Shown here piece by piece: positions 1 to 64,000 of a stretch of 64,000 nt of DNA. The translations under genes were made by a program, and so were the position numbers. Position 1 is the first letter of the stretch. Every line of letters starts with the position of its first letter. Source of the stretch: Verrucomicrobiota bacterium (lineage in GTDB: Bacteria > Verrucomicrobiota > Verrucomicrobiia > Limisphaerales > UBA9464); assembly GCA_947471985.1 (NCBI GenBank), contig CANIZL010000024.1, forward strand, positions 1 to 64,000, written 5' to 3'. A model generated the notes under the pieces. The model was not told the DNA's origin. It saw only the letters and a list, made by a program, of their open reading frames with translations, and searched no databases.

Positions 1-716
1 ACCTGTTTGTCGCTCGCATTCGCGGAACCGGCCGTCACAAAAAGGAAACAGCGGTAGGCGGCCGCCGCCGCCGGCCAGTCCTCGGGTTCCAGGAAGCTCA
101 TCAATCCCTGCTGGATTATGCGGTTGCCCGCCAGCGCGGCGGCGTAGCCGCAGTGCCGGTAGTCCTTCGGATCCGCGACCAATCCCGCCCGGACGGGGTT
201 CAGGTCGATGTACGCCGCCAACGTCTTCAGGGCGGTCGGGGAATTTTCCACCAGAAGACTCGTAAAGCGTTCGGCCCACAGGGTACCGAAGCGCTCGTTC
301 CGCTCGTTGTACCACCGGCTGAAGCTTTGCTTGAACTCCTTCATGAAGGCCGACACATCCCCCTGACGGGCCTCCACCGAAGCCCGGATGGTTGCATCGA
401 TCTTCCCCGTCTGTTTTAAGCTCTCCTGCGCCAGCACGGTCCAGACGCCCTGCGGGCCGTAGAACGCCGTCAACTTTTCCAGCAGGGCCTCCTCGGAGAG
501 TTCGGTTGGTGGGGAAATCCGTACCAGCAGGTGGAAGTGATTGGACATCATGCAGTAGGTCAGCACCTCCACCCCGCAGAAGGCGGCCAGGGGCCAGAGC
601 AGCTGGACCAACTTCTCCTTCCCCAGGTCATCCAACAGCTTCTGCCCGCCCACAATCCGTGAAAGGCAGTGATACACGGCCGTCTCCCCGACTGGTTTGA
701 TCCGCTTGAGTCTCAT
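1..716 (-). CDS. REP-associated tyrosine transposase (RAYT, Y1/HUH family), C-terminus beyond window edge
   Basis: The minus-strand frame runs open from an ATG at 716 to the window edge (238 codons). It carries the hallmarks of IS200-like Y1 transposases: an H-F-H metal-binding motif at residues 60-62 within MMSNHFHLLV, a candidate catalytic tyrosine at about residue 136 (SRWYNERNERFG), and the downstream motif YIDLNPVRAGLV typical of RAYTs. These enzymes nick single-stranded DNA at REP hairpins; most act as domesticated single-copy genes rather than as mobile insertion sequences. A good Shine-Dalgarno (AAGGAG, complement of 723-728) fixes the start. A GTAG-preceded hairpin lies just upstream (738-775). 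The 3' end is missing, so intactness cannot be judged. Confidence 0.9.
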   Translation of the reverse strand, partial: MRLKRIKPVGETAVYHCLSRIVGGQKLLDDLGKEKLVQLLWPLAAFCGVEVLTYCMMSNHFHLLVRISPPTELSEEALLEKLTAFYGPQGVWTVLAQESLKQTGKIDATIRASVEARQGDVSAFMKEFKQSFSRWYNERNERFGTLWAERFTSLLVENSPTALKTLAAYIDLNPVRAGLVADPKDYRHCGYAAALAGNRIIQQGLMSFLEPEDWPAAAAAYRCFLFVTAGSANASDKQ

Positions 717-737
717 TTTGTTCTCCTTGGTGTTTGC

Positions 738-775
738 GGACCCCACCCAACGGGGTGGGGTTCCACGCCCTACTA
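738..775 (-). repeat. REP-like hairpin with GTAG foot, upstream of the RAYT gene
   Basis: ACCCCACCC at 740-748 pairs perfectly with GGGTGGGGT at 753-761 across a 4-nt loop. Read on the minus strand, a GTAG tetranucleotide (revcomp of 769-772) lies a few bases 5' of the stem. GTAG followed by a hairpin is the classic REP layout recognised by RAYT proteins. Only one copy of this exact sequence is visible here. It also lies in the 5' leader of the transposase. Confidence 0.6.
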
Positions 776-841
776 CGGAGAATTTGGGCGGGAGTTACCG
801 ACTTTTTTACAGGGAACCAGCCACGATCTCCATGGAACGTC

Positions 842-963
842 GGGAATAGGGAGCCTGGCACGCTATCAGAGGGGCTGCGGATCAGTGAACCTGCCACCCG
901 ATCTGGCGGGCGGGGGGAATAGGGAGCGTGGCACCACTTCCAGGCAGCAGTGAACCTGGCACC
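842..963. repeat. Interleaved short direct repeats
   Basis: A 20-bp sequence (GGGAATAGGGAGCSTGGCAC) occurs at 842-861 and 915-934 with one mismatch. A 16-bp sequence (CAGTGAACCTGSCACC) occurs at 883-898 and 948-963 with one mismatch. They alternate, so the segment is a partly decayed duplication of about 65-73 bp. With the RAYT hairpin this accounts for the roughly 330 gene-free bases between 717 and 1049; I see no gene there. Confidence 0.6.
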
Positions 964-1049
964 TCTGCTGGTGCGCTCCGTAGAGCGAACTGGGATCTTC
1001 CCGTTGCCGCTTTGAAGCGGGCGGGGCGGGGGCGGTGAGCTGCCGTCTG

Positions 1050-2327
1050 TCAGTGGACCAAGGCTTGGTACACCAGCGTGTTGAATCGCTCGTAGAGTTG
1101 GAACTCAGCATTGGGACTGTGCTGGGCCCAAACCATGGCGATGAGCCGTTCCTTCGGGTCGAAACTGCAGTACGCCGTCGTGGCGCCGTTCCACCCATAG
1201 CTGCCCTGCGAACCGAGCCAACCGCTCCGGGCCACATCGGTCCGAACCTCCACCCCCAGCCCGAAGCCGTCAGAGACTGGGTAAATTTTCGTGGGCTTCG
1301 CCAGTCCATGCAAGTGATCCAGCGTCATGAGTTCGATGGTTTTCCGGCTCAGGAGACGGACCCCACCGAGTTCACCGCCGTTGAGCAGCATTTGGGCGAA
1401 ACGGGCGTAGTCGACGGGTGTCGAGAAGAGGCCGCCGGCACCCGATGGCCATGGATGTTGTCGCGGCCGGGGTTCCTGGGAACGTAAAGTCCCGTCCGCT
1501 TGACGGACATCCATCGCGACCTGGCGCGCTTGACGCGCGGTCGATACGTAAAACGTCGTGTTCGACATCTTCAAAGGACGGAAAATCCGCTCGGTGAGGA
1601 ACGCATCAAAGGGCTGCCCGGCGACCACTTCAATCAGGCGGCCGAGGACATCCGTGGCCGGGCCATAAACCCAGGCTTCTCCCGGTTGATGCTGCAGCGC
1701 GTGGAGGGCCAGCTCCTGGACCATGTCCGCCAGCGTGGCAAAGTCGCCGTTCGGGCGGGGAGGGGGCTCGGCTTGCGGATTGCGCAGTGGAGTGGATCCG
1801 CTGAGGCCAGCAGTGTGCGTGAGCAGGTGCTTTATCGTGATGGGAGTGCGGGCCTCGGCGAAGGTGGGCGGTTGGTTCGATCCGCTCGTCAACACCGCCG
1901 CCTCGGTGAACTCAGGCAGGTACCGGGCCAAGGGATCGTTGAGCCCGATCCGCCCTTCTTCAATCAGCATCAGAACACCCACCGTGGTGACAATTTTGGT
2001 CAGGGAAGCGATGGCGAAGACATCATTGGGTTGCAACGGATCGCCCGGAGCCCTTTCGCCGTAGGTCTGCCAATCCAGGATTCGGCCATCACGGATGATC
2101 AGCGTGGTGAGACCCGAGTACTTTCGCTCGGCCACCAGTCCGCGGGTGAAGGCGTGGAGACGTTCGAGTCGCACCGCATCGAATCCCGCCTCGTCCGGCT
2201 TGATGAGGGGCAGGGCCTCCGCGGCGACGCCCACGGACGGGCGAACGAGCAGGATCAGCAGGAGCAAAAGGATCGGTCTCGCCGATTTAAACCCAGGGAG
2301 CAGCGTTGGTGACATGCCGGAGAACAT
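1050..2327 (-). CDS. Secreted serine hydrolase, beta-lactamase/class C-like (EstB-type esterase)
   Basis: The protein has the beta-lactamase-related serine hydrolase fold. The SxxK motif is SLTK (Ser about 108, Lys about 111), within AIASLTKIVTT, and the second-motif tyrosine lies in WVYGPATDVLGRLIE (about residue 221). A C-terminal GAGGLFSTPVDYARF matches the conserved stretch before the third motif. The frame opens at 2423, but the hydrophobic run ILLLLLILLV is placed as a signal peptide only if translation begins near 2327 or 2315, so I use 2327. The usual activity is hydrolysis of esters or D-amino peptides outside the cytoplasm; the substrate is unknown. It is transcribed alone and follows a strong terminator at 2453-2488. 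Confidence 0.85.
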   Translation of the reverse strand: MFSGMSPTLLPGFKSARPILLLLLILLVRPSVGVAAEALPLIKPDEAGFDAVRLERLHAFTRGLVAERKYSGLTTLIIRDGRILDWQTYGERAPGDPLQPNDVFAIASLTKIVTTVGVLMLIEEGRIGLNDPLARYLPEFTEAAVLTSGSNQPPTFAEARTPITIKHLLTHTAGLSGSTPLRNPQAEPPPRPNGDFATLADMVQELALHALQHQPGEAWVYGPATDVLGRLIEVVAGQPFDAFLTERIFRPLKMSNTTFYVSTARQARQVAMDVRQADGTLRSQEPRPRQHPWPSGAGGLFSTPVDYARFAQMLLNGGELGGVRLLSRKTIELMTLDHLHGLAKPTKIYPVSDGFGLGVEVRTDVARSGWLGSQGSYGWNGATTAYCSFDPKERLIAMVWAQHSPNAEFQLYERFNTLVYQALVH

Positions 2328-2452
2328 CCGAAAGAGAAACCGCGAGTCACGGCGAATTCGGCGGGGCCCAAGGACGGCTGCCTGGAATTCCCGCCGGGGT
2401 GGACGCACCTCAACGGTGTTCACACCCGCCGTATTCTCGACCGCTTGCGGAT

Positions 2453-2488
2453 AAAAAGGGGGGCCTGAGCGCAGTGCTCAGGCCCCCC
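2453..2488 (-). terminator. Rho-independent terminator of the HAF-repeat protein gene
   Basis: A perfect 13-bp stem (GGGGGGCCTGAGC at 2458-2470 with its complement at 2476-2488) has a 5-nt loop. On the minus strand it is followed by five T residues (A run at 2453-2457). It lies 18 bp past the stop codon at 2506 and so ends that transcript. Confidence 0.9.
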
Positions 2489-2505
2489 GATGGATTGATC
2501 CCCGT

Positions 2506-5019
2506 TTAGCGGAAATTGGCGGTCACCTTCATATCCTTGGTCATGGTGAGGGTCGTCGGATTGGCCGTGCCGGTGGCGTCGCCGGACCAACCGGTCCAGC
2601 TCGAACCCGCCGCCGGACTCGCGGTCAACGTGACCACCGTGCCGGCCGCGTACGAGGCTGCCGACGGATTGACCGTCACCGTGCCCTTGCCATTGGTACT
2701 CAGGCTCAGCTTATACGTCGAAGTGGTTCCGCCACCACCACCACCGCCGCCGGCAACCACCGTTGAGGTGCGCTGACGGACGGAGATCGTCGCCTGACCG
2801 CCTAACGAGTTCCAGACCGTGGCCTGAGAGGGCGCGGTGTTCAGGATAATCGAGCTTTTAAATACCCCCGCCTCATTCACCAGCGTGCCCAGCGCCGGGC
2901 CCGTCGGGGAGGTGCCAAACGTCATCACGGCATTCGTGAAGGTCGTGGTGGCATCCACTTTGAATTCATGGGTGTCCGTGAAGTAGTCCGCGTGGCCGAT
3001 GGTGACGGTCGGGATCGGGCTGACAAACGTGGCGGCGCTCACGGAAACCCCGTTGTAGGTGGCCGTCAGGGTCACCGCTTTACGCTTGCTGACCGCCACC
3101 GTGGTGGCATTGACCGAGGCCGTGAAAGCCCCGGCCGCAATCGTCACCGACGCGGGAACCTGAAGGGTCGCGGGATCGCTGCTAGTGAGGGCAATGATCG
3201 CGCCGGGGGCGGACCGGGGGAAATTGTCCACCGTCACCGTGACGGTCATCGCGTAACCCCCAACGACTTCCGGCGCGGTCAAACTGAGGATCGAGATCGG
3301 GGGCGCGGGAAGCAGCGTCAGACTGGTGGTCAGCGTGGTGCCGTTATACGTCGCCGTGATCGGAACCACGGTCGTCACCGCCACGGGGGCGGTGTTGATC
3401 GTGAAGCTCCGGCTCACGTTCGGGCGGTAGATTTCGTAATTGAACGGGACCACCACGTTGGCGGGCACCGCCGCAAGCGACGTGTTCCCACTGCTCAAGG
3501 CCACAGCGGCACCGCCGCTTGGTGCGGGAATGTCCAGCGACACGGAGCCCGTCGTCGGGAACCCGCCTTCGACGGCGTTCACCGTGAGCGATGCCAGATG
3601 AATGACCGGGGTGATCGTGATGCCAGCGGTCGGTCCGACCGTGCCGTCGGTGGCATAGAGGCGCAGGCTTTGGGGCCGAATGAGCGTGTTGCCGCCCGCG
3701 CTCACGGAAAACGTGGCACTGCTTTCACCTTCAGGAATTACCAGAGCGGCCGGAGCGGCGATCAACGAAGTGTCGGTGCTCAGGAAACTGATGGATACGC
3801 CGCCCGCCGGTGCCGTCCCCTCCAGGGTGACTTGACCTTGGAGCGTGGTCCCCGGCGCCGGGTCGGCCGGAGTTACGGTTACTGATGAAAGTTGCCCGCT
3901 CGGCCGCGGTCCGCGCTTCCACATGACCGGCACCGCCCACGGGGAAACCGGCAGAGCGAAGGTGTGCGAGTAATTGGGGCCGGGCCGGATATAGGCGTAG
4001 CCGACAATATTGCCGTCGGCATCGATCCCGGTGGCCACGGAATCCGAACCTTCGGGCAGGAACTGATTGAGGTCGAGGACACTTCCCGCGGAGCCGGACC
4101 ACACCAGGGCGTGCCGATACCGAATGGCCGCATTCGTGGGCGACAGGATCCAGGCTTCACCCACCTGCTGGGTCGCGTTCATCCCGTTCACTTTGGAAAA
4201 GTTGTATCCTTCCGGATGCAGATCCACCGCGCTCGCGGCCTCACCGGTCCAAAGCAGGGCGTGCTGGACGCCCTGCAGGGTGCCCCAGCCGCCTTGTTGC
4301 GTGCCGGAGGTGCAGGCGGCGATGGACTCGTCGTAGCCCACCGGGTGGAGATCCACCTCGCTGGCGGCGGTTCCGTGCCAGAGCGTGGCGCGGTAGCCTT
4401 TGATGGTGAATGAACTGGACTCCGAGTAGCGGGAAACGTAGCCGACCTCCTCGCCGTTGTAGCAACCCAGTGCCCGCGAAACGTTGTTGGCCGTGGCGCT
4501 GAGCGAATAGGTATGCAATACCACGACACTCGCCGCCGACCCGTGCCAGGAAAGCGCTGACTCCGGCGTACCTGGTCCACTCTGGTAGCCGACCTGTTCA
4601 CCGTTGTGGACGCCGAGGCAATACGACGAATTGTTGAACTGCGCGGTAACCGGATGCAGATCGATTACGCTCGCGGCGGACCCACTCCAAAGCAGTGCGT
4701 GCGTCCAGCCATAGCCCATATAGCCCCAGCCGCCTTGCTGGAGACCATCGGTGCCGGTGGCCACGGTGTGACTCCAGATCGGATCGGCAGGGTGCAGGTC
4801 CACGGGGGCGAAGGGTTCGCCATGAAAGAGGAACGCGTGGGAGCGACTGGTGGCGAGGGCAGCGCCGCCCACCTGATCGCTGCCCGAGGTGCCGGTCAGC
4901 TCGGTGGCGACCGCTCCGGGTGAGAGCAGATTGTTGACGTGATAGGCCTGAGCGAAGGTCCGCGCTGGCAATAGCAGCGCACACGCGGCCACGAGGGGTG
5001 AAAGTAAGGAGCGGTGCAT
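2506..5019 (-). CDS. Secreted multi-domain protein: HAF-like repeats, beta-sandwich repeats, C-terminal InlB-like domain
   Basis: An 837-residue exported protein. The start at 5019 gives a clean signal peptide (MHRSLLSPLVAACALLLPA, cleaved near TFAQA); the frame is open further upstream without a signal. Residues about 40-350 contain at least five repeats of the pattern HALLW-G-AAS-VDLHP, which matches the HAF probable extracellular repeat. Several Calx-beta/Ig-like segments follow. After a run of eight glycines the protein ends in a divergent InlB B-repeat (GTVTVNPSAASYAAGT, then WTGWSGDATG and KVTANF). The segment just before the glycine run resembles the whole neighbouring small protein at 5169-5573. 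A surface or adhesive role is inferred; there is no catalytic motif. Confidence 0.8.
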   Translation of the reverse strand: MHRSLLSPLVAACALLLPARTFAQAYHVNNLLSPGAVATELTGTSGSDQVGGAALATSRSHAFLFHGEPFAPVDLHPADPIWSHTVATGTDGLQQGGWGYMGYGWTHALLWSGSAASVIDLHPVTAQFNNSSYCLGVHNGEQVGYQSGPGTPESALSWHGSAASVVVLHTYSLSATANNVSRALGCYNGEEVGYVSRYSESSSFTIKGYRATLWHGTAASEVDLHPVGYDESIAACTSGTQQGGWGTLQGVQHALLWTGEAASAVDLHPEGYNFSKVNGMNATQQVGEAWILSPTNAAIRYRHALVWSGSAGSVLDLNQFLPEGSDSVATGIDADGNIVGYAYIRPGPNYSHTFALPVSPWAVPVMWKRGPRPSGQLSSVTVTPADPAPGTTLQGQVTLEGTAPAGGVSISFLSTDTSLIAAPAALVIPEGESSATFSVSAGGNTLIRPQSLRLYATDGTVGPTAGITITPVIHLASLTVNAVEGGFPTTGSVSLDIPAPSGGAAVALSSGNTSLAAVPANVVVPFNYEIYRPNVSRSFTINTAPVAVTTVVPITATYNGTTLTTSLTLLPAPPISILSLTAPEVVGGYAMTVTVTVDNFPRSAPGAIIALTSSDPATLQVPASVTIAAGAFTASVNATTVAVSKRKAVTLTATYNGVSVSAATFVSPIPTVTIGHADYFTDTHEFKVDATTTFTNAVMTFGTSPTGPALGTLVNEAGVFKSSIILNTAPSQATVWNSLGGQATISVRQRTSTVVAGGGGGGGGTTSTYKLSLSTNGKGTVTVNPSAASYAAGTVVTLTASPAAGSSWTGWSGDATGTANPTTLTMTKDMKVTANFR

Positions 5020-5168
5020 GGTTTGACTGGATTTTTGTTTCTGAGGAAAAATGGGGGCGGTCACTTCTGCGCCACGGCGCCCGTCGAACTGCCACTGAAG
5101 CTGCTGGTCAGGCGCAGCGTGGTGGCCGGTCAATTTGAAGCGCACGAGTTTTTTGGGAGGAAATGGAC

Positions 5169-5573
5169 TTAGAGTTGGAAAGGAGTCGTCGGGGCATTGA
5201 TCGTGGCACCGGAGGTGCTTTTGATGGTCATGTAGCCGGGATCGTACGGGATGTAGGGCATGACGGTGCCGCCGTAGCGGCTGCCGCCACCGTTCTGCAC
5301 TTCACCGGCATAGGTCCCGTCCGGGCGATACGCATAGAGGCGGGCCGTGGCGTCCGAACTGCTGGCCTTGATCAGCATCTGTCCGGCGTTGTTACAATAG
5401 CATTTGCTCACCTTGAGGGTGTCGACTCGGACCGACGGGGTGCCGCCACCACCGCTGGTGCCGCCTCCTCCGGACGCCAGCAAGGCTCCTGGCAGGACGC
5501 CGAGGGTGAGCGCGACCAGGACCGTCAGCGTGGCGGTGGCGAGACGGGAACTGCGCGGGCTAACGGTTTTCAT
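5169..5573 (-). CDS. Small secreted Gly-rich beta-domain protein
   Basis: A 134-residue protein with a signal peptide (hydrophobic LATATLTVLVALTLGVLPG), a GGGGTSGGGG linker and one beta-rich domain with an adjacent Cys-Tyr-Cys. The pattern VDTLKVSKCYCNNAGQMLIK, then SSSDATARLYAY and GYMTIKSTSGA, lines up with a segment near the C-terminus of the next gene downstream (VTIGHADYFTDTHEFKVDAT, then NAVMTFGTS and ATVWNSLGGQATI). The two genes are co-oriented, about 150 bp apart, and may form a transcript. A 20-bp palindromic box lies 64 bp before the start. Function is unknown; no enzyme motif is visible. Confidence 0.7.
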   Translation of the reverse strand: MKTVSPRSSRLATATLTVLVALTLGVLPGALLASGGGGTSGGGGTPSVRVDTLKVSKCYCNNAGQMLIKASSSDATARLYAYRPDGTYAGEVQNGGGSRYGGTVMPYIPYDPGYMTIKSTSGATINAPTTPFQL

Positions 5574-5637
5574 GATGACGAGGCGATGTTTGATCCCCGA
5601 GGTTTTGCTTTTCCCCGCGATCGAGCAATCAGCCTTC

Positions 5638-5657
5638 AGTAACAGGACTGTTACCTT
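5638..5657 (-). promoter_or_regulatory. 20-bp palindromic box, putative operator (copy 1)
   Basis: GTAACAG and CTGTTAC form a perfect 7-bp inverted repeat with a 2-bp spacer at 5639-5654. On the coding strand the 20-mer AAGGTAACAGTCCTGTTACT matches the box at 57416-57435 in 18 of 20 positions. Both boxes precede small Gly-rich secreted proteins. A dyad of this size fits a dimeric DNA-binding protein. The binding protein is unknown. Confidence 0.55.
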
Positions 5658-5815
5658 CGTGCATTCATTGGGCTTTTGCTGTGTGCAGCGGGAAGATCAA
5701 GGGCCGGTGTGACTGCCCGATCGCGCGCCGGGGCGCCGGATTGGACTTCGGCCGACGTGGGCGGGATGAATTGGGGAGTGCTTTCGCGCCGTTTTTGTAC
5801 TTTATTGGCGGCACC

Positions 5816-6850
5816 ATGAATCTGAAACGCTTTCCGGCCGCCGCCGTTTTGCTGACCGGCCTGCTGGAGATTGCTGTCCGTACGACTGCCGCCGACGGCC
5901 TGTCCTCCAACGCCAAGGGTCCCGCCGCGACCGTCGCCGCTGCGCAGGCTTTCCTCGCCACCCTGGATGCGCCGACGCGGGCCAAGGCGGTGTTCGCGTT
6001 CAATAACCAGGAACAACGGGCGCGCTGGTCGAATTTGCCGACGGGCATTTATGAGCGTGCCGGCGTGCGCCTCGGCGATCTGACTCCGAAGCAGCGGGAG
6101 TCCGTCATGGCTCTGCTCGCGTCCGCTTTGAGTAAGTCCGGTTTTGAAAAAGTCCGCGCCATCATGGAAGGCGACGAGACTTTGCGGAGCGGCAACAGCG
6201 GGAAGTTGGTCTTCGGCCGGGACGAATTTTACGTCTCGATTTTGGGCGCGCCATCGACCAAGGAGCCCTGGATGCTGCAATTCGGCGGCCATCACCTCGC
6301 CCTCAACATCACCCTGGCCGGTGACCGCGGTTCGCTGGCACCCAGCCACACGGCCGCCCAGCCCGCTCGCTTCACCTTGGATGGCAAAAGCCTCCGCGCT
6401 TTGGGCGAGGAAACCGATATCGCGGTTTCCCTCATCAATGCCTTGGATGAATCGCAACGGAAACAGGCCATCCTCGGCGCCCAATTTCGCGACCTCGTGC
6501 TGGGCCCTGGGCAGGAACTCAAACCCCTCGTGCCAGAAGGCGTGAAGGTGTCGACCTTTAACGAGCCACAGCGGACGCTGCTGCTCAGTCTCATTCGCCA
6601 ATGGGTGGGCATCCTGCCGGACCACGCGGCGGATCCGAAAATGGCGGAAATTAAAGCCGGCTTGGCCGAGACCTGGTTTGCCTGGAGTGGTCCCACCACC
6701 CCGGGCGGCGCCGCGTATTTTCGCATTCAGGGACCCGCCGTGTGGATCGAACTCGCACCGCAACGTCTGGGCGGTGATCCCACCCAGCATCTTCACACCA
6801 TCTATCGCGATCCCACGAACGAGTACGGCCGCCAATGGTGGAAGCCATGA
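5816..6850 (+). CDS. Secreted DUF3500 family protein
   Basis: A 344-residue protein with a signal peptide (MNLKRFPAAAVLLTGLLEIA). The rest has the DUF3500 pattern: FNNQEQRARWSNLP near the N-terminus, a central MLQFGGHHLALN block, and a C-terminal YRIQ-like/WIEL segment followed by HLHTIYRDPTNEYG. The conserved His residues in FGGHHLALN and HLHTIYRD could bind metal, but the family has no established activity. The start at 5816 is chosen because it begins the signal peptide. Its stop overlaps the next start as ATGA (6847-6850), which indicates translational coupling. Confidence 0.85.
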   Translation: MNLKRFPAAAVLLTGLLEIAVRTTAADGLSSNAKGPAATVAAAQAFLATLDAPTRAKAVFAFNNQEQRARWSNLPTGIYERAGVRLGDLTPKQRESVMALLASALSKSGFEKVRAIMEGDETLRSGNSGKLVFGRDEFYVSILGAPSTKEPWMLQFGGHHLALNITLAGDRGSLAPSHTAAQPARFTLDGKSLRALGEETDIAVSLINALDESQRKQAILGAQFRDLVLGPGQELKPLVPEGVKVSTFNEPQRTLLLSLIRQWVGILPDHAADPKMAEIKAGLAETWFAWSGPTTPGGAAYFRIQGPAVWIELAPQRLGGDPTQHLHTIYRDPTNEYGRQWWKP

Positions 6851-7554
6851 ACCGGGCGGTGAGTTGGCTCGCGGTTTGGGGTGGCTCCCCGCGGCGACAG
6901 CTGCGGGTTTCAGCGGGCGCGCTGCTGTGGGCGTTCGCGCTGTCGGTCTGGGCCCATCGCACGGATGAACTTCTGCAGGCTTCGCTCATCACGATCGAAC
7001 CGGAGGCGGTCCAGCTCGAACTGAATCTGACGCCGGGCGTCGAATCGCTGCCGTCCGTTCTGGCGGTGCTGGATTCGGACCACGACGGCCGCATCTCGAG
7101 CGCCGAAGGTGAGACTTACGCCGACCGCGTGCGCTCCGACCTGCGACTGCAACTCGATGGCCGTGCGCTGTCGTTGCGAGGTGCGGGCTGCCAGTTGCCG
7201 ACGCTGGAGGATCTCCGGGCCGGTGTAGGCACGCTGCGACTGATCGTGCGAGCGGAGCTTCCCTCGCTGGCGAGCGGCCCGCATGAAGTGCAGTATGAGA
7301 ATCGGCATCGCCCGGAACAAAGCGTTTATCTGGTGAATGCCGTCGTGCCCCGCTCGCCCGCCGTCCAGGTGACCGGGCAGGCCCGTTCGGCGAATCAGAG
7401 TGAGACGCGCATCGGGTTCACACTGACGGCAGCTCAAACCAATGCGCCCGTCACCACACCGCGCGGGGAACACTACTGGATCACCTGGAGTGGTCTCGTC
7501 CTGTTTCTCGCGGGCGTCGTCGGAGCGCTGGGAGCGGCCTGGTATCGGCGGTAG
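6847..7554 (+). CDS. Exported membrane-anchored protein with one EF-hand-like loop, coupled to the DUF3500 gene
   Basis: A 235-residue protein with an N-terminal hydrophobic export segment (ALLWAFALSVWA), an Ala-His-Arg-Thr-Asp start of the mature region as seen in HupE/UreJ-associated proteins, a calcium-type loop DSDHDGRISSAE, and a C-terminal transmembrane helix (WSGLVLFLAGVVGALGAAWY) ending in Arg-Arg. It is therefore probably held in the membrane with its bulk outside. The coupled start (ATGA overlap) suggests it works together with the DUF3500 protein. No enzymatic motif is seen. Confidence 0.75.
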   Translation: MNRAVSWLAVWGGSPRRQLRVSAGALLWAFALSVWAHRTDELLQASLITIEPEAVQLELNLTPGVESLPSVLAVLDSDHDGRISSAEGETYADRVRSDLRLQLDGRALSLRGAGCQLPTLEDLRAGVGTLRLIVRAELPSLASGPHEVQYENRHRPEQSVYLVNAVVPRSPAVQVTGQARSANQSETRIGFTLTAAQTNAPVTTPRGEHYWITWSGLVLFLAGVVGALGAAWYRR

Positions 7555-7618
7555 CGTTGGGGCGGATCCCGTTTCCGCAAAGCTCGGAGCACCGCGCCGG
7601 GAGTCCCACGCCGATCCC

Positions 7619-8812
7619 TCAAACCCGCAGGAAGATCTTCCGCTGATAGAGGAAGCGGGCAAACCAGAAGCCGAAGGCGAGCGTCGTCACGACCAGCAAA
7701 AGTTCGCCGTACCGCCCGCACGCCGCCCCCACTGGGCCGCCGACAAACAACTTGGCGAAGGCCTCGAAATCAATGAAGCGCCCCCCGAAGTACATCATGA
7801 TGGGATTCACTCCGATCCACACAAAGGGCATCGCCCATTTACGGACCTTCCAGACATCGATGATCTGATAAAAGGCCGCCAGCAGCAGACAGCTATAGCC
7901 GCCGGCGACCAGGACGAACGACGAGGTCCAAATCTTCTTGATGACGGGAAAGTTCAGGTGCCAGGCCCAACCCACCGCGAGGCAGGCCAGTCCACCCACG
8001 ATCAAACGCACGACCTTGGTTCGATCCGTAAAGGTGGAATTCTTGAGAACCAGCCCCGCGAAGACGCCCAACAAGCAGCTGGCGATCGCCGGCAGTGTGC
8101 TCAGCAGGCCTTCCGGATCGTGGGTGAGGTCATGCTTTCGCAGCGGCAGGTATTGCTGGTCGATGTAATTCGCGAGGTTGGCGCCTTCGGCAAAGTTACC
8201 AGCGCCATGGCCGGGAACCGGGACAAAGGACAGTAACGCCCAGTAGCCGACGAGCAATCCCGCCCACACGCCCACCAACGTTTTGGGCTTGAGGTGGCAA
8301 TAGAGCAGTCCGGCGCCGAGATAGCAGAGCGCGATTCGCTGCAGCACCCCCAGCAAGCGGATCTTTTCGAACGGAGTGGAGAATCCGCCGTAGTACAGGA
8401 TGCCCAGAAAATACAGGAGCGCGGCGCGGCGCAGAATCCGTTGGGTGGCGATCCAGCGACCTTCCTTTTGCAACGTCTTCTCGAGGGAAAAAACGAGTGA
8501 AACCCCGGCGATGAAGACAAAGAGCGGAAAGATGAGATCCTCGAAATGAAACCCCGCCCACGCCTTGTGGTGCAGTTGCTCGGCGATGAAGCCGACGATT
8601 CCGCCGTCGGTGAATTTTTGCAAGCCCCGGACTAATTCCTCGGCGCCCAGGATCCAGAACATGTCGAAACCCCGCAGGGCATCGAGCGAGACCAGTCGGG
8701 GCGGGTTCGCGGACGCGGTGTCCGGGGAAGTACTGGAGGTGTTCAAGGAGAGTTGAATCGATGCCGATTTAATGTCGCGCCGCACGGTTGTCCGATGGCG
8801 TGAGTGCTTCAA
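7619..8812 (-). CDS. HGSNAT/NagX-like membrane acyltransferase (DUF5009/DUF1624 family)
   Basis: A polytopic membrane protein of 397 residues with about ten hydrophobic segments. The start of the domain carries the family signature SLDALRGFDMFWILGAEEL, followed by HHKAWAGFHFEDLIFPLFVF with the conserved His and Asp. The C-terminus keeps WIGVNPIMMYF. Relatives include heparan-alpha-glucosaminide N-acetyltransferase, which moves acetyl from cytoplasmic acetyl-CoA across the membrane to an amino sugar; in bacteria the acceptor is usually unproven. The first 35 residues are polar and unlike the family, so the true start may be downstream. It converges with the gene ending at 7554. Confidence 0.85.
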   Translation of the reverse strand: MKHSRHRTTVRRDIKSASIQLSLNTSSTSPDTASANPPRLVSLDALRGFDMFWILGAEELVRGLQKFTDGGIVGFIAEQLHHKAWAGFHFEDLIFPLFVFIAGVSLVFSLEKTLQKEGRWIATQRILRRAALLYFLGILYYGGFSTPFEKIRLLGVLQRIALCYLGAGLLYCHLKPKTLVGVWAGLLVGYWALLSFVPVPGHGAGNFAEGANLANYIDQQYLPLRKHDLTHDPEGLLSTLPAIASCLLGVFAGLVLKNSTFTDRTKVVRLIVGGLACLAVGWAWHLNFPVIKKIWTSSFVLVAGGYSCLLLAAFYQIIDVWKVRKWAMPFVWIGVNPIMMYFGGRFIDFEAFAKLFVGGPVGAACGRYGELLLVVTTLAFGFWFARFLYQRKIFLRV

Positions 8813-8949
8813 ATGAATTGGTCGGGGAAGAACGCCTCGATGAATTCATCTGCGATCTCGCGGCGGTTCGGAGATTGGCTGAGGGCGATCTTGGAATCGC
8901 GGTGACTTGATGCTCGCGCTTTCCCTCGCCACTCTGGTTTCGTGACCCT

Positions 8950-9864
8950 ATGCGCATCCTCCTCACCGGACTGCTCCTGCTGAGCCCCTGGCTCGGCCAC
9001 GCGGCGGACCGCGAACTGTTGTCCGATACCGGCTTTCACCGCGGCTTCCGGGTGATTGCTCCATCGGCTGGCAAGCGGGTGGTGAGCGGACAGCTGGCGG
9101 GCGATGACGCGTCCGCGAAACCTGTCTGGGATCTGGATCAATGGCACAGTCGTTTTCCCTTCACGTCACCACCGAGCCTCCGTGTCGGTGCGCACTTGGT
9201 TTACAGCAACACGGCAAAATGGGTGGTAGTGAACGCCGGCACGTTGACGCTCGGAGTCGATTCGCGGCCGGAATATACGAACACGCTGCGCCGGACCCCG
9301 GCGGACCCCTGGGTGCATTTGCTCGCCGAACAGGCGCTGGAGAATGGCCCCAGCCTGCGGGAGATGCGGACCCTGCAGCTGCGCTGTACAGCACGGTTAA
9401 CCGAGGCCGAGACGTTTCGGCCCGTGGGTTACACGGCGGATCTGCATGCCGCGCAATTCCAACTCGTGGTGACGCTGGCCAACACGCGCCGCGAATCCCC
9501 GGGGTACGGCGATTTCCTCTGGTTCGTCGTACCGTTGTACGACGACCGCCATGCGCAGCCGCCGCGTTACCTGAACCGCGACTTCGCCGATGCCTCCGCG
9601 AAATTCATTTTCAATCCGGGCACCGACGCCTTCACCCCGCAGCACCTTCGGGATGGTCAGTGGGTGAAGATCGATCGGGATCTTCGCCCGTTGTTGCTGG
9701 AAGCCTTGAAGGAAGCGTGGCAACGCGGTTACCTGCGCGATTCCCGGGACCTGGCGGACTATCGGTTGACCACCCTGAACCTGGGCTGGGAAGTCCCCGG
9801 GCTGAACCGCGTCGCACTGGCGGTACGCGATCTCAGTCTCCGTGCGGAAGTGTCGGGCGAATAG
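8950..9864 (+). CDS. Secreted protein of unknown function, upstream of the alpha-galactosidase
   Basis: A 304-residue protein with a clear signal peptide (MRILLTGLLLLSPWLGHAAD). The rest is rich in beta-strand-like alternation and has many Trp, Tyr and Arg residues, for example WDLDQWHSRFPF and GYGDFLWFVVPLYDDRHAQP, as in carbohydrate-associated proteins, but I recognise no family. It ends 23 bp inside the open frame of the alpha-galactosidase and is co-oriented with it, so co-transcription and a role in the same saccharide pathway are likely. Confidence 0.7.
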   Translation: MRILLTGLLLLSPWLGHAADRELLSDTGFHRGFRVIAPSAGKRVVSGQLAGDDASAKPVWDLDQWHSRFPFTSPPSLRVGAHLVYSNTAKWVVVNAGTLTLGVDSRPEYTNTLRRTPADPWVHLLAEQALENGPSLREMRTLQLRCTARLTEAETFRPVGYTADLHAAQFQLVVTLANTRRESPGYGDFLWFVVPLYDDRHAQPPRYLNRDFADASAKFIFNPGTDAFTPQHLRDGQWVKIDRDLRPLLLEALKEAWQRGYLRDSRDLADYRLTTLNLGWEVPGLNRVALAVRDLSLRAEVSGE

Positions 9865-11842
9865 GGGCGGCGCGGTCAAACATCCAGCGCTGGCGGCCGC
9901 AGTGCTGTCGCTCAGATTCACCGACGTGAACCAGCAAGATTTCGCCCCGGCTCGTTCGGGCTTCCGACGGCCGTTGGTGCGGTGGATCGGAATGCTCTGG
10001 ATGGCCTTCTCTGTCGCGGCGGCGCCGGTGGAATTGAACCTGGGGCGCAATTTTCGCTGGGGCGCGGCGGGCTTGTCCACCGCGCCCGGCAACGCCGCGG
10101 GCCTGCGGTTTGAAGCGCATCGTCCGGCTGGCTCGGAGGCCGTGGAGTGGCAGGTGCGATTGCGCGGGCCCACGGAGGATCCGAAGTCCGCGGACTTCGT
10201 GCTGCGGTTTCCGAAAGCTTCACCGGTGACGCTCCATTGGAACCGCGGCAGTCACGCGGAGCCAGCCGATTTCCAACCGTTGTCGGAGACGTTGACGGCG
10301 GGAAAGCCCGTCGTGCTGGAATCGTTTGGTGGCCGCTCCTCCGATGGGGTCTTGCCGTATTTCAATCTCGCGGGTGAAGGGGGTGGTTTGATCGTCGCGG
10401 TGGGCTGGTCCGGCGATTGGCGGGCAACGTTCGAGCGCCAGGCAGACGGCCGCGTGCGGGTCACGGCGGGATTGAAACACGCGCGATTGCAGCCCGCTCC
10501 GGGTGAGGAACTCCGATTGCCGTCGGTGCTGTTGCTGCCGTATCGCGGGGATTGGCTGGCGGGACAGAACCGGTTCCGTCGACTGCTGCGCGACGCGTTC
10601 ACGCCCACGAATCATCCACCCATGGAGCTGATGCCGGTGGCGGCGAGTGTTCATGGGATGATTGGGTTCAACGATACCACCGAGACGAATCTGGTGGCGC
10701 TGGCCCGTGACGTGGCGGAGCTGAAGCTGCCGATCGATACTTATTGGCTCGATGCCGGCTGGAACACCGGGGGCTTCCCGCACGGACAGGGCAATCCGTT
10801 CGCTGATGCTCAGCGATTCCCGCACGGGCTCGCGCCGGTGGGCGCGGCCGCGCGGGCGGGCGGGATGCGATTTCTGATGTGGTTTGAGCCCGAGCGTGTC
10901 ATGCGGGGCACCTGGCTCGATCGCGAACATCCCGACTGGTTGCTGCGGCCCGCGGGCACGCCCGAAGCGCTTCGCTATCAGGAGAAGGACGGTTTTCGCA
11001 TCCTGGATCTGGGGCGAACCGAAGCGCGTCACTGGGCCGTTGAGACGGTAACGCGCGAGATCCAATCCACGGGCGTGGCGATTTATCGGCAGGACTTCAA
11101 CGCCTATCCGGCGTGGTTTTGGTCCGGCGGCGTGTCCGCGGACGAAGCGGCGCTGCGGGAGGTGCGGTACATCAACGGGCTCTACGATTTCCTCGACGAA
11201 CTGGTGCGACGGAATCCCGGCCTGATCCTCGATAACTGCGCCAGCGGTGGGCGGCGCCTGGATTTTGAGCTGATGCGGCGCAGCGTGGTTTTATGGCGAA
11301 GCGACAGTTGCTGGGGGGAGAAGCCCTTTCCGCGCAACGTCCAGGCCATGTCGCACGGTTTGTCGCACTGGATTCCGCTGCATGGATTGGGCGCGACCGG
11401 TACGGATGACCTTTCGCTCCGCAGCGGCATGGGCGCCTGCGCCTCGTTCCCGATCAATTTCCGCGATCCCGCGGCAGTGACGGCCTTGCGTCGCCATCTC
11501 CAGCGCTACCTCCCACTGCGTCACCTTTTCACGGCGGACTATTACCCGCTGACGGACTGGACGACGCAGGAGACCGAGTGGCTGGCCTTCCAATACCACG
11601 ATCCCCAGACGGGCGAAGGATTGGTGCAGGCCTTCCACGGCCCGTCCGGCGCAACGAATCGCCGCGTGGTGAAGCTGCGGGGGCTGGACCCGAAGCGGCG
11701 ATATCGCCTGACGGATTGGGACAATTCCGGTGAAGCGCCCGTGCGTACCGGGTCGGATCTGGCGACGCAGGGAGTGGAGTTTTTGGCCACCCCGAACGCC
11801 GGGACCGCGCGGGTGCTGCACTATACCCGCGTACCGCGCTGA
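9842..11842 (+). CDS. Secreted alpha-galactosidase, GH36-type (clan GH-D)
   Basis: The protein has the melibiase pattern: a beta-sandwich N-terminal domain, then a (beta/alpha)8 barrel with YWLDAGW, MWFEPERV, RQDFNAYP and DNCASGGRRLDFE. Asp 418 in YRQDFN is the expected nucleophile and Asp 488 in LWRSDSCWG the expected acid/base (numbered from 9842). The reaction is release of terminal alpha-galactose with retention of configuration. The first ATG is at 9842, but the hydrophobic export segment (MLWMAFSVAAAP) begins near residue 51, so a GTG at 9977 or 9902 is a plausible true start. It is co-oriented with the secreted gene before it. Confidence 0.9.
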   Translation: MRKCRANRGGAVKHPALAAAVLSLRFTDVNQQDFAPARSGFRRPLVRWIGMLWMAFSVAAAPVELNLGRNFRWGAAGLSTAPGNAAGLRFEAHRPAGSEAVEWQVRLRGPTEDPKSADFVLRFPKASPVTLHWNRGSHAEPADFQPLSETLTAGKPVVLESFGGRSSDGVLPYFNLAGEGGGLIVAVGWSGDWRATFERQADGRVRVTAGLKHARLQPAPGEELRLPSVLLLPYRGDWLAGQNRFRRLLRDAFTPTNHPPMELMPVAASVHGMIGFNDTTETNLVALARDVAELKLPIDTYWLDAGWNTGGFPHGQGNPFADAQRFPHGLAPVGAAARAGGMRFLMWFEPERVMRGTWLDREHPDWLLRPAGTPEALRYQEKDGFRILDLGRTEARHWAVETVTREIQSTGVAIYRQDFNAYPAWFWSGGVSADEAALREVRYINGLYDFLDELVRRNPGLILDNCASGGRRLDFELMRRSVVLWRSDSCWGEKPFPRNVQAMSHGLSHWIPLHGLGATGTDDLSLRSGMGACASFPINFRDPAAVTALRRHLQRYLPLRHLFTADYYPLTDWTTQETEWLAFQYHDPQTGEGLVQAFHGPSGATNRRVVKLRGLDPKRRYRLTDWDNSGEAPVRTGSDLATQGVEFLATPNAGTARVLHYTRVPR

Positions 11843-11859
11843 AGGGCGATGGAGCGCAA

Positions 11860-12210
11860 TCAACGCGGCCTGCCCGGGCTCTTTGCTGGGTGAGCGCGGA
11901 TGAAATGCAAATGGAGGCCGCCACCCCACGAGCGAAGCGTCCGAAGCGGGTTGGCTTCTGAGGCCCGCAGAAAAGTCCAACCGGCGGTGGCCATTTCGGC
12001 AATCCGTGCGTCCATGGCGAGGCGCTTCGCGCCGGGACGAGCCACCCGGAACGCAAGATAAATCGAGGTTTGCTCGGTATGGGGATGCTCGGCCAATAGG
12101 GCCCGTGCCCGCCGGGCCATCCGGAGGCGCGTGGGCAGGATTATCGCCAGCAGGACCAGGATGGTAAGGGCATGCGCCACCAAAATGATATTCCAGGGTG
12201 CGAGGTGCAT
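11860..12210 (-). CDS. Small membrane protein, unknown function
   Basis: A 116-residue protein with one N-terminal membrane helix (IILVAHALTILVLLAIILP) followed by a basic stretch and a polar C-terminal domain with no recognised motif. It is the last gene of a tight minus-strand group (13235 to 11860) and converges with the alpha-galactosidase, 17 bp away. No function can be given. Confidence 0.6.
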   Translation of the reverse strand: MHLAPWNIILVAHALTILVLLAIILPTRLRMARRARALLAEHPHTEQTSIYLAFRVARPGAKRLAMDARIAEMATAGWTFLRASEANPLRTLRSWGGGLHLHFIRAHPAKSPGRPR

Positions 12211-12253
12211 GCGGTCGGTGTGGGTTGGGTGGCGACGTCGTCGCGATTCGGTT

Positions 12254-12733
12254 TCAGTTGGCGGGCAGAAATTGCTTCCAATCTTCGGACTCGGCCAGGG
12301 CTTTCAATACCTGATTGCGTCGCACCAGGAACCGCCGCAGGTAGGCGGTGAGAAAAAAACGGTTGGCCAGATGCCCGACGATGCCGAAGGGAGACTCAAA
12401 TTCAAAATGATCGACCATGAGGGTTCCGAGTGGTTGCGCGATGAATTCGTGGTCGTGTCGCAGGCTTTTAAACGCACCGGAAACCAGGACATCTTGAAAG
12501 CGGAAAGGGCGTTCGAATTGAGTGATCCGGACGGTGAGTTTTTGCCGGATGCCGAAATGCCGGGCTGACCAGGTCACCTCCTCGCCCAAACCTATGAGTC
12601 CGCGGGTCACCCCGGCAACGGCCCGCTCCTGCGTGCCGGTGGCCGAGTGCTGATGCGCATCGATGCTGCGCGCCAGGTCAAATACCCGTTCCGGTGGTGC
12701 GGCAATGGCGAGTGATAGCTGCACGATGGGCAT
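12254..12733 (-). CDS. SRPBCC (START-like) ligand-binding family protein
   Basis: A 159-residue protein that begins as these do, with IVQLSLAIAAPPERVFDLA, and continues with GLGEEVTWSARHFG, the FRFQDVLVSGAFKSLRHDHEF block and MVDHFEFESPFGIVG. This is the 'cell division inhibitor SulA-like/SRPBCC' subgroup of the Bet v 1 fold, whose members bind hydrophobic ligands in a deep pocket; a ligand cannot be named. It starts one base after the stop of the preceding gene, so the two are surely co-transcribed. Confidence 0.85.
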   Translation of the reverse strand: MPIVQLSLAIAAPPERVFDLARSIDAHQHSATGTQERAVAGVTRGLIGLGEEVTWSARHFGIRQKLTVRITQFERPFRFQDVLVSGAFKSLRHDHEFIAQPLGTLMVDHFEFESPFGIVGHLANRFFLTAYLRRFLVRRNQVLKALAESEDWKQFLPAN

Positions 12734-12734
12734 A

Positions 12735-13235
12735 TCAGCGCTGCGGCTCAGCGGGTGGGTGGGCCGGGTAGGAAGGGGATGAGTCGGGTTTTCCGGGGAA
12801 AACTCGGCGACCGACAGCTAGGCAGCTGAGATAAAGGAAAAAGCCACCGACCGGATAGAGGGCCAGGCTCGTGAAGACCAGAATCCCAGGCCAAGGCGAT
12901 GGCCGCTCACTGGATCGGCCAAGGCAAAATGCCGCAATCACCACGGCGGCGGTCAGTGACAGGGCGAGGAAGGTCACCGTGCAGAGCCATCGGCGAAAGC
13001 GGAAGCGCTCGGCCAGCAAACCCAGCGGGAGAAAAAACAGCGTCGACGTGACGAGTCCCAGGAGTGCGCCAGCGACGGGTATGATGACAAAATTGAGCGG
13101 GCCGCCGAGATCCGCGCCGGTCACCGCACGCGGAATGACCCAGGAGCCGTAGAGCACGAGCGGCACAATACCAAAGAACGCAGAGCTCATCAGGGTGGCC
13201 AGGATGTGTCGGATGACCTTGAGCGAGGTTCTCAC
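12735..13235 (-). CDS. Four-helix membrane protein, unknown function
   Basis: A 166-residue protein with four hydrophobic segments (around residues 8-28, 45-70, 82-104 and 118-142) and a short Pro-rich cytoplasmic tail. It heads the small operon with the SRPBCC protein. No family motif is recognised. A repeat element of module A type lies upstream at 13342-13428. Confidence 0.65.
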   Translation of the reverse strand: MRTSLKVIRHILATLMSSAFFGIVPLVLYGSWVIPRAVTGADLGGPLNFVIIPVAGALLGLVTSTLFFLPLGLLAERFRFRRWLCTVTFLALSLTAAVVIAAFCLGRSSERPSPWPGILVFTSLALYPVGGFFLYLSCLAVGRRVFPGKPDSSPSYPAHPPAEPQR

Positions 13236-13341
13236 AGTTGAATCAATTTTTAGGAGCGAACTGGGCGGGAAACGAGGCGACTCGCAACGGTGCGAACCGC
13301 CTCGAACGTGGGGCTTCGACCCGCCGCCGGCATCCTCGTAC

Positions 13342-13428
13342 CGCTGACGTCTCGGTCAGCGAGGAGTTTCTGCCCGGGCGTGATTCCAAGCCGCCGATCA
13401 GACTCGCCGACTCGAAAGTCAGCGGTAC
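13342..13428. repeat. Module A hairpins, two in opposite orientation
   Basis: At 13342-13361 CGCTGAC and GTCAGCG form a perfect 7-bp stem with a 6-nt loop. At 13405-13428 is a normal module A copy (CGCCGACTCGAAAGTCAGCGGTAC) closing GACT..AGTC over CGAA. The pair lies between the operon start at 13235 and the end of the gene at 13467. Confidence 0.7.
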
Positions 13429-13466
13429 ACGGGGGCGGCGAATCGCAGAGTCGCGGTCGGGAGTTT

Positions 13467-14252
13467 TTACGCACCGGCGGTCTCCGCGAGGGGAGAGAGA
13501 AGTTGGATCCAAGGAGTGACGTCGGCCGGGGCCGCCAGGGTTGAGTTCTTCGGCAATACCAGGGACAATACCTGATCCCCAACCTGCCAGGAATAGGAAC
13601 GGTACTGGCCGAAATGGCTAAACGTGCCTTCCCAGACGGCCGGACCCAGGGGACGAAAGGTGGCCAGTTCCAAAATCTCCATCGGGGTCATCATCCCGCA
13701 TTTCAGGACCTTCGATAAAGCTTCCTTGGCCGTCCAAGCCGCCGTGATTTCCGCCAGAGTCTCTGCTGATGTCCCCGGGAAATGATTCCGCTCCTGAGCG
13801 GTCAGCGTGGTGCGAATGATCTCCACCCGGGCGATCTCCACCTCTTCCAAGTCGATCCCCATCGGATGTTCCTCCGCGGTGACGACGGCGGCAGCCGTCC
13901 GGTCGGTATGCGTGAGGCTGAGGCTGATGGGGGTGCGGAACGGATGGTAAACCACGGGCTGTTCGAAGACTCCGCGACGGATCTCGACCTCGCGAGGGTC
14001 GGCGGCTTTGAACCCGTGGAGGAGGGCCGCTTTGGCGGCCACGCGCCCGAGGAGGTAACTTTGCCGACGGCGCGGGAATTGCAGGGCGGACAGCGCTTGG
14101 ATTTCACTCGCCCCCAGGACGTTGGCGGACTGGGTTTCCCAGACCGCAAACTGCGCCGCCTGCGCCACGGCGACGGTGGCGTCCCAGCGGATCTCGCCCC
14201 GGTGGAGGGGCAATTGAAGCGTCCGCGGTTGCGGCAATAAGGCCGGCCACAT
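13467..14252 (-). CDS. 4'-phosphopantetheinyl transferase, Sfp superfamily
   Basis: A 261-residue protein. The Mg-CoA binding motif is MGIDLEEVE with Asp 134 and Glu 136; the second motif is WTAKEALSKVL with Trp 173, Lys 176 and Glu 177; the phosphate-binding Arg cluster FPRRRQSYLLGR lies near residue 60. These enzymes transfer the phosphopantetheine arm of CoA to a serine in carrier proteins. At this length it is Sfp-type rather than AcpS-type. No carrier protein, NRPS or PKS gene is in the window, so the substrate is elsewhere. It diverges from the MOSC gene across about 180 bp, which should contain both promoters. Confidence 0.9.
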   Translation of the reverse strand: MWPALLPQPRTLQLPLHRGEIRWDATVAVAQAAQFAVWETQSANVLGASEIQALSALQFPRRRQSYLLGRVAAKAALLHGFKAADPREVEIRRGVFEQPVVYHPFRTPISLSLTHTDRTAAAVVTAEEHPMGIDLEEVEIARVEIIRTTLTAQERNHFPGTSAETLAEITAAWTAKEALSKVLKCGMMTPMEILELATFRPLGPAVWEGTFSHFGQYRSYSWQVGDQVLSLVLPKNSTLAAPADVTPWIQLLSPLAETAGA

Positions 14253-14435
14253 TTCTGCGATCCTCGCGGATGGGCCGGTGACGGGCCATCGCGATTTTTC
14301 GGGCGAGAAGGCGAAGCATTGGACAACGCCCCCCTAATGATGTGCTTGGCACCCGTCACGGCGGCGGATACCTTTGTACCAATATGTGTCCCAGCGCAGC
14401 ATCGCCGGACCGCCCGTGGTGGTGAGGGTATTTTT

Positions 14436-15002
14436 ATGAGTGCCTCGCTTCATCTTTCAACCGCAGCGCTCGCCGCCGGTCTTGAGGATATTCGTCGTTC
14501 ACCCGCCGATCAGGGGCGCCTGGTGATGATCGTCGTGCGCCCGGATCGCGATCTCCGCGAATTGCCCCATGCGGCGGAGATTTCTCCGGAGTCCGGACTG
14601 GCCGGCGATCGCTGGTCGCGTCACTGCACGCGGCGTTTGCCCGACGGACGACTCAACCCCGACACCCAGTTGACGCTGATGAATTCCCGCGCCGCCGCGT
14701 TGATCGCCGGTCCGGAAGCGCGTTGGCCGTTGGCGGGCGATAACCTGGTGGTGGATCTCGATCTCAGCGTCGACAACCTGCCCGCCGGCCAGCGGCTCAA
14801 ATTGGGCGGGGCGATTATCGAAATCAGTCCCGAGCCCCATACCGGTTGCGCCAAGTTCGCGCAGCGTTTCGGACCGGACGCGCTGGCGTGGGTGAATTCC
14901 CCGATCGGCCGGCAACTCCGCCTTCGCGGGGTGAACGCGCTGGTCCTCGAAGCCGGTTGGGTGCGGACGGGCGATCGCATCGAAAAATTGGGGAACCCGT
15001 AA
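14436..15002 (+). CDS. MOSC domain protein
   Basis: A 188-residue protein with the MOSC pattern: ESGLAGDRW near residue 52, RLNPDTQLTLMNSRAA, PLAGDNLVVDLDLS, and the conserved cysteine block EPHTGCAKFAQRFG (Cys 138), then GVNALVLEAGWVRTGD. MOSC domains bind molybdenum or sulfur through this cysteine; stand-alone ones may deliver sulfur or reduce N-hydroxylated bases. A GGTGAGG element just before ATG 14436 supports this start; the frame is open from 14319 without coding character. The SET gene follows 35 bp later. Confidence 0.85.
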   Translation: MSASLHLSTAALAAGLEDIRRSPADQGRLVMIVVRPDRDLRELPHAAEISPESGLAGDRWSRHCTRRLPDGRLNPDTQLTLMNSRAAALIAGPEARWPLAGDNLVVDLDLSVDNLPAGQRLKLGGAIIEISPEPHTGCAKFAQRFGPDALAWVNSPIGRQLRLRGVNALVLEAGWVRTGDRIEKLGNP

Positions 15003-15037
15003 GAATGTCGCAATTCCATGGGTTACCCTGATTCCAA

Positions 15038-15517
15038 ATGCCAGCCCGGTCCGTGAAACGTTCAGCGCCACATGAGGGTGTGTATGCCCGAATTGCGCCC
15101 TCGCGCATCCATGGCGTGGGCGTGCGTGCGATCCGCGATATTCCTGCCGGGACGCTGGTGTTCCACGGTGAAAGCGTCCGGGTGGTCTGGCTGTCCCGCG
15201 CCGAAGTGCGACGTCTGCCCGAAGCCATCCGCGCGCTGTATGAGGATTTTGGAATGGTCTGCGGCGATCAGATCGGCGTGCCGCCCAGCTTGAATCGCTT
15301 GTCGGTCGGTTGGTACGTGAACCACGCCGATCGTCCGAACCTGGTGGCGGGCGACGACGGACTTTTTCGGGCGCTCCGGCGCATTCGGAAAGGTGAGGAA
15401 CTCACGGCCGATTATCGGACCTTTGTGGACGAGGCCCTCCCGTTCAAACCGAGCCGTGCCCGCCGAGTCCCGCGGAAAAAGGTCCAACCGCTGCGACAGG
15501 TGGACCCGCAAGGCTGA
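15038..15517 (+). CDS. Bacterial SET domain protein (putative protein lysine methyltransferase)
   Basis: A 159-residue protein that is almost only a SET domain: RIHGVGVRAIRDIPAGTLVF at residues 23-42, YVNHADRPN at about 93-101 (the knot-forming NHSxxPN-like motif) and GEELTADYRTF at 119-129 with the catalytic-type Tyr 126. SET enzymes use S-adenosylmethionine to methylate lysine side chains; bacterial ones are of uncertain target. The C-terminal tail is very basic (SRARRVPRKKVQPLR), which could bind nucleic acid. It follows the MOSC gene closely. Confidence 0.85.
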   Translation: MPARSVKRSAPHEGVYARIAPSRIHGVGVRAIRDIPAGTLVFHGESVRVVWLSRAEVRRLPEAIRALYEDFGMVCGDQIGVPPSLNRLSVGWYVNHADRPNLVAGDDGLFRALRRIRKGEELTADYRTFVDEALPFKPSRARRVPRKKVQPLRQVDPQG

Positions 15518-15551
15518 TCTGCTTTGCGGGCGGGACCGTGCGGGGGGCTGA

Positions 15552-16679
15552 TCAAGCCGGCGGTAACTCCACAAGGAAGGTGGCACCGTGGCCGGCTTCG
15601 CTCGCGCACCAGACTTTGCCGTTCATCGCCTCCACCATCTTTTTCACGATCGAGAGACCCAATCCGGTCGAATGCTCTCCCCCGGTGGGTTTGGCGCTTA
15701 ACCGCGCAAACTTGCCAAACAGTTTCTTCTGATCCTCCGCGCTCAGGCCCGGGCCTTGGTCCTGCACTTCACAACGTACGCCGTCCCCGGAGCGCTGGAC
15801 GCGCACGAAAATTTCCCTTCCGGCCGGCGAGTATTTGATGGCGTTGGACAGCAAATTCTCGATCACCTGGGTGAGCACCGAGGCGTCGGCCAGCACAGCG
15901 ATCGATTCCGTTGTCGCCGCCCAGTGGATCGTTTGTTGTTTGGCCACGGCGTGCGGGCGCTGCGTTTCCACGACGGCGCCCACGACCGTTGCCAGCGGAA
16001 TGGGCGCCAGATTCAGCTGCATTTCGCCGCGCTCAATGCGATTCGCATCGAGAAGATTTTGCACCATCTCGGCCATACGCGCGGCGGTGTTGCCGATCCT
16101 TCGGGCATTGGCATCCAGCTCCGCGGCACTGGCGGCGAGATCCTTGACGTGTCCCTCGGCCAGGGCGGACGCATCTTCGGAAACCATTTCCGCGTAGCCC
16201 ATGATGGCCGACAGCGGATTGCGCAGGTCGTGCGCGGCGATGCCCATGAACTCATTCTTTTCCTCGTTCATTTCCCGCAGGCGCTCGCGGGCGTGCTTCA
16301 ATTCGAGGTGGGTGCGGACGCGCGCCAGCAGTTCGGGCGGATTGAAAGGCTTGGTCACGTAATCGACCGCTCCCGCCTCGAATCCCTGCACCAGATGTTC
16401 CATCTCATTGCTGGCCGTCAGGAAAACGACCGGAATCTGCACGGTCGCCGGGTCCGCTTTTAAACGACGGCAGACCTCGAGGCCGTCCATGACCGGCATC
16501 ATCAAATCGAGCAGGATCAAATCCGGCAACCGGCTCCGCACCGATTTCAACGCCGCGTCACCGCTGGCCGCGGGCATGACTTCGTAACCTTGATTGCGCA
16601 GCACGGTGCCGACGACCTGCAGGTTTTTGGTGATATCGTCGACCACCAGGATTAGGGACTTCATTGAAGGAGACGGCAT
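15552..16679 (-). CDS. Response regulator-histidine kinase hybrid (REC-HisKA-HATPase)
   Basis: A 375-residue cytoplasmic protein. Residues about 7-125 form a receiver with phospho-acceptor Asp 58 (LLDLMMPVMDG) and Lys 110 (YVTKPFNP). The HisKA domain has His 150 in AAHDLRNPLSAIMGY. The ATPase has an N box (QVIENLLSNAIKYSP), G1 (DQGPGL) and G2 (STGLGLSIVKKM). The receiver-first order is typical of kinases that take a phosphate from another kinase. It lies directly downstream of, and co-oriented with, the 1770-residue sensor kinase, so the two may form one relay. No DNA-binding output is encoded in either. Confidence 0.95.
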   Translation of the reverse strand: MPSPSMKSLILVVDDITKNLQVVGTVLRNQGYEVMPAASGDAALKSVRSRLPDLILLDLMMPVMDGLEVCRRLKADPATVQIPVVFLTASNEMEHLVQGFEAGAVDYVTKPFNPPELLARVRTHLELKHARERLREMNEEKNEFMGIAAHDLRNPLSAIMGYAEMVSEDASALAEGHVKDLAASAAELDANARRIGNTAARMAEMVQNLLDANRIERGEMQLNLAPIPLATVVGAVVETQRPHAVAKQQTIHWAATTESIAVLADASVLTQVIENLLSNAIKYSPAGREIFVRVQRSGDGVRCEVQDQGPGLSAEDQKKLFGKFARLSAKPTGGEHSTGLGLSIVKKMVEAMNGKVWCASEAGHGATFLVELPPA

Positions 16680-16806
16680 AAGACTTCGGTGCGCGGGGAA
16701 CTTCCGACGGCGCGCATCGCTCCGCCATTTCGTTTTGCGCGTGTGCTTTCGAAGTGGTGTTGGTGGCGGTCGGTGAGTCTAACCGGTTTGGACGCGGGTA
16801 GGGTCT

Positions 16807-19800
16807 TCATGCCTCCAGCGCCAGTTTCCCCACCAGTTCCGGGAATTCCGTCAACGTTTTCGGCAGTCGATCCAAATCGAATTCCTGAACTTGTTGATCG
16901 AGTCGGCCCGCGTAGTTCCCGAGGCTCGGCCATTCACCGGCCTCGGCCCAGCCCTGCAGCCGGCGGGCAAACGCCTCGATTTCGCCCATGACCTGCGCTT
17001 CGCAGAGGGCCGGCCAAACGGCTTTTTCCTCGTGTCGCAGCTTTTGCAGCAATTCGAGGCGCTTGGCGCGCACGGCGTCGGAGATTGGCGCGGTCACGGC
17101 GGCGGCGACCGGAGCCTCGCCCGCCACCGTCGGCTCCACCGGCCGTTGCTGCGCGGGTTTGAGGAAGCGCTTCAACTCGGCGATCAGCTCCGACCGATTG
17201 AAGGGTTTGCGGATAAAGCCGTCGCAAATCTTGCGCGCCTTGGCTTCCTCTTCGCGGAACGAAGACGCCGTCACGGCAATCACGCGGACGTGTTTCAGCT
17301 CGGGATTCGCCTTCACCCGTTTGGTGGCTTCGTGGCCGTCCATCTCCGGCATGCGCATGTCCATGAGGATGATGTCCGGCCGAAGCGTCTCGGCTTGCGC
17401 CACGGCTTCGACGCCGTTGACGGCCAAAAAAATCTTGTGGCCGGTGCCCTCGAAATAGCCCGTGAGTAGTTCGCGGTTCAACGCGACGTCATCGGCCACG
17501 AGAATCGTTGCCGGGGCGAATTGGGTGAAGTCCCCGTCGCCGCCCATCCCGATCGCGTCGGACTCCGCCAATTCCGTGATAATCACGTTGGGGAATTTAA
17601 AGCGGAACTTGCTGCCGCGGCCCGGATCGCTGGTGACCGTGACCAAACCGTGCATCATCTCGGTGAGGCGGCGGGTGATGGTCAGTCCCAGACCGGTGCC
17701 GCCGAACTTACGCGTGCTCTGGCCCGCCACTTGGGAAAACGCGCCGAAGATGTGCTCCTGCTGTTCCTTCGGAATGCCGATACCCGTGTCGGAAACTTCG
17801 AGAATGAGGTCGATGCGGGTTTCGTCGGGCTCATTCGAGGCGGGCAGGGGAGTGCCGGCCGGTTGTTTCTCGGGGGGACGCTCAAACGTGGCTTTGATTT
17901 TCACATGCCCCTGCTCGGTAAACTTGAGCGCGTTGCCCACGACGTTGAACAAGACCTGTCGCAGCCGCACTTCATCGAGCATCAATCCCCGGGGCAGACG
18001 GGGATCGATTTCGACCAACAGTTGCAGGCCCTTCTCGCCGGCCTTGATCGAAAAGAGTTGTTGAATCTCGGCGACCAACCGCGGCACGCAGATGGGCTCG
18101 TACTGCAATTCCAGTTTGCCGGCCTCGATTTTGGAGAGGTCGAGGATGTCATTGATCAGGGCCAGCAGCGTCCGGCCGCTGGACGAGATGGCGTCGAGAT
18201 AACCCCGGTCCTTGGACGCCGCCATCTGGGTGCGAAGCAACTCCGAGAATCCGAGGATCGCATTCATCGGCGTCCGGATTTCGTGGCTCATGTTCGCCAG
18301 GAACTCGCTCTTGGCGGCATTGGCGGCTTCCGCCTGGGCGCGGGCCGCCTCGGCGGCCGCGCGCGCGGCTTCGAGTTGGGCGTTCTTGGCCTCGATGTCG
18401 GCCCGGGACTGCTCCGCCGCCTTGCGCGCCGCATGTTCCTCGCGCAACAACTGCTCCCGGAGCTGCTCGGATTCGCGCTGGCGTCGAATGACCAGCGACC
18501 GCGCCACAAAGGCCCAGCCCACCAAGCCCAACGCCGCGCCACCTCCGGGGACAACAATAAACGCATTGGCGTACCACGGGGCGACTATGCTCAGGAACAC
18601 TCGTGCGGGTTCCGAGTAATTCAGATCGCGGTCAATCGATTGAACGAAAAACGTGTAGTCACCCGGCGTCTGGGGATTCCAATCGAATTGCGTCGCGGAC
18701 GTCGATTCGCGCCAGACCGCATCGCGCCTGGCCGGGGGTGTTTCCAATTTGCCCGGCACGACCGCACACCGATAGAGACGCCGGAGCGGCTGCGTCTTGA
18801 AATCCGCCGCATTGAAGCGGAATCCGACCAGTTGCCCGGAGGTGATCGAGGGAATCTTTTCTGCGTTGGAACGTTCCTTGTCGGTCTTCACGACCAACTG
18901 CGGCGCCGGGGGAATCTGGCGGGTGGGGCGGTAGCAACTGACACCCTTCGTCGTGCCAATCCAGTACGCGTCATCTTTGCCCTGGCTGATGGTCATCACA
19001 TACATCTCGGGCAGTCCATCGCCGTCATCGAGCCAGGACCAGGTTACGCCATCGTAGCGAAATAGTCCCGAACTCGAGGCGAACCACAGCACGTCGTGGC
19101 GATCCCGGAGGATTTGAAAAACCATTCCCCGCGGCACGGGCCGATCCGCCGTGCCTTCCAAACCGGAGAACTTGGTGCCGTCATATTGGGCCAGGCCGGC
19201 CGCGGTCCCGATATAGAGCAGGCCATCCAAGCCCTCCTGGAAACACCAGACATAGTCCGACGGCAGGGCGCCATCCGTCGTCACGGAGTTGAAGTGCTGA
19301 ACCGCACCGCCGCGGAGGCGTGATAAGCCGTCGGGCCGATAGCGCCCGGCCATCCACAGGGAGTCGTGGGAATCGTGGTAAAGGGCCGAGACCCAGTTGG
19401 TCACGCCCCGGATCTTTTCGACCTGCGCGGTCCCCGCCTGAAGCTCGTTCAGGTTCAGCTTGTTCACTCCATCCATCAACTTGCCGATCCACAGATTGGT
19501 TTGGGCATCTACGTAGAACCCGAAGTTCAGACCGGAGGTCAGGTTCTTGATATTGGGTGGCAGACGGAAGACAGTTTCCCCCGGTGCGCGATAGTACGCC
19601 GCGCCCAAGCCGGATTCCCCGCCGGCCCACAAGCCGCCCTTGGAATCGGCGTACAGGGCGAACACATCGGGTTTATCCATGCCCTCCGTGCGCGCATCCA
19701 GAAAGCGGTTTTCGCCGGGGGCCAGCCGGCCCGGTTTCACGTGCGCGAGATAGGCGCCACTGCTGTCGCCTGCGAACCAAACCGTTCCATCGGTGGTGAC

Positions 19801-22119
19801 GGCGCTGGTGAAAGTCGAGTCGTAGGGCAGACCGTCCGCCTTGCCATAGTTGGCGAAGGTTCCCTCTTCATAGCGATAGAGTCCCGCCCAGGTGGCAAAC
19901 CACAGCGCTCCGTCGGGTCCCGCCCGGATTTTAACGGAGGGCGCCGAAGGCGCATCCTTCCCGGCACCCATCCGGGTGAGCGTGCCGCGAACCGGATCAA
20001 AACGGGTCAATCCACCATTGTTATCGCCCAGCCACAGGATTCCTTCCGGGGTCGTGTAGAGGGCCGAGACCGGTGCGTCGATCCGGCTCTCCGCGCTGAG
20101 GAGGTGTTCCAGATGTTGGCCATCGTATCGCGCTACTCGGTTATTCCGGGGCAGGTTGTCCCGGAACCACAGGGCTCCATCCGGGGCCGCGTGGAGAGCG
20201 TCCAGGAAGGCGGCCCGGCTGACCGCGGCGACTTCCACGGCGTTGGTGCCGTCCACCCGCCACAATCCTTGGAGGTACGTGGTGGTCCACACGTGCCCCT
20301 GACGATCCACCGCCAGGGCCTGGTTCATGATTGTGTCGTAGGGCAGATTGATGCGTGGGATGCCCGGAATGGTTTCGAAGGTTTGTCCCTGGTAGCGGGA
20401 CAATCCTTCGCGCGTTCGCAGCCACAGCGTCCCATCCGGTGCCGTTGCCAGGTCGAAGACACGTCCGGCACTCAGGCCATTGGTGCCGCTGGGGAAACTT
20501 TGGAAACGGCCCTTGGCGGCATCCCAGCGGGAAACGCCCTTCTCGCTGCCAAACCAAAGCGCTCCGTCAGGCCCGGGCTGAATGCAAAACACGCTCTTGT
20601 CGAGGAGGCCATCGCGCTCCGAGAAGTTGGCGAACCGCAAGCCATCAAAGCGCGAAACCCCCGCCTGCGTGGCCAGCCAGAGCATCCCGTTGGTAGCGAA
20701 ATGGAGATCGTAGATCTGACTGCCGGGCAAGCCGTTGGCGGTGGTGTAGCGGCGCCAATGACCTTTGCGGAAGGGGGCGATCTGGAAATCCGCGGTTTGC
20801 GTCTGCCCGGTTTGCACCCGCAGGACCTCGCCCTGGTGATATTCAATCACCCCATCCGGTGCGTGGATGCGCACTTTGTACTCCCCGGGCCGAACATTGG
20901 GAAAACGATATTCCGCCACGCCGTTGGTGAGAAGGGCAACCGCCGACGCCGCGAGTCCCGGGGTGGTGAGACTTCCGGCCGTGCGGGGCGGAGCGTCCGC
21001 CCGCACCAAGTGAACGATGACGTCCGGAATCGGCGAACCGTCGAAGGCCGTGATCCGGCCGGTGAGATTGACGTTCGGGGCCAGGGTCAGGTTGACCTCC
21101 CGGCGTTCACCGCTCCGGCACGTCACTCCGAAAGCCCACGCGCCCAGATCCCCGCTACTGCCTTGAACATCGAAATTTCCCGCGACCATCGGAGCGGGAA
21201 TAACCCGGGAGTAGGTGCCATCCGTACTGGAGAGGATCCGGACAAGTTCCTGGTCCTGGCGCAGGATTCTCACCGTGGCATTGGGCATCGGTTGGCCGGT
21301 GGCATCCTGGAGGCGGCCGGCGACGACCGCGGGACGGAGCAGCGCCGAGGGCAATGGCAGTGCGGCTTCGATGATTTTGGCGTTGCCGATCAAGCGGCCG
21401 TGATGGGCACCGGCCGTGGTGTCCTTCACCACTCCGTTTTCCACCTCATCAAAATTCCACAAACCCGCCAACCCGGGCTCGTTGCCGGTCAGGCGGCGGA
21501 ACAGGGTATCGTTGATCTCCGCCTCACTCCGCACGCGGTTCCAGACCCGGAATTCGTCCATCGCCCCTTTGAACAACGCGGGCGTATCGTTCGTGGTCAC
21601 CGTCTGGCCGAGGAAATTGCGGGTGCCATTGCGCAGGCCGGTAAAGCTGCCGGTGTAGCTGTTGGACCCGACGAGGACGCCGTTGAGATACAGGCGCATT
21701 CCGCCTTTGCCGGAAACGGCTGCCACGTGACACCACTGGCCCGCGCTCAGGACGTCATCCACGTCGATCCAGTGCAGGTCGGAGAGCCGACCGGAAGGGT
21801 CCGCCACCACGAAGCGCAGTTGGCCGGTGTCATGTTCCGCAAAGACGGACATATCGCCCAGCGCACCGCCGTAATTGAACAGGCGTTTCTCGGCCCCGGT
21901 GAAGGCATCCCAGCGCACCCAGGCTTCCACGGTGGCCTCTTCGAAGGTGTTGAAGAGATTTGGGGGTAGTTCGACGAAACCGCCGGTGCCATCGAGTTCG
22001 AGGACCCGCTGTGGGGCGGGCCGGGATTGGGCGTTAAGACCGCCGGCCCAAAGCAAGAACAGCAGGACGGGAACCAGGAATCGCCCGGGGTGCCTTCGCA
22101 GAGTCATTTGCAAGCGCAC
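16807..22119 (-). CDS. Giant hybrid sensor kinase: LamG, Cna-B-like, propeller sensor, HisKA, HATPase, REC
   Basis: A 1770-residue membrane sensor. Order: signal peptide ([16 protein letters not shown]), LamG-like domain (about 40-245), one or two carboxypeptidase-regulatory-like beta domains (about 260-440), two seven-bladed regulator propellers made of repeats such as [16 protein letters not shown] (about 455-1090), Y_Y_Y domain (about 1105-1175), transmembrane helix (about 1184-1204), Ala-rich coiled coil, HisKA with His 1279 in [14 protein letters not shown], HATPase, a receiver with Asp 1587 in [14 protein letters not shown], and an about 90-residue helical tail. Known propeller kinases of Bacteroidetes sense polysaccharide fragments; the LamG addition suggests extra glycan binding. 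Unlike those, it lacks a C-terminal HTH. Confidence 0.93.
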
Positions 22120-22264
22120 GATTAAACCAGACGGCCGGAGGCGAGGAAAGCGGCAATTCCGGCGCGGGGTGTGGGGAGCAGCACTTTCTGATCACGCGGG
22201 GGCGCGGAGACGCGGAGGGGGGGGGCGAGTCGGGTCACGACGAAGCTCTCTCCCTAACGCGGCA

Positions 22265-22318
22265 CGCCGACTGGAAAGTCAGCGGTGCTGTAACGCCGGT
22301 TTTCCAACCGGCGAGGAA
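22265..22318. repeat. Module A element with both hairpins
   Basis: Hairpin 1 (GACT-GGAA-AGTC within CGCCGACTGGAAAGTCAGCG) is followed by hairpin 2, GCCGGTT-TTCC-AACCGGC. The element abuts the stop codon of the DUF2007 gene at 22319 and could form a 3' hairpin on its transcript. The remaining 22120-22264 stretch holds only a CGCGGAGACGCGGAG fragment like that at 26171-26244. Confidence 0.75.
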
Positions 22319-22537
22319 CTATGTCGCGGGGGTCAGCTGGTTCCAGTTCGCCAGGAATTCCTTGGCTTCATCAAACCGGGTGTCATCCAACACCCAAAGC
22401 TCGGGACTAAACGGGACGCCGCCCACCAGGCCTAAAAGGTTCTCGTTTCGCATCGTACATGCGATGCCGGAGGCTTCCAGCATGCTTTGGATCAATCCAA
22501 GGCTGGCCGAATCGAGGGAGGAGGTCAGGTATTTCAT
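22319..22537 (-). CDS. DUF2007 family small protein
   Basis: A 72-residue protein: ASLGLIQSMLEASGIACTMRNEN, then PELWVLDDTRFDEAKEFLANW. This is the DUF2007 (putative signal-transducing) fold, a compact ferredoxin-like domain also seen near PII-type proteins. The function is unknown. The pattern and length are typical of a complete stand-alone member. Confidence 0.85.
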   Translation of the reverse strand: MKYLTSSLDSASLGLIQSMLEASGIACTMRNENLLGLVGGVPFSPELWVLDDTRFDEAKEFLANWNQLTPAT

Positions 22538-22609
22538 AGTGTTGTTAGAGATTACCGGCCGAAGGATGTGCGGTGGAAGTGGGCCTTCATTTTTGAGTGA
22601 CGATAAAAC

Positions 22610-22969
22610 TCATTCGGATTGATAAGAGATCTCAAGGTTAATGCCCGTTTCGCTCAGGAGCTCCGACAGGGACGGAGGGATAACCACATCGAGGAGGCCA
22701 CAGGTAGTCGTCATGGCAACGTGCAGGGTGTAGTCCTTACTGCCGGCTCGCAGGTCCTGCAAGGTCGCTTTATGACGGGTGAGAACTCGGCGCACCTTTC
22801 GCAGCCAACTCGACCAAGTTTCACTGGGCCCAGCCAGCTCGAGCACCCAGAGCCCGGGGACCGTCTGGATTCGCACAAAAAGTGGCGCCGCCTTGTCGTC
22901 GCGGCGAAAGCAGCGCAGCAGGGAATTGTATATTTTCGGAGCCGTCAGGTCCGGAAGTTTCGCGGGCAT
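22610..22969 (-). CDS. Hypothetical protein
   Basis: A 119-residue soluble protein, start MPAKLPDLTAPKIY. It has a basic middle (WLRKVRRVLTRHKATLQDL) and alternating hydrophobic strands (LFVRIQTVPGLWVLEL, YTLHVAMTT). No family is recognised. The pattern looks coding, and it is co-oriented with the DUF2007 gene 73 bp away. The 170 bp between it and the glycosidase hold nothing I recognise. Confidence 0.55.
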   Translation of the reverse strand: MPAKLPDLTAPKIYNSLLRCFRRDDKAAPLFVRIQTVPGLWVLELAGPSETWSSWLRKVRRVLTRHKATLQDLRAGSKDYTLHVAMTTTCGLLDVVIPPSLSELLSETGINLEISYQSE

Positions 22970-23139
22970 GGGGAGTCGTGTTAATGGGCGGGGCCGTTTA
23001 TCGCGTTGGCACGGTAAGGCGTTAGCAATTCGTCCGTCAAACGGGCTCCAAAGGCTAAATGTCTGGGCGCCCGAAATTATAGGTTCCGATGCAGCCGATG
23101 GTGAGTCAGCCCGGCCGAATTGGCATCAGTGCGATATGT

Positions 23140-26004
23140 TTAAGGCGTGTGGCGGACAATCTGGAGGGTTTGTCCGGGCGCAAGTTGGTAGGGAATGCCG
23201 GGCGTCGCCAGGCCCGATAGGGGCAAGGGGCGTTGAGTGACTTGGATCGGCTGGCCCGCGACTTGGACGCTGGGTCCGGTTCTCGCGGGCAACCAGAAGA
23301 TACCCGAGATCGGGGCGTCGCCCTGCGTGTGCGTCACCGTCGTGGTGATCGCGTTGCCCGTCTGACGGTGCTCGAGGGTGACGAGGTGGGTGCCGATGCG
23401 ACAGCCTTCCACTTTGTACCACGACAACCCGGTCGGGAGTTGGGGAAAGAGATCGATTTGGTCCGTCCGGAATTGCGGGCGGATGCCAGCGAGGCCTTCG
23501 ATCACGTTTTGCAGGAAGGGACCAAAGGACCAGAGTTGGATCAGGTCGCCGCCGCCCGGAAGCGTTTCGTCAAAGGCTCCCAGCATGCGTTCTTCCAACG
23601 GGGCTTTGGCGGACAATTTCATCAGCTTCCACGCCAATTCCGGTCGGCTAAAGTTGAAGGCGGTCTGCGCCAAAACCGTGTTGTGCACCACGCCCACGCC
23701 TTCGTTGGCAATCTTGGGTTTCCATTGGGCTACAAAACCCCATTGATCGTTCACCCACTCGCGTTGCAGTCGGTCCAAGGCGAGCAACGCCTTGTCCGGG
23801 TCGGCGATCCCCAATCGTTGGGGAAAAACCACCGCCCAAAAGTTGTCCATCGTCGGGGTATGATCGGCGCGGAGTGAGCAGGCCCACATGTTCTCCTGGG
23901 GATTCCACCAATCGCGATTGAATCGCGTTTTCAATTCGCGGGCGCGAAGGCGGTAGTCGTCGGCGGGCTGGACGCCGAGGGTCTCCGCCATGTTCGCCAG
24001 AGCTTCGTAGGCGGCGTAAAGATGGCCGACGGAATCCAAGCGCTCGGAACCCATGCCCGCTTGTTCCATCAGGGCGGGTCCTTCCAGATAGCCGTCGTGA
24101 TCCGCATCCGCCGTGGCCAGCGCGTGGGTGAGCATCGGAACGCAGACGGAATAGGCCTGCTGCAGAAAGGTTCGATCGCGCGTCCATTGAAAGTGCTCCC
24201 AGCAGGCGTGCACGAGTTGCGGCGTTTCCTGGATGTGATCCCAGCCGAGCAGCCGGCCGTTGCTGGCCACTTCGTGGGCGCCTTGCTTTTTCCGGTCGGC
24301 GAAGTGGAGCAGACAGCGCAGTGTGTCGCGGGCCTCCGCAGCGAATCCCGCCGCGGCCACGCCCGGGGTGGAGTGCAGGCTGTCGCAGCCGAACAACCAC
24401 GTGTAGATGGGAAATCCGGCGGCCAGGAACGGGGCGGGATAGCCGGGGCGGAGATCCATCAGCGACAACACCACATTGGCCTTGGCGCAGAGAAACGCGT
24501 CGGTCATCGCTGCGTCGGAGCTGGTGAATTTGACGCCTCCCAGAATGCGCTCACGATAGTGCGCTTGTTTGCGGGCGAGCGATTCCCCGGCCTGCTGCAG
24601 GAGGGCGGGGAAGCGGCTGCGTGCGCCGTTCACCCCGTTCGTGTGCTCGCCGAGGATGAGGAATTGCAGCGTGGTTTCGCCGCCGGGGGCCAGTTCCAGA
24701 GCGTAACTCAAGACGCCCTGGTTGCCGTCCACCCGCTGTTCGCTGGGCCTCCGGTCTGCGCCAAAGACGACGCCCCATTGATCCGCCATCCGGGTGTCGT
24801 AGCCCTGCATGAGGCCGTCCTTATATTCGACCACGTCCACTCCATTGGTGAGTTGGGATTCGTAACTTGGACGGAGGTTCACCGCTCCGGTGAATTGCAG
24901 CGTCAGCGTGCGGGTTTTGTCGGTGTCATTGTGGAGGGTGAATTGGGAGATCAGAGCCGATTCCTCCTCCGGGACAAAATCACGCCGGATCGCGCGCAGG
25001 CCGCTGCGATTGAATTCAAAGGTGGCCGTGGCGAATTGATGTTCGAAGCGATCGGGCCCCACCAGACGCCAGGGCCGCTGGCCGGCTTCCCGGACTTCGA
25101 CATCGAAGCCATTCAAGAGTTTGATGGGATGACTCCAGAGTCCGCCCTGATCGCCATCGAGGCGGCCGACGGCGGGGAAGGTTCCGTCCATCGCGCCAAA
25201 TTCGTAGAGTCTGGGGCCGGCGAGGAGAAAGGGCGTTTCATCCTGGAGCGGGTGGGTCCGAAGCATCGGCCCAAATTTTAAGGCCTGAAGACCCACGGCG
25301 CGTTTCAGGACGGTGATTTCCTCCAGTTTCCGGCCCGCGGGATAGACATCGATCTCGGAAAGGAATCCGCTTCGGCTCCAATCGGGTCGGTTCGCGGGTA
25401 GATCGAAGAGCAGGTGGCGGAAGCGGCCGATCGTCCCGCCCACGGCGTTCACGCTGGAGCCGTGCTTGCCGCCTTCGCCCAAGGAGGTGGTGTCGACCGT
25501 TGCCAGCTTTACCCAGTTCGCGGAAAGATCTTCCGGCTCGGCACTCGGAGCCGGCTCGCGATCCGAGGCCCAGAGGGTGTAGCGTTGGGGCGACAGCGCG
25601 CCGGAGTGCCAGGAAAACACGTTGATGCGGGCGACGTCCATCGGCCGCTGGAGGTCGGCAACAATTCGGGAAGTCCCGCGGGTATCGAACCAGGTGCTAT
25701 TGCCCGGATCGTCCCCGGTGGCGGCCCCTTTGCCGTCGTTCAAGCGCGGTAATTCCAGGCCCTTCGCTCCGGCGTCGGCGTGCGGTTTGCCGTATGCCGG
25801 GACGTAGCGGAACACCACCCGCGGGTTTTGATTCCGGCTCTGATCCGCATCGTCCCCAGCGGAAGGCGCGCCCATCGACAGGTCGGCCCATCCCCGGGTG
25901 GTGCGGTCGATGCTCGTGACGATTTCGGCGCCGCGGGCGTTACCGCCCAACAAGGCTGCAGCGCAAAGGCTGCCCAGCAGGCTCGTGATACCGTGGAATT
26001 TCAT
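23140..26004 (-). CDS. Secreted (alpha/alpha)6-barrel glycosidase, glycogen-debranching-like
   Basis: A 954-residue exported protein with a signal peptide (LLGSLCAAALLGGNARGAE). Residues about 30-225 look like a discoidin/F5-8C-type beta sandwich (TSRIVADLQRPMDVARINVF). A beta-sandwich follows, and residues about 500-850 form the six-hairpin barrel, with GFPIYTWLFGCDSLHS, DHIQETPQLVHACWEHF, DADHDGYLEGPALMEQAG and DNFWAVVFPQRLG. The GCDSLHS and DGYLEGP blocks are where amylo-alpha-1,6-glucosidase and GH63/GH78-like enzymes place acidic catalytic residues. An exo-acting alpha-glycosidase is likely; the linkage cannot be told from sequence. Confidence 0.8.
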   Translation of the reverse strand: MKFHGITSLLGSLCAAALLGGNARGAEIVTSIDRTTRGWADLSMGAPSAGDDADQSRNQNPRVVFRYVPAYGKPHADAGAKGLELPRLNDGKGAATGDDPGNSTWFDTRGTSRIVADLQRPMDVARINVFSWHSGALSPQRYTLWASDREPAPSAEPEDLSANWVKLATVDTTSLGEGGKHGSSVNAVGGTIGRFRHLLFDLPANRPDWSRSGFLSEIDVYPAGRKLEEITVLKRAVGLQALKFGPMLRTHPLQDETPFLLAGPRLYEFGAMDGTFPAVGRLDGDQGGLWSHPIKLLNGFDVEVREAGQRPWRLVGPDRFEHQFATATFEFNRSGLRAIRRDFVPEEESALISQFTLHNDTDKTRTLTLQFTGAVNLRPSYESQLTNGVDVVEYKDGLMQGYDTRMADQWGVVFGADRRPSEQRVDGNQGVLSYALELAPGGETTLQFLILGEHTNGVNGARSRFPALLQQAGESLARKQAHYRERILGGVKFTSSDAAMTDAFLCAKANVVLSLMDLRPGYPAPFLAAGFPIYTWLFGCDSLHSTPGVAAAGFAAEARDTLRCLLHFADRKKQGAHEVASNGRLLGWDHIQETPQLVHACWEHFQWTRDRTFLQQAYSVCVPMLTHALATADADHDGYLEGPALMEQAGMGSERLDSVGHLYAAYEALANMAETLGVQPADDYRLRARELKTRFNRDWWNPQENMWACSLRADHTPTMDNFWAVVFPQRLGIADPDKALLALDRLQREWVNDQWGFVAQWKPKIANEGVGVVHNTVLAQTAFNFSRPELAWKLMKLSAKAPLEERMLGAFDETLPGGGDLIQLWSFGPFLQNVIEGLAGIRPQFRTDQIDLFPQLPTGLSWYKVEGCRIGTHLVTLEHRQTGNAITTTVTHTQGDAPISGIFWLPARTGPSVQVAGQPIQVTQRPLPLSGLATPGIPYQLAPGQTLQIVRHTP

Positions 26005-26170
26005 TAATTCGTGATCGCAGGGGTTTCGTTCCGCCCCCCGTTCCTGCGTCGAGACGCAGCGTACCTGCTCGCCGCTGGGGTGGCCAGAGACGCGGAGGAG
26101 GGATGGGGCGAGGTTCTTGGTTCATGGTTCATGGTGGCTCCGGGTGCGGAATTGAATCGTTTGGGAGGGA

Positions 26171-26244
26171 CACGCGGAGGAGGGGAAAAGCGGGATGGGA
26201 TGGGAATGCCTGCCTTCTCTCCGCGTTCTCCGCGGCTCCGCGTG
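26171..26244. repeat. Inverted-repeat element with CACGCGGAG ends (third repeat family)
   Basis: CACGCGGAG at 26171-26179 and CTCCGCGTG at 26236-26244 are perfect 9-bp inverted ends of a 74-bp segment in the gap before the ECF gene. CGCGGAG repeats are also seen at 22209-22225 and 26091-26099. The layout resembles a miniature, non-coding element. A duplicated GGTTCATGGTTCATGG lies at 26127-26142. Confidence 0.5.
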
Positions 26245-26303
26245 CGGAATCGGCCCCACTCTGGAGCTCGCCCCGTTACCGGATGGCCTCTACTCTGCCG
26301 CCA

Positions 26304-26894
26304 ATGTCCGAAGTCACCCAGTTGCTCGGGGCCATCGAAGCGGGCGATCCGAAAGCGGCGGATCAATTGCTGCCGCTGGTCTATGAAGAGTTGCGCCAGC
26401 TCGCGGCGCGCAAGATGGCGCAGGAGCGACCGGGACAAACCCTGCAGGCCACCGCGCTCGTCCACGAGGCGTGGCTGCGCTTGAACGATTCCACGCGGCA
26501 GGAATGGCGGGGCCGGGAGCATTTTCTGAGCGCGGCGGCGGAGTCGATGCGCCGGATTCTCGTCGACCAGGCCCGTCGCAAGGCGCGGCAACGTCACGGT
26601 GGACAGTGCGAACGGGTCGACTGCGAGTTGATGGACCTGCCCATCGCGGCCGACGACGAGCGGTGTTTGCAGGTCAGTGACGCCCTGGATCAATTGGCGC
26701 GGATCGATGCCCGGAAGGCGGAGGTCGTCAAAATGCGGATGTTTGTCGGCCTGGAAGTGCAGGAAATCGCCCTGGCGCTCAAGGCTTCCGAGAAAACCGT
26801 GCAGCGGGACTGGGTCTTCGCCAAAGCGTGGCTTTCCCGGGAATTGCAGCAGGCCGATGCGGCGTCGGCCGGGACGTCCGATTTGAAGGACTAA
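26304..26894 (+). CDS. ECF-type RNA polymerase sigma factor (TIGR02999-like)
   Basis: A 196-residue sigma factor. The region 2 core is PKAADQLLPLVYEELRQLA with GQTLQATALVHEAWLRL, a signature of the acidobacterial/verrucomicrobial ECF group that lies next to Ser/Thr kinases. Region 4 is FVGLEVQEIALALKASEKTV with QRDWVFAKAWL. An ATG at 26304 is chosen; 26283 is an alternative seven residues upstream. The kinase gene follows 39 bp after the stop, as is usual for this group, where the kinase is thought to control sigma activity. Confidence 0.93.
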   Translation: MSEVTQLLGAIEAGDPKAADQLLPLVYEELRQLAARKMAQERPGQTLQATALVHEAWLRLNDSTRQEWRGREHFLSAAAESMRRILVDQARRKARQRHGGQCERVDCELMDLPIAADDERCLQVSDALDQLARIDARKAEVVKMRMFVGLEVQEIALALKASEKTVQRDWVFAKAWLSRELQQADAASAGTSDLKD

Positions 26895-26933
26895 GGGCAA
26901 CAGAATGAGAAAAATAATGCACAGCATCCCGGC

Positions 26934-28943
26934 ATGAGTCCGAGTCTGGAAAAACTGGAAACACTTTTCGAAGCGGCCGTGGCTTTGGAAACGGAGGGCC
27001 AACGGGCCGAGTACCTGGATCGGGCGTGCCCCGATCCAGCGCTTCGGCGCGAGGTCGAAACCCTGCTGGTGTGCCATCAAAAGCCGGATCGGGTTTTTGC
27101 GCGCGACACGATCCGGGTGGTCCCGGTTGACGTCAGCGGTTCGTACCGATCGGGCCAGTGTTTGGGGCAAATTCTGGATGCGAAATACCGCCTGGACCGT
27201 CTGCTCGGCCAGGGCGGCATGGGTGAGGTTTACCTCAGCACCCATCTGGGCACCGGGCGCTACGTCGCGGTGAAGTTGATTACCCCGCAGTACATGCGGA
27301 ACCCGGAGTTCGTCGAACGATTCAAACGCGAAGCGCGCGCGGCGGGACGCTTGCGGCATCCGAATATCGTCGACGTTACGGACTTCGGCGTGGCGCAGGT
27401 CGACGGCGAGGACGTCGCCTATCTGGTCATGGAGTTTTTGGACGGCTGCACGCTGAGCGATGTGCTGGCGGAGGAGGTCCGGCTGCCGCTTCCGTGGGTG
27501 GTTGATATACTCGAACAGGTTTGTTCCGCCGTGCAGGAAGCGCATCGGCGCGGCATCATTCACCGGGATCTGAAGCCGGCCAACATTTGGCTCGAACCGA
27601 ACGCCCTGGGGGGCTATCGCGTGAAAGTGCTGGATTTCGGCATCGCGAAACTGGCCGAAGTCTCGGAATCGGTGAGCGCGTTACCGCGTCGGGCGATCCC
27701 GCCGCCCGCGGCGCTGCCGGCTCGGCGAGTCGCACCCTCGGCGACCGGGAGCACGTCCGCGGACGGTCGCACTCCGATAAACCCGGCGGCCGTCCCCGCC
27801 GCCGGGCTGACGGAAGTTGGCTCGATTTTGGGCACGCCGTGGTACATGTCGCCCGAGCAATGCCATGGCGACGCTCTGGATGCCCGCTCGGATATCTACA
27901 GTCTGGGCATTATCGCGTATCAGATGGTGGCTGGCACGACGCCCTTCACCGGGGATGGTTTGGTGGTGCTGCGTGCGCATCAGGAGAGTCAACCCAAGCC
28001 ACTGGAGGACCACGTCCGCAAGCTGCCGCTGCCGGTGTCGCGGGTCATTATGTCGGCGCTGGAGAAGGACCCGGCGTTGCGACCGCAAACCGCGATGGCG
28101 TTCGCGCACGCCTTGCGCGCTAATACAGAGAATCTGGGCGCCCTGTATCGACGCGCGTTCGCGCTCTACTGCGAATACTTTCCCCAGATCATCACGCTCT
28201 CGCTGCTCGCCCATATTCCGGCGATACTTATCACTCTCATGATGGTCGGATTGAGGGTGGCGGATCCGTGGCTGGGGCAGGGTGGTCAAATTGCCTTGGG
28301 GATTCCGATCGGGCTTCTCCGGGGAGCCGCGAACTTTCTGGCGGGCTCGGTCGTTTCCGGCGTCATCGCCATCATGGTGACGCAATTGGCGGTGATGCCG
28401 CTGAAGCCGGTGACGCTGCGCACGGCCTTTGCGCCCCTGCGGGGTCGTTGGCGGCCGCTGTTGAAAACCGGTCTCGTGGGCACCTTGAGAATCTTCCTGG
28501 GGTACCTTCTGCTGGTGATTCCGGGCATTGTGATGACGGTCCGCTATTCGCTTTGGGCCCCCGTGGTGCTCCTTGAGGGACTGGAAAATCGGGCCGCCCT
28601 GGAACGTTCGCGGCGCCTGGCCGCGCGTTCGTGGCGCACCGTCTTTGCGACCGTCCTCTTTCTGGCCCTGTTGCCGATCGTGATCGAGTGGGTGATCACC
28701 CGACTCGCGGGCGTCGGTGGCGGCGATAAACCGAGCCTCGCGCAAAATGTGGCCTCCGAGTTGATCACCCTGAGCAGCGTCTTTTTCCTGCCCCTGGTCT
28801 CCATCGTCATGGCGCTCGTCTACCTGAAGATGCGGCAGCTTGCCGGCGAGGAGATGACCCAGTTGATGCCCCGGATTGAGGGTTCCACGGTGCGGGCCAA
28901 GTGGGATCGGCGAATACGCACCGACGTGGATTCGGTGGTTTGA
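26934..28943 (+). CDS. Ser/Thr protein kinase with C-terminal membrane domain
   Basis: A 669-residue protein. The N-terminal 60 residues (LFEAAVALETEGQRAEYLDR) are the helical segment common in this kinase group. The Hanks kinase follows: GQGGMGEVY at 92-100, Lys 114 in VAVKLI, HRDLKPAN at 210-217, DFG at 234-236 and the PEQ motif after GTPWYMS. The stretch between DFG and GTPWY carries an unusual Pro/Ala-rich insert of about 45 residues. After residue 400 come five or six membrane helices with the block LGYLLLVIPGIVMTVRYSLW, like membrane domains of DUF975/GlpQ-associated proteins. It is probably membrane bound and partnered with the ECF sigma factor before it. Confidence 0.93.
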   Translation: MSPSLEKLETLFEAAVALETEGQRAEYLDRACPDPALRREVETLLVCHQKPDRVFARDTIRVVPVDVSGSYRSGQCLGQILDAKYRLDRLLGQGGMGEVYLSTHLGTGRYVAVKLITPQYMRNPEFVERFKREARAAGRLRHPNIVDVTDFGVAQVDGEDVAYLVMEFLDGCTLSDVLAEEVRLPLPWVVDILEQVCSAVQEAHRRGIIHRDLKPANIWLEPNALGGYRVKVLDFGIAKLAEVSESVSALPRRAIPPPAALPARRVAPSATGSTSADGRTPINPAAVPAAGLTEVGSILGTPWYMSPEQCHGDALDARSDIYSLGIIAYQMVAGTTPFTGDGLVVLRAHQESQPKPLEDHVRKLPLPVSRVIMSALEKDPALRPQTAMAFAHALRANTENLGALYRRAFALYCEYFPQIITLSLLAHIPAILITLMMVGLRVADPWLGQGGQIALGIPIGLLRGAANFLAGSVVSGVIAIMVTQLAVMPLKPVTLRTAFAPLRGRWRPLLKTGLVGTLRIFLGYLLLVIPGIVMTVRYSLWAPVVLLEGLENRAALERSRRLAARSWRTVFATVLFLALLPIVIEWVITRLAGVGGGDKPSLAQNVASELITLSSVFFLPLVSIVMALVYLKMRQLAGEEMTQLMPRIEGSTVRAKWDRRIRTDVDSVV

Positions 28944-29064
28944 TCACCCGCCGGCGGGGGCACGCGCCCCGAGGGTTTCCGACGGGGCGAAACTTTTCGC
29001 AGATCGATGTCCGATCGGCTGGGGAAACGTCGCCAGAGGTTATGGAACGACGAATCTGCCACCT

Positions 29065-30294
29065 ATGTTAACGCCTCCCCAAAACGATGCGGAAGTTGCC
29101 GAGACCCTCGGCTTGAACGCGAAGCCGAAGCGGTTTTTTCCGCGGAGCGCCGGCGCCCTCGCGTTGTATGCGGTTCTCGCGCTGGGCGGCGGGTATTTCT
29201 ACTGGCAGAGCCAGCTGCGGAACCGCACCCCGCGTTTTGAGCTGGCGCCAGCCCGGCGCGGCGATCTCACGGTGATCGTTTCGGCCACCGGCACGTTGCA
29301 GCCGGTAAATACGGTCGAGGTCGGCGCCGAGATTTCCGGGCGCTTGGAACGGGTGGCGGTGGACTTCAATGCCCACGTCAAAAAGGGCGACACCCTGGCG
29401 GAAATCGACACCAAACAACTGCGGGCCCAGGTGGAACGTTCCGCGGCGGGACTGGAAGCCGCGGAAGCCGGCCTCAAGCAGGCGCAGGCGACGCTCCTGG
29501 AGGCGAAGCAGAACATGAGCCGGATCGAGCAGTTGGCGGTCTCCAAACTGATTTCGCAGCAGGAACTGGATGCCGCGCGCGCCACGTTCGCCCGCGCCGA
29601 AGCCGGCGTCGCCAGTGCGCAGGCGCAGGTGACGGTATCGCGGGCCGGTCTCAACGCCGATCGCACCAATCTGGAAAAGGCCGTCATCCGCTCGCCCATC
29701 GATGGTGTCGTACTCGCCCGGAAAGTCGAACCCGGCCAGACCGTCGCGGCCACCTTTCAGACGCCCATTCTCTTCAAATTGGCCGAGGATCTGACGCGCA
29801 TGAAGCTCATCGTAAACGTCGATGAAGCGGATGTGGGCGGCGTCCGGGAATCCCAAGCAGCGACGTTTCGCGTCGATGCGTACCCGGATCGGGAGTTTTC
29901 GGCGCGCATCGCCTCGGTGCGTAACGAGCCGTTAACGGTTCAGGGGGTGGTGAGTTACGAGGCGGTCCTGACGGTGGATAATACAGAGGGATTGCTCCGC
30001 CCGGGGATGACCGCCACGTCGACCATTCGCACGGAAGCGCGCACGAATGTCCTCTTGGTTCCCAACACCGCGCTGCGCTTCGTGCCGCCGGGGGCGACGT
30101 TGCCGGCGTTGCCGGATGCGGCGACGGGCGTCCGGGAGACTGCGCCGAACTACGTCTGGATTTTGCGCGACAAAACCCCCGTGCCGGTGCGCGTCAAAAA
30201 GGGCCTCACCGACGGGCGCTCCACCGAGGTGCTGTCCGGCGAAGTCGCCGTCGGGCTCCAGCTCCTCGTGGACGTCGTCAGCAAGGCCAAATGA
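29065..30294 (+). CDS. Periplasmic adaptor (membrane fusion) subunit, MacA-like
   Basis: A 409-residue protein with one N-terminal membrane helix (SAGALALYAVLALGGGYFYW), the biotinyl-lipoyl halves (VSATGTLQPVNTVEVGAEIS and VIRSPIDGVVLARKVEPGQT), an alpha-hairpin between them with regular heptads, and beta-barrel and membrane-proximal domains. It links an inner-membrane ABC transporter to an outer-membrane exit duct. The start at 29065 is chosen because the frame upstream overlaps the kinase gene. The stop overlaps the next gene by 4 bp (ATGA). Confidence 0.93.
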   Translation: MLTPPQNDAEVAETLGLNAKPKRFFPRSAGALALYAVLALGGGYFYWQSQLRNRTPRFELAPARRGDLTVIVSATGTLQPVNTVEVGAEISGRLERVAVDFNAHVKKGDTLAEIDTKQLRAQVERSAAGLEAAEAGLKQAQATLLEAKQNMSRIEQLAVSKLISQQELDAARATFARAEAGVASAQAQVTVSRAGLNADRTNLEKAVIRSPIDGVVLARKVEPGQTVAATFQTPILFKLAEDLTRMKLIVNVDEADVGGVRESQAATFRVDAYPDREFSARIASVRNEPLTVQGVVSYEAVLTVDNTEGLLRPGMTATSTIRTEARTNVLLVPNTALRFVPPGATLPALPDAATGVRETAPNYVWILRDKTPVPVRVKKGLTDGRSTEVLSGEVAVGLQLLVDVVSKAK

Positions 30295-31016
30295 GGCCAA
30301 CCCCTCCCTCGGATCCGCCGCCGCCCGGCACGCTGCTGGAACTGCGCAACGTCACCAAGATCTATGGTCAGGGCGAAGTGCAGGTGAAGGCGCTCGCGGG
30401 CGTCGACCTGCGGATTGCCCGCGGCGAATTCGTGGCCGTCATGGGACCCAGTGGATCGGGCAAGTCCACCTGCATGAATCTCCTGGGCTGTCTCGATACG
30501 CCGACGTCCGGAAGTTACCGGTTCCGGGGCCTGGAAGTGGGTGCGCTCTCGCGCGATCAGCGGGCGCTGCTGCGTCGCCACTATTTGGGTTTCGTGTTTC
30601 AGGGCTTCAATCTATTGGCCCGGACGACGGCCCTGGAAAATCTCGAACTGCCGATGATCTATCGCGGGATTCCGGCGGCGGAACGTCATCGTCATGCGCG
30701 CGCGGCGCTGCAAGCCGTGGGTTTGGCGAATCGCGAGGGCCATACGCCGGGCGAACTCTCCGGCGGACAACAACAGCGCATCGCCATCGCGCGGGCCATT
30801 GTCACCAACCCTGACCTGATCCTGGCCGATGAACCCACCGGCAATCTCGATTCCGCCCGCAGTGTGGAGATCATGGAGTTGCTCGTCCGCCTCAATCGGG
30901 AGCGCGGCATGACCATCGTCATGGTTACCCACGAACCCGACATGGCGGCCTTTGCCCGGCGCATCATTCACTTCCGGGACGGCCTGATCGCCTCCGACGA
31001 AACTTCTCAACCATGA
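30291..31016 (+). CDS. ABC transporter ATPase, MacB/LolD type
   Basis: A 241-residue ATPase with Walker [10 protein letters not shown] at 52-60, the signature LSGGQQQR near 153 and Walker [14 protein letters not shown]. The sequence [20 protein letters not shown] and [19 protein letters not shown] places it in the MacB/LolD/FtsE group that energises mechanotransmission. It overlaps the adaptor and permease genes by 4 bp on both sides, so the three form a tight operon. Exported substrate unknown: candidates are macrolide-like compounds, peptides or lipoproteins. Confidence 0.95.
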
Positions 31017-32215
31017 ATCTGCTGACCACGTTTATTCTGGCGATTCGCGAAGTGCGACGACATCTGTTGCGCTCCGCCCTGACCACCCTCGGGATTGTGA
31101 TCGGTGTTGGCGCGGTGATCCTGATGGTGACGTTGGGGCGCGGCGCGCAGGCGCAGGTGACCTCCACGATTTCCAGCCTCGGGCGCAACCTGATGATCCT
31201 GGTGCCGGAGCGGGCCGTGCGCACGGGCGGCGGCGGGTCGACCGCTCCGTTTAAGATGGAGGACATGCTGGCGATTGCCCGCGATGTGCCCAATGCCGTG
31301 GTGGCGCCGCAGGCGGCGAGTTCGGTGCTGGTCATTTACGGGAATGAGAGTCGGCCCGTCGGGGTGACGGGAATCGACAACCAATGGTTTGTGGCCCGGG
31401 ATTGGAAGTTGAGCGCGGGTCGCACGTTTTCCGATGCGGAACTCCGTTCCGGGCGCCCCGTTTGCGTCATTGGCGCGACGACTCGGAAGGAGCTTTTCAA
31501 ATATCAGAATCCGCTCGGCGCCACGCTCCGCATTGGCAAGGTCTCGTGTGAAGTTGTCGGCCTGCTGGAGGCCAAGGGGGCCAGTTTTGGCAATGACCCG
31601 GACGATGTCGTGCTGCTCCCGCTGCAGACGTATCAACGGCGAATCGCGGGGAATCGCGACATTGGCATGGCCTGGATTTCCGCCCGATCGAGCGACGACA
31701 TTGCGAAAGTTCAGGCGGACGTGACGAGTCTGATGCATGAGCGACGGCGGCTGGGCCCCGGCGAGCCCGATGATTTTGCGGTGAAGGACATGAAGGAGAT
31801 CTCCAAAACCGTCGGGCAGGTCACGACCCTTTTGACCGCATTTCTCAGTTCCATTGCCGCGGTCAGTTTGGTGGTCGGTGGGGTGGGCATCATGAACATC
31901 ATGCTGGTGTCCGTGAAAGAGCGGACCCGGGAGATTGGGATTCGCATGTCCATTGGCGCGATGGAGGGGGAAGTGATGCAGCAGTTTCTGGTGGAAGCGG
32001 TGACACTGTCGGTCCTGGGCGGATTGATGGGTGTCGCCGGCGGACTTCTGAGTTCGGCGATTGCCTGCCACTTCATCAAGCTCCCGTTTGTGCTGGATTT
32101 TTCTATCGTCGTGCTGGCCTTCGTTTTCTCCGCGACGGTGGGCGTGGTGTTTGGTTATTTCCCGGCGCGCCAGGCCGCGCGCCTCGATCCGATCGAAGCG
32201 CTGCGCTACGAGTGA
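31013..32215 (+). CDS. ABC transporter permease, MacB/FtsX type
   Basis: A 400-residue permease with the family layout: N-terminal helix (LTTLGIVIGVGAVILMVTLG), a large periplasmic MacB_PCD domain, then three helices around residues 278-300, 320-350 and 360-385 with GGVGIMNIMLVSVKERTREI and the ending GYFPARQAARLDPIEALRYE. ATPase and permease are separate genes here, while in proteobacterial MacB they are fused. It ends the operon; no outer-membrane TolC-like gene follows. Confidence 0.95.
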   Translation: MNLLTTFILAIREVRRHLLRSALTTLGIVIGVGAVILMVTLGRGAQAQVTSTISSLGRNLMILVPERAVRTGGGGSTAPFKMEDMLAIARDVPNAVVAPQAASSVLVIYGNESRPVGVTGIDNQWFVARDWKLSAGRTFSDAELRSGRPVCVIGATTRKELFKYQNPLGATLRIGKVSCEVVGLLEAKGASFGNDPDDVVLLPLQTYQRRIAGNRDIGMAWISARSSDDIAKVQADVTSLMHERRRLGPGEPDDFAVKDMKEISKTVGQVTTLLTAFLSSIAAVSLVVGGVGIMNIMLVSVKERTREIGIRMSIGAMEGEVMQQFLVEAVTLSVLGGLMGVAGGLLSSAIACHFIKLPFVLDFSIVVLAFVFSATVGVVFGYFPARQAARLDPIEALRYE

Positions 32216-32550
32216 ATGCACGGGGGGGCGGTTTGGAAGCGTTCGTCGTTGGCTCCGCCGCGGTGTTCTCGGTGGAGCGGCGGCGCAGGCGGCCCTCGTT
32301 TTGCGCTCCCGGGACGAACCGGTTGCGATGGAGCTGGGCGTCCTAGCACGGAAGGGCCGGTGGGTGGAAAGGTCCCGACGATGAAAATTTCTCCTGCCGG
32401 TCAGGAAATTCACCGCTTAGCCGTTGTTTTTGGCAAGAACGGTTCGTAAATCTTAGTGCGAAGCGCGTCCGCCACATCCGCTGGAATAACCCAAGCAGTC
32501 GAAACCAGGCGCTTTCCTGATTAACCGGTCGCCGTTCCCGCCTTTTGGCC
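32216..32550. other. Gene-free interval, nothing recognised
   Basis: The 335 bases between the permease and the propeller-cytochrome gene hold no coding pattern, repeat or stable hairpin that I can identify. The promoter of the downstream gene should lie here. Confidence 0.4.
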
Positions 32551-35500
32551 ATGAAACGACTACTTTACGCGCTTGCCGCTGCCGGGCTCGTCCTTTTGGG
32601 CGAGCTGGGCGCGTGTGCCGCGGCGAGTCATCCCGCATTCATGAGCCCGCAGGCAGCGCCCCTCGTCGTGGCCGGCGGTTTCGTCTTTGTTGCCAATACT
32701 CCCGCGGATACCGTCGATGTCATCAAGGTCAGCACCCACGCCGTCGTAGCCCGTATTCGCGTCGGCATTGAACCGGTCGGCGTCGCTGCCCGCCCGGACG
32801 GTAAAGAGGTGTGGGTATCGAATCATGTCTCGGATTCGGTAAGTGTGATCGATGCGGATCCGGCGAGTCCGACCCACTTTCAGGTCATCGCCACGGTGCA
32901 GGATTTTGATCCGGCCACGAAGGCGACGCGCTTTGATGAGCCGGTTGGCATCGCTTTCGCCGGCAACGACAAGGCCTACGTTGCCCTTTCCTCGGAGAAC
33001 CAGATCGCGGTGATCGACGTGACCCGGCGCACGGTGGTCCATCGATTGAATATCCCGGCGCAAGACCCGCGGGCCCTCGTGGCGCGCGGCGGACGGCTTT
33101 ATGTGATTCCGTTTGAGTCCGGCAACCAGACGCAGCTTTCCGGTGGCACGGGCAAGCCGGACGGCAATCTCGTGACGTTCAACGCCTGGAACCACTCCAT
33201 CGCCACCAACAACGTCCTCTCCCTCGGACACGTCGTGGATATCGTAAAACACCCCAAGGTGCCGGATCGGGACCTGTTCGTGTTTGACACCGCCACGGAC
33301 ACGCTCGTCGAGACCGTCAGCACCCTGGGCACGTTGCTTTACGGATTGGCCGTGGACTCGGATGGATTCGTTTTCATTGCGCAGACGGATGCGCGGAATG
33401 ACGTCAATGGCCGCGCCGGGACGCAAAAACACGGACTGAAAGAGCTGGAGAATCGCGCGTTTCTCAATCGCATCACGAGCGTTACCTTCGGCCCCGGGCG
33501 GGCGGATCCCCCGTCGTTCATCGACCTCGAGCCCCTGCCACCGCAACACCCTGAAGAGGGCATGGCCTTGGCGACGCCCTATGCCATTCAAGTTAGTGAC
33601 GACGATTTGACGCTCGTGGTCTCAGCGGCCGGTTCGGACAAACTTTTCACCGTGGACGTCGCCACCGGGGCGGTGGTCGGACGCGTCAGCGTTGGCGCGG
33701 TTCCGCAGGGCATCGCGCTGGAATGCGCCGCGGACGGAAAGCTGTCGCGAGCGTGGGTGCTCAATGCCGCTGACGACACCGTTTCCCTCGTGGACCTCGC
33801 GCATCCGGCGAAGCCCGTGGTCGTCGATACCATCTCTCTCACGGATCCCACCCCGGCGCTGTTGAAACGGGGGCGCATCGCCTTCGAGACCGCGGCGTCG
33901 TCGACGACCGGCACCTTCTCCTGTGCCAGTTGCCATCCCAATGGGCATACCGATCAACTGCTGTGGGTCCTCCAGACACCGATCGTGACCGGTGGCGACC
34001 AAATCATGCCGCGGCTGACCATGCCGATTCGCGGCCTGCGCGACACGGAGCCGTATCATTGGGACGGAACCCTCGGCGATCCCTACGGCGGCATTAATTC
34101 CGCGCATCTTCGGACCGTTGTCGCCCCCAACAGCCGGCTCGGTGCGCCGGAGACCGCCGCGCGCAATCTTATCGATGCCGGCCTCGCCTCGACGATGAGC
34201 CGGGCCGGCGACACGACGCGCAACGAGGAAGAAAAACCGGGCCGGCTGTCGGCAACCAACCGCGACGCGCTGGCCAAATTCCTTTTGGCCGTTCCGTATC
34301 CCCCGGCCCAACGGCGCGCTTTCGACAACGTGGTGTCCGCCGAGGCCCGGAATGGCTTCCGGTTGTTCCACCTCGACGGTGACAACGACCCCACCAAGTC
34401 CCGGCCCAACGTCTGCGGGGATTGCCATCGGATGCCGTTTTGGACCAGCACCAAAACCCCGGGCACCGGCATGGACGCGCCCACCTGGCGGGGCGCCTAT
34501 GATCGGTGGATGATCCTCCCGCAGGGGCGGCTCAATATCATCGACTTCAACTTCTACCGCGACGCCGCGGAACGGGGCGCGCCCGAACGCAGCATCTGGC
34601 AGTTTGCCTGGGGTGGACGCCAACGCTTCGACCCGGTTTGGAACATGGTCCTCGAAGGCAGCACCGGTTTCTCCGGTGCCTTTGCCCGGCAGGTGACGCT
34701 CAATCAATCCACCGCGTCCGACGCCTTCACTCAGGAGCTTTTGGATGCCTTGGAAGGCGCCGCCGGCGAGGGCGCCGTTGTGCTCGAGGGCGAAGGAGTC
34801 TGGATCAACGCAGGAAAAGCGACGCCGGTCGAGCTCGACTTCAAGAGCAACGCGAAAACCGGAGGTTATCTCGAACGCAAGGGTCCGGGAAAATCCTTCG
34901 CCCGATCCGACCTGCTCGCGATGGCCACAGCCGGTCGTTTCGTTGGGACCTTTACCGCCCGGCTCGGCCCTTGGGTGGACGTGGACCATCCGCAGCCCGC
35001 CCTTTGGACGCTTGGCCCGATGCAAAAGCAGAGCGGCCGCCAGGAGTTCCCGATCCTGTACCCGGGCAATTCCCGAATGAAGCTCAGTGGCCGCCACGTT
35101 CGCGCGGACGCCCGTCTGGTGGTCGATGGCCGACGTGTGGCTGGAACCGTGGCCCTGGAGGCGGGGGAGACCGTCGTCATCCAATTGGCCACCGTGCCTC
35201 CTTCCGGACTCCACCTTCTGCAAGTCCAAACTCCGGACGGGCTTTTCAGTAACGAGTTTATTTTTCAGGTAGCCGACAACCGCGGCGTGGCGGACGAACT
35301 GGATCGCCGTCTGGATGACGCCCGGGGCCGCCCGGCGGAACTTCTGCCGCTCGCCATTGCCCGTGGGGACCTTGAAGCCGCCCAACGCCACTTGGCCCAC
35401 GGCGCGGGCGTGAATGAGCCGGATCCCAAAACCGGCTCGGTGCCCCTCAGTATCGCTGCGTTGCACGGCCGCCTGGATATCGCCCGCTATCTCCTCGAGC

Positions 35501-35841
35501 ACGGCGCGGACGTTTCCGCCGCCAATCGCGACGGCAACACGCCGCTGCATACGGCCGCCTTCCTCGGACGAACGGAGATGTTGAAACTCCTGATCGACAA
35601 GGGTGCGTCCGTCACCCGGCGCAATCGGCGTGGGGAATCGCCGGCCGACGTGGTCTCGGGACCTTGGAACGAAGGGCTCGAAAAGTTTTACGGCTCTGTC
35701 GAAGTTTCTGCGGACATCAGCCTAGATCTCCGCTCGATCCGGGAGGAAAGACCCAGGATGGCCAAGCGCCTTAGCGCATTGGCCCAAAAGGCGATCCGAG
35801 ACGTCCGCCCACCCACCGTCAACGCGCCGAACCCTCCCTGA
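32551..35841 (+). CDS. Secreted YncE-like propeller / di-haem cytochrome c / ankyrin fusion
   Basis: A 1096-residue exported protein. A signal peptide (LLYALAAAGLVLLGELGACA) is followed by a YncE-type seven-bladed propeller (VANTPADTVDVIKV, VGIEPVGVAARPDGKEVWVS; about 30-445). Two haem-binding motifs follow, CASCH at 458 and CGDCH at 622, in a region like di-haem cytochrome c peroxidase/MauG-related proteins. After a beta region three ankyrin repeats (GSVPLSIAALHGRLDIARYL, NTPLHTAAFLGRTEMLKLLI) occupy about 935-1040. The combination of haem redox module and ankyrins on one exported chain is unusual. Partner and electron donor are unknown. Confidence 0.88.
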   Translation: MKRLLYALAAAGLVLLGELGACAAASHPAFMSPQAAPLVVAGGFVFVANTPADTVDVIKVSTHAVVARIRVGIEPVGVAARPDGKEVWVSNHVSDSVSVIDADPASPTHFQVIATVQDFDPATKATRFDEPVGIAFAGNDKAYVALSSENQIAVIDVTRRTVVHRLNIPAQDPRALVARGGRLYVIPFESGNQTQLSGGTGKPDGNLVTFNAWNHSIATNNVLSLGHVVDIVKHPKVPDRDLFVFDTATDTLVETVSTLGTLLYGLAVDSDGFVFIAQTDARNDVNGRAGTQKHGLKELENRAFLNRITSVTFGPGRADPPSFIDLEPLPPQHPEEGMALATPYAIQVSDDDLTLVVSAAGSDKLFTVDVATGAVVGRVSVGAVPQGIALECAADGKLSRAWVLNAADDTVSLVDLAHPAKPVVVDTISLTDPTPALLKRGRIAFETAASSTTGTFSCASCHPNGHTDQLLWVLQTPIVTGGDQIMPRLTMPIRGLRDTEPYHWDGTLGDPYGGINSAHLRTVVAPNSRLGAPETAARNLIDAGLASTMSRAGDTTRNEEEKPGRLSATNRDALAKFLLAVPYPPAQRRAFDNVVSAEARNGFRLFHLDGDNDPTKSRPNVCGDCHRMPFWTSTKTPGTGMDAPTWRGAYDRWMILPQGRLNIIDFNFYRDAAERGAPERSIWQFAWGGRQRFDPVWNMVLEGSTGFSGAFARQVTLNQSTASDAFTQELLDALEGAAGEGAVVLEGEGVWINAGKATPVELDFKSNAKTGGYLERKGPGKSFARSDLLAMATAGRFVGTFTARLGPWVDVDHPQPALWTLGPMQKQSGRQEFPILYPGNSRMKLSGRHVRADARLVVDGRRVAGTVALEAGETVVIQLATVPPSGLHLLQVQTPDGLFSNEFIFQVADNRGVADELDRRLDDARGRPAELLPLAIARGDLEAAQRHLAHGAGVNEPDPKTGSVPLSIAALHGRLDIARYLLEHGADVSAANRDGNTPLHTAAFLGRTEMLKLLIDKGASVTRRNRRGESPADVVSGPWNEGLEKFYGSVEVSADISLDLRSIREERPRMAKRLSALAQKAIRDVRPPTVNAPNPP

Positions 35842-35972
35842 CCCTTTCACTGCGGCGGCACAGTGACGCAGAACACTGCAATTCCACGCGGGGCGGTTTT
35901 GACCGACTGCGGGAAGCCGCTACGAATCGTCGAAATTGAGATAATCGCCCGAGTGTGATCACCGAAATTGCC

Positions 35973-37223
35973 ATGAGACGTATTATCACTGCCAGCCTGT
36001 TCTGTTTGTTGGGTCTGCTGCCCGCCGCCACGTCGCTCGCCGAGGAGGGCAAGTATCACGACAAGGATGTGGTGTTGGATGAGGCCATGGTGCCTCCCTA
36101 TGACGTTCCGCCGGTCCTCGTTTCGACGGAGGGCAAACCGATCACCACCCCCGAGCAGTGGTTTCATATCCGCCGCCCGCAGATTCTGTCGCTGTTCGGC
36201 AACCTGATTTACGGCGTCGTTCCGGCACCGGAATCGCCGATCCAGACCACCTACGAAGTGCTCAAAACCGACCCCGGATTCCTGGGCGGAAAAGCCACGC
36301 GCAAAGACGTGAAGATCAAATTCACGAATGCGAAGGGCTCGGCGGACATGACCGTTCTCGTGTTCACCCCCAACGGCCCGGCCAAGCCCGTTCCCGCGAT
36401 TCTGCAACTCAGCTTTGCCAATACCAAGGACGACGGCCACGACGCGCATCCCGAGAAACCCGGAGTGCTCCGCAACGGAATTCCGCTCGGGGAAATCCTC
36501 CAGCGCGGCTTCGCCTACGTGGTCGTGTCGCAGGGCGCCTTGGTCCGCCACAACGAGGTGGAGTTTCAATCGGGCATCCACCCGCTTTTCTACCGCACGA
36601 ACCAAAGCTTTCCCAAGGCCAACGAGTGGGGCTGCATTTCGGCCATCGCCTGGAGTGCCTCCCGCGCCCTGGATTATCTCGAGACGGATCCGGGCATCGA
36701 CGCCAAACGCGTCGCGATCATGGGCCATTCCAAAATGGGGAAGACGACGCTGTGGGCGGCGGCGCAGGATCAGCGTTTCGCCCTCGCCATCTCCGCGCAA
36801 TCGGGCTGCGCCGGCGCGGCGCTGTGGAAACGCAATTACGGCGAAAACATGGAGAAGATGGTCACCCGCTTTCCCTACTGGCTGTGCCGCAATGCGGGGA
36901 AGTTTGTGCGCAACGAGGACGATCTCCCCGTGGACCAACACATGCTGATCGCCTGCATCGCGCCGCGCCCCGTCTACGTCCACAGCGGCGTCGAGGATAC
37001 TTGGGCCGATCCCCGCGGCGAGTACCTCGGTGCCTACTACGCGAGCGAGGTCTATCGTTTGCTGGGGAAAAAGGGCCTGACCTCGGAGACCTCACCGCCG
37101 GTCGGCGAAGCCATCGTCAAGTCGGACGTCGGTTATCACAATCGCCCGGGCGGCCATTCCATCGAGATGTTCGATTGGCTGAAGTTCCTGGAATTCGCGG
37201 AATTTCATTTGGGGAGGAAGTGA
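35973..37223 (+). CDS. Glucuronoyl esterase, CE15 family
   Basis: A 416-residue exported protein with a signal peptide (IITASLFCLLGLLPAATSLA). The nucleophile Ser 253 lies in GHSKMGKT, the CE15 form of the elbow. Further family marks are QSGCAGAALWKRNYGEN, YVHSGVEDTWADPRGEYL and the catalytic-His block GYHNRPGGHSIEMFDW. CE15 enzymes cut the ester between 4-O-methylglucuronic acid of xylan and lignin alcohols. The start at 35973 begins the signal peptide; a GTG at 35955 is possible. It points to plant cell-wall breakdown and fits the feruloyl-esterase-like genes at 44-47 kb. Confidence 0.93.
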   Translation: MRRIITASLFCLLGLLPAATSLAEEGKYHDKDVVLDEAMVPPYDVPPVLVSTEGKPITTPEQWFHIRRPQILSLFGNLIYGVVPAPESPIQTTYEVLKTDPGFLGGKATRKDVKIKFTNAKGSADMTVLVFTPNGPAKPVPAILQLSFANTKDDGHDAHPEKPGVLRNGIPLGEILQRGFAYVVVSQGALVRHNEVEFQSGIHPLFYRTNQSFPKANEWGCISAIAWSASRALDYLETDPGIDAKRVAIMGHSKMGKTTLWAAAQDQRFALAISAQSGCAGAALWKRNYGENMEKMVTRFPYWLCRNAGKFVRNEDDLPVDQHMLIACIAPRPVYVHSGVEDTWADPRGEYLGAYYASEVYRLLGKKGLTSETSPPVGEAIVKSDVGYHNRPGGHSIEMFDWLKFLEFAEFHLGRK

Positions 37224-37364
37224 TCCCCGGGAGTGGGGAGAAGCCCGGCGGCGTGGTGCGCGGACGCGGGCTGGATGTGGGTCGGGGTGCCCGCCTGCGT
37301 TACGCGGCCAAGGAGTAAGGCTCCATCGTTTTACGTCACCGACCGGCTGACGCAGGTTTTGCCG

Positions 37365-38294
37365 CTACTTCGCCAGCAGTTTCGTGAGGAGAAAGTGGTC
37401 TGCGTCGCGGTAACGTTCGGACTTGGAAGCGCCGGGAATGACGAGGTGACACTCGTGTCCGACCTGATCGGATTTCTCCTTGAGTTTCACGCCAAAGACC
37501 GGGTGATGAATCCCGTGACCCGCGTCCCGGGAAGGAAGATCCAGCTCGGCGCTGCAGGTCATAAAAAGCGGTGGATCGTGGGAATCGACATGCTGGATGG
37601 GCGAGAATTCCACGTAGAGGCCACGGTGTCGGTCGTAGTTCCGCAGCGCCGCGCCGATGGTTTGCTCGCCAACGGCCTGGTAGATCATGGGATGCTGGAG
37701 AACGTTGGGTCCCAGCCAGCCCTCGATGACTTTGGGGTCGATGGAGGTCTGCCCTACGGTGACGGCGGCAGCACAGACTCGCGTTGATTCGCGCAGCACC
37801 AGGTCCGCTGCCTGGGGATTGGCCAGGTCCTCATGCAGCAAGAGCCACATGGAGGTACACGCTCCCGCGCTGGGGCCGGTCAAGGCGATGCGACCGGTAC
37901 GGATGTTCCAATCGCTGGCCTTGGTGCGTAGGAACTGGACAGCCCGGGCCGCATCGTGAACCGGGGCGGGCAACGGATGCTCCGGGGCCAGGCGATAGTT
38001 AATCGCGGCACAGGAAATGCCCTGGTTCAAAAACGGTTGGAAAGCCGGCATTTTCTGCGTCTTGTCCCCCGTAATCCATCCCCCGCCATGGATATAAATG
38101 AGTAGCGGACGCGGGTCCTTCCCGGCGGCCTGCCAGAAGTCGAGAACGTTTCGCGGGTCGGGTCCATAGGCGACATGGGCGTGCGTAGGGGTCGGTTGCT
38201 CGGATGCGTCCAGGGCCAGCGCCGGGCCGATACCCCGGCTGCAAGTCAGCAACGTTGCGAGATGGAGCAGCATCCGAGTTGGGGTAGGGGGCAT
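37365..38294 (-). CDS. Alpha/beta hydrolase, carboxylesterase (hormone-sensitive-lipase-like)
   Basis: A 309-residue protein, probably exported (LLHLATLLTCSRGIGPALAL). It has the oxyanion-hole motif IHGGGW, the region AAINYRLAPEHPLPAPVHDA and the elbow TGPSAGACTS; the C-terminal His lies in GHECHLVIPG or DADHFLL. It belongs with esterases acting on short acyl groups, as often accompany acetylated glycan breakdown. The start at 38294 is used because it opens a signal sequence. It converges with the CE15 gene across 141 bp. Confidence 0.85.
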   Translation of the reverse strand: MPPTPTRMLLHLATLLTCSRGIGPALALDASEQPTPTHAHVAYGPDPRNVLDFWQAAGKDPRPLLIYIHGGGWITGDKTQKMPAFQPFLNQGISCAAINYRLAPEHPLPAPVHDAARAVQFLRTKASDWNIRTGRIALTGPSAGACTSMWLLLHEDLANPQAADLVLRESTRVCAAAVTVGQTSIDPKVIEGWLGPNVLQHPMIYQAVGEQTIGAALRNYDRHRGLYVEFSPIQHVDSHDPPLFMTCSAELDLPSRDAGHGIHHPVFGVKLKEKSDQVGHECHLVIPGASKSERYRDADHFLLTKLLAK

Positions 38295-38566
38295 GTTCAG
38301 AGATGGGAAGTGGTGCCTGGCCGAGGCGACTACTCCGGGAAGAGAACTGCCGGATCGCGACGCGGCCAACGAGTGTTTCAGATGATTCGCCACGACTGAT
38401 GCCGGGTCGGAAACTGTCCAGCCATGGGTGAACGGTGGGGTTCGACCGGAAGGCGCGGAATCGGGGCCGGGCGTCGTCGAGCGCCTCCGACTGAGGGAAA
38501 ACGACGTTGCTCTATTGCCAAAAACGGGTTGGTGCCAGGAGCGCGTAACGTGCGATCAGTTAGGGT

Positions 38567-40303
38567 GTGAGAGCACCCAGATTTCTTCGAATCGCCCCAT
38601 TTTTTCAACCGCTGGGCCGTGGCGTCGCCGCGCTGGGATTGCTTTCGCTCGGCGTCGCCCCGGTACGGGCCAGCGTGGCGTACGGATCGATCAACAACTT
38701 CGACACGGTGAATGACACCGGCTTCGAATGTCACGGGTTCGAGATCGAACTCGATGATCTGCACAGTGCCGACATCACCTACACCTACAGTTGGAATCAC
38801 TACGGCACGCCGAAGATCACCGAGGACAATGCCGACCCGTTGCATCCGAAGGTCCGCGTGCGCTACGAAAGTGCGAAGAATCCCGACGGCACCTGGGCGG
38901 CGTATACCGCGATTCCCTCCGGTCCGATTGCACCGACTGATGGGCATCAGTTTACCGATCCCACCGTCAATTTCGGCGGCGAACACTTCGGGGCGGGCTA
39001 TCGCGGCACGCCCACCAGCGTGACGTATCACTGGCTGATCGATAAAGGCGGCGCGTTGGCCCTTGGCCCGGCGGTGAACATCGCCACGCCGATCTTTACC
39101 TACAATCCACCGGCTGCGGCCGTCCCGGCCCAGGTGCAGGCGGTGATCGTTCCGCCCCCGCCGCCGCTGCCGGATCCGCTGGAATTTGGGTCCGCGGCCT
39201 GGGTGAAGGAGATCCGCACCACGACCCATAACAGCAACGAGGTGCACCTGCGCGATCTGGTCTCGGACGATCCCGAAGATCCGGGCGACAAGAATTGGCG
39301 CAATGGCGAGCCCGATGAAGTGGAGGTGGAATGGCAGCTTCTCCAAGTGGATCACAATTCCGCCCACGGAGGTGCCAACGGCGAACTGGCGGGAGCGCCG
39401 GAGGACTTGCTGAAGGGCGATGAAGTCATCACGCGTCGCTACGAATTCTACCAATACTCGGGTGCGTTCGATAACGAAACCGGCGAAGCCTTGAGCGACA
39501 AGGTGGGGCCGGATGGGATTCATGGGGTTAAGAAGTATGCGGATACCGTCGTGGTCGGGAAGTTCATCGGCTCGCAGATGTCGGCCTTCGACAACGAGCT
39601 GGCCGTGGGATTGATCGATCATTTGCCGGACGGCGCGATCGATGAGCATTATGCCACGCGCACGCTGGTGATTTCCGCGATCCCGTTCACGGCCACACTG
39701 ACGGGCGATCTGCCGGCGGGGCTGACCTTTAACGAAGGCAACGGTGAGCTATCCGGCGCGCCGACGGTGAGCGGTATTTTTACGTTCAACGTGCGCCTGG
39801 CGGCCACCAACACCCCGGTGATGACAAAGACCTATACCTTTGCCATTGCCGCTGCGGGCGAGGCCTTGCCCCCGCACAGCACCGTGGACCTCACCGCGTC
39901 GCCGCTGGGCAGTGGCGAGATGACGGGCGGCGGATTCCATACCAATAACACGACGGCCACCGTCATCGCCACGCCCGCCGTGGGATTTGCGTTTGCGAAC
40001 TGGACCGACAACGGGAAAGCGGTGAGCCGATCGGCGAGCTACACCTTTACCAACCTGGTCAATCGTTCGCTGGTGGCGAACTTCGTGCCGATGCCCCCGC
40101 TGTTCTTCTCGCTGCCGCAACCGGGCCAGCTGGCGCTATCATGGCCGACCAACCAACCCGGCGTGGTGTTGCAACAGAACGTTGAGCTGGGCGCCCCGAA
40201 TTGGGTGACGGTCCCCGACCCAGTCACCGTGGTGGGCACCAACAATCGCGTGAATGTGTCGTCGCTGATTGGGAATCGGTATTTCCGCTTGTTGCGGCCG
40301 TGA
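38567..40303 (+). CDS. Secreted multi-domain protein with Ig-like, InlB-like and C-terminal YFRL domain
   Basis: A 578-residue exported protein that begins with GTG 38567 (signal segment GVAALGLLSLGVAPVRA). A unique N-terminal domain (about 35-200) is followed by a Pro-rich linker (PPPPPLPDP), an acidic domain, a He_PIG-type putative Ig segment (LPAGLTFNEGNGELSGAPTV), an InlB-like stretch (FAFANWTDNGKAVSRSASYT) and a final beta-domain ending GNRYFRLLRP. That last module resembles the ends of the secreted proteins at 52740 and 63560. No enzymatic motif is seen; an adhesin or extracellular matrix role is inferred. Confidence 0.75.
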   Translation: MRAPRFLRIAPFFQPLGRGVAALGLLSLGVAPVRASVAYGSINNFDTVNDTGFECHGFEIELDDLHSADITYTYSWNHYGTPKITEDNADPLHPKVRVRYESAKNPDGTWAAYTAIPSGPIAPTDGHQFTDPTVNFGGEHFGAGYRGTPTSVTYHWLIDKGGALALGPAVNIATPIFTYNPPAAAVPAQVQAVIVPPPPPLPDPLEFGSAAWVKEIRTTTHNSNEVHLRDLVSDDPEDPGDKNWRNGEPDEVEVEWQLLQVDHNSAHGGANGELAGAPEDLLKGDEVITRRYEFYQYSGAFDNETGEALSDKVGPDGIHGVKKYADTVVVGKFIGSQMSAFDNELAVGLIDHLPDGAIDEHYATRTLVISAIPFTATLTGDLPAGLTFNEGNGELSGAPTVSGIFTFNVRLAATNTPVMTKTYTFAIAAAGEALPPHSTVDLTASPLGSGEMTGGGFHTNNTTATVIATPAVGFAFANWTDNGKAVSRSASYTFTNLVNRSLVANFVPMPPLFFSLPQPGQLALSWPTNQPGVVLQQNVELGAPNWVTVPDPVTVVGTNNRVNVSSLIGNRYFRLLRP

Positions 40304-40387
40304 GCAGTAGCGCCGTCGTCCCTCGCGGGGTAAGTCCTGTGACGATCGAAGCGAATGTGACTCTTTGAATCTGAAAACTTAATCTCC

Positions 40388-40879
40388 ATGAATGCCACCC
40401 ATCTGCATCTGATGCTCAATCACGTCCCTGTTCTCGGCACCGCATTTGGGTTGGGACTCCTGGTTTTCGGTCTTTGGCGAAGGAGCACGGAGTTGAAGAA
40501 GGTCGCGCTCGGTGTTTTTGTCCTCGCCGCGCTGGCTACCGTGCCGGTGTATCTCACGGGTGAGCCGGCGGAAGACGGGGTTAAATCGCTTCCGGGTGTT
40601 TCCCATGCCTTCATGGAGGAGCATGAGAAAGCCGCGGGGGCGGCCTTTACCGGGGTGGCGGTGTTGGGCGTGGCGGCGTTTGTGGGGCTGATTGTTTACC
40701 GGCGGGGCCGGGCGTTGCCGGTGTGGTTTGGTGTGTCCTCGGTCGTCGCGGCTTTGATCGTCAGTGGATTGATGGGTTGGGCCGCAACTCTGGGCGGGCA
40801 GATTCGGCACTCGGAAATTCGGGGCGGCGGTCCGCAGACCCACGGGAGCGTCGGCGGAACGGGTACTGCTGGTTTTTAA
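40388..40879 (+). CDS. Four-helix integral membrane protein with His-rich start
   Basis: A 163-residue protein with four hydrophobic helices (about 9-28, 38-56, 83-102, 112-132). The beginning HLHLMLNHVPVLGTAFGLG and a short loop with YLTGEPAED, H and EEHEKA keep several His residues at membrane edges, as in small di-haem or metal-binding membrane proteins of the DUF2231 type. Haem binding is a guess. It follows the secreted protein gene by 84 bp and ends before a module A repeat. Confidence 0.75.
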   Translation: MNATHLHLMLNHVPVLGTAFGLGLLVFGLWRRSTELKKVALGVFVLAALATVPVYLTGEPAEDGVKSLPGVSHAFMEEHEKAAGAAFTGVAVLGVAAFVGLIVYRRGRALPVWFGVSSVVAALIVSGLMGWAATLGGQIRHSEIRGGGPQTHGSVGGTGTAGF

Positions 40880-40890
40880 CCCGGCCGGGA

Positions 40891-40916
40891 CTCGCCGACT
40901 AAAAAGTCAGCGGTAC
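40891..40916. repeat. Module A hairpin
   Basis: CTCGCCGACTAAAAAGTCAG followed by CGGTAC: GACT pairs with AGTC over AAAA. It lies in the 52 bp between two convergent genes, where it could act as a shared transcript end. Confidence 0.7.
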
Positions 40917-40931
40917 GTCCTTCACCACCGT

Positions 40932-41552
40932 TCAGAGCGATAGGCGGATTTTCAAGTCCCGGATCGGCGCGCCGGACTTGTCCAGAAACCGCATCGCGCC
41001 CTGCCAGCTGTTCAGTTCGTTGACCACTTTGAACACGAAGACGTTGATGCCGGCCTTCAGCGTGACCCGCCCTTTGTCGGCGTCGAGCATCAGGGGACGC
41101 GCCTCGGTAAACGCATAAATGTCCACGCCGTTAAAATAAATGCGACCCTGGTCATTGCTGGCCACTGCCACCGTCAGGTTGGGCATCTCATTTTCACATT
41201 CAATATACGTGACCATGTAACCCGCTGCGTGGTCGTTCCCGGTTTTCAGAACGGCATTGAAGTCGAAGTAATTCGTGGTGGCTGTAATGTTCCGCCAGGT
41301 CAGTTCCTTCCCGCCAATCTGGATCTTGTCGCCGGCCTTCGGGCGAAGGGCACCTTCGTTGCGGATTTGCTCTTTGAGCGTCGAATCCGCTCCGGAGTCG
41401 CCTTCCGGGAGAGCGATGGGCGCCAGCATGACCCAATCGCGGATGTATCCCGCCGCGTCGGGTTTGAAGACCTCGGCCGAGCGGACCACCGAAAGCATCA
41501 GTCCCAGCAAGGCAACCGACGCGGAGGTGGTCGTGTTAAACAGCTTTTTCAT
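40932..41552 (-). CDS. Secreted beta-protein linked to the PVC cytochrome
   Basis: A 206-residue protein with a signal peptide (SASVALLGLMLSVVRSAE). The pattern IRDWVMLAPIALPEGDSGAD, then GYMVTYIECENEMPNLTVAV, SNDQGRIYFNGVDIY and GINVFVFKVVNELNSWQGAM resembles the PA14/jelly-roll modules that occur at the end of planctomycete and verrucomicrobial cytochrome proteins. It is the last gene in the six-gene minus-strand run and lies 55 bp after the cytochrome gene. It probably docks with it or binds sugar. Confidence 0.75.
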   Translation of the reverse strand: MKKLFNTTTSASVALLGLMLSVVRSAEVFKPDAAGYIRDWVMLAPIALPEGDSGADSTLKEQIRNEGALRPKAGDKIQIGGKELTWRNITATTNYFDFNAVLKTGNDHAAGYMVTYIECENEMPNLTVAVASNDQGRIYFNGVDIYAFTEARPLMLDADKGRVTLKAGINVFVFKVVNELNSWQGAMRFLDKSGAPIRDLKIRLSL

Positions 41553-41607
41553 AAGGCGTTCCCGGAGAACTTGGATTTCAAAATGAAGGAGTGTGGTAGG
41601 GCCAATT

Positions 41608-44280
41608 TCACTCGTACGGGTTGGCCTTTTTTACCGGCACCGTGACGCCGTCCTTCGGGGGCGTGGTGAGGGTGGCGAGAAACGCGAGGATGTCGGCGAG
41701 TTCCTGCTCCTTCAACAGGACACCCAGGGGCGGCATGGGTGAGATGCCTAAATTCTCAAATCCCTTCGCGAGTTTGGCGTTGGGATCCATCAGGCTTTCC
41801 AGAATGTAGGCCTGGTCACTGCGGACGGCGATGCCGTCGAGGATCGGACCCACGTCGCCGCCCTTGCCCTTCGCGGTGTGGCAGGAGGCGCACGCGGCCG
41901 TGGGGCTGTTGTAGAATAAGTCCGCGCCCCGCCGGATGTCGCCGGCTTCAACTTTGACTTCATTCTCACCCACGGCGGCCACTTTGTGAATGCGACCCAA
42001 CAAGGTGAGCGTGTCGTTCAGATAAGGGTCGGTGGTATTGACCGCGGTGCGGGGCAATTGGGCGACCACCGTCTGGATCGCCGGAATGGACGGGAATTCC
42101 ACCAGCTTCACGAGCGCCGCCTGGCGCGTCACCAGATCCGGATCCTGAATCACCGCACTGCTGAAGAACAAGGCGCGCCCGTTTTCATTGGCGGGCAGGG
42201 CCCGGATGGCATTGCGACGCAGGGCCGGATCCTTGGCCGTCAGCGCGGCTTGGTGCGTGTCCTTGTCGAGCGCGCCGAGACCGGCCAGCGACCAGAGGGA
42301 GTGGATGGCTCCCGTGCCCCCCGCGGACGAGCGGACGCGTTTGCGCAACGCCGGAACCGCTTCCGTATTCCTGTTATCCACCAGCAGTCCCTGCGCGGTG
42401 AGGCACCAGAATTGGTTGCCGCTGTCGAGCGCCGCCACGAGTTCCGGCGCCTCGGCGTTGGCGAGGGATTTGATCGCACTGCGCGGTCCGTCCTTCCACA
42501 CGAGGCGATAGATGCGGCCGTGAGTTTGGTCGCGCAGATCGTTCGCCGTTTGATAGGCACCGCCCGATCCGGTGGTGGCCTGAATGCCCGCGGATTGCAC
42601 GCTGGGTGTCGGATTGTGCTGGATGATGAAACTATAGAAATCGATCACCCAAATCGCGCCGTCCGGTCCGACGTCCGCAAAGATGGGCGACATCCATTCA
42701 TCCGAACTGGCGAGGAGATTTCCGCCGTCACCGGCCCGGTAGCCGGCACCGTCCGGCTGAATGTCCATGATGCCGATGAGCTTGGCCGTCGGTTCCGTCA
42801 CGAGCGCCTTGCCGCGCAGGCGGGGTGGCAGCGCGTCACTTACCATGAAGGTGTGGCCCGCCGCCGCCGTATATCCGCCGAAGTTGTCTACCATGCGGAC
42901 ATTCGGGGTGTTCGGGTGCATGCGCAGGCCGGGCGCCATCGACTTGGCGGTGGGCAGTCGGCGAACCTGCGGCGCGACGTCCTCTTTGCCGTTGTCGGGT
43001 TCCAGGCGATAGCCGGGACGAAATCCTCCACCCCCGCGCCGTCCGAAGCCCGGTTGCGTCGGGTTCACGATGTTGGCCGGCAGATAACCATAGAATGTCG
43101 GATGCCCATTGGCGGTCGACCCGAAGACATCGCCGGATTCATTGAAGCCAAAGCCCCAGGTGTTGTTGTTGAATTGGTGGAGAAATTCCAGCGCGGAACC
43201 GTCCGCCTTGAAGCGAAAAATGCCCTGCCCGAACTGGAGATCCTTGCCGCCCACATTGCCGCGGAAGTTGGAGTAGCCGACGGCGCCATAGAGCCAGTTG
43301 TCGAAGCCCCGGCCGAGACTGCTCTGCATCGCGTGCGTGTCGGCCGCGCCCCAACCGGGGAGGAGCACCTGCCGGACGTCGGACTTGTCATCACCATCGG
43401 TGTCCTTGAGGAACAGCATATGGCGCGCTTCGGCGACGATTACGCCACCATTCACGAACACCAGCGACGTCGCGAGGTTCAGGTGATCGGCGAAGATCGT
43501 GAACTTGTCGGCCTTGCCGTCGCCATCGGTATCTTCGCAGATCTTAATGTCCGCTTTGCCGGGTTCGCCTTCAGCCACCAGACCGTGGGGATAGTCCCGC
43601 CCTTCCACCACCCAGGCGCGTCCACGCGCGTCCCACGCCACGGACATGGGCTTCACGACCTCGGGCTCGGCGGCGAAGAGTTGCAGCTCGAAATCCGCCG
43701 GCACCTGCGTGTAGCGCAGGCTGTCCTTGGGTGTCAGGGGCGCCTGCAGCTTCACCGGCTCGGCACGACGCTCGTAATTCGGCACCTCGCCCGGCAGACG
43801 TTGCAAGTCGGGCCGGGCCGCGAGGGACGCCTCCCACTCCGACCGGGCCTTCGGGCCCACAACACCGAGGAGCGCCAGGCGCAGCTCGGCATCGGGTGGT
43901 CGTTGGCCCTCGGTGAATTTCAGCAACCCTTTACCTGCCGACTTCCAGCCCTCCAGCAAGCGCTGTTGGGCGGCGCCCACGGCCGTGTCCGGCACCGCCT
44001 GGACCACCGCATCGAAGTGGCTCAGGTAGGCGTCCGTGAGTTGGGTGATATCGGACAAATGATCGAAATAAATCGCCTCCGGCGCGAGCGTCTGGCCCGG
44101 CAGATAGACGTAGTTGGTGCGTGAACCGCCCCCACCGCCGCCCCCCCGTGCTCCGCTGACCGGATTGCCCGCGCCCAGATATAAAATGTGGAGCGGGCGA
44201 TCCGGCACGTCCGCGGCCAAACTTTTTAGGACCATTAGACCGGCCGTCAGCGGCGTCAGTATCAGCGTCAATTTCTTCAT
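41608..44280 (-). CDS. PVC-type haem-binding CxxCH protein (membrane-bound dehydrogenase-like)
   Basis: An 890-residue exported protein. After the signal peptide, a ThuA-like N-terminal domain (LHILYLGAGNPVSG, to about 140) is followed by the six-bladed PQQ-type sugar-dehydrogenase propeller typical of the PVC N-terminal domain (VAWDARGRAWVVEGRDYPHG, DSDG-type loops, WVIDFYSFIIQHNPTP). HEAT-like repeats follow, and a C-terminal cytochrome c domain with CASCHTAKGKGGDVGP and the distal Met in GISPMPPLG. A poly-Gly run of nine lies near residue 45. It should oxidise a carbohydrate outside the cytoplasmic membrane and pass electrons to its haem. Confidence 0.92.
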   Translation of the reverse strand: MKKLTLILTPLTAGLMVLKSLAADVPDRPLHILYLGAGNPVSGARGGGGGGGSRTNYVYLPGQTLAPEAIYFDHLSDITQLTDAYLSHFDAVVQAVPDTAVGAAQQRLLEGWKSAGKGLLKFTEGQRPPDAELRLALLGVVGPKARSEWEASLAARPDLQRLPGEVPNYERRAEPVKLQAPLTPKDSLRYTQVPADFELQLFAAEPEVVKPMSVAWDARGRAWVVEGRDYPHGLVAEGEPGKADIKICEDTDGDGKADKFTIFADHLNLATSLVFVNGGVIVAEARHMLFLKDTDGDDKSDVRQVLLPGWGAADTHAMQSSLGRGFDNWLYGAVGYSNFRGNVGGKDLQFGQGIFRFKADGSALEFLHQFNNNTWGFGFNESGDVFGSTANGHPTFYGYLPANIVNPTQPGFGRRGGGGFRPGYRLEPDNGKEDVAPQVRRLPTAKSMAPGLRMHPNTPNVRMVDNFGGYTAAAGHTFMVSDALPPRLRGKALVTEPTAKLIGIMDIQPDGAGYRAGDGGNLLASSDEWMSPIFADVGPDGAIWVIDFYSFIIQHNPTPSVQSAGIQATTGSGGAYQTANDLRDQTHGRIYRLVWKDGPRSAIKSLANAEAPELVAALDSGNQFWCLTAQGLLVDNRNTEAVPALRKRVRSSAGGTGAIHSLWSLAGLGALDKDTHQAALTAKDPALRRNAIRALPANENGRALFFSSAVIQDPDLVTRQAALVKLVEFPSIPAIQTVVAQLPRTAVNTTDPYLNDTLTLLGRIHKVAAVGENEVKVEAGDIRRGADLFYNSPTAACASCHTAKGKGGDVGPILDGIAVRSDQAYILESLMDPNAKLAKGFENLGISPMPPLGVLLKEQELADILAFLATLTTPPKDGVTVPVKKANPYE

Positions 44281-44340
44281 GGAGAATTCAGCAGGGCAAT
44301 CGTAGGGCGGAGTCGGGGGAGCGTGCGGTGTTCCAAGGAG

Positions 44341-47186
<2,846 letters not shown>

Positions 47187-48821
47187 TCAGTTGCGACCTT
47201 GCCGAAGCAGATCGGGTTGCGGCTTGCCCACGGAATACAGCGTGCGGATTTCGTCGGTGTTCAAGGCTCGCTGGAACAGGCAGAATTCGTCCATCGCACC
47301 GCTGAAATTGCGGATCATGAACGGATCATTCCGGGGAAACTCCTGGGTGTTCCAATTGCCTAATTGCGCTAATCCGATTCGGAAGGGCGGCTTGAGTTTC
47401 AAGGCGACTTCGCCGACCGGGATGCCGTTGAGATAATGGGTGACCCGTTGGGCGGGGCCATCGATCACGACGGCCAGATGGACCCACAGTCCGAATTGAT
47501 CGAGCGTCAGCACGGGCGGGCTGGCACAAATCTGGTACTGCCCGGCGGCGGCCCCAATCGCGGTCAAGCCGAGCACGCCATCGCTGCGCACGGACCAGTG
47601 AAGGGTTCCCGGTGCGAAACCATCGCTCATGAACAGCGAATTGATCTGGCGATCCAAGCCCTGGACGCGGACCCACGCGGCGAGGGTTAATGATTCGTAG
47701 GCGCCCTCGACATTGAAACGCACGCGATCGCTAACGCCGCGAAATTCCAGGGCGCGTTTGTCCGGCCATCGACCTTCGACCCACGGACAGCCCACAATGG
47801 TGGCATCGGGAGCGGTATTCTTTCGGCGGCTGGTATTGGGCAGGCTCCAGTTGGCGGAATTCCCCGGCTCAAAATCGAAGTGCACGAGCAAGGACGGATC
47901 GTGATCCAGTTCACGGCTGGCCGCGAGCCAGTGCTCATACCGAACGACCTCTGCGGCGGACGATTTTTCCTGCAGCTCAAACAGCGAAGTAAAACCTGCT
48001 GGATTTGCCGCCATGAGGCGCGGCGCCTGGGCGCCCTGCGCGATGGCGCCCCGGCCTTCGACCAGATTCTGCTGCGGCGTACCCGGGAAGGCTTGGAAAT
48101 CGACGCTGCCCTTGAAGACGTGCAGTTCCGTCTGCCCGCCCGTCACGGCCACGCCGAAAACCGTGCCGAGATCCGTCACCTTCATTTCGGGGGTGCGGAC
48201 ACGGAATCCAATCGCCTGCGCCGGAACCTCCGCCACGAGTCGGCCTGATGGGCACGTGACCTCGCTCGAAGAAACGAGCTGCAGTTCGATGGGCCCTTCG
48301 ATGGCCACGCGGGCGCCGCTGTAGAAGACGATCTGGGCCAGACCGGATTTGAGCCGCAGCCAGCCCGGGGGCAACGGAGCGCCCAATCGCGGCGCCTCTT
48401 CGCGCGGATTCCATTGGGCCTCCACGACGCGCTCCAACAGGGCGACGGCCCGGCTGGTGGCCCCGTTTCGTTGAGTGGACTGAATCAGTCGGGAGCCCCA
48501 CCAACCGGTGGCGAGCAAGGCCACACTGGCCGCCAAGGCCAGCACCCAGTGCCAGCCGGCCCGTTTCGCTTCCGGGCGCGGCGGAAACGGCAGCAGGTTC
48601 GGCTCGGAGGGGGAGGGGGACTCGTCGTCGACCGAAGCGAACCAGTCCGGCTCCGACAACAGGCGCGAATGCAGTTCGAGGCGCAGCAGGTATTCATCGC
48701 GCGCCGCGGCGTCGTGGCGAAGGAGCTGGTTCAGTCCCCGCATTTGCTCCTCCGAAGCGGTGCCGTGACAGACACCCGCGACGGCGTCATCGAATTCGCG
48801 GGAGGGGAATGCCAGGTTCAT
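47187..48821 (-). CDS. FecR-type transmembrane protein with LamG domain, anti-sigma partner
   Basis: A 544-residue protein. The N-terminal 60 residues (FDDAVAGVCHGTASEEQMRG) match the short anti-sigma segment of these proteins. A membrane helix (WHWVLALAASVALLATGWWG) is followed by a FecR domain (LKSGLAQIVFYSGARVAIEG, RTPEMKVTDLGTVFGV) and a C-terminal LamG/concanavalin domain (about 320-520). The start overlaps the ECF stop (ATGA, 48818-48821). The layout predicts sensing outside by LamG or FecR and control of the sigma factor inside. The LamG fold commonly binds glycans. Confidence 0.9.
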   Translation of the reverse strand: MNLAFPSREFDDAVAGVCHGTASEEQMRGLNQLLRHDAAARDEYLLRLELHSRLLSEPDWFASVDDESPSPSEPNLLPFPPRPEAKRAGWHWVLALAASVALLATGWWGSRLIQSTQRNGATSRAVALLERVVEAQWNPREEAPRLGAPLPPGWLRLKSGLAQIVFYSGARVAIEGPIELQLVSSSEVTCPSGRLVAEVPAQAIGFRVRTPEMKVTDLGTVFGVAVTGGQTELHVFKGSVDFQAFPGTPQQNLVEGRGAIAQGAQAPRLMAANPAGFTSLFELQEKSSAAEVVRYEHWLAASRELDHDPSLLVHFDFEPGNSANWSLPNTSRRKNTAPDATIVGCPWVEGRWPDKRALEFRGVSDRVRFNVEGAYESLTLAAWVRVQGLDRQINSLFMSDGFAPGTLHWSVRSDGVLGLTAIGAAAGQYQICASPPVLTLDQFGLWVHLAVVIDGPAQRVTHYLNGIPVGEVALKLKPPFRIGLAQLGNWNTQEFPRNDPFMIRNFSGAMDEFCLFQRALNTDEIRTLYSVGKPQPDLLRQGRN

Positions 48822-49384
48822 GGTCCGACGACCTCCGTTTTGGCGGCGTTATCCACGCAATTTTGCAGCGTTTGCCGGACGCGCTGGAGCGTTTTGTAGG
48901 TTGCGGCGACGGTCCGGCTGGAGGCGGCCGATAGCTTCTCCACGGCATCGCGGCGATAGTAATAGCCCTCAACGAGTGAGCGCTGTTCCTCGGGCAGTTT
49001 GTTCAGGCAGCTCTCCAGATGTTTGAGCCGGACTTCGAATTCCGGCCGCAGGGCTTCCCGACGGTGCGCCAATTCTTCCGCGAGACCGCCGTCGAGGAGG
49101 GTTTGCCAGCGTTGACGTCGTTCGATCCACTGCTTGGCCTTGTTTAAGGCGAAGCGGCAGGCCCAGGGGGTGAAGGGGCGCTCCGGATCGTACGCGTCGA
49201 AGTTCTCCCACAACGCCAGCGCGGTTTGCTGCACGATGTCCTCCGCGTCGGTCCCATTGGGCACCAGGGCGGCGACGTAACGAAAGATCTCCCGCTCGCT
49301 GCGCAGAAACAGCGAGAGAAATCGCTGTTGCGCAGCGCTCGGATCCTCGGATCGGCGCGCGGAATCGGGTGACATTTCGGACAA
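48818..49384 (-). CDS. ECF-type sigma factor (TIGR02989-like, Rhodopirellula/Verrucomicrobium group)
   Basis: A 188-residue sigma factor. Region 2: EIFRYVAALVPNGTDAEDIV with WENFDAYDPERPFTPWACRF, the characteristic FxPWA motif of this group. Region 4: LPEEQRSLVEGYYYRRDAVE with VAATYKTLQRVRQTLQNCV. It heads a run of genes on one strand with the FecR-LamG protein and the esterases, and presumably controls its own cluster in response to the LamG signal. Confidence 0.92.
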   Translation of the reverse strand: MSEMSPDSARRSEDPSAAQQRFLSLFLRSEREIFRYVAALVPNGTDAEDIVQQTALALWENFDAYDPERPFTPWACRFALNKAKQWIERRQRWQTLLDGGLAEELAHRREALRPEFEVRLKHLESCLNKLPEEQRSLVEGYYYRRDAVEKLSAASSRTVAATYKTLQRVRQTLQNCVDNAAKTEVVGP

Positions 49385-49569
49385 GCTTTGCTCCTACTTC
49401 CGCCCGGTCGCGAATTTTGGACAGGCAAAATGGAAAAAATTGTAAAGGCAGTGATGGGGCGTGGTTGCTCAACCGATGGATCCGGGCGCCGGCGCCAGTT
49501 TTGGGCCGCTGGGACGGGGGGGGATTTTGCCGAATGCCCCGGAGCAAAAATGAGCGTTTTGCCAGTGTT

Positions 49570-50526
49570 TCAGGCCGGGTGAGGCGGGCTCAAGAGATCC
49601 TGGAGGGCGGCTCGCAATTGGGGAAACCGAAATTCGAAGCGTTCCTCGGCGAGTCGTTGGGAAACCACGTACCGACCGTACAGGGCCAATTCCGGATCGG
49701 TGCGCAACAGCCAACGCGCGCCCAGGCGGATCATCCAGGGAAACGCCGGGAGGCCTATCGGTGCGCCCACGGCCCGACGTAATTCCCGCATGAACTCCTC
49801 GTTCGAGACGGGGCCGGGGGAGGAGGCGATGTAGGCTCCTTGCATTGTCGCATCGGTGATCGCTCGCTCGATGAGACGATTCATGTCGACCTCGTGAATC
49901 CAGCTCATCCCCTGACGGCCGGAACCGACCCGTCCGCCCAAGCCCCATTTCGCCAGCGGAACCAGCCGCGCGAGGGCGCCGTTCCCCGCGCCGCGATCGC
50001 GACCGATGACAAAGCTCGTGCGCAGGATCACGGATCGTTGCGCGGGTAGGACACCGGCGCGCAATGCCTCCTCCCACGCCCGCCCAACCGTCGGCGCGAG
50101 CCCGTAGCCGAAGGCGGAGGACTCAGTGCAGACGTCGCGCGGAGGATCGCCATAAATATGGGCGGTGCTCATCTGCACCCAAACCGGCGGCGGGGATTCA
50201 ACGGTCCGCAGGGCTTGGCCGAGGACGCGGGTGGATTCGACCCGGGAACGCAGAATTTCGTCACAATGATCGGGCGACTTGATGCAATCGACGGTCCGTC
50301 CCGCGAGATTCACCAGCGCCGTCGCCCCGTTGAGTTCCTCGCTCCAGTTTCCCAGTGTACGACCATCCCACGTCACACATTTCCACGGCCCCGTCACCTT
50401 GGGGGGCGTGCGCGAGACGATAACCACGGACGCCCCGGTGCCCGCCAAGTGATGGGCGAGAGATATACCCAGGAACCCGCTGCCCCCGGCGATGAGGACC
50501 TTGATGGACGGCGTTATTTGCGACAT
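49570..50526 (-). CDS. NAD(P)-dependent epimerase, TIGR01777 family (SDR39U1/YfcH-like)
   Basis: A 318-residue extended short-chain dehydrogenase. The cofactor site is [20 protein letters not shown]; downstream are [23 protein letters not shown], the [10 protein letters not shown] strand and [16 protein letters not shown], all typical of TIGR01777. The substrate of the family is not settled; cell-division-linked roles are proposed. The ATG at 50526 is used; the frame extends upstream into repeat sequence and is not coding there. Confidence 0.88.
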
Positions 50527-50620
50527 GGCTGAAAAATGGATCGAGCAGCAAAACCACTCTCGGCGACAAACCCGCGAATTCAATCCGAGGATGCAAGCCC
50601 CCGTACCGCCTGTGCCGCCT

Positions 50621-51080
50621 GTACCGCTGACTTTCCAGTCGGCGAGCATCCCTCCACCCCAACCCGCTTCCACGGAACAGGCCACACGGGGCAAAAATTT
50701 GAACCGCGGATAGCGCGGATTACGCGGATAGGAAGACTCATTCTACGCTGCCCCTTTTTTCCTCTTTATCCGCGTCATCCGCGTCATCCGCGGTCCTCCC
50801 TCTGCTCGGAGCCGCAACCGCGGCGTCCCGGCGTGGGAGGTAACGCTGATTTTCCAGTCGGCGAGCATCCTGCCACCCCAACCCGCTTCCGCGGAAGCGG
50901 ACCACGGGTCCAAAAATTGAACCGCGGATAGCGCGGATGACGCGGATAAGAAAACCAATTTCACACTGCCCCGTTTTATTCTTTATCCGCGGCCTCCGTG
51001 TTATCCGCGGTCCTTCCCTCTGCTCGGAGCCGCAACAGCGGCGGCCCGGCCTGGGAGGTAACGCTGACTTTCCAGTCGGC
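50621..51080 (-). repeat. Composite repeat cluster 1: three module A hairpins alternating with two module B units
   Basis: Module A copies (inverse orientation) lie at 50621-50646, 50840-50865 and 51058-51080. Module B inverted repeats lie at 50699-50796 and 50916-51012: each starts ACCGCGGATAGCGCGGAT and ends with the complementary ATCCGCG..CCGCGG. Copies are about 217 bp apart, giving a tandem A-B-A-B-A layout. The linker (CCACCCCAACCCGCTTCC and TCTGCTCGGAGCCGCAAC) is conserved too. This accounts for the 608 gene-free bases between 50527 and 51134. Confidence 0.85.
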
Positions 51081-51134
51081 GTCTCCTCCTCACCCCGCCC
51101 CGCGAAAATCACCCCCGCCTCTTCACCCACGACA

Positions 51135-51854
51135 CTACGGTTCCAGGATCATCCGATCCCCCTCCCGACGCAGCCCGGCCGGTTGTTTACGGGGATCCAA
51201 TTGCCGCACGAATCCGTCGCCCATTAGAAAGTTGGAGTGCAACCGATTGGTGCAACAGGCGATCACGGTCTGTGGTTCTTCGTTGGTTAGCTTGGCACCG
51301 AAGTAGGGATACGAGGTGTTTCGCGACGTCAGCGTAACCCAATTAGTCGCCGGCTTCGGGCGGGAATCCGCCGGGCAGATGAGCACCTTGGTGCTGGCCA
51401 AGACTTCGGCCAGCTGATCATAGCCGGCTGGGAACTGGCCCTCGTGATCGGCCGAATACATTCGGCACGCGAACCCGATTTGCCGGAGATTATTGGCACA
51501 TTGAATGCGCTGAGCCTTCGCTTTGCTCACCGCCAGGGCCGGCAACAGCAGGCCCGCCAGAATGGCGGCGAAGAAGGGAGCCACGACGGTGAAGGACGCC
51601 GACACCACAATGCCCGCGGTGGCGAGGCCACTGCCGCCGAGACGCCCGGCGCTCTGCGAAATCCGCTTTTTGGCCAAAATGCCGCAGACGATTCCCGCGG
51701 CGCCGGTGACTCCACAGGGCAATAGCCCCAGAACCAGCGACGCCACGGCCAACCGACTGGTCGGCGGTTTGGCGGGCGGCGGCGGTGGACCGTCCGCCGC
51801 TGGCGAGGCCGATGGAAAGACCGGAGGCAGCGACGGCGGGAGATCAGAATCCAT
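51135..51854 (-). CDS. DUF4190/prepilin-like membrane protein
   Basis: A 239-residue protein with a Pro/Ala-rich head (SASPAADGPPPPPAKPP), a DUF4190 pair of membrane helices (ASLVLGLLPCGVTGAAGIVC; GLATAGIVVSASFTVVAPFF) and then LLPALAVSKAKAQRIQCANN with CRMYSADHEGQFPAGYDQLA. This is the verrucomicrobial/planctomycete prepilin-like core (DUF1559-type LLPAL motif), joined here to DUF4190. It probably forms a membrane-anchored pseudopilin or regulator with the C-terminal part outside. The start at 51854 is chosen for the Pro-rich head. Confidence 0.8.
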   Translation of the reverse strand: MDSDLPPSLPPVFPSASPAADGPPPPPAKPPTSRLAVASLVLGLLPCGVTGAAGIVCGILAKKRISQSAGRLGGSGLATAGIVVSASFTVVAPFFAAILAGLLLPALAVSKAKAQRIQCANNLRQIGFACRMYSADHEGQFPAGYDQLAEVLASTKVLICPADSRPKPATNWVTLTSRNTSYPYFGAKLTNEEPQTVIACCTNRLHSNFLMGDGFVRQLDPRKQPAGLRREGDRMILEP

Positions 51855-51974
51855 GGGCCAGAGTCTCCCGGACCGTTCTCGTAAGCAATGCCCAAACTTC
51901 AAAAGCCCAGATCTGCGCCCACTGCGGAATCCACGGCCCGACAGCCACGCCTTCCTTAAAGTGTCTTTTGATCA

Positions 51975-52505
51975 TCACCGTCGGTCCGGTTCTCGCGTCA
52001 CCCATTCCGAGCTGTAGCCTGTGAGCTGCGGGCCCCGGTGAAAAATCTCCCGGCCGGTGTGGTAATTGAGGAAGTAGAAGAGGTGATTCACTTCGCGAAC
52101 CGCCCACAATTTAAGTCGCACCGGCTGGCCTGGCGGGAGGTTCGTCGGCCACGCCAAGCCGGTGGGATAAACGGTACCGAATTGGATGCCCCAGTCCGAG
52201 CCGAGTTCCCGCCCATCGAGCTCCGACGGCCACGGAACCCAGTCCGGACCTTGCCGGACCTCGAGCGTGCTGATGCCGAATTTAGCCAGGTTACTCCAGC
52301 CCTGGTTGGTAACGCCGATCACCGCCCGACACCCACCGTCCTCCATCCCCACCCCGTTGAACGCGTGGGGATCGTAGGACACGTTCAGGATCGAAACGGA
52401 AACATTCGCCGATTTGCCCGGGCGCCGAAGCGCGCTGCGCCAGAGCACGGCGATTCCCAACCCGATCGCCAGGAGTATTAGGAAACGGTGGCGGCGGGAT
52501 TGCAT
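51975..52505 (-). CDS. Membrane-anchored hypothetical protein
   Basis: A 176-residue protein with an N-terminal basic stretch and one helix (FLILLAIGLGIAVLW), then a beta-rich extracytoplasmic part with several Trp residues (WVPWPSELDG, VYPTGLAWPTNLPPGQ). No family is recognised. It is co-oriented with the DUF4190 gene, 120 bp before it. Confidence 0.65.
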   Translation of the reverse strand: MQSRRHRFLILLAIGLGIAVLWRSALRRPGKSANVSVSILNVSYDPHAFNGVGMEDGGCRAVIGVTNQGWSNLAKFGISTLEVRQGPDWVPWPSELDGRELGSDWGIQFGTVYPTGLAWPTNLPPGQPVRLKLWAVREVNHLFYFLNYHTGREIFHRGPQLTGYSSEWVTREPDRR

Positions 52506-52652
52506 GTGGGGAGGGGGCGACGGGTAGAAAAATTATTTCGTGGATTGGTACGTCCGGCGGAAAATTTGGACGGTCCATGAGATCCGGCAAGGGCGGTTGG
52601 GGCCCGGTCGGTTGGTCGGTTCGGGGCCGCCCAATACTTGGCGGGGAAATTC

Positions 52653-52681
52653 CACCGAACCGGTCATCCACCGGTTCGGTG
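52653..52681. repeat. 12-bp perfect inverted repeat between genes
   Basis: CACCGAACCGGT and ACCGGTTCGGTG form a 12-bp perfect stem with a 5-nt loop (CATCC). It lies between the end of the propeller gene (52740) and the start of the gene at 52505. There is no T run next to it, so it is either a weak attenuator, a processing site or a binding site. Exact edges may be off by one base. Confidence 0.5.
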
Positions 52682-52739
52682 TCGGCGGGTAAATAGGGCA
52701 AACTAGCGGGAAGCGTTTTTTTGTTGGGTTCACCCGCGC

Positions 52740-55115
52740 CTATGGACGGGACGAAACTCGGAAAAATGCTCCCGTTCCAACGCCTGAGGCATCGTACTGA
52801 AATGCTTGGGGCGAAGTGCTCAGACCCTTCGTGTCGATCTGGGTCCAAACTTTCAGGTCCGAAGAGGATTCGACGATCACCGAGCTGCCCACGGTGCCGT
52901 CGACGTTGAAGCCAATGCGATGATCCGCCGACAGGAGCGTCGAGCCGGCGACGATATGCGCGGGGATCCTGGGTGCGATCAGGGAATAGACGGCCAATCC
53001 GCGCCGGGGCAGTCCATCCACAAAGACAATGCCGCCACCCACGAATAGGGTGTCGTCCTTAAGAAATAGAGCGCTCGTACTGAAGGTGATCTTCGGATCC
53101 CAAGGCAGGACGGTTCCGGTGGTCGCATCCACGGCGCCAACGCCACCGCGGGTTGCGCCCTCAATCGTGGGAAAGTCGCTGGCAATAAAAACGGTTTCCG
53201 CATTCGCCGCCAACGCCGCCACGGAGCGGCTGGTATTAGCCTTCCAGGTTTTGACCGCGGCGGTCTGGGTGTCGAAGGCGACCACATTGGCCCGTTGAAT
53301 CCCGGCCACGCCGGAGAAGAAGCCGCCGACATAGAGCCGGTCGCCCGCCAGCGCCAACGTCCGCACGTCGAACAGTCCGGTCCCGATATCCCACGCGAGG
53401 GGAAAGCCCGTCTCCAAATCCAACTTGGCCACCCGGCGATGGCTGACCCCGGAGACCGTGCTGAACAATCCGCCGGCATAGACGCCATCCTCGGCGACCA
53501 CGAGGCTGCTGACCGCGGCTCGATTGGGAGCGGGATCCCAGTCGGTCAGGGATCCGTCGATCAAATCAAAGCCCGCGAGATTTACCCGGGGAATTGAGTC
53601 CATGGTGCGGAAGCTGCCGCCGACATAGAGTTGCGAGGGGCCCACGGCCAGAGCACTGACCAAGAGATCGGGATTGGGATTCCAAGGCGTTAATTCAGCG
53701 GTCGCCCGCACGACGCTGCCGAGATTTCGACGCGGCTGACCGTTCAGATTCGCAAACTCCCCGCCAATGAAAACGGTGTCGTCCGTGACCGCGACGGAAT
53801 TCACGGGGCCGTCCGTGGTGGTGGCCCAGTCGATGGCGGCTCCCGAAGCGATATCGAACGCCGCCAGGTTGGAGCGCGGTTGCAAGCCCAGGGTGCTGAA
53901 CGCGCCGCCGGCAAATACTTTGCCATTGGCCGCAGCCAGACTCGCCACTCCCAAATTGGCGGAAGGATCCCACGGGAGTAGAGCCCCGCTGGAAAGATTG
54001 ATCGCGGCGAGATTGTTGCGGGTCGCTCCGCCCAACTTGTTAAAAGTGCCGCCGAAATAGAGCGTATCGCCGACGGCGGCGAGGGCGCCGACCATCGTGG
54101 TGGAGAGTTGATTGGAAATCTTGGGATCGATTTCGACGTCCAAGGGCAGGGCCGCTCCGGTCGCCGGATCCACTGCGGCCAGATTAATGCGTTGAATCCC
54201 GCCCACGCTCCCGAAATTCCCCCCCACGTACAGTTTTCCCTGATGGAGCAGCAAGGCGGACACAAACTCCTCCACCAGACTGGCCCGTCCGATGGGCCCC
54301 GCCCAGGGCAGGGGTTGCCCCGTTGCGAGGGAAACGACGGAAAGGCTGTTGGCGGCTCCAACGGCTGAGGTGGGACGACCTCCAATAAACAGGCGCCCGT
54401 CACCCTCGGCCAAGGCGAAAATCTCGCCCCCGACGCCGGCCTGCCACGGGAGCAGCGCTCCGGTGTCGAGGGCCGCCGCGGCCATAAACCCGCGGTTCTG
54501 CCCGTTTACCCGGCCGAAATTGCCACCGAAATAGAGCGCGCTGCCCCGCACCAGAAGTGCTCCCACGGATCCCTCCGGGGTCACGGACCACGGCGTGAGG
54601 GCACCGGTCGCCGCATTTACCGCCGCCAGCGAGCGCCGGGCCCCGCCATTCACCGTGGTGAATTCGCCGCCGAGATAGAGGATTCCGGAATTCAGGGTGA
54701 GCGAACTCACGGACGCATCGCAATCCACGCGCCACGACGCATCGACCGAACCATCCGCGCGCAGATGGACGAGCCGTTGGTGTGCTTCACCTCCGACCCG
54801 GAGGAAATTGCCACCCACGAACCAGCCCCCGGCCGTATCGGCAATCACCACGCGCACACTCCCGGAAACCGAGGCAAATGCGGGTACGGGTTGGCCGGAG
54901 TCGCCCGACAGGGGTACGCCGCTGCCGGTGCTGGCGCCGACACCGGTGAACGTTCCGCCGACATATAATATGCCCTGACGTTCGGCGAAAGCCGTGGCAT
55001 TGCCATCGATTACCCAGAACTCCTCACGAAGACGGGGTTGGACGCTGGCGGAGTGCAGCGAAAGGGAACACCAAGACAGGAAAGTAAGGGGAATAATTAT
55101 TAATCGTGACAGCAT
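52740..55115 (-). CDS. Secreted delta-60-type propeller protein
   Basis: A 791-residue exported protein. A signal peptide (LSRLIIIPLTFLSWCSLSLH) is followed by 13 or more repeats of about 50 residues with the core LYVGG-F--VGG--R--LAAVD and ATGALLPW, the delta-60 repeat type, which builds propellers. The C-terminal module ends GAFFRVSSRP, like that of the secreted proteins at 38567 and 63560. The start at 55115 is chosen because it begins the signal peptide. It diverges from the DUF1501 gene across 234 bp. Confidence 0.82.
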   Translation of the reverse strand: MLSRLIIIPLTFLSWCSLSLHSASVQPRLREEFWVIDGNATAFAERQGILYVGGTFTGVGASTGSGVPLSGDSGQPVPAFASVSGSVRVVIADTAGGWFVGGNFLRVGGEAHQRLVHLRADGSVDASWRVDCDASVSSLTLNSGILYLGGEFTTVNGGARRSLAAVNAATGALTPWSVTPEGSVGALLVRGSALYFGGNFGRVNGQNRGFMAAAALDTGALLPWQAGVGGEIFALAEGDGRLFIGGRPTSAVGAANSLSVVSLATGQPLPWAGPIGRASLVEEFVSALLLHQGKLYVGGNFGSVGGIQRINLAAVDPATGAALPLDVEIDPKISNQLSTTMVGALAAVGDTLYFGGTFNKLGGATRNNLAAINLSSGALLPWDPSANLGVASLAAANGKVFAGGAFSTLGLQPRSNLAAFDIASGAAIDWATTTDGPVNSVAVTDDTVFIGGEFANLNGQPRRNLGSVVRATAELTPWNPNPDLLVSALAVGPSQLYVGGSFRTMDSIPRVNLAGFDLIDGSLTDWDPAPNRAAVSSLVVAEDGVYAGGLFSTVSGVSHRRVAKLDLETGFPLAWDIGTGLFDVRTLALAGDRLYVGGFFSGVAGIQRANVVAFDTQTAAVKTWKANTSRSVAALAANAETVFIASDFPTIEGATRGGVGAVDATTGTVLPWDPKITFSTSALFLKDDTLFVGGGIVFVDGLPRRGLAVYSLIAPRIPAHIVAGSTLLSADHRIGFNVDGTVGSSVIVESSSDLKVWTQIDTKGLSTSPQAFQYDASGVGTGAFFRVSSRP

Positions 55116-55349
55116 GGGCGGGCGGGAAACTATTGAAAAATAATCCACCGCCAAGAAAATGTGCTGGAAGGTATGAGGAGGTGGCCGGAGCTGGGCTGAA
55201 GAATGACGTACCGTTGGCGCTGGGACTCCATGGCGCCCGTGCCGGCCATTGGGGGAACGGTCGCGGTTGACGGGGGTGGTGGTGCGGGGTTTAGCTTCGA
55301 CCCGCTCCCTCGATGTTTGTCTGCGGCGTTGCCGCGATGGGGTGCGTGC

Positions 55350-56810
55350 ATGATTCATCTTCTGGGCTCCACCAAGCGGGTCTGCGGCAATTTCAGCCGT
55401 CGGGAGATGCTGCGGGTCGGGGGCCTGTCGTTGCTCGGCTTGTCGCTCGACAGTCTGCTGCGCGCGGAAGATGCCCGGCCCACGCCCTTGGCTCTGCCGG
55501 CGCGTCGGGCGAAGTCCGTGATCCTGCTGTATCTCTTTGGCGGGCCGTCCGTTCAGGAGACGTTCGATCCCAAACCCAATGCGCCGCGGGAGTTTCGGGG
55601 CGAATTCGGCTCCATTCCGACCTCCGTGCCCGGGGTGCATTTCTGCGAATATCTGCCCCGGATGGCAAAGTGGATGCATCGCTCCACGCTGATTCGTTCG
55701 GCCACCCACGACATGAACGATCACAGCGCGGGTTTGCTCTACACCATGACGGGGGCGCCGCCGGAGAAACTGGAGTCGCTGGTGCCCACGTTGTCGACGC
55801 AGGCGCCGAGCATGAATTCGGTGATCGAATATCTGTCGCGATCCGAGCGACGCACCATGCCGGCGACTTCGTGGATGCCGTGTTATCCGGGATGGGGACA
55901 GCAGATCACCCGGCCGGGTCCGTTCGCCGGTTGGCTGGGCAGCAAATGGGATCCATTGATCACGCAGTGTGAGCTGCGGGATTTATATACGCCCAAGGAT
56001 TTTTATGATGTCCAACGACATCCGGTCGGACGCATTGTGCCGCTGGGGACGCAGTTGTCGGCGGGCATATCCCTGGATCGTTTCAAAGGTCGCCGGCAAC
56101 TCGCCGAGCAACTGCATCAGTCGGCCGCGGCGATCGGCAACTCGGAGGCGTATGAGCGTTTTGATGAGTATCAGCGGCGGGCCTTCGACATTCTGACCGA
56201 GGCCGGGAGTGCCAACAGTCCGTGGCGGGCCTTTGATGTGGCCGAGGAAAAGCCGACGACGCGGGATCGTTACGGACGACATCTCTATGGCGAGGCGGCG
56301 TTGATGGCCCGGCGGATGGTGGAGCGGGGAGCGCGCTTCGTGACGGTTTGTTGGGAGAGCTTCGAGAAGGTGGGGGGCGATCCCACAGCGTGGGATACCC
56401 ATTCCGGGCATTTTCCCATCATGAAGGACTATCGGCTGCCCGCGTTGGATCAGGTGTATTCCGCGCTGTGCGAGGACCTGCAGGATCGGGGACTTTTGGA
56501 CGAGACGCTGATCGTGGTGATGGGGGAAATGGGGCGCGCTCCGAAGGTCAATGCCAGTGGCGGACGGGATCACTGGTCGTATCTGTACAACATCCTGATG
56601 ACCGGCGCGGGAGTGAAGCAGGGACTGGTTTATGGAGCTTCGGATGATCGGGCGGAGCGACCGACCGAGCACCCGGTGACGCCGGCGGATTTCATTGCGA
56701 CGCTTTACGGGGCGATGGGGATTGATCCCAACATTTTCCTGGAGGACGCGTTGGGGCGTCCGCGGCCTTTGACTCCGGGAGGCTCGGTGATTCCGGCGAT
56801 CCTGGCGTGA
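55350..56810 (+). CDS. DUF1501 (sulfatase-like) Tat-exported protein
   Basis: A 486-residue protein with a twin-arginine signal (SRREMLRVGGLSLLGLSL). Typical DUF1501 blocks are VILLYLFGGPSVQETFDPKP, GEFGSIPTSVPGVHFCEYLP, STLIRSATHDMNDHSAG, the WDTHSGHF block and VVMGEMGRAPKVN followed by GGRDHW. DUF1501 proteins are distantly related to alkaline phosphatase and sulfatase and are common in planctomycetes and verrucomicrobia, often near DUF1549/DUF1553 cytochrome genes; no such partner is adjacent here. The start at 55350 gives a normal Tat signal. Confidence 0.92.
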   Translation: MIHLLGSTKRVCGNFSRREMLRVGGLSLLGLSLDSLLRAEDARPTPLALPARRAKSVILLYLFGGPSVQETFDPKPNAPREFRGEFGSIPTSVPGVHFCEYLPRMAKWMHRSTLIRSATHDMNDHSAGLLYTMTGAPPEKLESLVPTLSTQAPSMNSVIEYLSRSERRTMPATSWMPCYPGWGQQITRPGPFAGWLGSKWDPLITQCELRDLYTPKDFYDVQRHPVGRIVPLGTQLSAGISLDRFKGRRQLAEQLHQSAAAIGNSEAYERFDEYQRRAFDILTEAGSANSPWRAFDVAEEKPTTRDRYGRHLYGEAALMARRMVERGARFVTVCWESFEKVGGDPTAWDTHSGHFPIMKDYRLPALDQVYSALCEDLQDRGLLDETLIVVMGEMGRAPKVNASGGRDHWSYLYNILMTGAGVKQGLVYGASDDRAERPTEHPVTPADFIATLYGAMGIDPNIFLEDALGRPRPLTPGGSVIPAILA

Positions 56811-56842
56811 GGTGCGAGGCGACGAAGGGGCAAGCGAACTGA

Positions 56843-57380
56843 CTCGCCGACTCGAAAGTCAGCGTTACCTCCATGGCCGGGACGCCGCGGTTGCGGCTCC
56901 GGGCAGAGGAAAGGACCGCGGATTACGCGGATAAAGAGGAAAATGGGGCGGTGTGAAATCGGTCTTTTTATCCGCGTCATCCGCGCTATCCGCGGTTCAA
57001 TTTCTGGCCCCGTGGCGCGTTCCGTGGAAGCAGGGTGGGGTGGTGGGTTGACTCGCCGCTTGGAAAGTCAGCATTACGGGTACCGCCGGTTTTTAACCGG
57101 CAAGGGCTTCAACTCACCGAATGGAAATTCAGCGGTACATCCAAGGCCGGTACGCCGCGGTTGCGGCTCCGGGCAGAGGAAAGGACCGCGGATAACGCGG
57201 ATAACGCGGATAAAGAGGAAAATGGGGCGGTGTGAAATCGGTCTTTTTATCCGCGTTATCCGCGCTATCCGCGGTTCAATTTTTAGACCCGTGCCCGTTC
57301 CGTGGACGCGGGCGGGGGTGGTGGGATGCTCGCCGACTGGAAAGTCAGCGTTACCTGCAAGGCCGGTTTTCCACCGGCGA
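56843..57380 (+). repeat. Composite repeat cluster 2: four module A copies and two module B units
   Basis: Module A copies lie at 56843-56868, 57052-57101 (with hairpin 2), 57113-57138 and 57329-57380 (with hairpin 2). Module B copies lie at 56914-57001 and 57184-57279. The orientation is opposite to cluster 1. The copy at 57113 has GAAT-GGAA-ATTC in place of GACT-GGAA-AGTC, a compensated change in the stem. The cluster fills most of the gap between 56811 and the gene at 57529; no gene is seen in it. Confidence 0.85.
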
Positions 57381-57415
57381 AATCTGGCGTTTCCGAGAAT
57401 CAGGCGTTCGCAGGA

Positions 57416-57435
57416 AAGGTAACAGTTCCGTTACT
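57416..57435 (+). promoter_or_regulatory. 20-bp palindromic box, putative operator (copy 2)
   Basis: AAGGTAACAGTTCCGTTACT: GTAAC and GTTAC are inverted around a 6-bp centre. It differs from the box at 5638-5657 in two of 20 positions. It lies 93 bp before ATG 57529, downstream of the repeat cluster. Confidence 0.55.
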
Positions 57436-57528
57436 AGAGAGGTTTTGTCAGGAGCGCGGAGAGGAGCAAGGGTGAGCGCGTTCGAACGTATCAACACACA
57501 GAATTACTCTCTGAAAGAAAACAGAACT

Positions 57529-57963
57529 ATGAAGAATAACATTTTGATGACCGGTCTGATGAGCCTCCTCCTGATCGGCGCGAACCAGGCGGCCCTCGGC
57601 GGCGAAGTGGGCACGGGCGGCGGCGGCGGCGGCGTGACCGCCGGTTGCCAGCCGGTCACCAGTCTGACCGCCAAGGGCGATTCGAAGATCGGCGAAACGG
57701 GTCTCGCTTCGGTGCAGCTGGGTTGGGCCGTCAAGCCGTGCACGGCCGGTCAGGCCGTGCGCGTGGTGACGACGATCACCAAATGGTCCACCAAGGAAGT
57801 GGTCTATTCCGATGAGAACGCGCCTTTGAACAGCAAAATTACGGCCTTCGTGGCGGTGCGCAATACGTACCAATGCACGGTGACGGTGATCGATGTGGCC
57901 ACCGGCGCGGTGGAAGGCACGAGCACGGTCTATGCCTCGACGGTGCCGAAGGGTGGCGTTTGA
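57529..57963 (+). CDS. Small secreted Gly-rich protein with Ig-like fold
   Basis: A 144-residue protein with a signal peptide (ILMTGLMSLLLIGANQAALG), a GTGGGGGG linker and a beta-rich domain with three cysteines (GCQPVTS, KPCTAGQ, YQCTVTVID). No family is recognised. The layout is the same as in the protein at 5169: signal, glycine linker, one domain, and the same upstream palindromic box. It is followed by its own terminator at 58009-58046. The ATG at 57529 is chosen for the signal peptide. Confidence 0.75.
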   Translation: MKNNILMTGLMSLLLIGANQAALGGEVGTGGGGGGVTAGCQPVTSLTAKGDSKIGETGLASVQLGWAVKPCTAGQAVRVVTTITKWSTKEVVYSDENAPLNSKITAFVAVRNTYQCTVTVIDVATGAVEGTSTVYASTVPKGGV

Positions 57964-58008
57964 GCGTTTGAGCGATTGCGCGAATTTCGCTTTCGGTGGG
58001 TAGATTCA

Positions 58009-58046
58009 GGCCAGGCGGGGCATTTGATGCCTCCCTGGCCTTTTTT
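58009..58046 (+). terminator. Rho-independent terminator
   Basis: GGCCAGG at 58009-58015 pairs with CCTGGCC at 58034-58040; an inner stem GGGGCAT/ATGCCTC (one G-T pair) closes a TTG loop. Six T residues follow at 58041-58046. It ends the transcript of the small secreted protein. Confidence 0.85.
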
Positions 58047-58063
58047 CGTCGGGGCCGGTACAG

Positions 58064-58124
58064 GTACCGCCGGTTTTTCAACCGGCGTGAGGTGTAGCTC
58101 GCCGACTCGAAAGTCAGCGGTACC
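58064..58124 (-). repeat. Module A element with both hairpins
   Basis: Hairpin 2 (GCCGGTTTTTCAACCGGC) precedes hairpin 1 (CTCGCCGACTCGAAAGTCAG) here, so the order is reversed compared with 22265-22318. It lies between the terminator and the end of icd. Confidence 0.7.
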
Positions 58125-58145
58125 GGCCGCTTCGGCGGTGCGCGC

Positions 58146-60395
<2,250 letters not shown>

Positions 60396-60579
60396 CTAAT
60401 CGGATGGCGCGGATTGGGCAAGGGCTTTTGGGGATTTGCGGCCGGTTTGGGGGTGTTGGAGGGATGGAAGTCGAGCGGAGCACCGGCTCCACCCCCCGCC
60501 GCCGGAGGATGCGGACGGATTGACTGGGGTAAGTCGTTCTGTCGGGTTGGGGCGATGAGGTTGCTGCGGGCAGAGAGAG

Positions 60580-61317
60580 GAACCGCGGATAACGCGGATA
60601 GCGCGGATCAGCAGAAGACGGGGCGATGTGGGTTCAGTCTTTTTATCCGCGTCATCTGCGCTATCCGCGGTTTAACTTTTCGAGCTCGGCCGTTCAGCGG
60701 AAGGGTGGGGATTCTCGCCGACTAAAAAGTCAGCGCTACAAAGGCGTCTGGGCTCTTGGCAGAGGGAGGACCGCGGATAGCACGGATGGCGCGGATAAAG
60801 CAGAAGATGGGGCGGTGTGGGCCGGCTTTTTATCCGCGTCATCCGCGCTATCCGCGGTTCAATTTTTGGACCGCGAGGCGTACAGCGGGAAGGGTGGGAA
60901 TTCTCGCCGACAGGAAAGTCAGCGATACATCTGCCGCTGGGCTCTGGGCGGAGGGAGGACCGCGGATAACGCGGATGGCGCGGATAAAGCAGCAGCTGGG
61001 TAGATCTGGGTTTGGTTCTTTTATCCGCGTCATCCGCGCTATCCGCGGTTTAAATTTTTGGTCCTCAGGCCGTTCAGTGGAAGGGGGCGGGGGTGGGGAT
61101 TTTCGCCGACTAGAAAGTCAGCGCTACATCTGCGGCTGGGCTCTGGGGAGAGGGAGGACCGAGGATAACGCGGATGGCGCGGATAAAGCAGAAGCCCGGG
61201 GCGACGTGGGTTTGTTTCTGTTATCCGCGTCATCTGCGCTATCCGCGGTTTAATTTCCGGTTCTCGGCCGTTCAGCGGAAGGGTGGGGATTCTCGCCGAC
61301 TAAAAAGTCAGCGCTAC
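60580..61317 (-). repeat. Composite repeat cluster 3: tandem array of about 190-bp units
   Basis: Module B copies start at about 60580, 60769, 60958 and 61157, so the period is 189, 189 and 199 bp. Each B copy is 94-97 bp, inverted, and bounded by CCGCGG. Module A copies lie after each, at 60714-60739, 60903-60928, 61103-61127 and 61292-61317. In three of the four the stem is flanked by GTAGCGC on the minus strand, the GTAG foot of REP elements. The array fills most of the 1007 gene-free bases between icd and the acyltransferase. Confidence 0.88.
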
Positions 61318-61365
61318 ATCGAAGGGCTGAGCGCCGCTGCCGCTGGCTCCGGTCACGGGCAGGTT

Positions 61366-61388
61366 CGCGCTATCCGCGGTTTTATTTC
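61366..61388. repeat. Half-copy of module B over the stop codon of the acyltransferase
   Basis: CGCTATCCGCGGTTTTATTT is the right end of module B without its left half. It overlaps the stop codon at 61382-61384. This looks like the edge of an insertion, or recombination that removed the rest. Confidence 0.6.
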
Positions 61389-62533
61389 CCTGCGGCCGTC
61401 AGGGCCTTCACGTGCGAAAGGCGTTTGCGGAGGCGGGCGACGGGCTTCTCCACCGCGTAGTGCACCAGCGCCGCCAAAACCAGGGACGCGACCAAGGCGA
61501 TCACACCTTGCACCAACAGGTGCTGCGTCCGGGCCGAACCACTCAGGCCAGCCGCGGTCGGATAGCCTTGCTGGACGAGAGCAATGACCGTCGAATGGGT
61601 GAGATAGAGTGGATAGGAAAGGACGCCCAGAAAACGCACCCAACCCCAGTTGAGCGGCCGAAAAATGGGAGCGTCGGCGTAGCGGATCGAGGCAATGAAC
61701 ATCGGGAACAAGGCCACGCCCTGCAGGGTGTACCGCAGCGTCTCGCGGAACGCCGGGCCACGAATCGCGAAGCTCACGGCCAGCGCCAGCAGAGCGAGCG
61801 GCAGTCCCACGAAGATCCAGGCACGCCGCGCCGTGCGCGTGGGATCGAGGGCGGGATTGCCGTACACGGCGAGCATGCAGCCGAAGAGCAACGAATCGAG
61901 CCGGGTATCCGTGGCATGGCAGATGCGCGGATGATGGCTCACGTTCGGGTCGAGCGGGATGGCGTGCAGGCCCAGGACCAACAGCACCCGCCACGCCAGG
62001 ACCGCGGCCGCCAGCCCCGCGAGGACCAGGAACTGGTTTCGCGCTGACGGCACCCAGCGACGCAGGCCGAGATAGAGAAACGGGAAAACGAGGTAAAAAT
62101 GCTCCTCGACCGCCAAGGACCACAGGACCTCGGTCCCCGGCAGCTGGGCGCCGCCGCGGAAGATTTCCTGATAATTGGCCACGTGCGCTGCCTGCGCGGC
62201 GATGGTCGTCCAGTCGACCACGCCCGAAAGCACCCCGGTGACCGCGAGCACGACAATACCGCCGAGCGCGAAGTAAAACGGCGGAAAAATCCGCAACACG
62301 CGGCGCCAGTAAAAGTCCCCCAGGCTCACCCCGCCCGTTTGCTCGCACTCCAGGCGCAGGAGCGTGGTGATCAGGTAACCGCTGAGAAAAAAGAAGACCG
62401 TCACCCCGAACAATCCCGGGACGTACTTGTGGAGACCGGCGTGGCTCAGGAAGACGATCAGGATCGACACGGCACGCAGACCGTCCAGTGAGGGGATGAA
62501 GAAGGATTTGGAGCCGGCCGTGGCGGGTTTCAT
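61382..62533 (-). CDS. Membrane acyltransferase, family 3 (OafA/YrhL)
   Basis: A 383-residue polytopic protein with about ten helices. The start keeps the family signature PSLDGLRAVSILIVFLSHAG with GVTVFFFLSGYLITTLL, RRVLRIFPPFYF and SLAVEEHFYLVFPFLYLGLR (the E-x-x-F/Y motif). The His in SHAG is the proposed acyl-transfer residue. It probably O-acetylates a surface polysaccharide or a secondary product; there is no SGNH extension, so it resembles short OafA-like members. Confidence 0.92.
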   Translation of the reverse strand: MKPATAGSKSFFIPSLDGLRAVSILIVFLSHAGLHKYVPGLFGVTVFFFLSGYLITTLLRLECEQTGGVSLGDFYWRRVLRIFPPFYFALGGIVVLAVTGVLSGVVDWTTIAAQAAHVANYQEIFRGGAQLPGTEVLWSLAVEEHFYLVFPFLYLGLRRWVPSARNQFLVLAGLAAAVLAWRVLLVLGLHAIPLDPNVSHHPRICHATDTRLDSLLFGCMLAVYGNPALDPTRTARRAWIFVGLPLALLALAVSFAIRGPAFRETLRYTLQGVALFPMFIASIRYADAPIFRPLNWGWVRFLGVLSYPLYLTHSTVIALVQQGYPTAAGLSGSARTQHLLVQGVIALVASLVLAALVHYAVEKPVARLRKRLSHVKALTAAGK

Positions 62534-62871
62534 CGGGTGAGGTGCCTGGGGGAGGGCAGGGTAAGCGGGCGAGCTCCGGCAAACGAACGGGAAGAATCCC
62601 GCCGAGGCGAAAGACGCAGCGTGGATTTAGGACGGCCGGTTCCTGGTGGGGGTAGCCGGCTCGAGGTTCGGCGAAAAGAGCAGGTGGTTTCCGCCGCGGC
62701 CTTCATTCTGAATCATTTTGCGGCGATGGCGCGAGTGGGGCAAGGGCTTTCGGGGGAAGGTCCCGGTGGGGGTGCGAGAATCGGTGGATCCGCACGCGAT
62801 CGCGGGGACAAAAGTGCGAAGGCACGCTTTTGACGGCGCAGTTTTGTCCGGAGCCGGAGTCCCATCCGAGA
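62534..62871. other. Gene-free interval
   Basis: The 338 bases between the acyltransferase start and the GNAT gene contain no coding pattern I can support. Apart from the hairpin at 62859-62887 I see no repeat. Confidence 0.4.
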
Positions 62872-62887
62872 TTATCGTGGATGGGAC
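62859..62887 (-). terminator. Possible terminator-like hairpin overlapping the GNAT stop
   Basis: GTCCCATCC at 62859-62867 and GGATGGGAC at 62879-62887 form a perfect 9-bp stem with an 11-nt loop. The stop codon of the GNAT gene (62872) lies in the loop. On the minus strand no T run follows, so termination would be factor-dependent or the hairpin may only protect the 3' end. Confidence 0.4.
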
Positions 62888-63477
62888 GATGCGGCGGTGA
62901 GATCGGTTGGGATCAGCGAATACAGCACGGCCGGGCGTGGCTCGGTCCCGTTCAAAATGCGGTGGCGCAGCAGGCCCTCCCGCAGGGCGCCCGATTTCTC
63001 CGCGGCGCGGACACTCGCGACGTTGGCGGGCTCCATCAGGATCTCCACGCGCACCAGCCCGAGGTGCGAAAAGCCAAATTGCGCCAGGCTGCGCGCGATG
63101 CGCGGTGCGAGGCCCCGGCCCCGGGCGCTGGTCCGCACCCAGTAGGCCAGGTTGCCAAAGCGATTCTTCACATTGAATTGATTTAGACCTCCACCCCCCA
63201 TGATTCGCCCCGACGGAGTCTCCCGCGCCGCAAAGGAATACCCTTCACCCCGATTCCATTGGCCGATCCACTCCTGCAAAACGGCCTGAGCCCCGGGGAG
63301 ATCGCGGGCGGTATTCGTCCAGCGCATCCAGCGGGATATTTCCGGGGCCGACTCGCGGGCCAGATCGAGCAGCTCCGGCGCGTCCTCTTCCCGCAGCGGT
63401 GTCAGCACCAGCCCCGATGCGTCCAATCGAAACGCAGTTGGATCCACCTCCGGTGGCCAGGGGATATCGGGACTCAT
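62872..63477 (-). CDS. GNAT N-acetyltransferase, RimJ/RimL-like
   Basis: A 201-residue protein with the GNAT layout: LVLTPLREEDAPELLDLARE at the start, GRIMGGGGLNQFNVKNRFGN, the acetyl-CoA pyrophosphate loop VRTSARGRGLAPRIARSLAQ, and VRVEILMEPANVASVRAAEK before GALREGLLRHRI. RimJ/RimL-type enzymes acetylate N-termini of ribosomal proteins, but related ones act on amino acids or antibiotics, so the target is open. Confidence 0.92.
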   Translation of the reverse strand: MSPDIPWPPEVDPTAFRLDASGLVLTPLREEDAPELLDLARESAPEISRWMRWTNTARDLPGAQAVLQEWIGQWNRGEGYSFAARETPSGRIMGGGGLNQFNVKNRFGNLAYWVRTSARGRGLAPRIARSLAQFGFSHLGLVRVEILMEPANVASVRAAEKSGALREGLLRHRILNGTEPRPAVLYSLIPTDLTAASSHPR

Positions 63478-63559
63478 CCTATTTCTTTGGTGGCCGTCGG
63501 ACCATGATTGGGCTTGAATTTGTTAACTCCAGTTCTCCCGACCCGGCGGAAGGTCTGCA

Positions 63560-64000
63560 TCAGGGTTTCTTCAAACGGTAGTGGCGTACAGGACTGCTGA
63601 TGACGTTGGTCACGACGAACTCGTCCGCGACCACCGCGGGCGCAGTCCCGAGCTGGCTCCACGCTCCGGGCGCGAAAGCGGGCCCGTTGGTTTCCAAGGC
63701 AAAACCCGTGGCATTGGTCGTCCAGCTCAACCGCACCGCACCCGGAAGCGATTCAATTCTCAGGGTGGGCGGAACACACTTCCCTGCGGCTCCGGCGGTG
63801 TGCAGGGCGGTTATTTGGGCCGAGGTCAGCGCCTGGCGATAGATGGAAAGCTCGTCAATAAATCCGTCCAATGCGTAGCCGGCGAGCTCGTAGTTGCCGA
63901 GTTCCAGCGGGCCCGAGACCGTGGCGACCGGACGCGTGTCGAACTGCTCCGCGCCGAGTTGCTGCCCGTCTACATAGAGGCGGAAAGCGCCCGCAGTTCG
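63560..64000 (-). CDS. Secreted LamG-domain protein, N-terminus beyond window edge
   Basis: The frame is open to the window edge and runs RLYVDGQQLGAEQFDTRP, ELGNYELAGYALDGFIDELS, then IYRQALTSAQITALH. This is the second half of a LamG/concanavalin-like domain. It is followed by a beta-module (GAVRLSWTTNATGFALET) that ends VRHYRLKKP, like the C-termini of the proteins at 38567 and 52740. The last 147 residues are seen; the full length is not known. Confidence 0.85.
   Translation of the reverse strand, partial: RTAGAFRLYVDGQQLGAEQFDTRPVATVSGPLELGNYELAGYALDGFIDELSIYRQALTSAQITALHTAGAAGKCVPPTLRIESLPGAVRLSWTTNATGFALETNGPAFAPGAWSQLGTAPAVVADEFVVTNVISSPVRHYRLKKP

Follow-up and report, generated by a model that had tools for sequence, protein, structure and literature searches.

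Fused homologues of the β and γ subunits of hydrazine synthase (HZS) are prevalent among environmental bacteria, and these homologues, like CCP and MauG, carry Trp where HZS γ has His144, according to excerpts of a recent study (Hagglund et al. 2025, PMC12758564). The word ankyrin does not occur in that paper. In HZS β-γ of Kuenenia (fused into one chain in Scalindua), which is exported, a seven-bladed propeller is followed by a two-haem CCP-like core with a third haem-linking Cys (γ-Cys165). The di-haem CCPs, MauG, BthA and YhjA have two CxxCH motifs and an inter-haem Trp, and a propeller is also found in the YncE/YVTN proteins. Finally, AnkB of Pseudomonas, which is periplasmic, and Cj1386 of Campylobacter are ankyrin-repeat proteins that act with a haem peroxide enzyme.

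Here, we analyzed a 64,000-nucleotide stretch of DNA from a Verrucomicrobiota bacterium (the window), in which one gene joins a propeller, a two-haem core and ankyrin repeats. A single open frame on the + strand begins at TTG 32545 or ATG 32551 and ends with a stop at 35841; counted from the ATG, it encodes 1096 aa. In the protein, a signal peptide and a seven-bladed YVTN propeller precede a core with two CxxCH motifs, behind which come a pair of beta domains, the ankyrin repeats and, last, a helical tail. An earlier note on this DNA had proposed that a propeller, a two-haem cytochrome and ankyrin repeats are joined in one exported protein; the single frame, the Pfam and NCBIfam matches and the presence of both CxxCH motifs confirmed this for a protein predicted to be exported. 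In comparison to HZS β-γ, the protein has additional C-terminal beta domains and an ankyrin module. The CCPs, MauG, BthA and YhjA lack its fused propeller and its C-terminal modules, the YncE/YVTN proteins lack a haem or ankyrin part, and AnkB and Cj1386 are separate proteins with a catalase partner, whereas the ankyrin analyzed here is fused to a di-haem core. Among the papers listed on ankyrin with planctomycete cytochromes, MauG, HZS or ECF sigma factors, none reports a propeller-dihaem-ankyrin fusion.

For comparison, 84,980 species genomes were scanned, yielding 132 pattern matches, 122 of which were relatives. The best 80 of the 122 were kept, by a ranking that favours long, ankyrin-bearing matches. 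L088 had no usable open frame, and the alignment consists of the other 79 loci and the window (80 rows; 52-82% identity to the window). From it, an AlphaFold2 model was built (mean pLDDT 83.3, pTM 0.83), which displays the propeller, a helical haem core, the beta domains, the ankyrin helices and a long helical tail; the haem-pocket loops are poorly modelled (pLDDT <50).

The N-terminus (residues 1-25; 32551..32625, +) has a single hydrophobic stretch (residues 4-18) followed by an A-x-A-type site, read by eye. Since the N-terminal Cys is not kept in the near relatives L026 and L095, a type-I signal peptide with a signal peptidase I site is likely, rather than a lipoprotein signal, and the 1096-aa protein would be exported by the Sec route. 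The propeller follows at residues 27-430 (32629..33840, +). Its repeats exceed the curated cut-offs for YVTN propellers: NCBIfam TIGR02276 detects four of them (74.5 bits; cut-off 27.85), and Pfam YNCE (PF21783) matches residues 33-105 (35.5 bits; cut-off 27.1). The top structure match of the propeller model was 1l0q (Z 34.5), and the second-best chain was HZS β (5c2v_B; Z 32.1, rmsd 2.1, 307 residues aligned), a ranking to be read in light of how widely propellers match each other.

The core occupies residues 431-742 (33841..34776, +). Haem motif 1 (CASCH, residues 458-462; 33922..33936, +), with invariant Cys and His, and the invariant haem motif 2 (CGDCH, residues 622-626; 34414..34428, +) are both present in 80/80 rows, drawn from the best 80 of 122 relatives plus the window; two or more CxxCH motifs arose in 0/20000 shuffles of the protein. 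A PDB search with residues 425-760 (profile from 36/80 rows) retrieved HZS γ (5c2v_C, E 8.8e-7) and otherwise weak matches to di-haem enzymes alone. In line with this, HZS γ was the best chain for the core model (5c2v_C; Z 8.2, rmsd 4.7, 213 aligned), followed by the CCP YhjA (Z 7.4) and BthA (Z 6.6), all at modest Z. The second core fold was built from a core alignment of 78/80 rows. These CCP and HZS γ matches come from the second structure comparison and the profile search; plain Foldseek with the core model gave neither among the top 50 matches listed. Pfam CCP_MauG (PF03150; cut-off 25.6 bits) scored 17.5 bits at residues 441-509 of the window protein, which is below threshold, and 21.4 in L064, 19.3 in L063, 26.0 in L105 and 27.2 in a paralogue at L043. 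Together, sequence and model argue strongly for a CCP/MauG-superfamily di-haem domain. The candidate distal ligand of the second haem is Met699 (34645..34647, +; Met in 79/80 rows), rather than the Tyr that MauG and BthA have there. It lies 73 residues past His626, a spacing that we take to be close to that of CCPs; haem ligation is not visible in the model.

Two beta domains follow at residues 743-908 (34777..35274, +), as judged from the model's secondary structure; the second resembles an IPT/TIG or galactose-oxidase C-terminal domain, with weak matches (Z 4-5). The ankyrin repeats span residues 928-1030 (35332..35640, +), with Ank_2, Ank_4 and Ank above the Pfam cut-offs at residues 934-1025 (Ank_4, 75.2 bits; cut-off 22.7). 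Behind them lies a helical tail (residues 1031-1080; 35641..35790, +), which is conserved in the fused rows, with Val1035, Tyr1047, Arg1067 and Leu1074 in 42/42 and Trp1039 in 41, and which also follows other ankyrin copies.

In our leading reading, to which we give moderate confidence, the protein works in the periplasm as a peroxidase- or oxidase-like di-haem enzyme from the CCP/MauG superfamily and uses its ankyrin tail to dock with a partner at the inner membrane. An oxidant, for example H2O2, would react at the first haem (His462), and electrons from the second, His/Met-ligated haem (His626/Met699) would travel via Trp504. The propeller would cap the haem core and shape substrate access. 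The ankyrin repeats and the tail could serve as a docking arm or tether, keeping the enzyme attached to its partner on the periplasmic side of the inner membrane. The earlier note had suggested a partner at the cell surface; the operons of relatives suggest the inner membrane instead, and they point to two ankyrin-bearing membrane proteins as the likeliest partners, an anti-sigma-like protein whose gene follows that of an ECF sigma factor, and an acyltransferase-3.

Alternatively, the ankyrin part could be a built-in maturation or stabilizing factor for its own haem core, as AnkB and Cj1386 are for catalases. We consider this unlikely. In its favour, the whole-chain pTM of 0.83, ankyrins included, allows fixed packing. 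Moreover, such ankyrin proteins interact with catalase and promote it via stabilization or haem binding, according to excerpts of a review (PMC10294975), and excerpts of PMC4518328 count Cj1386 as a haem-trafficking protein. Against it, 12/80 rows keep both haem motifs with a complete, short, ankyrin-free C-terminus, and the ankyrin shows lower conservation than the core that it would assist: mean pairwise identity is 0.50 in the ankyrin (42 fused rows) and 0.70-0.71 in the propeller and core. These values nevertheless indicate an ankyrin module that is conserved rather than decaying. To our knowledge, the ankyrin helpers described so far act with catalases that carry b-type haem rather than with covalent c-type haem, and we know of no conserved tail in AnkB or Cj1386. 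No catalase was detected among the window genes scanned. The catalase helpers also bear on the earlier note's view that exported ankyrins are unusual, which was partly right: the lineage has several predicted-exported copies, and periplasmic ankyrin proteins that aid haem catalases are published (excerpts of PMC10294975). For annotation, ankyrin repeats in a protein of PVC bacteria do not on their own mark it as cytoplasmic or host-directed.

The ankyrin might also be an exchangeable accessory of little consequence, one of several add-ons in a promiscuous C-terminal slot, which we regard as improbable. After residue 905, the 80 rows (from the best 80 of 122) carry ankyrin in 46, another domain in 16 and little or nothing in 18, 6 of which are cut by contig ends. 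The propeller-CxxCH-ankyrin architecture for which the earlier note advised a search is thus present in 46 of the 80 aligned family members, Verrucomicrobiota and Planctomycetota among them. On a tree of the core, with the contig-cut L066, L072, L081, L092, L100 and L101 left uncounted, the ankyrin label requires 10 changes, and the window falls within a 9-row set with ankyrin in all 9. Judged by these changes, the ankyrin has been lost or replaced repeatedly and so is dispensable for the core reaction. That the module arose once and has long been kept in several phyla nevertheless argues against an accessory of little consequence. When 75 ankyrin modules were placed in a tree, made from short repeats by a quick method, a single branch (SH-aLRT 96) set all 42 fused modules (42/42) apart from those of acyltransferases, anti-sigma-like and solo proteins; of the 33 other modules, only the unlabelled fragment L072 falls among them. 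L029, L048, L057 and L065 were left out of this tree and of the identity values. A single ancient fusion, followed by losses and replacements, fits this branching best.

In 12 of the 16 rows with another domain, the alternative tail resembles, by eye, one common domain (LGTWVDEG...). This domain of ~130 residues fills the ankyrin slot in L105, L064, L074, L087, L090, L097 and L104, and it had no Pfam match in L105 and L064. Most hosts of the 80 rows belong to Planctomycetota and Verrucomicrobiota, and labels of Kiritimatiellota, Poribacteria, Armatimonadota, Acidobacteriota, Actinomycetota and Pseudomonadota also occur; the majority are MAGs, which may be mislabelled. In two loci, a paralogue adjoins the gene: a 2124-aa frame with 46% identity to enzyme residues 25-1075 (L035:1379-7750), and L043:3-2189 (43%), with CCP_MauG and ankyrin hits.

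Very improbable, in our estimation, is nitrogen chemistry of the HZS type. The window protein does have the combination characteristic of HZS, with a propeller that matches HZS β and a di-haem fold that matches HZS γ. However, the position of γ-His144, located by counting along the profile alignment, is taken by Trp504 (34060..34062, +), which also aligns with the catalytic CCP/MauG Trp and is a conserved inter-haem Trp in 80/80 rows. No counterpart of the third haem-linking Cys (γ-Cys165) is conserved: only the four CxxCH Cys are kept family-wide, and the one other frequent Cys column lies within the ankyrins. Furthermore, the NCBIfam HZS scores are far under their cut-offs (β, 60.1 of 560 bits; β-γ, 48.6 of 1250; γ, 16.1 of 625), and no HZS α-like protein was found among the scanned neighbours in the window. 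On its residues, the enzyme is therefore not HZS and groups with the CCP/MauG-like homologues of HZS β-γ. Finally, the joining of a separate ankyrin gene by a sequencing or assembly error near 35300, which the earlier note had named as its refuting case, has a practically negligible probability and is excluded by the same fusion in L026, L079 and L095 (81-82% identity), by more distant copies in independent assemblies of other phyla, and by an even codon-position composition across 35300.

The ankyrin repeats with the tail were also detected in other proteins. In the window's genome (G000 contig C25) and others of its family, they lie inside Acyl_transf_3 membrane proteins. In L002:631-2511 (-), on that contig, and in L014, L016, L020 and L022-L025, the module is inserted past the third membrane helix of acyltransferase-3-type proteins, probably in a periplasmic loop according to the positive-inside rule; L002 was identified by Pfam scan, and the others were recognized by an RRHDLDALR start. 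In L018, L019 and L079, the module occurs in small genes of exported or lipoprotein-like type. The anti-sigma-like protein, encoded directly after an ECF sigma gene, has a short N-terminal domain with weak likeness to FecR-type anti-sigma proteins (E 0.038), two ankyrin-plus-tail modules and, between these and the N-terminal domain, one predicted membrane helix. In the membrane-anchored proteins L105:2862-4223 and L078:5073-6401, the two modules replace the FecR domain.

The ankyrin anti-sigma-like gene lies near the enzyme gene in 5/79 loci (L045, L051, L053, L078 and L105) and the acyltransferase in 7/79, L061 and L062 being near-copies. The cultured Planctomycetes bacterium TBK1r (L047), which carries the fusion, has the acyltransferase as well as the enzyme. 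For the acyltransferase, roughly 0.15 neighbours are expected by chance in 726343 flank bases at ~1 copy per 5-Mb genome, a rate based on a match in 10/24 genomes that may differ in planctomycetes. An ECF-type sigma gene is near the enzyme gene in 18/79 loci; such genes are common in these phyla, so this may not exceed chance. Among the closest relatives (L026-L030, L079 and L095), a sigma gene is directly downstream in 7/7 and a FecR gene in 6/7. In the planctomycete loci L078 and L105, genes for the sigma factor, the ankyrin anti-sigma-like protein, the ankyrin-bearing acyltransferase and the enzyme follow one another in this order on one strand. There, beside both ankyrin partners, the enzyme has lost its own ankyrin tail and carries an unrelated domain instead. 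This is the chief weakness of the docking reading, and it could mean that the proteins divide the work or that they do not touch directly. These arrangements raise a tentative and rather unlikely extension of the docking reading, in which the ankyrin-plus-tail would be a shared periplasmic docking code of PVC bacteria: haem oxidase, anti-sigma-like protein and acyltransferase would come together at the membrane, so that an ECF sigma factor could be informed of the enzyme's redox state or occupancy.

In the window, the sigma/anti-sigma/acyltransferase cassette is absent beside the enzyme gene, with neither a sigma nor a FecR gene downstream; the genome carries its ankyrin acyltransferase on contig C25, and the one FecR match is on C30. 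Directly upstream of the enzyme gene is an export operon (28876..32215) of a MacA-like protein (28876-30294, +), an ABC ATPase (30291-31016, +) and a MacB-like protein (31013-32215, +), with HlyD, ABC_tran, MacB_PCD and FtsX hits. As a fixed partner, it was rejected: near the relatives, homologues of MacA (5/79 loci), the ABC ATPase (7/79) and MacB (5/79) are few and mostly distant (24-33% identity, some ABC 50-51%), so the operon is not a conserved orthologous neighbour. The glucuronoyl-esterase-like gene downstream of the enzyme was also rejected as a partner (near 1/79 relatives).

A phylum-wide search at E 1e-100, with two candidates scored per genome, retrieved 1/387 genomes, the window's own, which points to either a patchy family or a shallow search. 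At the family level, 4 of 58 genomes had a match at E 1e-100 or better (G000, G005, G012 and G024), one being the window's own; the copies in G005 and G012 are the L079 and L095 contigs. In L009 (G024 contig C313), the gene copy falls into two frames, broken near residue 514 by a frameshift or an assembly error. In L010 (G016 contig C123), the first 155-163 residues alone are detectable within a long contig, apparently as a decayed remnant. Elsewhere in the window, 41608-44280 (-) encodes a DUF7133 protein whose C-terminus is a cytochrome c domain, and 16807-22119 (-) encodes a hybrid two-component regulator of 1770 aa that combines propeller repeats with a laminin-G-like domain at the N-terminus.
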